Origin: Candidatus Poribacteria bacterium
Lineage (GTDB): Bacteria; Poribacteria; WGA-4E; WGA-3G
Direction: 5' to 3'
Assembly (NCBI GenBank): GCA_022822085.1
Contig: JAJECK010000052.1
Location: forward strand, 1-36,199
Length of the DNA: 36,199 nucleotides
Numbering within the stretch: the first letter of the stretch is position 1; each line of letters starts with the position of its first letter. Shown here piece after piece: positions 1 to 36,199 of the stretch. The notes under the pieces were generated by a model. The model saw only the letters and a program-made list of their open reading frames with translations, did not search any database and was not told the DNA's origin. The position numbers were made by a program, and so were the translations under genes.

Positions 1-3000
1 TGCATCAACGAATGTAGCGACAATATCTATGTCCGGATTATTAGTCAATATATTTGTGCCAGGTTTACCATCAATATGGACGGAACCCACAGCAGGTAGA
101 GAGATGTCAAGTCTAAACTGGTATCGCATCGGACTTTGTGCAACATTTCCGGCAATATCTTGTGGTGTAACAGAAAGTGTGTATAGTCCACTTTCTGTCA
201 ATGCGATAAATCGCACCCTGAGTTGATTTCCAACGATCTCCTCTTGGAGGACTGATACCTCTTGCTCGTTTGGTGCTGTAAGTGTGATTCTGGTATTTTC
301 AAAGTCAACTCGCATTGCATCTGTAAATTCAAGGATGAGGCTACTAATAACATCAGAAATATCCGCAATTTCATAAGATGTAAGTTCATAAGATGACGCG
401 ACAGAGTTTGCACGAACTGCTGTTAAAACTGGAACTTCAAATTTCAACTCAAATGGATATTGGACTCCACCTTGTGCAACATTACCTGCGATATCTTGTG
501 GGACCACAGAAAGTGTATACAACCCACCCCGTGTTAAGGAGACAAAATGTGCGGTGATTTCATCAATACCATTATTTTCTAATGTTAAGGGAGTAGTTGA
601 TCCATCAGGCCCCATTAAAGTGATTGTTGTATTGGCAAAATCAACCCTTGTCATCTCAATAAAGTTGAGTGTTATCTTACTGATTGATTCGGATAAATCT
701 ACAATTTGATAAGGTGTCAGATTGATCGGGGTCTGAGTGTTTATTGTAACAGAAGACAACTGCGGAACTTGAGAATCATAAACAATGTTATGCGATACTT
801 GATATGGATTACCTGCTTTATCAACAAGGTCAACCGTAAGTGTATATTCTCCGTCCGCACTACCATCAGTTGGTAATGGAGTTGAGAGCGTGAAAAAGAG
901 TTGATTGTTGTTGTCATGTGTTATATGTCCAGTGACAATTTCACCACTATTCTTAGCAAAACTAATTGTTTGATCATCCAGATCAAGTAGAGCGGGACCG
1001 ATATCTTCAACAGAAAACTGGAACTGCGTCAAACTATCACCGACATAAGAGATCGGTTGATGTAGTGTTATAGGTGAAGCAGCAGTAATTCGAGGGAATT
1101 GTGTATCGTATATGAAAGCACGATATGCCACATCACCTGTCCGTCCTGCTTTATCTACAGGTGTGACAGACACCGTATATCGACCATCCGCACTACCATC
1201 AGAAGGTAAAACCGATGGTCTCCATATCAGTTGATTCTCATCATTTATTGTCGTGATACCGGGAACTGGCAAGCCAATTTCAGTGGTTACAGCAATTTTG
1301 GACTCATTATCTCCAACTGCGATACCAATTCCAGTGGTATCTGCTATGGTTGCTACAATCTCAGTTGCAGTACCGTTGACATAGACGAGACCACCAATCT
1401 GACCACCAATGATTACGGAAGTTACAACTGGTACAGCGATATCCAAATTGAATCTATAGATAAATGGTGATTCGGAAACATTTCCGATATTGTCAATCGG
1501 CGTAACTGTAAGGGTATACGTTCCAAGTCTTGCAAGATTTTGGAAATTTAGCGTCAATGTCCCTGCACCATCGTTGGTCCGACGTACCACTATCTCATTT
1601 CCATCAGGTCCTGCCAAAGTAACGACTGTGTTTTCAAAGTCAGCATCAGATGCATCGAATTCAATGTTTATATGAGAGAACGAATCAGTAACATCAGTAA
1701 TGCTATCAAGCGAAAGTTGGAGTTGTGCGTCGGTACCCATCTGAACAGAACTGATTGCGGGAAATTGTGTATCCAGGGACAGGTAAAATGTCTGTCTAAA
1801 ACTCACACCGGTATAATCTCGGAAAGATGCAGAAATAGTGTATCTTCCATCTGCAGCACCGTTTTGTGGGATAGTTGCCTCAGTGCTCCATGTTAAACTA
1901 TTGTTTGCAGGATCTGATACAACTTCTGCTTGTGGAACAAGTTGCCCTTGTGCATTTCTGACAGTGACTGTTGAAGCATCAAAGTTAATTCCTGTCCCGA
2001 TATAATCAACAAGTTGGACTGTTATATCCGCTAAACTATTCACTGTTCCTGTTTGTGGTGTAGTTAATTTGATCTCGGGTCGAGCCTGACTGACCAGATA
2101 AAATTCGCGTCGGATAACAGAACCGACATTTCCTGCCCGGTCAGTTGGGGTAACTTCAATCGTATATGTGCCATCATCAGAGCCGTCTAACGCAATAGGT
2201 TGCAGTAGTGTAAGCGTTGCAGTATCTGTACCGTTACTTGTAATACCTACGGGGACTTCAACTTGATTTCCATCTACATTACGTTTCAGAGCAAATGTAC
2301 TTTGAAGAAAATCAATGCCGCTTGTTGTTTCATTTAACTTGACAATAACTTGCGACAAATCTTTGACACTTTCATTCGCAGCAGGAACAGTTGATGTAAG
2401 TGTTGGAACTTGTGTGTCATATATTAAATTATAACTGTAAGACTTACTATTCCCAAGAGCGTCTGTAGTTACCACATCAAGTCTATAGTTTCCATCTTGA
2501 CTTCCGTCCCTATTTAGAATCGGTGTATCCAAAATGTAGGTAAGAACGCTGTTGTTTTCGTCTGGGAATGCGCGACCTGACATTATGTTAATACTACCAT
2601 CCGTATTTGGTGTTCCAAACGCAATATGGCTAATGGTTTCTGTGCCTGAAAGGACAACACCCGTTCCGAATTCACCATCATCAAAAGTAGTGACAAACTG
2701 ATTTAGGGGTAGGTTGTAATAAACAGTATCCCCTAAGATGTTGAAGGGTTCACCATCACGTGTCGGTTTTACCGAGACGAGTTCTGGCGCGAGATTGTCA
2801 AAGAGAAATGTAATTTGGATAGGTGGCGTTTTGTTTCCTGCTTTATCTGCACCAACGACCTCAACAGTATACTGACCGTCGTGGATTCCATCTTCAACTA
2901 ACAGCGGAGCTAATAGTTGCCAACGGATTTTATCGTCTGCGGGGTGGACCTGCTGTCCGAGAATATCACTGCCACTCGGTCCTTTCAGTTTTATTGTGGA

Positions 3001-4305
3001 ATCAGCGAGATTAAGCTCAATGTTGTCTTCCAAAGTGGCTTCAACATAATTTGTCAATCCGCTTAACCCACTACCAGCAGTAAATTCTCCGCTATGTGTT
3101 GCAACACTTTTTAATATAGGGACTGTGTTATCAAATGTAAATCGGACACGGCTTGAGGCAAGGTTTCCTACATTATCGGAGATAAATGCGGTAACTTCAT
3201 ATTCACCGTTTTCTTCAAGTGCATCTAAAGCATCACCGAGTGTAAATGTGGCTTTGTTCCCAATGGTCATCGTACCATTTAGATTTCTTCCACCTACCGG
3301 CCTAATTAGGACTTCTGTATCCCGTCCAGTGAGATTTACACCTGTGCCATCGGGGTCATTAGCAGTGAAATTGATTGTCGTAATTGACGCATTAACGAAC
3401 TTGCCATTTGTGAGTGGGATTGAATCGTTCAGTGTAATACTTGTGATACGCGGTTCTTCAGTGTCAATTGTAATATTCCCTGTTTTTCCTGTTTCTGCTG
3501 CATTTCCACCCTTGTCCTTCACTCGAATTCTCAACGTGTATTGTCCATCAAAAAAGGATCTTCTATTGTTATCGTCACCATACCAATCGTATGTGTGGCT
3601 GCCGGATGTAGTAGAAAGTGGAACACGTCTACCGATGTTTGTGTTTCCTGGTGCTCTTTGAAATTCCAACCAAGCCTCGGCAACATCTTCGTCTATATCG
3701 TAGTAGACAGGAAGCGAATATAAGATAGGTGAAAATGCGTCAGCATCAATGCTGATATTAACTTCTGGAGCTTTGGTGTCTAAGGTTACTTGTGCAGTTC
3801 GCTCAGCCCCTTGGTCTATTGGAAGTACAGGGACGCCAGTGAGCTTGACTTTAATCGTATAATCGCCATCTGGCAGTTTTTGACGGTCACCACTATCACC
3901 ATTTTTAAAATACATTCCATCCCATACAAATTCTATGGTTTGATTTTTTGACAATACGTTTCCTGCACCAGGTCCAATGGCAATCGTTTTATCACCCAAA
4001 TAATCCACCAGAATTTTGTAGGTATACTGTTGGCCGCCTTGACCTGATTCATCAGGAGCATCACCAAAATCACTGGTAGTAAATGAAATGGTTAACTTCT
4101 CTCCATCGTCTTTACCGTTAAATACATTATCTCCATTCGCATCAACGGAAAGACTCAAAAGACCTGCCCAAGCATTTGGTTGTACAATTAATAACGCAAT
4201 TAGTAATTGGAAAATGAGTAATGGTGCCATCCCAAAACAAGATGATTTAATAGTATCTTTTTTGGCGTGGCACACAGAAACAAAACAATTTTTGATTTTT
4301 GACAC
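1..4305 (-). CDS. Giant secreted Ig-like repeat protein (3' end outside window)
   Basis: The reading frame is open from a GTG at 4305-4303 to the left edge: 1435 codons with no stop, in phase with position 1. The GTG is preceded by GGGAG seven bases upstream, which decides this start. The N-terminus has an extended leader of about 29 residues, then a hydrophobic stretch ending QPNAWA before GLLSLSVDANGD, so signal-peptidase cleavage after AWA is likely and the protein is exported. The rest is a string of beta-rich modules. Each carries a D(K/N/I)xGN signature, for example SDNVGN, VDKAGN and TDRAGN, followed by a D(T/N)xxP linker. Eleven such signatures fall near 160, 490, 825, 1150, 1490, 1815, 2145, 2455, 2845, 3175 and 3515, about 330 bp (110 residues) apart. 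This matches bacterial Ig-like surface-protein modules. Binding partner, anchor and C-terminus are not visible. The export and repeat architecture are clear; the function (adhesin or surface layer) is inference. Confidence 0.85.
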   Translation of the reverse strand, partial: MSKIKNCFVSVCHAKKDTIKSSCFGMAPLLIFQLLIALLIVQPNAWAGLLSLSVDANGDNVFNGKDDGEKLTISFTTSDFGDAPDESGQGGQQYTYKILVDYLGDKTIAIGPGAGNVLSKNQTIEFVWDGMYFKNGDSGDRQKLPDGDYTIKVKLTGVPVLPIDQGAERTAQVTLDTKAPEVNISIDADAFSPILYSLPVYYDIDEDVAEAWLEFQRAPGNTNIGRRVPLSTTSGSHTYDWYGDDNNRRSFFDGQYTLRIRVKDKGGNAAETGKTGNITIDTEEPRITSITLNDSIPLTNGKFVNASITTINFTANDPDGTGVNLTGRDTEVLIRPVGGRNLNGTMTIGNKATFTLGDALDALEENGEYEVTAFISDNVGNLASSRVRFTFDNTVPILKSVATHSGEFTAGSGLSGLTNYVEATLEDNIELNLADSTIKLKGPSGSDILGQQVHPADDKIRWQLLAPLLVEDGIHDGQYTVEVVGADKAGNKTPPIQITFLFDNLAPELVSVKPTRDGEPFNILGDTVYYNLPLNQFVTTFDDGEFGTGVVLSGTETISHIAFGTPNTDGSINIMSGRAFPDENNSVLTYILDTPILNRDGSQDGNYRLDVVTTDALGNSKSYSYNLIYDTQVPTLTSTVPAANESVKDLSQVIVKLNETTSGIDFLQSTFALKRNVDGNQVEVPVGITSNGTDTATLTLLQPIALDGSDDGTYTIEVTPTDRAGNVGSVIRREFYLVSQARPEIKLTTPQTGTVNSLADITVQLVDYIGTGINFDASTVTVRNAQGQLVPQAEVVSDPANNSLTWSTEATIPQNGAADGRYTISASFRDYTGVSFRQTFYLSLDTQFPAISSVQMGTDAQLQLSLDSITDVTDSFSHINIEFDASDADFENTVVTLAGPDGNEIVVRRTNDGAGTLTLNFQNLARLGTYTLTVTPIDNIGNVSESPFIYRFNLDIAVPVVTSVIIGGQIGGLVYVNGTATEIVATIADTTGIGIAVGDNESKIAVTTEIGLPVPGITTINDENQLIWRPSVLPSDGSADGRYTVSVTPVDKAGRTGDVAYRAFIYDTQFPRITAASPITLHQPISYVGDSLTQFQFSVEDIGPALLDLDDQTISFAKNSGEIVTGHITHDNNNQLFFTLSTPLPTDGSADGEYTLTVDLVDKAGNPYQVSHNIVYDSQVPQLSSVTINTQTPINLTPYQIVDLSESISKITLNFIEMTRVDFANTTITLMGPDGSTTPLTLENNGIDEITAHFVSLTRGGLYTLSVVPQDIAGNVAQGGVQYPFELKFEVPVLTAVRANSVASSYELTSYEIADISDVISSLILEFTDAMRVDFENTRITLTAPNEQEVSVLQEEIVGNQLRVRFIALTESGLYTLSVTPQDIAGNVAQSPMRYQFRLDISLPAVGSVHIDGKPGTNILTNNPDIDIVATFVDA

Positions 4306-4322
4306 GCGTTTTCTCCCACTAC

Positions 4323-4347
4323 CGCGAAGTTTTGATTCCACTTCGCG
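4323..4347. promoter_or_regulatory. Perfect 8-bp inverted repeat in leader of the giant Ig-like gene
   Basis: CGCGAAGT at 4323-4330 and ACTTCGCG at 4340-4347 form a perfect palindrome with a 9-nt loop. It lies 18 bp upstream of the GTG start and immediately upstream of the ribosome-binding site. It could be an operator or a leader hairpin affecting translation. No matching promoter was convincing. Confidence 0.45.
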
Positions 4348-4485
4348 TGTATTCACAAGAATTAATGTCCTATTAGCAATGATTTGATTGAATTTATGTT
4401 TTTAGACGCAGTATTTATAATTAGGTTGATAAAAACATAGCATTGTCCCTTAGTTCCGTTTTTCATGGGAAGGTTCAATGCAGAT

Positions 4486-4526
4486 AAAAAATGGTAGGAC
4501 GGTGCGGTTATGAAACCGCACCTACC
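4486..4526 (-). terminator. Palindromic repeat that reads as an intrinsic terminator of the Gfo/Idh gene
   Basis: Arms GGTGCGGTT (4501-4509) and AACCGCACC (4514-4522) are perfect with a 4-nt loop. Outer arms GGTAGG (4493-4498) and CCTACC (4521-4526) also match. Read on the minus strand the hairpin is followed by six T residues (4486-4491), a classical rho-independent layout about 70 bp after the stop of the 4598-5602 gene. The same core palindrome recurs at 31588-31609 with a different loop base, so this is probably a dispersed REP-like repeat that also works as a terminator. Confidence 0.65.
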
Positions 4527-4597
4527 GTGTGTAGCAAAGATTAGAATTACCGAAAAAATAACTTAATCTGCATAACACCTGCCCATATCTGTTAAGA

Positions 4598-5602
4598 TCA
4601 ACCGATATCTCCATTCGCGACCATAGTTAGAAGTGCGGAATCGTCTGCGGTGAGTGGCAAAGTTATTTTTGCACGCTCACGGCTGGAGTGGTAGGTCGCA
4701 AAAATAAGCTCAGTTGACTGAAGTGCCTTTCTTCCACTTAGTTCAGGTTCACGTCCTGTCTTAACGCTATCAATAAGATCCAGGACAGACAGTGTCGTGT
4801 CGTTTCCTTTGGGGGTAACATCACTAAGATCGGGGTGTTCCCATTCATTTGAACCCTCTCTTAGCATTTTTACTGGAGCACCACCACCGATATCAATGAT
4901 ACCTTTCGTCCCGATGATACGATTTGAGAATCCACTTAAGGAGACACCACCTGTCGTCAACAAACCTTCTACACCGTTTTTCCATCGGTACCATGTTAAA
5001 CCGCTGGTTTCTACCTGTGTTCCGAAGACGATCTTTTCCTCTGTTACATCTATTTGACCAATAACCCAGTCAATAGGTTCGTCATTATTATAAAATTGGA
5101 ACATGTCAAACCAATGCGTACCCCAATCGAGTAGATTTGGGCATGAACCTTCCATTCTTCGCAATTCACCGATTGCGCCTTCGTTTGCCAACTGTCTTGC
5201 TTTGATGAATTGTGCACCAAAACGACGTTGATGGCAGAAAGTAATCACGACATCGTTATCCACACAAGCCTGATAGAGTGCTTTTGCATCACCCCATGTA
5301 GGTGCCATCGGTTTTTCAGAGTGGATGGCTTTGATGCCACTATTGGCAGCTGCGATGACCATATCTTTATGAAGTGCAATCCAAGTACAAACACTGACGA
5401 AATCAAGTGATTCCTTTTCAAGCATTTCATGATAGTCTTCATAAGTCCGTGGCACCTCAAATTGTTCAGAGAATTTGTCACGTGCCCCTTCGACTGGGTC
5501 TGAGCATGCGATGATCTCTACATCAGGGGATGCCTTATATCCTTGTGCATGTGCGCGTCCGCGTCCACCACAACCAATAACGCCTGCTTTAAATTTTGCC
5601 AT
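4598..5602 (-). CDS. Gfo/Idh/MocA-family NAD(P)-dependent oxidoreductase
   Basis: This 334-aa protein has the two-domain layout of the Gfo/Idh/MocA family. A Rossmann domain opens with GVIGCGGRGRAHAQGY (residues 7-22, dinucleotide-binding glycines), and the family EKP motif is at residues 96-98 (SEKPMA). The C-terminal domain carries the DWGTHWFD stretch, with the histidine normally placed at the active site. Members oxidise or reduce sugars, inositols or related polyols with NAD(P). The substrate cannot be read from sequence. AAGGGA lies just before the ATG. The gene is followed on the same strand by a palindromic terminator and lies 73 bp downstream of the Ldh-type dehydrogenase gene, so the two may be co-transcribed in sugar-acid or polyol catabolism. 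The family is certain, the substrate unknown. Confidence 0.93.
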   Translation of the reverse strand: MAKFKAGVIGCGGRGRAHAQGYKASPDVEIIACSDPVEGARDKFSEQFEVPRTYEDYHEMLEKESLDFVSVCTWIALHKDMVIAAANSGIKAIHSEKPMAPTWGDAKALYQACVDNDVVITFCHQRRFGAQFIKARQLANEGAIGELRRMEGSCPNLLDWGTHWFDMFQFYNNDEPIDWVIGQIDVTEEKIVFGTQVETSGLTWYRWKNGVEGLLTTGGVSLSGFSNRIIGTKGIIDIGGGAPVKMLREGSNEWEHPDLSDVTPKGNDTTLSVLDLIDSVKTGREPELSGRKALQSTELIFATYHSSRERAKITLPLTADDSALLTMVANGDIG

Positions 5603-5675
5603 ATTATTTCCCTTTCTTTATGATCCGTAGATCAAATTAGTACGACCATAAGATCGCAACTGTCAAACTGTTACG

Positions 5676-6668
5676 TTACAATTGATTAACCAGATTATCA
5701 TCCAAATGTATACCAGACTTAAGGTGTATTTCCCGCTGACGATACGCACGTTCACCAGGAATTAGTATTTCATCCACTCCCGATTCTCTTGGATTTGCTT
5801 TGATGTGCCTAATTAAAATGTCTACTTCTTTCTTGAAATGTTCTAACGGAACAAACATATTTGGGTCAATTACCATTATGAGCAAACCGTAGTTTGTCCC
5901 TGGAGGTGGGATGGTCGCTGCGTTCACAAATACCCCTGCGAGTATTTGCGTGATGAGTGCAAGTCCAAAACCTTTGTGTCCACCAAAGGGGCGTACGCTT
6001 CCTTTTAATGCTTCTGCTGCATCTGTTGTCGGTTCTCCATCCGTATTAAAGGCGATATCATCGGGAATAGACAAATTTTCTTGCATTGCTACGAGTAGTT
6101 CTCCGTTTGTTATCGCTGCCGTGGACATATCAAGCAGTAGTGGTATGGTGTTTGAAGGTATTCCGACAGCAATAGGGTTTGTCCCTAAAATTGCTTCAGT
6201 TCCACCGTAGGGAGTAATGCGTGGTAAGCAATCTGCAAAGAGCAATCCGACAAGATCTTGCCTCCGAGCCATATCCACATAATAACCTGCCATGCCGCAG
6301 TGTGATGTATTGAAAACCCCACAAATACAAATACCTATCTGCTTTGCTCTATCAATAGCTAATTCCACAGCGCGGTATGCGGCAAGGTAACCCAGTTCAT
6401 TACCACCATCAATGTGAATGCATTGCCCTACATCCTTATCTATATTGATTTCAGATCGCTGTTCTTGTTCATAACGGTTTTTAATTCCGGGTAACCTGAT
6501 GAATCCGTGTGTTTTTCGTTCTCGTAGTTCTGCTTCTAACAGAATATCTGCAATAATCGCGGAATCGGATGATGACATACCGCATGTTGTTAGGAAGGTT
6601 TCGGCAAGTTTCCGTGCCGCGTCGATGGAAATTTGCAAGTTAGTGCTCCACAATTTGTTCTCGGTCAA
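5676..6668 (-). CDS. Ldh-family (malate/L-lactate/ureidoglycolate-type) dehydrogenase
   Basis: This 330-aa protein matches the Ldh_2 family of NAD(P)-dependent 2-hydroxyacid dehydrogenases, which is unrelated to classical Rossmann LDH/MDH. Typical motifs in order are THGFIRLPG near residue 55, HCGMAGYYVDMA near 125, the cofactor-loop stretch TPYGGTEAILGTNPIAVG, the DGEPTTDA segment, and PFGGHKGFGLALITQILAG. Length is normal for the family. The start is a TTG at 6668. A GAAGGG element lies about 12 bases upstream, which is rather far, so the exact start is less sure than the family. Substrates in this family include malate, lactate, ureidoglycolate, 2,3-diketogulonate and sulfolactate, and the sequence alone does not choose among them. 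Its 5' end is only 8 bp from the -35 box of the divergent nnr operon promoter. Confidence 0.9.
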   Translation of the reverse strand: MTENKLWSTNLQISIDAARKLAETFLTTCGMSSSDSAIIADILLEAELRERKTHGFIRLPGIKNRYEQEQRSEINIDKDVGQCIHIDGGNELGYLAAYRAVELAIDRAKQIGICICGVFNTSHCGMAGYYVDMARRQDLVGLLFADCLPRITPYGGTEAILGTNPIAVGIPSNTIPLLLDMSTAAITNGELLVAMQENLSIPDDIAFNTDGEPTTDAAEALKGSVRPFGGHKGFGLALITQILAGVFVNAATIPPPGTNYGLLIMVIDPNMFVPLEHFKKEVDILIRHIKANPRESGVDEILIPGERAYRQREIHLKSGIHLDDNLVNQL

Positions 6669-6676
6669 GTAAGATA

Positions 6677-6705
6677 TTGACCCTTCTTTTTAACAATGCT
6701 ATAAT
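6677..6705 (+). promoter_or_regulatory. Near-consensus sigma70 promoter for the nnr operon
   Basis: TTGACC at 6677-6682 and TATAAT at 6700-6705 are separated by exactly 17 bp. The start codon of the operon follows 57 bp later. The box lies immediately upstream of the divergent Ldh-type gene, so a factor bound here could affect both directions. Confidence 0.75.
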
Positions 6706-6761
6706 TTATCATATATTATGTTGAGATTCAACACACTTTTTTAGGATGAGGAGACATACAG

Positions 6762-7169
6762 ATGGCTAACCAAAAACATGAGCTGGTTGAATATCCTATT
6801 CAAGATAATGTCTTGTTGCAAGTGTATTGGCGGGATGATGCAGGTGGACGTGGTCCTGCAGCATCTCTCTATGTATATGATGATGAGATTATGCGGTTTG
6901 ATTGTTTTGGTGGAGATAATGGACATTGCCACTTCAATCTACGTCAGACACGCGGTAGACGGTGGATGTATCCGATAGGTTCATTCCAAGACCATATTCA
7001 GCAGAGTTTGTTCGATCTGCGAACGAATTTGACGTTCTGCTTAAAAACGCATCAGGATGAGCATATACAAGAAATACAGATAGCTCAAGAGAGTTTAGAA
7101 CAAGCTGCGTGTAAAATGGAAACGCAATTATTGGAATTTGCTGCTAAATTACAAGGCGAAACTGCATGA
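6762..7169 (+). CDS. Conserved-looking protein of unknown function, first gene of nnr operon
   Basis: This 135-aa soluble protein has no signal peptide or membrane segment and I do not recognise its family. The N-terminal two thirds is beta-rich with many aromatic residues and acids (LYVYDDEIMRFDCFGG, then NGHCHFNL). The last 40 residues are a predicted charged helix (HIQEIQIAQESLEQAACKME), possibly a coiled coil. The start is well supported: GAGGAG lies shortly before the ATG. Its TGA overlaps the ATG of the downstream nnr gene by 4 bp (ATGA), so the two are translationally coupled. That close pairing suggests a role linked to Nnr or simply shared housekeeping expression. Confidence 0.8.
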   Translation: MANQKHELVEYPIQDNVLLQVYWRDDAGGRGPAASLYVYDDEIMRFDCFGGDNGHCHFNLRQTRGRRWMYPIGSFQDHIQQSLFDLRTNLTFCLKTHQDEHIQEIQIAQESLEQAACKMETQLLEFAAKLQGETA

Positions 7170-8722
7170 AAGTTGTGACTGCAGCTGAAATGCGCAAAAT
7201 TGACCAAGATACAATTGAAGGCATCGGTATTCCCGGCATTGTTCTTATGGAAACTGCTGGGAGTGAAATTGTCCGTGCGATAGATTGCCATTATCCGGCT
7301 GCTCAACGCATCGGTATTCTTGTTGGAAAAGGGAATAATGGAGGTGATGGTTTGGTCATTGCGCGACAACTCGCGCATGCTGGACGTGATGTGCATATCT
7401 TCCTTGTTTCTTCATCTGACAGTTTCACAGGAGAAGCTCGTACAAATTTGAAAATCGCAAATAATCTCGGTTTGCATATTGAAGAAGCCTTGGAGGATGT
7501 GTCAACACATATAAAAAGTCATAGATGCGAATTGTTAATAGATGCAATTTTTGGCACAGGACTGCATAGTGATGTACGAGAACCTATCTCAACAATAATC
7601 AATAAAATTAACAAGTTATCCACACCTATTCTTGCTGTTGATTTACCATCGGGTTTGGACGCGGATACAGGTAATCCTTTAGGTACTTGTGTGAAAGCCG
7701 ATAGGACGGTAACAATTGGATTGCCTAAAAGAGGATTGCTGCTACATCCAGGGGCTGAACTTGCAGGGAAAATAGAGATTGTTGATATTGGTTTCCCAAG
7801 ACAGGTTATTGATGCACAGAACATCAAGGTTAATTGGACAACTGAAAAAGACGCTGCAAATTGGTTACCATCCCGTACTTCAGCTTCACATAAAGGGAGT
7901 TATGGACGTGTGCTTGTAATTGCTGGCTCAACTGGGATGACAGGGGCGGCATCTCTGACAAGCGAGGCTGCACTGCGTTCTGGCGCAGGACTTGTGACAC
8001 TTGGAATTCCAAAGAGTCTGAATGCTATTTTGGAGGGTAAGTTATCTGAAGTTATGACATTGCCTCTGCCTGAAACAGAAAACGGAAGTTTAGCAAAATC
8101 TGCAACCCAATCTATACTTGAATATGCAGAAAGGACTCAGTCTGTTTTGGCAATAGGACCTGGACTTTCTCAACATCCAGAGACCGTGGCACTTGTTCAT
8201 CAACTGATAAAAGAAAATAGAGAACAAGGACTTGAATTACGGTTGGTCATTGATGCAGATGGTTTGAATGCTATAGCCCAGGCAAAAGAACTAATTCTAT
8301 TGCTTGGTAAGGAGGCAGTTCTCACTCCACATCTCGGAGAGATGGCTCGACTAACAGATACTCAAATTCCAACATTAGCAGCAGACAGGATTAGCGCAGC
8401 AGAAGCATTCACAGAAAAATTCGGTGTAACGCTTGTACTTAAAGGTGCACCTACTGTAACTTCCTATCCAAGAGGTGAAGTTTGGATCAACTCAACTGGT
8501 AATCCAGGGATGGCAACTGCGGGTATGGGAGATGTTTTGACCGGTGTAATCTCGGGATTGATGGCACAAAAAGTGTCAAGTGCTAACGCTGCTACCCTTG
8601 GAGTATACTTGCATGGGTTAGCAGGTGACATCTCTGCTAAAGCAATTGGTGTGCATGGTCTCATCGCAGGCGATGTGTTAAGGGCAATACCGCAGGCACT
8701 CATTTCACTTGAAGGAAATTAA
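7166..8722 (+). CDS. nnr: Bifunctional NAD(P)H-hydrate repair enzyme (epimerase + ADP-dependent dehydratase)
   Basis: This 518-aa protein is the full-length fusion of NAD(P)HX epimerase and ADP-dependent NAD(P)HX dehydratase. It repairs hydrated, inactive NAD(P)H. The epimerase domain (about 1-215) has GKGNNGGDG at 54-62 and the conserved stretches DAIFGTGLHSDVREP and AVDLPSGLDADTG. The dehydratase domain (about 230-510) has the ribokinase-like GSYGRVLVIAGSTGMTGAA, VIDADGLNAIA, VLTPHLGEMARL and the nucleotide/catalytic loop GNPGMATAGMGDVLTGVISG. No key motif is missing. It is cytoplasmic. The ATG overlaps the upstream stop by 4 bp, with no good Shine-Dalgarno of its own, consistent with coupling. 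An unknown gene follows 18 bp downstream. Confidence 0.97.
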   Translation: MKVVTAAEMRKIDQDTIEGIGIPGIVLMETAGSEIVRAIDCHYPAAQRIGILVGKGNNGGDGLVIARQLAHAGRDVHIFLVSSSDSFTGEARTNLKIANNLGLHIEEALEDVSTHIKSHRCELLIDAIFGTGLHSDVREPISTIINKINKLSTPILAVDLPSGLDADTGNPLGTCVKADRTVTIGLPKRGLLLHPGAELAGKIEIVDIGFPRQVIDAQNIKVNWTTEKDAANWLPSRTSASHKGSYGRVLVIAGSTGMTGAASLTSEAALRSGAGLVTLGIPKSLNAILEGKLSEVMTLPLPETENGSLAKSATQSILEYAERTQSVLAIGPGLSQHPETVALVHQLIKENREQGLELRLVIDADGLNAIAQAKELILLLGKEAVLTPHLGEMARLTDTQIPTLAADRISAAEAFTEKFGVTLVLKGAPTVTSYPRGEVWINSTGNPGMATAGMGDVLTGVISGLMAQKVSSANAATLGVYLHGLAGDISAKAIGVHGLIAGDVLRAIPQALISLEGN

Positions 8723-8740
8723 CCGATTTAGTGAGGAAAA

Positions 8741-9157
8741 ATGGCTTACTATAAAATCTATCCAGTTGCTGCATCAGATGCGTCAACTGCATTTCAAATA
8801 GAATTGGATCCGCGTGTAATTGCTGCTGCGGAAGAACTTGAAAATAGCGGTGCTCAAGGTGCAGAAAGAGAAGAGATATTCCGAAAACATCTCTCTCCTG
8901 ACTATGAAAAAGGGTATCGCGGTACTGCGTGGGACTTGCATGGTATCTCTGCGGGGTTAACTCCCGAACGTCTGTCTCACCTACTGGAAGCACATGGCGA
9001 GTCGTTTGACCCTTGTGCTGAACGTGAAACTTTCGACCATAGCATGATGGTTAATGTTGAAGAGGAATTAGCATCACAGTTGGATGATATTCGTGAATCT
9101 GTTTTGAAGGCAATTGTCGAAGAATATAAGATTGAATTGTTGGGCAACAATCAGTAA
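8741..9157 (+). CDS. Hypothetical acidic protein, third gene of nnr operon
   Basis: This 138-aa soluble acidic protein has no signal or membrane segment and no family I recognise. It contains a charged region around AEREEIFRKHLSPDYEKGYRG, then a segment beginning TAWDLHGISAGLTPERLSHL, and ends in a long predicted helix (about residues 104-135). GTGAGGA lies just before the ATG, and the gene begins 18 bp after nnr, so it is most likely in the same transcript. No terminator is evident behind it. Confidence 0.75.
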   Translation: MAYYKIYPVAASDASTAFQIELDPRVIAAAEELENSGAQGAEREEIFRKHLSPDYEKGYRGTAWDLHGISAGLTPERLSHLLEAHGESFDPCAERETFDHSMMVNVEEELASQLDDIRESVLKAIVEEYKIELLGNNQ

Positions 9158-9253
9158 CCAACATAGATGTGACCTTATAGTGGATTTTACAATTATCTTA
9201 ACATTTGATTTGTAGAAGTCAACTCCAATTACCAACTTTCATAGTATTTCGTC

Positions 9254-9288
9254 GCGATTTGAAAATCGCTCATTTAGTTTTAAGAATT
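9254..9288. repeat. Hairpin followed by a 17-bp motif shared with 27451-27467
   Basis: A small palindrome, GCGATTT with AAATCGC (9254-9269), is followed by ATTTAGTTTTAAGAATT at 9272-9288. The identical 17-mer occurs at 27451-27467, also directly after a hairpin. Two copies in AT-rich DNA make this only a candidate dispersed repeat. The surrounding stretch 9158-9765 has no supported gene. Confidence 0.45.
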
Positions 9289-9492
9289 ATCGCTTTTGTG
9301 TTTTACTATAAAAACTCAAGTTGCTACCGGGTGTGTCCAGTTTTTGTCACTTATCTGTCTGAACACGGATTATTGCCAAATCAAAGGTCCGCATCATGGC
9401 GCATGCTGCTTTAGGCATTCCCCGGATTTTACCGATTGCGCGGATTATATGCCTGGAGATGCCAAGTTGTTTTGCGTCTGGGCAATAGCCCA

Positions 9493-9548
9493 TCTTTGTA
9501 CCGTCCGCTTCCAGATTGCGTCTTTGTACCGTCCGCTTCCAAATTGCG
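9493..9548. repeat. Two tandem copies of a 28-bp unit
   Basis: The 28-bp units 9493-9520 and 9521-9548 differ at one base. Each begins TCTTTGTACCGTCCGCTTCC and ends in ATTGCG. A partial third relative of the end of the unit (CTTCCAGTTTGCG) is at 9728-9740. This looks like decaying intergenic repeat DNA beside the transposase remnant. Confidence 0.7.
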
Positions 9549-9729
9549 CATTGGGGATAGCACAACTCACGTTATGTTACAAAACGCTTGCGAATTTGGT
9601 GTCCTCCGCGATTCTGACAACACCTGTCAAAAACTTTACACACCCGTTGCTACCTATAAGCTTTTAGATCTGAAAACACCATTTTTAATGAAAAATACTG
9701 ATAATTAGGCAATATTTGTAGCGTGAACT

Positions 9730-9760
9730 TCCAGTTTGCGCTCGGACGACACAAACTGGA
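9730..9760. repeat. 9-bp inverted repeat upstream of the Rpn/YhgA remnant
   Basis: TCCAGTTTG at 9730-9738 and CAAACTGGA at 9752-9760 are perfectly complementary around a 13-nt loop. It lies at the left end of the transposase remnant and could be an element boundary or a transcript hairpin. Confidence 0.4.
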
Positions 9761-9765
9761 TGAAG

Positions 9766-10501
9766 ATTGTACTACATAGGTGGCAACTTAGGTTATATTA
9801 TTGTGTCAGATATGGGATGCTGAACGTCGGCAGTTGGATACATCAGAAGTTCCGAGAAGCCAGTGGCGGTTATATCCAATTCTCCCCATCATCTATTACA
9901 CAGGAGAGCAGCGGTGGGAAATGCCATTACCTTGACAGACCTAATTGACGCGCCAGAGGAATTCTCACGGTTTATTCCAAAATTTGACAACCTTTTTCTA
10001 AACGTGAAGGATACCAACACAACGGACCTATCAAATATGGACCATCCGTTTAGTTGGTTGCTAACCGTTCTACAACAAGATACGGCAGACGAAACGACGA
10101 TGCGGAAGGCACTCCTAACAGCATTATCGCGTCTTGATTCATTAGAACCATCACATGCAGCACAACATCGTAATGCCCTATTGTTTCTGTGTCACCTGAT
10201 ATTGTTTCGCAGACCGGAACAGGAACGCAATGATTTGATGAGACTGGTTCAGGGACATACAGATGATGTGGAGGTAAAAAACATGATTAAATCAGCAGCT
10301 GAAACACTTATTGAACAGGGAAAAATTCAAGAAAAACACGACTCCCTCATCAGACTACTTCAGAAACGGATCGGTGATGTTTCTGAGACAGTCATCAATC
10401 AGATTAGAGCAATACAAAACTCATCGGATCTTGATGACCTATTTGATCAAGCTGCCGAAGCGAATTCCTTGAATGATGTGGATTTACCAAATGCTGAATA
10501 G
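9766..10501 (+). pseudogene. Remnant of an Rpn/YhgA-like recombination-promoting nuclease (putative transposase)
   Basis: Reading across frames reconstructs one protein. The first piece is QIWDAERRQLDTSEVP, then RLYPILPIIYYTGEQRWEMP in the same frame (to about 9925). After a shift, LTDLIDAPEEFSRFIPKF continues to the stop at 10501. The run of the type (I/V)LPIIxYxGxxRW followed by L-DLxxxPEEF is characteristic of the YhgA-like/Transposase_31 family (Rpn nucleases, PD-(D/E)XK). The C-terminal part (RLLQKRIGDVSETVINQI onward) resembles the DUF4351 tail found on these proteins. At least one further shift lies near 9785-9800, and the catalytic N-terminal half is absent. The 212-residue open frame beginning at a GTG at 9863 is therefore only the surviving C-terminal portion and is unlikely to be a gene in its own right. 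A sequencing or assembly error could explain one shift but not the missing N-terminus. Confidence 0.75.
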
Positions 10502-10599
10502 ATGTTCCATATAATATTTGACGCTATCGTTGTCAAATAATAACGCGTTGCCCGAGTTGACATGTGATATGTATCTATTTGACAATCATATCATTGATT

Positions 10600-13398
10600 T
10601 CACACGGATTGGGATCTTCTCTTTGCAGCCAATAAACGCGTCACTGTCCCTTCAACTTGTTCTGGATGAGTCGATTCAGGGACATCTTCAACAGTTGTCC
10701 TTTCCCGTAACAACACATTCTCCATCGTTGAATACACACCACTATCAGAAACTATAGATACCTCACCTTTTTTCTGTGTAAGGCGTGTAAGGGAATCTGG
10801 AAGTACCGACTCAGATTGTCCGAGTAGTTGCGCTCGTAGTTCAGACAAATAGCCGCGCATTATACTGAACCGACGGAGAATCATCTCTAATACAAACAGC
10901 ACAACCGCGATAATCAATAACATACTTGATAAAGGGACCCGTTGTTCAATAGGAACGCCTGCGGGTTCGCTGATCTGTGTAACTGTCGGTTCATAGATGC
11001 CATACGTATACTCGGCAAGATGCTTGAGCAAAGCTTGGTTAACTTCAAAATCTACGTATTCGGAAGGATAGGAAAGCGATATTGTCTCTGTCAGCCTGCT
11101 TTGGTCATCACTGTCACTGTGTTCTGCTGTAACAATATAAGCACCACTGTCTGTCATCTGAAAGCTGCCGGTGTATCGGGTTGAACTTTCCTGTTCCATT
11201 TTGACAGATTGACTTGCACCATTCGGTCCAGCAACCTGCACTACAAAAGGCGTAGGAGATAATTGTTGCGTTTCAATGACAACGTGTCCGCTGCCGTTCC
11301 GCGATGAAACAACAAGATCAAAGTTTGCATCTGAACTTTCAGATGGCAAAGTCCAATTGACAACTTGTCCCCAGAATTTACCAAAGTTTTCCCATACAAT
11401 CCAATCCTCACTCCACACGGGTTTAACATCCGATGTCCATGCAACCGATTTCCCCAATCCATACTGCCAACTGGCAAGAACTGGTTCGTCTTTATGTGAT
11501 TTGATGATGACTTGCGCAGCTGTTTTCTCCGCTGTCGCAACGTATCCATTCAATTTTGGTAATTCAGTAATACCTTCTAATATTGGCGTATTTCGGTTAA
11601 TGATGTTTGGTTCAAAAGGTTCCTGAACGATATAACTTTGCGTTTCTCGGACAGCATCCATCAATACCTCTGGTAATTCACGTACATCCTTAACATGCAC
11701 TGACCGTCCTATTCCGTCATCCTCAATTTTCTGTAGCAACTTTTCGTCTGCATCACCAATGCCTATGACAGTGATACCGATACGTGCATTAACAATTTCC
11801 TGAGCAGTTTCTATAAATTGCTCAGGATCCCCTGCCGACTTTACGTCTGATAATAGAATAATATGTTTCAGTTTAGCATCTGCAGTTTTGAGTATTCTTC
11901 CTGCTGTTTCAACTGCAGCATCCATTGCAGTTGTGCCACCCGTCGGTTTTATTCTGCCCACTGCACGTATCAACGCGTCATGGTCTGATGTGAGTGGAGA
12001 AATATCTCGTTGATTGAAATCAAAACCGAGAATCGCTGCCTGATCCTCATCTTCCAAATTCCGAATACCCGCGCGTATCCCTTCAATAGCAAGTTCTATC
12101 TTTTGCTGTGAACCGACGTAGTTTGCCATGCTACCCGATGTATCAATCACAAACACAAGCGCAACGGACTCTTGCCGTTCACGTGGTGTCATTTCTATTG
12201 GAAGTACACGTTCTAATGCAGTATCAGTCCAACCACCAACACCGAATGCGCGGTCACCACCAATAGCCACTAACCCGTGTCCAAGGTCACGCAGATATGC
12301 TTCAATAATATCCATTTGTTCCGACGAAAGTGCGTTTGCAGGAACATTGCTCAGTATTAGGACATCGTGCTGTTGAAGCGATACCAGTTCTATAGGTATT
12401 TCAACGGAAGGAATTACATTGGCAATAAAACCGTTCTCTTCAAGCACCGTCTTTAGACTATCGGCATGTTCCAAATCACCTTCCACATATAGAACTTTCG
12501 GTTTATCCTGAATCTGCACCACACCATAAGCTTGATTATTTTCAAGTATCTCATCGCTAATGTTCAACTTAAGCTGAAAAGTGTGTGGACGATCTTCCGT
12601 TAACTTTTGAGAAGGTAGTGTCAACACGTTTTTGCCTTCACGCAAAGTGAATTCAATATCGGGATATGGTACACCGTTATGATAAAGTGTAGCGGTTACG
12701 GTTGGAATACTTCCATCTGTTTCAACGATTGCCTGTATCGAGAATTGCTGTCCTTTCCGAACTGTGTTAGGCAATTGAAGTTCTTGAACTCTAATTGCAT
12801 CGTGAACCGTTTGTAGAGGAACAGACATTATTTCCACATCACTCGATTTAAACAACGGTAAGTAATCTTTGACAGATGAATTACCGGAATTATTGATCCC
12901 ATCGCTAAACAGCACAACCCGTCGATGGTAATTGTCCGGCAACAGTTCAAGTGAACGCTTGAGAGCGGTGAGAATATCGGTACCATTCGTATCAGCAGAC
13001 GATTCCATTAGATATGATGTGAGTAATGTCCGTTGATTCGCTGTGCCCATTTCAATCAAGATGGACGGTTCTTTAGCATAACTGATAACCGCATATTGGT
13101 CAGTCGGTTTCAACTTTGCTATAGTATCATTAATTTGATTAATAATGTTCTCTTGTTGTGATATGGCAATGCTGTCAGATGTATCAATCAGAAATACTAC
13201 AGCAAGACGTTGTTCTCGGTGAGTTCGTTGGAGATTTGCTAAGGCAAAAATAATGCATAGTAGCGCAGCAGTTCTAAGAAGGAATGTAGCGCGTTTTCGC
13301 CACTTCGCTGCGATAACGCTGGTACGCAACTGAATATAGATAATAATTGGTATGGCAGCAAATAGAAATAAGAAGAGGGGTGTTTTGAAATCAAACAT
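10600..13398 (-). CDS. Membrane protein with two von Willebrand factor A domains and a GATase-like domain
   Basis: This 932-aa protein starts with two hydrophobic segments (about 7-25 and 40-58), as in BatA/aerotolerance-type proteins. A first VWA domain follows, with MIDAS motif DTSDS near residue 72 and FSDG. Then comes a beta-sandwich region and a class I glutamine-amidotransferase-like Rossmann segment (VLYVEGDLEHADSLK, GHGLVAIGGDRAFGVGGW). A second VWA domain has a complete MIDAS (DTSGS, GGTTAMDAA, LSDV). The C-terminus holds another beta region, one transmembrane helix (MLLIIAVVLFVLEMILRR) and a cytoplasmic tail. AGGAGAA precedes the ATG. Multi-domain proteins of this form are common in Planctomycetes-like and Poribacteria genomes and are thought to organise surface or periplasmic complexes; the partner is unknown. 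The gene is convergent with the transposase remnant and stands alone. Confidence 0.9.
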   Translation of the reverse strand: MFDFKTPLFLFLFAAIPIIIYIQLRTSVIAAKWRKRATFLLRTAALLCIIFALANLQRTHREQRLAVVFLIDTSDSIAISQQENIINQINDTIAKLKPTDQYAVISYAKEPSILIEMGTANQRTLLTSYLMESSADTNGTDILTALKRSLELLPDNYHRRVVLFSDGINNSGNSSVKDYLPLFKSSDVEIMSVPLQTVHDAIRVQELQLPNTVRKGQQFSIQAIVETDGSIPTVTATLYHNGVPYPDIEFTLREGKNVLTLPSQKLTEDRPHTFQLKLNISDEILENNQAYGVVQIQDKPKVLYVEGDLEHADSLKTVLEENGFIANVIPSVEIPIELVSLQQHDVLILSNVPANALSSEQMDIIEAYLRDLGHGLVAIGGDRAFGVGGWTDTALERVLPIEMTPRERQESVALVFVIDTSGSMANYVGSQQKIELAIEGIRAGIRNLEDEDQAAILGFDFNQRDISPLTSDHDALIRAVGRIKPTGGTTAMDAAVETAGRILKTADAKLKHIILLSDVKSAGDPEQFIETAQEIVNARIGITVIGIGDADEKLLQKIEDDGIGRSVHVKDVRELPEVLMDAVRETQSYIVQEPFEPNIINRNTPILEGITELPKLNGYVATAEKTAAQVIIKSHKDEPVLASWQYGLGKSVAWTSDVKPVWSEDWIVWENFGKFWGQVVNWTLPSESSDANFDLVVSSRNGSGHVVIETQQLSPTPFVVQVAGPNGASQSVKMEQESSTRYTGSFQMTDSGAYIVTAEHSDSDDQSRLTETISLSYPSEYVDFEVNQALLKHLAEYTYGIYEPTVTQISEPAGVPIEQRVPLSSMLLIIAVVLFVLEMILRRFSIMRGYLSELRAQLLGQSESVLPDSLTRLTQKKGEVSIVSDSGVYSTMENVLLRERTTVEDVPESTHPEQVEGTVTRLLAAKRRSQSV

Positions 13399-13472
13399 CT
13401 GTTAATTCTCCTGATGGCAAGCGAGATAACTCCTACTCCAAATCATGATAAGGAAGAGTAGACACCTGACTT

Positions 13473-15173
13473 CTATTGCTTATGCAATTCCTCAAAATAC
13501 GCTTCAGCGGCTTGGGTTTCGGCTGCGTGTGTCATGCCATAACGTTTGCACAAGGCAATATACTCCGCAATCAAAGTGCGACGACGTTTTTGCTGAATAT
13601 CACCTGCCACCAACATCGCTTTGTAAGCAGGAATAGACGCTTTTTCTACACGTGCTTTAACCTCAGAATTGTCTGCGAGTGCTAACGCTTCTTGAAAAAA
13701 GTCAAACACACGTTGTGAGCTGTCTGCATCCAAACCTACATCCTCTGGTGAGGGAAAACATCTTGGGTGTAAGTTTCTTGCCTCAACGTTATCATGAAGA
13801 AAGGTGATATAATCCAAGATTGCAGGTGCCGCTGACTTGTAATGGAGATGGACAAATTCGTTTAAGATTTCCTGATCATCAAGGTGCGGATTCCAGATAA
13901 GATGGGAGATGATGTAATTTCGTAAATCTGAGAACTCACCAGTTAACCCATTACCGTTTGCCTGCATAAAAACACCTTTGGCATTATTCCGTAAAAAGTA
14001 GCGAACATTCGGTCCAATACTACGCAAGTTAGGAAATGGCAGATCGTAGGAACGGAAATTGGTGTTGTAATTCCAAATCCAGATATCATTACAGATTTTT
14101 CCCCATTCATTCGTATCGGCACAGAAGGCTTGATTCTGTTCGCAATCCGGGTTGTCTATAGCATGGAGTGTGCAACATTCAATACTACAAAGTTGGATCT
14201 GAACATTATCTCGTGGTTTGACATTCTTAGGCGGTTTACGGGTATACCAATATGCAAGTGTTCCAACTTTAACGTTGGGATGTGCTTTTTCAATACGTTC
14301 TGCAACCGCATTAACGAATGTCAGCTGCGATCCCATCGGAGTGTCTTCAGTTTCGTTGAGTTCCTCACAGTTGTCACACCGGCAATAGGCAGCCGTATCC
14401 GCTTGACTGACACTGATGTTCGCCACATTCGGATTGTCATTCAGACGTTGAATTGCCGTTGCAGCGGCTACCTCAATCACTTCAGGATTTGTAACACACA
14501 ACTGCGGCCCACCCCCATGCGTATTTGTCCCTCGTTTTCCATCAACTAATGCATAATACTCTGGATGTTCCTCTCCATACGTTCCATAAGGAACAAGCAC
14601 ATGGAATGAGTGATTGATGAGTTGTTGCGGTGTTTTCCCACCAAGGTTTTCAGCATCGGTCACTGTGTTAACTTTGCGTTTTGCTGCAAATTCTGGAACA
14701 TTTGCATTTTCACGATAATAACTCCAACGGAATGAAAAAGGCGGATTATAGGTATAACGTCCACAAGGTATTTTCAACTCATAAGCATCTTGGACATAAG
14801 TGTGAGCAGCGGTGAGAAATCGGAGACCGACCAATTCCTCAAGGAACTGATACACGGCATAAAGTACACCGCGTGATATTCCTCCGCTCAGCAGGATCTG
14901 TTTCTTATCAACAGTTATATCTATTTCCTCATCGTTCAATGTGTCTGATGCTTTAACAGTAACATGTTCGTCAGTGTTGTTGGTGTTTTCGTCTGCCGTT
15001 CCAAGCGGTAATTCTAACTGAGTTGCTTGTTTGAACCATTTTTGGAATTCCTCTGCAGCATATATTTCAGAAACAGTAGCATCATTTGAAATGACGATAC
15101 GCCAACTCTGCATTGCAGAAACTGCTAAATCACCATCAGAAGATTGAAGCATGAGTGTCTTAATAGTTGACAT
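13473..15173 (-). CDS. DUF4838-domain protein (glycoside-hydrolase-like)
   Basis: This 566-aa protein has an N-terminal alpha/beta domain of the type found ahead of alpha-glucuronidases and hyaluronidase-like hydrolases (VSEIYAAEEFQKWFKQAT, residues about 35-52). A large domain matching DUF4838 follows, with YYALVDGKRG, QLCVTNPEVI, the ISVSQADTAAYCRCDNC stretch (two Cys pairs near residue 260) and VKVGTLAYWYTRKPP. No signal peptide is visible, so it is probably cytoplasmic. The start lies 2 bp after the TAA of the upstream transporter gene, with GAGGAA at that stop acting as ribosome-binding site, so the two are coupled. Together with the transporter it suggests uptake and processing of a carbohydrate or glycoside. 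The family is fairly certain; the activity is inference. Confidence 0.87.
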   Translation of the reverse strand: MSTIKTLMLQSSDGDLAVSAMQSWRIVISNDATVSEIYAAEEFQKWFKQATQLELPLGTADENTNNTDEHVTVKASDTLNDEEIDITVDKKQILLSGGISRGVLYAVYQFLEELVGLRFLTAAHTYVQDAYELKIPCGRYTYNPPFSFRWSYYRENANVPEFAAKRKVNTVTDAENLGGKTPQQLINHSFHVLVPYGTYGEEHPEYYALVDGKRGTNTHGGGPQLCVTNPEVIEVAAATAIQRLNDNPNVANISVSQADTAAYCRCDNCEELNETEDTPMGSQLTFVNAVAERIEKAHPNVKVGTLAYWYTRKPPKNVKPRDNVQIQLCSIECCTLHAIDNPDCEQNQAFCADTNEWGKICNDIWIWNYNTNFRSYDLPFPNLRSIGPNVRYFLRNNAKGVFMQANGNGLTGEFSDLRNYIISHLIWNPHLDDQEILNEFVHLHYKSAAPAILDYITFLHDNVEARNLHPRCFPSPEDVGLDADSSQRVFDFFQEALALADNSEVKARVEKASIPAYKAMLVAGDIQQKRRRTLIAEYIALCKRYGMTHAAETQAAEAYFEELHKQ

Positions 15174-15175
15174 AA

Positions 15176-16447
15176 TTATTCCTCTTGTGTGTCACCTTGA
15201 TTATTAGTCAAGGCATCTGCGTCCTGTTGATATTTCCGTTCATTAAACAAGAATAAGAACAGAATAGCAGCGATTAGTGTTAGGACAATCGGCACCATAA
15301 AGATTTTTGCCCAAGCGTGTCCGCCATCTGGATAAGCGAAATAATCGTGCAAGCGACCACTAACAAAATGTCCAACAAGCATACCGAGCCCGTTTGTAAA
15401 GAAAAGGAGCAGTGCTTGTGAACTTGCTCGTATATCTTTCGGACTTAGTCGTTCAATTGCAATCATCCCACCCACAAAAAAGAAAGAATAACAGATACCG
15501 TGTAAGGTTTGCGAACCGATAACCAACCATACCGGTTCACCGATAGCAAAGATAGCATAGCGTATTGGCCATGCAAGAATGCCTAAAAAGATTGTGATCC
15601 GCATTCCCAAATAACGTATACATGGAAATAACAACAGCATCAGGACGACTTCAGCCACCTGTCCAAGACTCATAGCAAAATTAGCACTACTCTCCATTAA
15701 ACCCACACCGTGCTCTGCTTCCGTTAGGAATAGGAAGGTTAAATTGTAATAGAATGGTAGTTCAATCGCAACGAGGAATGAGATAATCAGTAGAACAGCA
15801 AAATTCCGATTTGATGTAAGGGAGAAGGCTTCAAGAAAAGCATAAGGATTTTTTGCTTCTTTACTTGGTGGAGTGTTAGGTAAGGTTAGGCAATAAACCC
15901 CCATTATGAAGGAGATAATAGCACCAAAAAGTAAGCAGTCCCCGACGTGCGGCAGGTTTGTCTCCTGTCCTTCCCAATATCGTAGATACAGACTCAATCC
16001 CCAGTTAATCGCTATCCATCCCACTGTTCCAAAAACACGTATATTTCCAAATTTATCTGAATGTCCCATGTGATGAAAAGCAACTGAGTTGGTTAATGCG
16101 ATAGTCGGCATATAGAGGATTGCGTGCAGGAAAATCATCAACCACAACATCGGGAATGTCGTCTGTTTCCAGGCAATAAGTAGGCAAACGCCACTGAGGA
16201 GGTGAGAAATGGCAGCAAACAGTTGGGCGGGCATCAATCGGTCCGCTATCCATCCTGCAATGATGGGTGAAATGATTGAACCGATTGCGGTGGTACCGAA
16301 AACATAACTAATCTGTGTACCGGTAAACCCAAGATTTTCCATGTGTCCGGCAATAAGAACCGCCCATGCACCCCATATCGCGAATTGCAGGAACATCATT
16401 CCGGACAGTCGGACAAATGTAAGGACATTGACATCTTTTTTTGCCAT
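15176..16447 (-). CDS. MFS transporter, NupG-like nucleoside/H+ symporter family
   Basis: A predicted 423-aa, 12-helix inner-membrane transporter. It opens with RLSGMMFLQFAIWGAWAVLIAGHM and continues with the pattern of the nucleoside:H+ symporter subgroup of the major facilitator superfamily (GTTAIGSIISPIIAGWIADR after helix 2, then AILYMPTIALTNSVAFHHM). The start at the ATG at 16447 is chosen because GGGAG lies 9 bases before it; a frame extension to 16477 has no such site. Bacteroidetes and Planctomycetes relatives are often annotated as nucleoside permeases but sit in sugar loci. Here the next gene downstream is a DUF4838 hydrolase-like protein, so the substrate may be a sugar or glycoside rather than a nucleoside. 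Confidence 0.88.
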   Translation of the reverse strand: MAKKDVNVLTFVRLSGMMFLQFAIWGAWAVLIAGHMENLGFTGTQISYVFGTTAIGSIISPIIAGWIADRLMPAQLFAAISHLLSGVCLLIAWKQTTFPMLWLMIFLHAILYMPTIALTNSVAFHHMGHSDKFGNIRVFGTVGWIAINWGLSLYLRYWEGQETNLPHVGDCLLFGAIISFIMGVYCLTLPNTPPSKEAKNPYAFLEAFSLTSNRNFAVLLIISFLVAIELPFYYNLTFLFLTEAEHGVGLMESSANFAMSLGQVAEVVLMLLLFPCIRYLGMRITIFLGILAWPIRYAIFAIGEPVWLVIGSQTLHGICYSFFFVGGMIAIERLSPKDIRASSQALLLFFTNGLGMLVGHFVSGRLHDYFAYPDGGHAWAKIFMVPIVLTLIAAILFLFLFNERKYQQDADALTNNQGDTQEE

Positions 16448-16507
16448 TACTGTTTTCTCCCATATCCTCAATAGCATATATCCTTGAGTTTATATGTGCT
16501 GTATTGT

Positions 16508-17554
16508 CTAATTCATTTCTTCAAGTAGTTGAGTTGACTGAACAATGTGCATGCCTGCATCAGCAAATTCTGCATAGGCAGCATCAGCGGATTCCGTATA
16601 GTCCACAACACCAGGCACAACAACCGGAGATGTTAGGTCTTCCATAAGATAGATTTTCTTAGCAAGTGGCGCATCTGTCTGCTGAATTTCAGCAAGAAGG
16701 TCGTTCACCGTCCAAGCAACACAGTGGCTTTTTGCCTGTCCAGCAATAATCACGCGATCGTAAGATAAAAGCGTTTGCAGAAAGTCCGTATTCTTTTGGG
16801 CAATTGGTTTTCCTTCAGCATCGTTTAGCACTTCTGGGCGTAGCACAGAGTAATTTTCTGTTAACGGATTGCGTCCCTTGAGTTCATAATGTGTCTGACT
16901 GTTTCGTGCAATTGCATGAAAAAAACATGCTTCATCCACAGCGGAGACAATCGCATGTCCAATTCCGCCAAGCATAGCATGATAGGGCCATATCGTCAGC
17001 GGGTACTTCCCATCTGCAGTTAACGTCTTGACATAATGTTGACCATACTTTTTGAACCACGCATAATGTTCAGCATAACCATTAAGACTGTCAATAACTG
17101 CTGGATTGACGCGCCATTTGCCTGTTGCGATATCTTCCTGTGTAATTAAGGTTTGGAGTGGGACAGGATGTTCATCTGCATCATTGATCCAAAACACTTC
17201 GTGAAAAATTTGCATCGCTGTATGTGTATCCAATGTACAGGCGATTTTTGTTATATGTGCGAGATTACGATAGATGAATTGACACAAACGTACATTGTCT
17301 TCAACAGCCCCATTACCTGTTCTACCGCCGACAAATAGTTCGTATTCTGGAATACAGAAGGTGTTTTGGACATCAATAAGCAGCAAGCAGATGTGGAGAG
17401 AATCCTCTGATGCAGGTGGGATGTTGTATCGCTGTGTCCATGCCCGTGCTTCTGCTAAGCGTTCCTGATACGGTATACGCCAGACATCTCCCACCCGATC
17501 AATATCAAAATGAGTAGGGATCGGAACTTTAAAGGTTGACAGTGTGTTGTTCAT
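16508..17554 (-). CDS. Isochorismatase-fold cysteine hydrolase (nicotinamidase-like)
   Basis: This 348-aa protein has the isochorismatase/nicotinamidase fold. The catalytic Asp is in LLLIDVQNTF (D61), a Lys-containing segment lies near FKKYGQHYVKTL, and the nucleophile is in AGQAKSHCVAWT (C278). It is longer than ordinary nicotinamidases (about 200 aa), with extra sequence at the N-terminus and between the Asp and the Cys, as in a group of uncharacterised large members. Family reactions are hydrolysis of amides or similar bonds in small molecules. Two adjacent ATGs follow AAGGGG; the second (17554) has the better spacing and is used. It lies 60 bp upstream of the transporter gene on the same strand and is probably co-transcribed. 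Confidence 0.85.
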   Translation of the reverse strand: MNNTLSTFKVPIPTHFDIDRVGDVWRIPYQERLAEARAWTQRYNIPPASEDSLHICLLLIDVQNTFCIPEYELFVGGRTGNGAVEDNVRLCQFIYRNLAHITKIACTLDTHTAMQIFHEVFWINDADEHPVPLQTLITQEDIATGKWRVNPAVIDSLNGYAEHYAWFKKYGQHYVKTLTADGKYPLTIWPYHAMLGGIGHAIVSAVDEACFFHAIARNSQTHYELKGRNPLTENYSVLRPEVLNDAEGKPIAQKNTDFLQTLLSYDRVIIAGQAKSHCVAWTVNDLLAEIQQTDAPLAKKIYLMEDLTSPVVVPGVVDYTESADAAYAEFADAGMHIVQSTQLLEEMN

Positions 17555-17944
17555 CATTGTCCCCTTATTTCTTACAATCACGAGTTAATTTACATCACAC
17601 AGCGGAATTGCGATTTTTTTCTATCTTTTTTAGAACAAATCAGTCTATAATGTGTAACATGATATAGGATCAGACAACGGATTTAGATAAAGACATTGTC
17701 AAGAGTAAAGAATTGTTGCTATTTTATAGCACAAGACATTTTTTTACAACAAAAAACGGGGTTAACTCGTCTAAAGTAATAGTAAACGAGAAATAGAATC
17801 ACATTTTTTCATATTTTTTGAATCCTTTTACAGAATCTTTCGTTACTAAATTCGTTGGAGTACATTCATTTGCCGGAATTGTTGTTGCAGACACATTCCT
17901 AATTAGTATGTAATCCACATATTGATGAGGTTTAATTAAAGAAG
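17555..17944. other. Divergent intergenic region without a supported gene
   Basis: About 390 bp of AT-rich DNA separates the divergent hydrolase and receiver-protein genes. It holds a TATAAT at 17646-17651 without a good -35 box, and a short palindrome TGCTAT/ATAGCA (17717-17731). Promoters for both directions are expected here but none can be assigned firmly. Confidence 0.5.
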
Positions 17945-18556
17945 ATGCGTAGATCAAGAAGACGTCGTCCAGAAATGAGGGAGAAACTTGATAAGGTTGA
18001 AAGACAGGTGCGTGAGGCGCGCGGACGCTTACGATGGCAAGTTCGTCAAGCACTTGTCCCACTTGACATTCAAGAGAGGAAAGGTATATCCAAATTAAGA
18101 GGTCAAGTGCTGATTGTTACCTATGACGATGATTTACAAGACAGAATTAGAGGTATCGTTGAATCAGAAAATTATCGGTGCGATATTGCAGAAGGCAGTT
18201 CAAGAGCAGTCGGGATGTTGAGATTGCAAAAATATCAACTGATTATTGTAGACTTCACGCGATATAGACGTTCTAACATCTTTTCGTATGTCAGAAGGTA
18301 TCAACCCGGTATCAAGATCATCTCCATTGTTGCGAATGATGACAGAGCGCGGGAGTTGATGCGGTGGGGAAGTTACAGTTTCTTAATGGGACGTAATTTT
18401 GATACCGAACAGCTGCGTACATGTCTGGAGAGTTCTCTAAGAATGGGACATCAGGTATGTTCCTTACAGTCCAATGGTGAAAGATGCAATAAATCTTGTG
18501 TCAATAGTTACCAAACTGCAGATGATCTCCTAAATTTTGATGATATCCAAGAATAG
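17945..18556 (+). CDS. Degenerate receiver (REC-like) domain protein
   Basis: This 203-aa protein begins with a very basic N-terminus (MRRSRRRRPE) and a helix to about residue 45. Residues 53-165 follow the response-regulator receiver fold. The acidic pocket is TYDDD at 59-63. A candidate phosphoacceptor is D103 in LIIVDFT. The strand IKIISIVAND ends at 132. The position usually held by the conserved Lys before Pro is instead FLMGRN (146-151), and the usual Ser/Thr at the end of strand 4 appears to be Ala. It may therefore be a non-canonical or phosphorylation-independent receiver. The basic N-terminus could contact nucleic acid. A Cys-containing tail (CSLQSNGERCNKSC) follows. The start is only moderately supported, with AAAGAAG abutting the ATG. 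The cyclase-like gene begins 24 bp downstream, suggesting one signalling operon. Confidence 0.75.
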   Translation: MRRSRRRRPEMREKLDKVERQVREARGRLRWQVRQALVPLDIQERKGISKLRGQVLIVTYDDDLQDRIRGIVESENYRCDIAEGSSRAVGMLRLQKYQLIIVDFTRYRRSNIFSYVRRYQPGIKIISIVANDDRARELMRWGSYSFLMGRNFDTEQLRTCLESSLRMGHQVCSLQSNGERCNKSCVNSYQTADDLLNFDDIQE

Positions 18557-18580
18557 AATTCAAATACCTATTCATTAATA

Positions 18581-19108
18581 ATGGCAAAAAACTTAGAGTT
18601 TAAAGTGCGATTTGATTCGCTCGATTCGCTGCAGTCGAAGTTAAAAGAATTGAAGGCAACGCACTGTGGAACTATAAACCAAGTAGATACCTATTTTGAG
18701 AATCCTAAAGGGAGGTTAAAACTACGCGAGACAGATAAATCTGGTGAAGATTGGTTAATTTATTATGAACGCCCCAACACATTAGAATCTCGTTACAGCA
18801 TATATCAACTTTGTAAAATTGATGAATCTTCAGTATTAAAAGAACTCTTGACAACTGCTTTAGGCATTAAGACAATAATAAAAAAACAGCGAGTGCTTTG
18901 GATGTATCAAAATACCAGAATCCATCTTGATACTGTTGTAGATTTAGGTGAATTCGTTGAATTAGAAACGGTATTTCAGGGACAATCCGAACCAGACGCA
19001 AATATAGAACACAATCATGTAAAAACCGCACTTGGCTTGGAGGCAGCAGAACCGATTGCTGTTTCATATAGTGAACTACCGAAACATAAAAAAGCAGAAA
19101 ATGAATAG
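18581..19108 (+). CDS. CYTH-domain protein, class IV adenylate cyclase-like
   Basis: This 175-aa protein follows the CYTH tunnel-fold pattern of class IV adenylate cyclases. It has EFKVRF at the N-terminus (metal and phosphate contacts), QVDTYFENPKGRLKLRE, LIYYERP, IKKQRVLW, and RIHLDTVVDLGEFVELE, with the conserved acidic residues of the second metal site. Members convert ATP to cAMP or hydrolyse triphosphates such as thiamine triphosphate. This subgroup is usually annotated as class IV adenylate cyclase, but activity cannot be proven from sequence. There is no clear Shine-Dalgarno before the ATG. It follows a receiver-like gene by 24 bp, and a cyclic-nucleotide-binding phosphatase is encoded at 26132-27313, a possible target of its product. 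Confidence 0.88.
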   Translation: MAKNLEFKVRFDSLDSLQSKLKELKATHCGTINQVDTYFENPKGRLKLRETDKSGEDWLIYYERPNTLESRYSIYQLCKIDESSVLKELLTTALGIKTIIKKQRVLWMYQNTRIHLDTVVDLGEFVELETVFQGQSEPDANIEHNHVKTALGLEAAEPIAVSYSELPKHKKAENE

Positions 19109-19151
19109 ATACAAAATTGATCCACGCTTGACATCAATGGAGGTATAAAAT

Positions 19152-19379
19152 ATGGACTATTCACATTATCGTAAAATCTTAGAATCTGAAGATGAAATGG
19201 ATAGTGCTACAAGAAAAGAGCTCTTAAGTGAATACCTGAAATCTCCATCGTTGCCACATTTAAAATCTCTACGCGATTTGTTAGGTGAGATGAAATCTAA
19301 AATTAATAGTTGTGAGCCATCAAAAAAGAAGCGTTTGAAATCGCTTCAACAAATGCGTAATAAAAAACGTTCTGAATAA
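19152..19379 (+). CDS. Small charged helical protein of unknown function
   Basis: This 75-aa protein is rich in Lys, Glu and Ser, predicted mostly helical, with a very basic C-terminus (PSKKKRLKSLQQMRNKKR). GGAGG lies 8 bases before the ATG, so translation is well supported. It follows the cyclase-like gene by 43 bp and ends 52 bp before a strong hairpin, so it is probably the last gene of that operon. No family recognised. Confidence 0.65.
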   Translation: MDYSHYRKILESEDEMDSATRKELLSEYLKSPSLPHLKSLRDLLGEMKSKINSCEPSKKKRLKSLQQMRNKKRSE

Positions 19380-19431
19380 AAGGTTTGTGTCTGGACAAAC
19401 TTACAGTTACAAATGTTCGTTTGAACTAATC

Positions 19432-19462
19432 AATAGCGAATGCAGTTACTGCATTCGCTATT
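19432..19462 (+). terminator. Hairpin terminator after the receiver/cyclase operon
   Basis: AATAGCGAATGCA (19432-19444) and TGCATTCGCTATT (19450-19462) form a perfect 13-bp stem with a 5-nt loop, followed by an AT-rich but interrupted T stretch. It lies between convergent genes and could stop transcription from either side. Confidence 0.7.
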
Positions 19463-19535
19463 AATTTATTATTTCAACAAGTATTTCTATTGACATATAT
19501 ATGATAGAACGAGGCGTACCAAATTTAATCGCTAA

Positions 19536-20483
19536 TTATAGGCGTGATAGAACAGACTGAACCAAAAGCGGAATCATCAACTCATGATGTCCGGTGAACG
19601 TATAACCTTTCCCACCCATTTCAGTCGGACGTTTGACAACATTTTCTACGGAACGATATTGCTGTAACATATCAAAATCAGCAGCAGTGAAGTGTGATAC
19701 GGTATGCCCCAAATTCCGCGCTATAGTCAACGCTTTCAGAAACACCTCAGGTAAAATCACTGCAGAACCTAAATTTAGTACAACCCCTCCATCTTCCAAC
19801 TCCGTAACAAGTTGGGTTAACAAACGAAAGTCGGTAAAACTTGCCTCACCAATAGCTGCCCCGTTTGTCGATGGATGTTGATGGATAATATCCGTGCCAA
19901 TAGCAACGTGCACTGTAATCGGTATGTTATGTTGAATACCTGCAGCGAGGAGACTGTAATCGTTATATAGTGCGTCTATTTCTATCAACTTTTTCCCCAA
20001 TGCCTCACCCATTCCGCCACCAGTATCCGCAGCTTCTTGGATCGCATTATTCATGAGTTTTCCTGTTTCCTCCCACATGCCGAATTGACCGGTTTTTAGG
20101 TATTCAGAAACATCTTCAGAAGTTTCACCGATAAGGGCAATCTCAAAATCGTGTATGCTGCTTGCGCCATTGAATGCAAAACCGGTAATGATTCCGCGTT
20201 CAACCAATGCGATTAGTAGCGGTGTTAAACCGCACTTAATAATATGTCCTCCCATCATCACAATCACTGCCTTCTTCCGTTGATGGGCAGTAACAATATT
20301 ATCTACAAGTTCAGTAAAATCTTGTCCTTTGAGAATCTTTGGTAGGGATGCTAAAAACGGTGTAAGATCCGTCTCTAAGTCGGGAAGTATAGCAAAATCG
20401 CTAACAGAAACTTTGTTGATACGTTCTTGAAGTGGGTAGGTCTTCACGGAAGACATGTCAATCGGTTTCAAGTCTTTTTTCAT
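19536..20483 (-). CDS. Deoxyhypusine-synthase-like protein
   Basis: This 315-aa cytoplasmic protein resembles the DHS-like NAD-binding fold seen in a group of bacterial proteins often annotated as deoxyhypusine synthase-like. Features are VIVMMGGHIIKCGLTPLL (about 74-91), the block NGASSIHDFEIALIGETSEDV (about 104-124), a glycine run ADTGGGMGEALGKK, THxA-type THVAIGTDIIHQHP-like histidines (seen here as VHVAIGTDIIHQHP), and NLGSAVILPEVFLKAL. Bacteria lack eIF5A, so hypusine formation is unlikely and homologues may act on polyamines or other amines. Assignment is from motif resemblance and is moderate. The ATG overlaps the stop of a small upstream reading frame by 4 bp and has no strong ribosome-binding site, suggesting coupling. 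Confidence 0.6.
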   Translation of the reverse strand: MKKDLKPIDMSSVKTYPLQERINKVSVSDFAILPDLETDLTPFLASLPKILKGQDFTELVDNIVTAHQRKKAVIVMMGGHIIKCGLTPLLIALVERGIITGFAFNGASSIHDFEIALIGETSEDVSEYLKTGQFGMWEETGKLMNNAIQEAADTGGGMGEALGKKLIEIDALYNDYSLLAAGIQHNIPITVHVAIGTDIIHQHPSTNGAAIGEASFTDFRLLTQLVTELEDGGVVLNLGSAVILPEVFLKALTIARNLGHTVSHFTAADFDMLQQYRSVENVVKRPTEMGGKGYTFTGHHELMIPLLVQSVLSRL

Positions 20484-20587
20484 TTTGCGAATTTAGTATA
20501 AAAACACACTTCTCTGCCATTTTCCAAAAACAAAATCAGGCAACCTAAAAATAAAAGTATTGTCACTGATACACCAATAACTCCCAT
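20480..20587 (-). CDS. Possible small single-pass membrane protein
   Basis: This frame of 35 codons has one strong hydrophobic helix (VSVTILLFLGCLILFL) followed by a short polar tail. An in-frame TTG at 20632 would add 15 residues, including RIRERNR, giving a typical inside-positive anchor. The TGA overlaps the ATG of the deoxyhypusine-synthase-like gene (ATGA), which is the main reason to believe it. No good Shine-Dalgarno is seen. Confidence 0.35.
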   Translation of the reverse strand: MGVIGVSVTILLFLGCLILFLENGREVCFYTKFAK

Positions 20588-20644
20588 GATAATTCTATTA
20601 CGTTCCCGAATTCTTATGAAATATTGAACCAACGTATTTGTGCT

Positions 20645-20902
20645 TCAAGCAATAGAGTCATCTACAGCATAGTCATCATCAGTCTGTTCAACGGGGGTTT
20701 CTTCCTGTATATTCTGTGGGATCGGCACAGGTTCATCAAAATCCTCACCTTTACCTTCCGCCTCAATTCTGCGGTTATTCCAATCTTTAACCGCAGCGTA
20801 GTATTCTGCCAATCCTTTAGCAAAACCTTCCGCTTCTGCTTCCTTAATCCGCTTTTGTTGTCTTTCGCTATACCAATCAGATAAAAACATAATAATATCC
20901 AT
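20645..20902 (-). CDS. Small acidic coiled protein of unknown function
   Basis: This 85-aa protein begins MDIIMFLSDWYSERQQKR, has a charged helix rich in Ala, Glu and Gly, and then the segment WNNRRIEAEGKGEDFDEPVP leading into a disordered acidic tail. The helix with WNNRR and FDEP is, to my recollection, typical of small proteins abundant in Poribacteria-like genomes; no function is known. The ATG at 20890 is an alternative start with a better-placed GATGGA upstream. It begins 3 bp after a degraded gene remnant, which may be its usual partner. Confidence 0.65.
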   Translation of the reverse strand: MDIIMFLSDWYSERQQKRIKEAEAEGFAKGLAEYYAAVKDWNNRRIEAEGKGEDFDEPVPIPQNIQEETPVEQTDDDYAVDDSIA

Positions 20903-20905
20903 CAA

Positions 20906-21036
20906 TTATTGTGTATTAAGGATCGGTTCATATTTACGAATTAATTCACTTTCAATTCTGTTCCAATTGGATAGACTTGAAAAGTATATTGGTGTCCAGA
21001 TGCTCCATAAAATGCAAAATATTCTATTTTGGACAC
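20906..21036 (-). pseudogene. Internally deleted remnant of a small GIY-YIG-like family gene
   Basis: Two pieces in different frames look like the ends of one gene. A GTG-initiated 31-codon frame from 21036 encodes KIEYFAFYGASGHQYTFQVY, and a second frame just downstream ends NRIESELIRKYEPILNTQ at 20906. The first piece resembles the N-terminus, and the second the C-terminus, of a family I recall as about 110-130 aa in related genomes, with a GIY-YIG-like middle part. The middle is missing. This rests on memory of the family, so confidence is moderate. The remnant abuts the 20645-20902 gene. Confidence 0.4.
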
Positions 21037-21107
21037 GGTTTTATCCTATCTATCACTACTATTATTGACTTGGATGCAGGCTGTTTATTATGCTGCTCCC
21101 TGTGTGG

Positions 21108-21761
21108 TTACTTCCAATCATCACCATCAATTATCTCTTCCAAACATTCAAAATTGTTGTGAAAATCTTTAAATGCACCGTAATCATATTTCGTCCCCTT
21201 ATTTAGCACTTTTCCTTCTTTGTTTATTCTCAGTGTCGTTTTCTGATTGTCGGTTATCTGATAAGATGCTATCTGCAAATCATCAAATAGTGCTACGTCT
21301 TCAGTTTTGAATATGTAGTAATTGACGTTATCTTCGTCCCAAACTTGTATCCAAGCGTAAAATATTCTGGCATCTGCCAAGTGATAACGAATTTTAGCAT
21401 GGAAACTATACCTTTTGTCTACGTCTCCCGATTTTGTTTTCTTGCCAGTGATTCCTTCTGAAGTCTTCACCTGAATAAATCTTACAAGCATTTTCAAACT
21501 GTCTTGGTGGCATGTTTCACAAAGTGGTGTTACTGTTTTACCTTTCTTTTCTTCACCTTTCTTATTTTTATATGTGCCTTCGCGAGTCCATGCATCTTTG
21601 AAGGTTTTGCAGTTTTCACAGTAACTTTTCAAAATGACAAAATCGTATTTCTCGTCAATATACGCGCTGTAAACTTGCCATCCTCGTTTATGGAGTTCCA
21701 TCGCTAATCGCATCTCTCCATAGAGTCCGATTACACGCTTATCGCTATCAGATCCATTCAC
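21108..21761 (-). CDS. Probable restriction endonuclease, PD-(D/E)XK type with zinc site
   Basis: This 217-aa protein opens GLYGEMRLAMELHKRGWQVY (about 12-31), followed by EKYDFVILK and, after an insertion, RFIQVKTSEG. That is the E...D...(E/Q)xK arrangement of PD-(D/E)XK nucleases (helix 1 Glu, Asp, QVK). Between the Asp and QVK lie two Cys pairs, CENC and CETC, forming a likely zinc ribbon with a Lys-rich loop. The start is a GTG at 21761 preceded by GAGGTGG. It overlaps the 3' end of the methyltransferase gene by 14 bp, the classic partner arrangement of a type II restriction-modification system. The nuclease call is from fold motifs plus context; the recognition sequence is unknown. Confidence 0.78.
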   Translation of the reverse strand: MNGSDSDKRVIGLYGEMRLAMELHKRGWQVYSAYIDEKYDFVILKSYCENCKTFKDAWTREGTYKNKKGEEKKGKTVTPLCETCHQDSLKMLVRFIQVKTSEGITGKKTKSGDVDKRYSFHAKIRYHLADARIFYAWIQVWDEDNVNYYIFKTEDVALFDDLQIASYQITDNQKTTLRINKEGKVLNKGTKYDYGAFKDFHNNFECLEEIIDGDDWK

Positions 21762-23055
21762 TTTCCACCTCTTTCGGTTCCGTAAAAAGGGTGTCTGGAA
21801 GTCGCTTTAGTACGGCATCTCTAAACAACGTTCTATTCAGTTCCATTCCAATGCTATTTCGTCCTAACCTTAATGCTTCTATTGTTGTCGTGAACGAACC
21901 GGCAAAAGGATCAAGAACAGACTCATTCACACCCGTGAACACCCTTACTGCGTATTCAGGAATTTCGCTTGGGAAAGGTGCTGTATGTCCAAGCGTGTTT
22001 TGTCCCTTACTGTTTATCTTAATCACTGGTGCGAATTTGACTATATCGCGCCGCCACATCTGCAGTAAATCATCAGAAACAAGATTTTCCTCTTGTTGCA
22101 ATCCAGTCATTAACTGCGTGCGTGCTGAAAAACGTTTGCCGCGATTGGCTGCTGATCGCTCAAAACATTCTAAATTCTTGCATTCCCAAGATTTGACACC
22201 CACTCTGGAGTATGCATTCCCATTGACTTTCAAACAACCGCATATTGGACATGGATAAGGTGTTTCATCCAATCTATGTTTATAAAAGATAAAAATATGT
22301 TCATAACAGTTTACTGGATATTGATACATGGGGTAAGGTCTATCTCCATTTTTATGTCGTTGTGTTTGAACTTCCCCCTTGTCCCAAATGAAGTCATCAA
22401 CAAATTGGAAACCGTGTTCTTCAAATATTGTCGTGAAATATGCCCCTAACGGAATTCGCCTTTTTCCCCAGGTTGACTTTGTGTGTCTGTTATCGTTATC
22501 AAATATATCACCGACATTAAAAACAAAGGGACGGTGATTGTCCAAGACCCGATAACACTCCTTGATAATACAAGACATTTCCTCAAGATAGTCGTCTAAG
22601 GTTTCCCACTGTGAATAATCCCGTGCGTTGTAGTATGGTGGCGAAGTTACCATCAACTGAACGCTTTCACTGTCCATGCGCCGCAAAAAGTCCAAACAGT
22701 CACCCCACAACAGCTTTGGTCGGTTAGGTTCGGAAAAAATGTCTTGATTCAGAACAGCATCGACATTTGCATATTGTTTTTGATATTCTCTTTTTACAAA
22801 TTCGTAGTATCTATTTATGTATTGTTCTATTGTCGCATCTCTATCACCACGGATCTTACGCAAGCAATCCGTTTTAAATTCGTTTAGTTGGTCTTCATTA
22901 AACACGCGTCTAAGATATTTGTCACTCACGCCAAATATTGTTTGTAGATACGGATGAGGTCCGTCACCCGTGTACAGTGTGCTATCTGGAAATTCTAATT
23001 CAGCTAATTTTTCAGATATAGAGTCGTCTGTCTCAACAGTTTGTAAAACGTCCAT
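21748..23055 (-). CDS. DNA methyltransferase (beta-class, TSPPY), R-M modification subunit
   Basis: This 435-aa protein has the catalytic motif TSPPYYNARDY at 137-147 before the AdoMet-binding motif LDPFAGSFTTTIEALRLGR (about residue 382). This order marks beta-class amino-methyltransferases, and the SPPY form favours N4-cytosine, although N6-adenine enzymes also use it. Between them is a four-Cys site (CPICGC, then CKNLEC) near residues 253-285 with basic surroundings, an unusual zinc ribbon in this family. The N-terminal 110 residues are helical and unrecognised. The start at the ATG at 23055 is chosen because TGAGGTG precedes it; an upstream extension to 23082 lacks a site. The downstream nuclease gene overlaps by 14 bp. 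Confidence 0.9.
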   Translation of the reverse strand: MDVLQTVETDDSISEKLAELEFPDSTLYTGDGPHPYLQTIFGVSDKYLRRVFNEDQLNEFKTDCLRKIRGDRDATIEQYINRYYEFVKREYQKQYANVDAVLNQDIFSEPNRPKLLWGDCLDFLRRMDSESVQLMVTSPPYYNARDYSQWETLDDYLEEMSCIIKECYRVLDNHRPFVFNVGDIFDNDNRHTKSTWGKRRIPLGAYFTTIFEEHGFQFVDDFIWDKGEVQTQRHKNGDRPYPMYQYPVNCYEHIFIFYKHRLDETPYPCPICGCLKVNGNAYSRVGVKSWECKNLECFERSAANRGKRFSARTQLMTGLQQEENLVSDDLLQMWRRDIVKFAPVIKINSKGQNTLGHTAPFPSEIPEYAVRVFTGVNESVLDPFAGSFTTTIEALRLGRNSIGMELNRTLFRDAVLKRLPDTLFTEPKEVESEWI

Positions 23056-23232
23056 TGTATTCACCTCATGACATAGCATCATTTACAATTGCATTACTCC
23101 CGTTCTCACTCGGTAATGGTAAGGGCATCAAGTGACACGATGAGCTTCTATACCATCAATGCTTGAAGTTATTATATAATAGAACGTAATCAAAAGTCAA
23201 ACTAATACAAGTGTCCTGAAGAACTTGTTAAT

Positions 23233-24750
23233 TTACGGAATGTTTTCATCTATCACGTCTTTATGTATTTGGGTATAATATATTGTGCCAATGATAAACC
23301 AGAACAGCAAGAACGAACGGTGATGAAAAATGTAGTCTGCAGTTCCGTAGACAAGCGTGGAAATCAGAAATCCGCTGCCTCCGATAAATGCTCCCATCCT
23401 CCAAAAGTATCCTGCATTTTCCGTATTAGAACGAATTCCCCAAATCTGCTTCCAAAATAGACCTACCATCCACAGAAATAGAAGTAGGGAAAGAATGCCT
23501 TGTTCAACTGCGATATGCAGATATATGTTGTGTGCATGAAAAGGGACATCATGTAGATCAGGAGGAGCATTTAATTTAGCTTCATGACGGAACCGCCCCA
23601 TTCCCACACCGGTGATCGGATATTTCTGCATAAGTTCCAGTGAAATACGCCACCACTGTGGACGTTCACCCATAAAACCTGCAGGTCGCTCAATCATGGT
23701 GTCGAAACGTGTTTTGATATGTTGCGGCATTAGGTGGACGGACGCACCTAATACCGTAGTAATCAAAATGACTCCTATCAACACCCGTTTCAGCAAACCA
23801 CCAACAGATTTCAATTTTGAAAAGCTACTCACAACTAAGTATAAACTGACACCCAATATTGCAACTGCAACGCCAACCCACGCTCCGCGAGTGAGTGTTA
23901 ACGCTAAATTCACAGCCATCAGGACAACAACAGCACCGAAGGCAAAGATAATCCATATTCCATGCTTCTGTTTACGTGGTGATTGCCAACTTGCAACAAA
24001 AAACCCTATGACAAACGGAAGACTGAGCGCGAGATATGCCCCAAGGTAATTTGGTGCTTTGAAAGTACCGACAAGACGTTGTTCTATCATGTATACGTTT
24101 AGATGCGATTCGTCCTTATCAACTAAGTAACGCCTGTTTCTCACCGAGTCATCTATCCGCCATTCATCAGTTTTACTTGACTGAGAGATTGAGGCACTTT
24201 GTGATAGTGGAATATTAATTTGACGTAATTCGGTGCGTAATCCATCTGAAAACCCATCACCAGCGGTAAGTTCACTCTGATATTCTAACCCAACTTGCCC
24301 CATAAAAGAGTGAGTTAAACCTGTGCCATTGATATAAAACCATATCCCTAACATTGAACTGATACCAGCGGAAACAAAAAATGCGATAAGAATATGTTTC
24401 CACCGACTCCCCATACGGCTATGGATTACCGCATAAAAAAGGAGAATTGCTCGAAGTAGTTTCCAAAAATAGCCAAAACTGGTGGTTGACCGATGCGGTG
24501 CTAATAATGAAGCGCTCAATGCGAATACTAAGAATAGCAGAATTGGGATGTCCAGTGGTGTGCGTTGCCAGCCGAGTTTCCGCTCTACTACGATTCGCCC
24601 AACCCATCCAATAAGTACAAGTGCCATTCCAATATTTAGGAACAGAGTCAAATTATCATAAGGAAGGGATAGAACAAAAATCAGAAATCCGATGTAAATC
24701 GTTGTATCGGAAAATTTCGTTGGTGTAAAGTTGGACTTATGGTGTTTCAT
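23233..24750 (-). CDS. O-antigen ligase/polymerase (Wzy/WaaL-type) membrane protein
   Basis: This 505-aa polytopic inner-membrane protein has about 11-12 predicted helices. The Wzy_C/O-antigen ligase domain is recognisable from ALTLTRGAWVGVAVAILG, the periplasmic loop with ERPQWWRISLELMQKYPITGVGMG (Gly-rich GVGxG) and FHAHNIYLHIAVEQGILSLLLF (the conserved HN(I/L)YL segment). These enzymes ligate or polymerise glycans on lipid carriers at the periplasmic face. A polar loop of roughly 90 residues (about 145-225) between early helices is larger than usual. No good ribosome-binding site is seen before the ATG. No other glycan genes are nearby, so the polymer is unknown. Confidence 0.88.
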   Translation of the reverse strand: MKHHKSNFTPTKFSDTTIYIGFLIFVLSLPYDNLTLFLNIGMALVLIGWVGRIVVERKLGWQRTPLDIPILLFLVFALSASLLAPHRSTTSFGYFWKLLRAILLFYAVIHSRMGSRWKHILIAFFVSAGISSMLGIWFYINGTGLTHSFMGQVGLEYQSELTAGDGFSDGLRTELRQINIPLSQSASISQSSKTDEWRIDDSVRNRRYLVDKDESHLNVYMIEQRLVGTFKAPNYLGAYLALSLPFVIGFFVASWQSPRKQKHGIWIIFAFGAVVVLMAVNLALTLTRGAWVGVAVAILGVSLYLVVSSFSKLKSVGGLLKRVLIGVILITTVLGASVHLMPQHIKTRFDTMIERPAGFMGERPQWWRISLELMQKYPITGVGMGRFRHEAKLNAPPDLHDVPFHAHNIYLHIAVEQGILSLLLFLWMVGLFWKQIWGIRSNTENAGYFWRMGAFIGGSGFLISTLVYGTADYIFHHRSFLLFWFIIGTIYYTQIHKDVIDENIP

Positions 24751-24825
24751 AATCAGATTTGTACAGATTACTCGTGAAACAGTGATGTTGTTGACGAGAA
24801 CTTTTTTGAGATTACAACAGAATTG

Positions 24826-24854
24826 TTGTCAATTTGCAGAAAACATGATAAAAT
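24826..24854 (+). promoter_or_regulatory. Candidate sigma70 promoter of the secreted GATase-like protein
   Basis: TTGTCA at 24826-24831 and TAAAAT at 24849-24854 are 17 bp apart. They lie 36 bp before the ATG at 24890 and in the gap to the divergent O-antigen ligase gene. Confidence 0.5.
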
Positions 24855-24889
24855 TCTTTATTATACTCAACACAGATGGAGGTCTGATA

Positions 24890-26119
24890 ATGCGTTTGAC
24901 TCGTATTCTAACAGCGACTATAGTTTCACTTTTGTTTGTCAATATCTTTGTTTCAACACCTTCCCACGGTTTCATAGAACGTGAGTTCACTATTCGCGAA
25001 GTTCTTGATGCCTGCACAAATATTGTTTTCGGTGAAGTCCAACTTGTCAATACTCGCCGGTTACAGGCAATCATTACAGTCAAAGAAGATGTCAAGGGTA
25101 AAAGTAATTTAAAAGAAATAAAATTTAATTTTGCCACAGGTCAATACAAACAAAACACCTCGCCGCAAAAGATGGCAAGCCTCATAAAAGAGGGCATGCC
25201 GATTATTGTATTCTACCGAGAGCAATTCGGAATTGACAGTATGTGCTTTATTGATAACACTTGGTTTCAAATGCGTAATTATCAGGGCAGACGTAACAGG
25301 TTTGACAGAAATGGTGGTGGTTCCTCATGGTGGAGTTTCACACACATTGACCCGATGATGAAACGCACGTATGACGGTAAGACTAAGGATTTCCAAAAAG
25401 TTGTTCGCGATATGTTAGCAGGTAAAATGTGGGTGACCGCGCAAAAAAACACCGTTAAAATTTTGGTTTTGACTGGAAATAGCACCTCCACTACCTGGGG
25501 ACAAACTTATATCCATACGAACACAATGACTTATGAATACAAGGCATTGCGGAATGTAAAAAAGGTTGGGAAACGTCCGATGGCTTTTGAATCTACCAAA
25601 ATGCGAAATCTGCCGAACCTAAAAGATGCGGATATTTTATGGATTGGATATGAAGAAATATCAAGTTACGGACGACACCTCCTTCCGACAGGGACTGAGA
25701 AACAGATAAAAGATTTCGTGAAAAATGGCGGTATAGTTGTCGTTTCAGGACAAGACAGCACAATGCGGAGACCTTGCGGCATAGGATGGTTGCATGGCAA
25801 TTTGACAGGTGTTGAAAGTCCGCCAGATAGACACTTTGTGGTTGCAGATAAATCGGCATCCCTCTTTTCCACTCCACACAAAATCAGATCGGGTACACCT
25901 TTTATTGATGATGCTTGGGTGAATTGGGAAGATAGTGATGAGGTGTTTGCCACCACCAGAGAACGTAATGAACTTGTTGTCGGGGCACGAAAGTATGGTA
26001 AAGGGATATACATAATTACAAGCCTTCGCAACGATACCCAATACACAGTGTCAAATAACAAACTGCTTATGGAAAATATCCTCCATTATGCGGTAAATCA
26101 ACTTGACCAGAAGAAATAA
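24890..26119 (+). CDS. Secreted protein with a GATase/ThuA-like domain, unknown function
   Basis: This 409-aa protein has a signal peptide (MRLTRILTATIVSLLFVNIF, cleavage probably near STPSHG). GGAGG before the ATG at 24890 fixes this start; the frame is open further upstream but without support. Residues about 30-170 form a beta-rich domain with an aromatic, Gly-rich loop (NRFDRNGGGSSWWSF). From about 185 a Rossmann-like domain follows: VKILVLTGNSTSTTWG, then LKDADILWIGYEEISS, IKDFVKNGGIVVVSGQDS, and a final YGKGIYIITSL. This order is reminiscent of ThuA or DUF4159/GATase-like domains that lack the catalytic Cys. It ends 12 bp before the convergent phosphatase gene, with no room for a terminator. 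Function unknown. Confidence 0.8.
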   Translation: MRLTRILTATIVSLLFVNIFVSTPSHGFIEREFTIREVLDACTNIVFGEVQLVNTRRLQAIITVKEDVKGKSNLKEIKFNFATGQYKQNTSPQKMASLIKEGMPIIVFYREQFGIDSMCFIDNTWFQMRNYQGRRNRFDRNGGGSSWWSFTHIDPMMKRTYDGKTKDFQKVVRDMLAGKMWVTAQKNTVKILVLTGNSTSTTWGQTYIHTNTMTYEYKALRNVKKVGKRPMAFESTKMRNLPNLKDADILWIGYEEISSYGRHLLPTGTEKQIKDFVKNGGIVVVSGQDSTMRRPCGIGWLHGNLTGVESPPDRHFVVADKSASLFSTPHKIRSGTPFIDDAWVNWEDSDEVFATTRERNELVVGARKYGKGIYIITSLRNDTQYTVSNNKLLMENILHYAVNQLDQKK

Positions 26120-26131
26120 TATTGTCCTGTC

Positions 26132-27313
26132 CTAAACAAATTTTGCTACCACCAACGTAATGTCATCATGATGGCTTTCATCTTGCTGATATGCTTCAAG
26201 GTCGGACAATATCGCTGCCCTAATTTCGACTGGTGAATGGTCTCGATTTTCAGATAGAAGTTTTTTGAACCGTTCAATCCCGTACATCTCAGAATCCGCA
26301 TTTAATGCTTCTGTGATACCATCAGAATAGAGCACAAGTAAATCCCCAGGTTCCCAAGTCGTTTCTGTGCTATGGTAGTGTGTCACTACACTTTGATCTG
26401 GTAATGCAATACCCACAGGTGTAAATTGCGATTCTAATTCAATGAACTCCTCACTGTTCATCCGAAAAAGGAGCATTGACGGGTGTCCTGCGTTTGCAAA
26501 CTCAAGTCGATTGTCCTGGTGGATGATGACATAACAACATGTCATATAAATAAAGGTTTGTGCATCTTCCTCTGTGACCCGTTTTACAGCATTCATTACC
26601 TCTGGCACGGATGGGTCAAATCGTATTTGCGTTTGAATGCAGCTTTTTGTCATCGCTGCTACCATAGCAGAATGAAATCCGTGCCCCATCACATCACCGA
26701 TAAAAATGCCGACTTGTTTATTTGGCAGGTATAAATAATCGTAATAATCTCCACCGACATTGTTCGTGGGTTGACAATAACCGGCAGAAATGATACACGG
26801 ATGTGTGATTTCTTCATTGGGTAGGATTGACTTTTGGACCTCAGCTGCCAACCGCATTGACTCTTCTTGGGCAATCTCTTTGCGAATCGCACTCATCTGA
26901 ACTTCAAGATCATTTCGAATTTTATTATTGAGTACACGAAACATGCCTCTACCGATCAGCGGTATGCGTGCCAATGCTTGGAAAAAATCTTTGCGATCAA
27001 TACGTAACAGCCGTGTCAATGTGCTTGTTTTAATCGTTGCACTTCTCGGTTTATCGTCAATCAATGCAACTTCACCGAAACAATATCCTTTTTCATTAAA
27101 TGACAGAACTTCTGTTTCCGCTTTGATGATGCTAATTTCACCATCGACCAGCAGGTAGAGCGAATCACCCTCCGCACCTTCCTCAAAAATAGTATGATCT
27201 TCAGGGAAAACCACCTCATGTGCAATATCATTAATTGAATTCAAATCTGTTTTTGAAAGTTCTGCAAAAAGTTCAGTTTCCTTTAGAAACTTGATTTTTT
27301 CTTCTGCTAACAT
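26132..27313 (-). CDS. Cyclic-nucleotide-binding RsbU/SpoIIE-type PP2C phosphatase
   Basis: This 393-aa cytoplasmic protein joins two domains. Residues about 10-125 are a cNMP-binding domain with the phosphate-binding cassette CFGEVALIDDKPRSATIK (78-95). It keeps both ligand residues, E81 and R90, so cAMP or cGMP binding is expected. A helical linker (IRKEIAQEESMRLAAEVQ) follows, then a SpoIIE phosphatase domain with GGDYYDYLYL, FIGDVMGHGFHSAM, VLYSDGITEA and HHDDITLVV, all metal-binding aspartates present. Such proteins dephosphorylate anti-anti-sigma factors in partner-switching stress or motility control. No anti-sigma or STAS genes are in the window. Synthesis of its ligand could come from the CYTH protein at 18581-19108. 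Confidence 0.93.
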   Translation of the reverse strand: MLAEEKIKFLKETELFAELSKTDLNSINDIAHEVVFPEDHTIFEEGAEGDSLYLLVDGEISIIKAETEVLSFNEKGYCFGEVALIDDKPRSATIKTSTLTRLLRIDRKDFFQALARIPLIGRGMFRVLNNKIRNDLEVQMSAIRKEIAQEESMRLAAEVQKSILPNEEITHPCIISAGYCQPTNNVGGDYYDYLYLPNKQVGIFIGDVMGHGFHSAMVAAMTKSCIQTQIRFDPSVPEVMNAVKRVTEEDAQTFIYMTCCYVIIHQDNRLEFANAGHPSMLLFRMNSEEFIELESQFTPVGIALPDQSVVTHYHSTETTWEPGDLLVLYSDGITEALNADSEMYGIERFKKLLSENRDHSPVEIRAAILSDLEAYQQDESHHDDITLVVAKFV

Positions 27314-27436
27314 AAACGCAATAGTCCTTGGCTGTATGATTTATTGTATGTTATTTTAAAACTTATTCTACTATCGGCTCTATTTAACAATCGTGGTATT
27401 ATAACCAACCTACATGCATTTGTCAATTCACTTTTG

Positions 27437-27467
27437 ACTAAATCAAGGTGATTTAGTTTTAAGAATT
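27437..27467. repeat. Hairpin plus 17-bp motif, second copy of the 9254-9288 repeat
   Basis: ACTAAATCA (27437-27445) and TGATTTAGT (27449-27457) form a perfect 9-bp stem with a 3-nt loop. The motif ATTTAGTTTTAAGAATT (27451-27467) is identical to 9272-9288. The rest of 27314-27580 has no supported gene. Confidence 0.5.
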
Positions 27468-27580
27468 TTCAGTTTGTGAGTTTAACTGTTAGTCCCATAG
27501 ATCGGATTGATTTTGCTTATCAGATTACGACTCTTTAGTCCAGTCAGGACGCAATGTTTATAAAAAATATTGTCTAACCT

Positions 27581-27826
27581 TCTTGAGTTCTGTCCGAACG
27601 GCATATAATGAAAAACATATCGTCCCTAATGAAGATAAAAAAATAATCTCGGTCCTGTGGCGAGGTTAGGAAGAAATCAAGAAATCAACGGTATGAATGA
27701 CATTTAGTCATTCCCCGGGTATGAATGCCATTTAGGCATTCCCCGCCTCGCCAGCAGGAGTACAACTGCCCTCGTCCAGAAGGAAAGGACCCAATTAATA
27801 AGTTAATCTTCGGACAGGACTAAAGA
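27581..27826. mobile_element. 246-bp element with imperfect 18-bp terminal inverted repeats
   Basis: Left end TCTTGAGTTCTGTCCGAA (27581-27598) and right end 27809-27826 are inverted repeats matching at 16 of 18 positions. The interior has no coding frame but contains an outer stem enclosing two covarying hairpins. A relative of the right end recurs in the same orientation at 31478-31513, and TCTTTAGTCC also occurs just outside at 27532-27541. No clear target-site duplication is seen. It could be a MITE-like element or a structured intergenic repeat. Confidence 0.5.
27654..27758. ncRNA. Stem enclosing two tandem, compensatorily varied hairpins
   Basis: An outer 12-bp stem with one bulge pairs CCTG and TGGCGAGG (27654-27665) with CCTCGCCA and CAGG (27746-27758). 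Inside are two contiguous 28-bp copies, 27690-27717 and 27718-27745. Their hairpins are GAATGAC-ATTTA-GTCATTC and GAATGCC-ATTTA-GGCATTC. The only two differences between copies are the two bases that pair with each other, an A:T pair against a C:G pair. This supports selection on, or copying of, a folded structure; which strand is transcribed is unknown. Confidence 0.5.
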
Positions 27827-27920
27827 CACGGACAATATACCGAAGGACAACATTAACGGAATAGCAAAGAATCCTCGAAAATATTGAAAACTAAATAACC
27901 TTGTTGATTAATTGGAAAAC

Positions 27921-27949
27921 TTGAATTAAATAGATAATTTTGGTATAAT
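27921..27949 (+). promoter_or_regulatory. Sigma70 promoter of the 1128-aa pseudo-helicase gene
   Basis: TTGAAT at 27921-27926 and a perfect TATAAT at 27944-27949 are 17 bp apart, 42 bp before the start codon at 27992. AGGAGG follows at about 27975, some 12 bases before the ATG, rather far for a ribosome-binding site. Confidence 0.65.
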
Positions 27950-27991
27950 GTTAGTTAACGTTCCATAATAATTAGGAGGCTGTCAATAACA

Positions 27992-30900
27992 ATGGACTCT
28001 CTGAAAGATATTATCCAGCAATGTCATCAACGACATGAAAAACCTCTTCGTCAACGTAAAACAGAGGCAACACCTGCGATGTATACAAAGAGTCACCCGC
28101 ACCAGTACACTGTTTACTGTGCGCACCGTTATCCTGTGATGCTTCATGACTTGGAACAAGCACATATCTCTTTCATGCCTATTGGGCGCGCCCCTTGGAA
28201 CGATCAGGGCCCACAGGATTATAAGGGCAAACGGTTCTTGAAACGTCAAGGAATAACGGATTGGGAGACTAAACAGTGGAATGACTCGTGGGGTATTAAG
28301 ATATATACAGGTATCCCATCAGAATGCAAAGGCGCACGATGGCACAATTTGCACTTCAAGTATGAGGCAATCTGTGCAGCACCCGATGCTGTTGCCGATT
28401 GCATTGAAGCACTTGTTAGCATTGTGAATAACCCGCTCTTGACATTAGGGAAGTCTGGCGGACTCCGCTTCTCCTGTAGAGTCCAAGATTATCTTCATTT
28501 TAATACAGAAGCAGCGAAATTGTATATCTACAAAGACACCCTGAAGGCAGAAAATACCTATCATCGTGACGTGTATCTTGAGATATTTGGTGAAGAAGGA
28601 CATACACGCTGGGATGCGCGCTATGAAATCCTCACTGGAAACCTATTGAACCTACCAATCATTGACAAAGAGGTACTCTTCGCTCCTATTGATGTCCTCC
28701 GTGCGAGACTTCACAAACCTGCTCCTGATAACACGGAAGCGAAACAAATTGTCACCCGTGTCCCCCTATCTCTCGGGTCAGAGAACCTTGATCTTGCCAA
28801 AGAAGCGTTCTTGCAACGTGGATTTTCTTACATCCGAAAAGAGGACGATATTCACCGCTGGACTCAATCTAAAGAAACTGATGGTGGTGATGAGGTATCA
28901 CTATTTGAAAGTGACGGGGGCGTATGGATCCGCGCAGCCATGCCTAACAGCGGGCTACCGACTCGGCCAACACTAATCACAGATGTTTGGGACGATACAG
29001 GTATTTCCTTCCTGATAGATAATGAAACACCTCCTATTCACGGTAAAATGAAGCAGGTCCAAAAAGAAGAACTCAGTCCATTAGCGATAAAGAGACCGCC
29101 TCCCGTGTTAGGACAAGATGATAACACCGAAAAGGATAAGATACTCCAAAGGGATGTGTTTCAAATAGAGCACGTGTTTGACCGGGGTGTACGCATTCTT
29201 GGAATCATTACAGGTATAGGACCGTGGGACAAACAAGCAGAAGAAACGTATTTCCATAGCGGTGGTGCGATTACCGTGAATACACCCGATATGAAATTTG
29301 CAGAGGGAGCGGAAAGATACTTTCAAGAGCAGAATATGCCATCGGTTGTCTACTGGAAACCGAGAACACACCTCTGGGAAGAAGTCAAAGATATCCCCGT
29401 CCAAGAACGTATGAATGCTCCATTTCAAAAAGGAAACGTCTGTGAAGATGCGGAAAGGTGCATCGCGCTTGAGGCGAAAGGCGGAAACCCAAATGAAAGC
29501 ATCTGTCCACAGTGTCCTGTCTATGCTGAGTGTCAGCAACGCGGATACTTATCCCAATTTCCCGTGTCACAAAATGCCAAAGTACAATTGTTGACGATTC
29601 CGCAACTGTTTTTTGACCCGCAATATTCCGAATTAGTTGAACAGTTACTCCAACGAGAAGATGAAACCGAACGTCTTTGTGTTATCAACCAGCAGCGAAC
29701 ACATAAGTTATTCCTCGAATGCAAACTCTCAAAAAACGTTATGGAGGAATGGACTACGATCTGGCAAGGTTTTGAATTAGGGAACTTCGCCAAAACATTG
29801 CTCAGTGCATTAGATATTAAGGACAAACTATACGGTGATGCTGTCAAAGGTGTCCGTGCAGTGATGCAAACCTTTGAATGGCAAGAAGAAAGGCTTGTAG
29901 AGCAAATGTGTCAAGTGATTGCACACGGTAGGTTAGTCAAACAGAAGTTCGTTGACCCTGATACCGAAGAGACATTGGCACGGTTTATCATCAAATTTGA
30001 AGGTGGCACCTCTGCATTCATTCCCATAGACAATAGTGCCGCAGACAAACTCAAAGAAAAAGGATTATCCATTTTTCTAAAATCTTTTCCACTTAATGAA
30101 ACCGTAAATGTTCCGATGTCATTGTTGCAAGCTATTGAGTTAGGTATCTTGAATACAGAAACTGTTGATAGCATTCAGCAGCTTCCAACCGTTTGTCGAC
30201 AGCAAGATTGGACATATTGGCACCAACTCAAACGGTTCTTCACATATTACAAAAGAGACACTGACGCGCCGATCCGCTGGGATGGTGAAGTTCTCCGCTT
30301 TTGGGTGCCCCCGGTACTACACACGAGCGTCAAACGCCTTTTATTGGTATCCTCAGTCTTTTCTGATGAACATCTCCACAGAGTGTTTCACGATGGAAAC
30401 TTACAGACCCATTGGACTGAACCCATACCATGGAGCCACGGAAGCCGCGTCTTTCAGGTTCGCACAGGCACCTATTCATCGGAAGCAATTCTTGATGACA
30501 ACAACTGGGGGGCTGCCAGACTCTCCGAAACAGGACAACGTTTCCTTCGCGGTATCCAAACGGAGATTGAGGCAGATTTGAGCATTAAACATGGAATTAT
30601 AACCAATAAAGATATTGCCAGACATTTGGATGCTATCGCAAAGCAAAGGAACGTATGCTTCGTAGATGATTTCAGAAAAATCAGAATGTCAGACACTATT
30701 TCTGAAGATGCAGATGTCGTATGGGTAATTGGAACGCCGCGGCGCACAACGACTGCTATTTGGCAGCGCGCCCAGATGTTGTTTGGAAACGCTGAAGAAA
30801 CGCTCTCTTATGAAATCGATACAGAAACCGGCACCTATAAAGACCCACGGCTACAAAGTATTTACGAGGAAGATGCAATTTATTCACTCACCGAGATTAT

Positions 30901-31378
30901 TCTAAAAGCTGAATTGGATAGATTGACGGATAGGCGGATTGTGTTGATAGCAGGGGTCCCACTTCCTAATATTACCAACAGACCTGAAACAGCCATCTTT
31001 GACTGGGAAGATTTTGAGATTGCCGATGGATTAGATAAACTCCCTGAGATAATCGCCATACGCGAACGCTTTGAACAAGAGCGGGAAAACTTAACGGCTG
31101 ACTCCAGTAGAGAGGAAGTGCAGCGGGTATTGGGGTGTTCCCAAAGACAGGCAAACCGAGTCTTGCAAAGACTTAGAGGCGGGAATATCCCACGTAAAAC
31201 CTTCCGAGAGCAAATCCTCTCACTCCTCACGAACGGTGAGAAGAAAACAGCCGAAATCACTGCTGCCATTGACGGGCACCCAGAGGCGGTCCAACACGAA
31301 CTCACACGCCTCGTGGAGTCCAATGAAATCGTCAGAATTCGTCGTGGTGTATATGCTTTACCTAAACCCGAACAATAA
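27992..31378 (+). CDS. Large protein resembling an Fe-S SF2 helicase with eroded ATPase motifs
   Basis: This 1128-aa protein has no signal peptide. The N-terminal region (about 30-245) is unassigned; KSGGLRFSCRVQDYLH (154-169) is faintly like the SGG-H element of primase-polymerases, which is weak. From about 385 the order of segments follows XPD/DinG-like helicases. A motif I position reads ITGIGPWDKQAE (406-417) where GxGxGKT is expected. A five-Cys cluster at C484, C490, C505, C508 and C514 (ICPQCPVYAECQQRGYLSQ) is followed by LLTIPQLFFDP. A motif II position reads CVINQQRTH (563-571) where DEAH is expected. Later parts look like a helicase C-domain (KRLLLVSSVFSDEHLHRVF near 780; QRAQMLFGN near 935). 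Two DNA-binding-like modules end the protein: an HTH (VQRVLGCSQRQANRVLQ) and a winged helix in the last 58 residues. Both nucleotide motifs appear lost, so ATPase activity is doubtful. It is flanked by repeat elements. The family call is by-eye inference. Confidence 0.7.
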   Translation: MDSLKDIIQQCHQRHEKPLRQRKTEATPAMYTKSHPHQYTVYCAHRYPVMLHDLEQAHISFMPIGRAPWNDQGPQDYKGKRFLKRQGITDWETKQWNDSWGIKIYTGIPSECKGARWHNLHFKYEAICAAPDAVADCIEALVSIVNNPLLTLGKSGGLRFSCRVQDYLHFNTEAAKLYIYKDTLKAENTYHRDVYLEIFGEEGHTRWDARYEILTGNLLNLPIIDKEVLFAPIDVLRARLHKPAPDNTEAKQIVTRVPLSLGSENLDLAKEAFLQRGFSYIRKEDDIHRWTQSKETDGGDEVSLFESDGGVWIRAAMPNSGLPTRPTLITDVWDDTGISFLIDNETPPIHGKMKQVQKEELSPLAIKRPPPVLGQDDNTEKDKILQRDVFQIEHVFDRGVRILGIITGIGPWDKQAEETYFHSGGAITVNTPDMKFAEGAERYFQEQNMPSVVYWKPRTHLWEEVKDIPVQERMNAPFQKGNVCEDAERCIALEAKGGNPNESICPQCPVYAECQQRGYLSQFPVSQNAKVQLLTIPQLFFDPQYSELVEQLLQREDETERLCVINQQRTHKLFLECKLSKNVMEEWTTIWQGFELGNFAKTLLSALDIKDKLYGDAVKGVRAVMQTFEWQEERLVEQMCQVIAHGRLVKQKFVDPDTEETLARFIIKFEGGTSAFIPIDNSAADKLKEKGLSIFLKSFPLNETVNVPMSLLQAIELGILNTETVDSIQQLPTVCRQQDWTYWHQLKRFFTYYKRDTDAPIRWDGEVLRFWVPPVLHTSVKRLLLVSSVFSDEHLHRVFHDGNLQTHWTEPIPWSHGSRVFQVRTGTYSSEAILDDNNWGAARLSETGQRFLRGIQTEIEADLSIKHGIITNKDIARHLDAIAKQRNVCFVDDFRKIRMSDTISEDADVVWVIGTPRRTTTAIWQRAQMLFGNAEETLSYEIDTETGTYKDPRLQSIYEEDAIYSLTEIILKAELDRLTDRRIVLIAGVPLPNITNRPETAIFDWEDFEIADGLDKLPEIIAIRERFEQERENLTADSSREEVQRVLGCSQRQANRVLQRLRGGNIPRKTFREQILSLLTNGEKKTAEITAAIDGHPEAVQHELTRLVESNEIVRIRRGVYALPKPEQ

Positions 31379-31477
31379 GCGAAGAAAGAAACGGGACTGA
31401 AGAACCACGAACACGCGATAATCTTTTGAACTGACACCGATGATCTCGGACCTTATTAACACCGAGTAAAATTCTAT

Positions 31478-31513
31478 AAGGACCTATTTTTTTCTTCGGA
31501 CGGGACCAAAAAG
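31478..31513. repeat. Copy of the right end of the 27581-27826 element
   Basis: AAGGACC, then a short AT stretch, then CTTCGGACGGGACC (31494-31507) parallels AAGGACC ... CTTCGGACAGGACT at 27785-27821, in the same orientation. GATCTCGGACC at 31442-31452 also resembles AATCTCGGTCC at 27645-27655. Together they bracket the 1128-aa gene. The stretch 31379-31547 holds no supported gene. Confidence 0.5.
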
Positions 31514-31548
31514 GATGCCCACAATTGAAATTCCTTTATATGATATAA

Positions 31549-31637
31549 TACCAAATTAACAGGATATATCTTGTTTTATTGGAGTCAGGTGCGGTTAGGA
31601 AACCGCACCTACCGAGACGAATCACGTTAATTTGGTA
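31549..31637. mobile_element. 89-bp MITE-like palindrome with 12-bp terminal inverted repeats
   Basis: TACCAAATTAAC (31549-31560) and GTTAATTTGGTA (31626-31637) are perfect inverted repeats flanked by TAA on both sides (31546-31548 and 31638-31640), a possible target duplication. At its centre is a 9-bp stem, GGTGCGGTT/AACCGCACC (31588-31609), the same palindrome as at 4501-4522. There is no coding capacity. A non-autonomous element mobilised in trans is likely. Confidence 0.6.
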
Positions 31638-31707
31638 TAAACTCCTTGTTCCACTCATTCAATGAATAGTCATAAAACTTAAATAACCCTGCAAAATTAG
31701 TTTTAAT

Positions 31708-31737
31708 TTGATTAAGTTTTGTTATATGTGGTATAAT
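31708..31737 (+). promoter_or_regulatory. Candidate promoter upstream of the cohesin/spondin gene
   Basis: TTGATT at 31708-31713 and TATAAT at 31732-31737 are 18 bp apart. A second possibility is TTGACA at 31792-31797 with TATAAA at 31813-31818, though the 15-bp spacer is short. Either leaves a long leader (about 180-260 nt) before the ATG at 32001. A 7-bp inverted repeat GTTTGAG/CTCAAAC (31843-31927) could close a leader stem. I could not match it to a known riboswitch. Confidence 0.45.
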
Positions 31738-32000
31738 TATGGATAATTATTATAAATTTCTGAAATTGTTCTATTTGAAATCTAATTTGACTTGACAACG
31801 TTTTTATATTAGTATAAATTACATTGTTAAGTACACAACCACGTTTGAGCGATTCGCCTTAATACATATAGTGACAACAATAGTTATTTACGTGTCCATA
31901 GATTTCCGGTGAACCCCCTCCTCAAACAAGTAATTAGACCTATACCGAAAGGTAAAGAATACGTCACAAAATAAGTAAACGAATTAGTAAGGAGTGTTTT

Positions 32001-34178
32001 ATGAATAATCAGCTTTTACACAGGAAAGTGTTATTTTCCTTGATGGCTGTTATAATGTGTTTGGGATTCACAGCATTGAGTTACGGAGCAGTCACCGTTT
32101 CTGTTGATCCCGCTTCAGTAGAATCCCCTGCGGTTGGGGAACAATTGACCGTAAATATAAATGTTGCGGGGGGCGCAGGTATAGTAGGCTTTCAAGCACA
32201 AGTCAACTATGACAATACTGCACTTAGTTATGTTTCCGCTGCAAAAGGAGATTACCTTCCTGGAGATCCTGCTGCAGGAACATTTTTCCCAGTGTTGCGC
32301 CCGGGTGATTCCCACGTCGTAATTGGTGGAACGGCAATTAATGTAGGAACCGGAGATGGTGATGGCACACTTGCAACGGTTACCTTTGAGGTTCTTGAGG
32401 TGAAAGCATCCTCTATTAGTCTGACTGACGTTACTCTTTCTGATGCTGCTGCTCAGAGTTTGGATGTCACAACTGCAGATGGAGCGGTTACTGTTCCCGC
32501 CCCCGATCCAGAGCCTGAACCCGATCCAGAACCAGACCCGGAACCTGAACCCGATCCAGAACCAGACCCGGAACCCGTTGTTCCCGAACCCCAAGTGTTC
32601 AGCATTACCCTCACAAACCTAACCACGGGTGAACCAGGAATGGGTGGACAAATCTTCTCACCCCCGATCTTTGCATCCCATCCCGCTGGTGCTAAACTCT
32701 ATGAAGTTGGTCAACCTGCAAGCGAAGCACTTGTCTTGCTTGCTGAAGGTGGAGACACCTCAGGACTCGCTGCACTCGCAGCAGCCGTTGGAGCAACACC
32801 TGTCATGGGAGATGGTATGGTTTTACCAGGTGCATCTGTTACCGTGATGGTATCCGCAGACGCTATGAACTCCGCACTCTCACTTGCAACAATGTTGGTC
32901 TCAACAAATGATGCCTTTATTGGAACTACTGACTTAGCCTTGTATGATGAAATGGGTATGCCAATTTCAACAACAATAGACTTAAGATCTTACGATGCGG
33001 GTAGTGAGCAGAATACCGAACGTGGCACAGATATTCCTGGTCCAGTCGGTCTACCTGCAGATGAAGACCCAATGGGATCAAATAATCGTGTTCCCACAGA
33101 AGGTGGCGTAATTACACCACATCCCGGTATCATGGGAGTTGGCGATGTCTTACCATCATTTGCATGGGAAGAACCGACAGCGATGCTGACAATTGCCCCT
33201 TATGTACCAGAACCACCACCAGAACCTGAACCCGTTATACCTACTTATGACGTGACACTTGCATCTGGATTGAATATGATTTCAGTTCCGTTGATGCCGG
33301 CAGAACCCTACACAGCAAAATCTCTTGCAGAAATGTTAGGGTCAACGGTTGTCATTAAGTTGGATACTTATTCACAGAGTTTTGTGGGGTATGTCGTTGT
33401 TGAAGATGACGACGGTTTCGCAATTGAAGGTGGAAAAGGATACATCGTTAATGTGCCAGAAGGTGGAACGGTAACCTTTAGTGGTCATGCATGGTCTAAT
33501 GAACCAGCAGAAATGCCTGCGGAAGAAGCAGCTATGGAAGCCGCCGCTGCACCAAAGATACCTACCACTTCAAGTGCTTGGGCATTTATTGTTACAAGCA
33601 ACTTGCAGGAGAAAGTCAGTGGTGCTACTTATACGATGGTAGCCAAAAACCTCCGTACAGGTGTTGTTACCACCGAAACAGTTACCAGTGAAGATGGATA
33701 TGTCTCTGCTGTTTGGGCAGATGTCAGTCAGAAAAGCGTCGTGGAAGCTGGGGACAAAATTGAGATCTCAGTTCTTGACCAAGATGGCACTATTGTGTCC
33801 GGTCCGTTCCAACGCACAGTCCAATCCACTGATATTCACAACGCATATATGAATGTCCAGATGCGTGTTGGCGATGTCCGTCCACAAGATACTATTCTTG
33901 GACAGAACTTCCCCAATCCGTTCAACCCAGAGACCTGGATACCCTATCAGTTGAATCGTGATTCCAACGTTATGATTACGATTTATGATGTATCCGGTCA
34001 TACAGTTCGGGAATTAAACTTGGGGCATAAATCAACTGGTTCGTATATGACGAATTCAAGTGCAGCCTATTGGGATGGTAAGAATGAAGCAGGCGAGCAT
34101 GTTGCAAGCGGTATTTATTTCTATTCGCTCCAAACAGCGAATTTCTCCGCTACACGTCGCATGGTCATTCTCAAGTAG
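32001..34178 (+). CDS. Secreted cohesin / spondin-N / FlgD-T9SS-like sorting-domain protein
   Basis: This 725-aa exported protein has AAGGAG before the ATG and a signal peptide ending ALSYGA. Modules in order are as follows. A cohesin-type domain (about 30-168) has VGFQAQVNYDNTALSYVSA and GTLATVTFEVLE. An acidic Pro-Glu-Asp linker (about 170-198) is built of PDPEPEPDPE units. A spondin-N domain (about 199-405) has FSITLTNLTTGEP and the hallmark TMLVSTNDAFIGT. A second PEPEP linker follows, then a beta domain (TYDVTLASGLNMISVPLMP, about 415-500). The last module is a FlgD/T9SS type A-like sorting domain with QNFPNPFNPETWIPYQL, IYDVSGHTVREL, YWDGKNEAGEHVASGIYFYSL and a terminal RRMVILK. Cohesins bind dockerins, and spondin-N domains often bind matrix glycans or glycoproteins, so a role at the cell surface or host matrix is plausible inference. 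A strong terminator follows. Confidence 0.9.
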   Translation: MNNQLLHRKVLFSLMAVIMCLGFTALSYGAVTVSVDPASVESPAVGEQLTVNINVAGGAGIVGFQAQVNYDNTALSYVSAAKGDYLPGDPAAGTFFPVLRPGDSHVVIGGTAINVGTGDGDGTLATVTFEVLEVKASSISLTDVTLSDAAAQSLDVTTADGAVTVPAPDPEPEPDPEPDPEPEPDPEPDPEPVVPEPQVFSITLTNLTTGEPGMGGQIFSPPIFASHPAGAKLYEVGQPASEALVLLAEGGDTSGLAALAAAVGATPVMGDGMVLPGASVTVMVSADAMNSALSLATMLVSTNDAFIGTTDLALYDEMGMPISTTIDLRSYDAGSEQNTERGTDIPGPVGLPADEDPMGSNNRVPTEGGVITPHPGIMGVGDVLPSFAWEEPTAMLTIAPYVPEPPPEPEPVIPTYDVTLASGLNMISVPLMPAEPYTAKSLAEMLGSTVVIKLDTYSQSFVGYVVVEDDDGFAIEGGKGYIVNVPEGGTVTFSGHAWSNEPAEMPAEEAAMEAAAAPKIPTTSSAWAFIVTSNLQEKVSGATYTMVAKNLRTGVVTTETVTSEDGYVSAVWADVSQKSVVEAGDKIEISVLDQDGTIVSGPFQRTVQSTDIHNAYMNVQMRVGDVRPQDTILGQNFPNPFNPETWIPYQLNRDSNVMITIYDVSGHTVRELNLGHKSTGSYMTNSSAAYWDGKNEAGEHVASGIYFYSLQTANFSATRRMVILK

Positions 34179-34202
34179 GTTTCGCAACTAAACCGTACTA
34201 AC

Positions 34203-34274
34203 AAAAAACGCCCCGACTGCCGGTTTTCCGACCGCGAATCAACTTGATTAGCGTCGGCGGCGGGGGCGTTTTTT
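34203..34274 (+). terminator. Strong rho-independent terminator
   Basis: AAAAAACGCCCC (34203-34214) and GGGGCGTTTTTT (34263-34274) pair perfectly for 12 bp around a GC-rich, further foldable loop, and end in a run of six T. It separates the two secreted-protein genes. The symmetrical A/T ends would allow termination in either direction. Confidence 0.92.
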
Positions 34275-34297
34275 CTTGTTATTATGAGGAGACACTT

Positions 34298-36199
34298 TTG
34301 AATAATTTAAACAAGACCTTTTTTATTTGCGGTATGCTTGTACTATTGTGTGTAGCAAGTAGCAGTAGTGCCCTTGCCTTTTCTTTCAATCCACCGAATG
34401 AGAAGACAGGGGCACCAAATGAAAATAACTGTAGTCAATGTCATACTGGCAATACCTTGAACGCTGCAGGCGGTTCATTGATGCTTACAACCCCAGATGT
34501 ATATACCCCCGGAATGCAATACGATATCGTTGTTGAATTATCGCGAACAGGACAGAGTAAGTGGGGATTTCAGATGACCGCGCTGAATAGTAATGGTGCA
34601 CGCGCAGGTGCTTTTGCTATCTCAAATGGGAATACGCAAAAACTGGAGGAAGCAAATAGCAGGCAATACATTGAACATAAGTCCGCAAGTGGAACAAACC
34701 GTTGGACATTCAAATGGACCGCACCAACTGCGGATGTTGGACAGATTACGTTTTATGCTGCTGGGAATGCTGCAAATAATGCAAATGGTGCTTTGGGGGA
34801 TTATATTTATACCCAAAAAGCAACATCAGATTCTATTGCTTACGGTGTTGCGTTAGCAGGTGTTGGCACTTTGAGTAAAACGGCAAATACTGGTGTAGAA
34901 ACAAGATATACGCTCAAAGTAACAAACACTGGTAATACGAGAGATACAATAGATTTGACAACTTCAGGGATTAGTTCAGCAAGATTAAGCCAGACATCTG
35001 TTGCCCTTGACGCGAATGCTTCAACCAACGTAACTTTGACGATACCCGGTTCCGCCCTAACGAGTGCAGGAGAATATACGGCTACGGTCACTGCCTCATC
35101 GCAAGGAGACAGTTCAAAAACTGCGGAAATTACAACGACAACAACTATTCCCAATGTTTACGGTGTTACCTTAGCAGGCGTGGATAGTTTAACAAAGGAA
35201 ACAGCAGACAGCAGTACTGGGGTAACTTATTCCATCCGTGTGACAAATAGTGGGAACACAAACGATACGGTCCATCTGACTACCTCAGGAGATGCAACTG
35301 CTACAATCAGTCTGTCTTCTATATCCCTTAACCAAGGGGCTTCACGGATAGTGACGTTGCGAATTTCAGGAACTTCCCTGACTGGAGCTGGTGATTACAA
35401 TGTTAAGGTTACTGCTACATCACAAGGAGATAGCACAAAAACTGCGGAAATCACAACCACAACAACGGTTCTCCCTGTCTACGATATTGCGATTGAAGGT
35501 GTCGGTGAGGTGACATCTGAAACCGATGATGCAAGTGACGGGGTCAGTTACACACTCAAAATCGCAAACAACGGAAATACGGATGATACGATTGACTTAG
35601 CAGCATCCGGCACCGCAGCAACACTGAGTCAAACATCTGTTTTCCTTGCCTCAGGTGCTGCAGCTGAAGTCACACTGACAATTGCAGGGGATGTACTTGC
35701 TTTAGCAGGTCCTTACGAAGTCAAGGTTACTGCTACATCACAAGGGGATAGCACAAAAACCGTTGAAATCACAACAGCTACGACTCTCCTTCCTGTCTAC
35801 GATATTGCAATTGAAGGTGTCGGTGAGGTGACATCTGAAACTGATGATGCAAGTGATGGGGTCAGTTATACACTCAAAATCGCAAACAACGGAAATACGG
35901 ATGATACGATTGACTTAGCAGCATCCGGCACCGCAGCAACACTGAGTCAAACATCTGTTACCCTTGCCTCAGGTGCTACAGCAGAAGTCACACTGACGAT
36001 TGCGGGGGATATGCTCGCTTTAGCAGGAGATTATGAAGTCAAGGCTACTGCTACATCACAAGGGGATAGCACAAAAACCGTTAAAATCACAACGACTACG
36101 ACTATCCTGCCTGTCTACGATATTGCTTTAGAAGGTGTCGGTGAGGTGACATCTGAAACTGATGATGCAAGTGATGGGGTCAGTTACACACTCAAAATT
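34298..36199 (+). CDS. Secreted choice-of-anchor-V (reeler-like) CxxCH protein with tandem repeats, 3' end outside window
   Basis: The frame begins at a TTG at 34298 and is open for 634 codons to the right edge. GAGGAGA lies 5 bases upstream, and the preceding ATG frame stops at once, so TTG is the likely start. The signal peptide MNNLNKTFFICGMLVLLCVA ends near SSSSALA. Next comes FSFNPPNEKTGAPNENNCSQCHTGN, written here in pieces: GAP, then CSQCH, the signature of choice-of-anchor-V/reeler-like modules; the CxxCH could hold a c-type haem. The domain runs to about residue 180. Then follow repeats of about 106 residues with (Y)TLK(V/I)xNxGNTxDTIDL cores, beta-rich and CARDB- or alpha-galactosidase-NEW3-like. 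Units 3-5 are nearly identical. An exported surface protein; function unknown. Confidence 0.85.
   Translation, partial: MNNLNKTFFICGMLVLLCVASSSSALAFSFNPPNEKTGAPNENNCSQCHTGNTLNAAGGSLMLTTPDVYTPGMQYDIVVELSRTGQSKWGFQMTALNSNGARAGAFAISNGNTQKLEEANSRQYIEHKSASGTNRWTFKWTAPTADVGQITFYAAGNAANNANGALGDYIYTQKATSDSIAYGVALAGVGTLSKTANTGVETRYTLKVTNTGNTRDTIDLTTSGISSARLSQTSVALDANASTNVTLTIPGSALTSAGEYTATVTASSQGDSSKTAEITTTTTIPNVYGVTLAGVDSLTKETADSSTGVTYSIRVTNSGNTNDTVHLTTSGDATATISLSSISLNQGASRIVTLRISGTSLTGAGDYNVKVTATSQGDSTKTAEITTTTTVLPVYDIAIEGVGEVTSETDDASDGVSYTLKIANNGNTDDTIDLAASGTAATLSQTSVFLASGAAAEVTLTIAGDVLALAGPYEVKVTATSQGDSTKTVEITTATTLLPVYDIAIEGVGEVTSETDDASDGVSYTLKIANNGNTDDTIDLAASGTAATLSQTSVTLASGATAEVTLTIAGDMLALAGDYEVKATATSQGDSTKTVKITTTTTILPVYDIALEGVGEVTSETDDASDGVSYTLKI
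34840..36199 (+). repeat. Tandem 318-bp coding repeats, last three nearly identical
   Basis: Units begin near 34840, 35153, 35474, 35792 and 36110. The last three share the start CCTGTCTACGATATTGC and are exactly 318 bp (106 codons) apart. The first two are diverged. The array continues past the right edge. Near-identity at DNA level implies recent duplication or gene conversion. Confidence 0.9.

Follow-up and report, generated by a model that had tools for sequence, protein, structure and literature searches.

The window, by which we mean the whole 36,199-nucleotide stretch analysed here, belongs to the 5.6-Mb draft genome of a Candidatus Poribacteria bacterium, a sponge symbiont. It holds a nest of repeats that neighbours a SpoIIE/cNMP gene with 86-87% identity to its counterpart in the closest named relatives. 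Downstream of the nest lie a gene for an 1128-aa protein (27992-31378), whose sole domain match is a short, C-terminal AbiEi_4, and a gene for a cohesin/spondin-type protein with a FlgD/Por-tail C-terminus (32001-34178). The nest's sequence resolves into five layers of small mobile DNA elements of different kinds, where each layer occupies the hairpin centre of its outer neighbour or lies close to it (Table 1).

Table 1. Features of the nest, with its five layers numbered from the outside in.
Feature	Position	Strand	Remark or basis
Layer 1, outermost MITE	27444..27903
Left TIR of outermost MITE	27444..27470	+	family consensus CAGGGTTATTTAGTTTT
Right TIR of outermost MITE	27877..27903	-	sequence
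U1, uninterrupted REP-like hairpin of IS200-type family	27531..27564	-	consensus TCTTTAGTCCCGTAGGGACGATATGTTTATAGA
U2, second, degenerate REP-like hairpin	27581..27610	-	left arm of an 18-bp inverted repeat (see text)
Layer 2, IS200-type end hairpin (level-0)	27613..27826
U3, left half AAACATATCGTCCCTA	27613..27628	+	third REP-like hairpin, split in its loop; intact counterparts at L064, L235
U3, right half GGACAGGACTAAAGA	27812..27826	+	sequence
Layer 3, MITE A, 183-bp IS630-type MITE	27629..27811	+	ends ATGAAGATTAA / TTAATCTTCAT; in loop of U3
Layer 4, REP palindrome GGCGAGG...CCTCGCC
GTGG head of REP palindrome	27657..27660	+	sequence; directly at stem foot
5' arm GGCGAGG	27659..27665	+	full form GGCGAGGTTAGGAAACCTCGCC
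3' arm CCTCGCC	27746..27752	+	sequence
Layer 5, AATCAA-tagged hairpin module	27673..27745	+	inserted in REP loop; copies without module read GGCGAGGTTAGGAAACCTCGCC; filled and empty palindromes in own genome
Two AAATCAA tags	27674..27688 (27674-27680, 27682-27688)	+	sequence
Hairpin 1	27690..27717	+	stem GAATGAC / GTCATTC
Hairpin 2	27718..27745	+	stem GAATGCC / GGCATTC

Ends of the outer MITE occur 155 times in the genome against one match to the reversed pattern, the control that we also used for the genome-wide counts of the MITE A end and the half palindrome given below. Complete copies span 150-424 bp, a length set by their contents, and several are flanked by target duplications of 8-9 bp, such as GCTCTAACT and TTTACTATA; the 9-mers flanking the window's copy, TGACTAAAT and TTGATTAAT, give only a degenerate match to such a duplication. 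Comparison with orthologous DNA upstream of the SpoIIE gene shows similarity that mostly stops at 27435-27443, at the left end of this MITE. An empty site for the whole nest was sought at the orthologous locus, and since the gene at 27992 was not found beside the SpoIIE gene in 47 loci of relatives, it is only the nest's left boundary that this comparison supports. The first-pass annotation had taken an 18-bp imperfect inverted repeat (27581-27598 and 27809-27826) as the outermost enclosure. This repeat is present and 89% complementary, but does not form a structural unit: one arm lies in U2, the other is made up of the right half of U3 together with three bases of the end of MITE A, and as we read the arrangement the repeat is a by-product of two inverted neighbouring REP-like copies. 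The inverted repeat that truly encloses the nest is formed by the two TIRs, at a greater distance from the centre (27 bp, 85%).

The nest sits between two divergent promoter-like sites, TTGACA-17-TATAAT on the minus strand (27398-27426) and TTGAAT-17-TATAAT on the plus strand (27921-27949), each with its -35 hexamer about 18 bp from an outer MITE end. TGTCAA stands at a similar distance from several other copies of the outer MITE, and an insertion preference of this element next to promoters is possible.

The source is a draft genome whose contigs are broken at repeats. Seven contigs of this genome, G000 (C34, C65, C69, C88, C105, C126, and C130), begin about 80-140 bp before an outer MITE end, which indicates that the assembly breaks at nests and that copy numbers are probably underestimated. 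The loci were partly picked by similarity, and the counts are weakened by a lack of independence among the copies, some of which have inherited their junctions from a common ancestor.

Hairpins U1-U3 share the pattern TATAAACATATCG-TCCC..GGGA-CTAAAGA, and the 33-bp level-0 palindrome reads TTTAGTCCCGTAGGGACGATATG. Hairpins of this kind flank IS200-type Y1 transposase genes on both sides at L162 (NF033573, 88 bits) and L165, with a variant at L160, and these transposases are the likely mobilisers of the level-0 layer. The MITE A layer likewise has a candidate parent. Its ends are found 345 times genome-wide against 3 in the reversed control, and at locus L197 of the same genome they enclose an IS630-family transposase (NF033545, 181.7 bits) with a TA duplication, which makes L197 the likely autonomous parent and mobiliser of MITE A. 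The duplication is clear at L197 and in several copies (with TA on both sides at L231 and L045); at MITE A of the window only the left TA is kept. For another MITE frame, frame B (TATAGTAAAATCC), the search for an IS630 parent came up with a single candidate, L199, which is degenerate and matches at one end only.

The half palindrome of the REP layer, GGCGAGGTTNNNNA, occurs 510 times in the genome versus 7 in the reversed control. GT[AG]G heads define REPs (PMC6006769), and this palindrome carries one within 2 nt 5' of its hairpin, as GTGG in the window and as GGTAG before the palindrome at L166, while frame B copies read TTGG instead of GTGG. A RAYT gene is flanked by arrays of the GCGAGG palindrome in three genomes, at L166 in this one (NF047646, 112.5 bits with a cut-off of 80) and at L205 and L212 in two relatives, and is likely the mobiliser of the REP layer. 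In tandem arrays of the GGCGAGG palindrome (L070, L166, and L071:17780-17960), some units have an AATCAA hairpin in their loop and others do not. Further poribacterial RAYT genes (L195, L207, L209, L214, and L216) each have GTAGG-headed palindromes of their own, for example GTAGGTTGGGTTGAG.., TGTAGGAGCGAGCTCC.., and GGTAGGAGGGGATTCC... A second REP-like palindrome in the window, GGTGCGGTTAGGAAACCGCACC (31560-31640), has the same AGGA loop with a different compensated stem, and is enclosed by a different pair of TIRs (ATACCAAATTAAC / GTTAATTTGGTAT), making up a third MITE frame.

At the centre of the nest, the first-pass annotation had described two contiguous 28-bp copies that differ only at two mutually pairing bases, held within a common stem, and both observations are borne out. 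The copies at 27690-27717 and 27718-27745 are 93% identical. An A/C and a T/G difference separate them, at two positions that pair with each other in the 7-bp stem GAATG(A/C)C / G(T/G)CATTC, and CCTGTGGCGAGG pairs with CCTCGCCAGCAGG around both hairpins with one bulge. The annotation had also proposed a search for further copies, and these are abundant. By pattern count the hairpin core has about 68 exact copies in the genome, and the 291-bp element gives at least 67 matches there (40 of 342 candidates scored). A search of 40 genomes finds matches in 23, this one and all 17 others of the genus included, and confines them to 3 of 13 genera.

The stems covary, which upholds across copies and genomes the earlier argument that compensation means the fold matters. 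Among 35 distinct hairpins from this genome and its relatives, 97.5% of cells pair, 4 of the 7 pairs of the main stem have changed on both sides (16 cells), and the covariation score of 0.173 is reached by none of 500 shuffles and far exceeds that of slid controls. Independent compensation is present in other copies and genomes, and intermediates changed on one side only, GAATGCC..GTCATTC, also occur. The argument applies less to the doublet at 27690-27745 itself, which is inherited: the same pair of A:T and C:G hairpins recurs elsewhere in this genome at seven loci (C13, C54, C80, C103, C109, C143, and C158), and comparison of these copies indicates that the compensated doublet is one old event passed on to many of them.

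Predicted folding of the element is far from chance (z of -5.9 as RNA and -5.6 as DNA against shuffles). Strong folding and covarying stems are what a structured non-coding RNA or RNA-stability element would leave behind if selection kept its fold and the repeats were its dispersed copies, but covariation is also expected of DNA hairpins read by Y1 transposases. Moreover, the window has no Rfam match at the gathering threshold, frames unrelated to one another and many different palindromes host the same hairpins, sites occur both empty and filled, and transposases are flanked by the same palindromes. No terminator-like site was found at the element. We therefore regard a structured RNA, which the first-pass annotation had listed as an option, as highly improbable. 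Another of its three options, a hairpin-dependent mobile element, gains good support from the many copies, the empty and filled sites, the likely transposases for three layers, and the covarying stems.

The AATCAA modules do not fit the known REP classes. In the distinct modules that we collected, the head is AATCAA and not GTAG/GTGG or CGTC, and the same module occurs in other host palindromes of relatives. A search through the Y1 genes of 21 genomes turned up no transposase for the family; each one inspected had its own, different REPs, and where AATCAA hairpins flank a Y1 gene (L196, L211) they sit inside the loops of that gene's own REPs. AATCAA was also considered as an IS605-type TCAA or TTGAT cleavage site, but a canonical right end would have its tag on the other side. 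Judged by its head and stem, the AATCAA hairpin is an orphan REP-like family that belongs to neither the GTAG nor the CGTC class.

The build of these modules bears on how they grow. Of 42 distinct modules, 34 contain as many tags as hairpins, with the tags placed ahead of the hairpins. Simple tandem duplication would make tags and hairpins alternate, as they do at L139, and the prevailing order suggests that a tag-plus-hairpin unit inserted at the tag/hairpin junction of an older copy. Hairpins within hairpins might instead be built by template switching or slippage as palindromes replicate, with no transposase involved. Tandem hairpins, a variable number of tags, and one-sided intermediates are all typical of slippage, and the failure to find an AATCAA transposase in the 21 genomes agrees with it; however, slippage alone does not deliver a sequence-specific AATCAA unit to unrelated palindromes and genomes, and three other layers have likely transposases. 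We consider such an origin very unlikely.

Junctions between layers point to insertion into the loops of existing palindromes. At L196, several intact occurrences of CGCCCCTC/CGGGGC accompany two copies in which an AATCAA module fills the site marked by the slash, and at L089/L090 an empty form, CAGGATTTTCA/GGATT, is obtained by joining the flanks. Two loci (L064 and L235) carry the same outer MITE with uninterrupted level-0 hairpins, as opposed to the split U3 of the window. All 19 MITE flank pairs that could be placed, not all of them independent, break the 33-bp level-0 consensus at positions 11-14, which is its loop, with up to 3 nt allowed at the junction; one further, weak flank match (L074) fell elsewhere on the consensus. 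Flanks of MITE A are more complementary to each other than mismatched pairs are (the observed mean is reached in 6 of 2000 permutations), as are those of AATCAA modules (32 of 5000), whereas frame B MITEs of the same genome have no such bias (1831 of 2000); the score is blunt, since the arms are short, the mismatched controls come from the same palindromes, and a few chance pairs are included, and for this reason breakpoints on the consensus palindrome were used in addition.

Nesting also runs in both directions. The IS630 transposon and its MITEs are found inside the loops of AATCAA hairpins (L197, L082, and L022), and in the window AATCAA hairpins are found inside a REP borne by such a MITE; at L197 the IS630 parent occupies the loop of an AATCAA hairpin that is itself within a level-0 hairpin. 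Some AATCAA insertions lie near the tag of a palindrome and not in its loop (L209, L214). With each element in or near the hairpin centre of one outside it, hairpin loops are suggested to be a preferred landing site for bacterial mini-transposons.

It is conceivable that the elements are mobile while loop targeting is only apparent, arising by chance and inheritance as a few ancestral composites were amplified and as TA- or AT-rich intergenic sites were used. Several copies do share inner junctions while differing in their outer flanks; the inner junction CTTCGGAC.GGACTAAAGA is common to the window, L004, L029, L035, L042, and L046, and every break in the GGCGAGG loop falls at one and the same point. 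Yet the same 33-bp level-0 consensus holds four other TA sites and the 19 placed pairs break at the TA of the loop, the loops of many different palindromes are used (27 target clusters), nesting is reciprocal, and frame B MITEs of the same genome are without bias. We consider this explanation unlikely.

Taken together, the sequence evidence makes it very probable that small mobile DNA elements, mostly non-autonomous, have nested at this locus, and that the majority of them inserted in or near the centre of a pre-existing palindrome. No sign of present-day movement was seen. Palindromes would extrude as hairpins in single-stranded or supercoiled DNA, and it would be the DNA hairpin, single-stranded or cruciform, and not RNA that transposases recognise, both as substrate (REP, IS200, and AATCAA) and as landing site. 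Y1 transposases of the RAYT and IS200 types act on hairpins of this kind (PMC6006769, PMC8266576). The IS630 element may favour TA in hairpin loops, with MITE A having landed at the TA of a level-0 loop, and a tag-plus-hairpin unit entering the tag/hairpin junction of an older copy would produce the order tag-tag-hairpin-hairpin. Because each insertion enlarges the content of a palindrome but keeps its arms, the nest stays a hairpin and a target, and composite nests could then spread with their outer elements. A broader proposal, which we put forward tentatively and with somewhat less than even confidence, is that extruded hairpin loops serve this lineage as a general landing site, used by mechanistically unrelated transposases, DDE-type IS630 and HUH-type Y1 alike, and that AATCAA hairpins are a new REP-like class with a putative mobiliser of their own, multiplying by loop insertion, including into their own copies, with one tag and one hairpin per event.

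Individually, the layers are of known kinds; what is new is the depth and reciprocity of the nesting, the presence of parents and empty sites within one lineage, and the AATCAA-tagged family. REPs mobilised by RAYT/TnpA-REP are likewise short, GT[AG]G-headed, high-copy intergenic palindromes with covarying stems and a flanking Y1 gene of the RAYT family (PMC2817692, PMC6006769, PMC8266576), but here the REP is inside MITEs and its loop is occupied by the hairpins of another family. GTAG REPs also lie regularly within other, long palindromes in Anabaena variabilis, Thermomicrobium roseum (GTAG-23), and Halothiobacillus (CGTC-1) (PMC3733652); those cases have one level, are mentioned in passing, and have no identified parents, whereas the present nests have four to five levels, are reciprocal, and come with parents and empty sites. 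Palindromes also serve as transposase landing sites for ISs that target REPs (PMC1525189), where a full IS enters a REP, while the present nests consist of miniature elements that have entered one another time and again. IS630-family MITEs such as Correia, RUP, and Nezha (named in PMC2817692 and PMC3733652) are similarly short and share their ends with an IS630 transposon, and they are flanked by TA, as several of the copies here are, but the MITEs described here carry a REP between their ends and land in hairpin loops. The open-licence papers that we searched yielded none that treats nested loop insertion or a poribacterial nest of this kind.

Little is understood of the way REP hairpins move, one reason being that a copy standing alone has few junctions that can be read. 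When the insertion is into another repeat, its junctions are exact and can be counted. Here they come with empty sites in the same genome and with likely transposases, which opens the targeting of loops by Y1 and IS630 transposases to direct tests in a natural system of selfish hairpins piling up inside each other. The AATCAA family, for which the 21 genomes yielded no transposase, resembles the CGTC-tagged REPs (PMC3733652), tagged hairpins that lack a dedicated one, but it differs from them in tag and stem and has no CGTC head. The stacking can go deeper still: at L036 and at L069:10252(-) the AATCAA hairpin has itself received an insertion of a further hairpin family (CATGGAGCATGCCATACGCGCATGCTTC; GCGAATACGCGTATGGTATTCGC).
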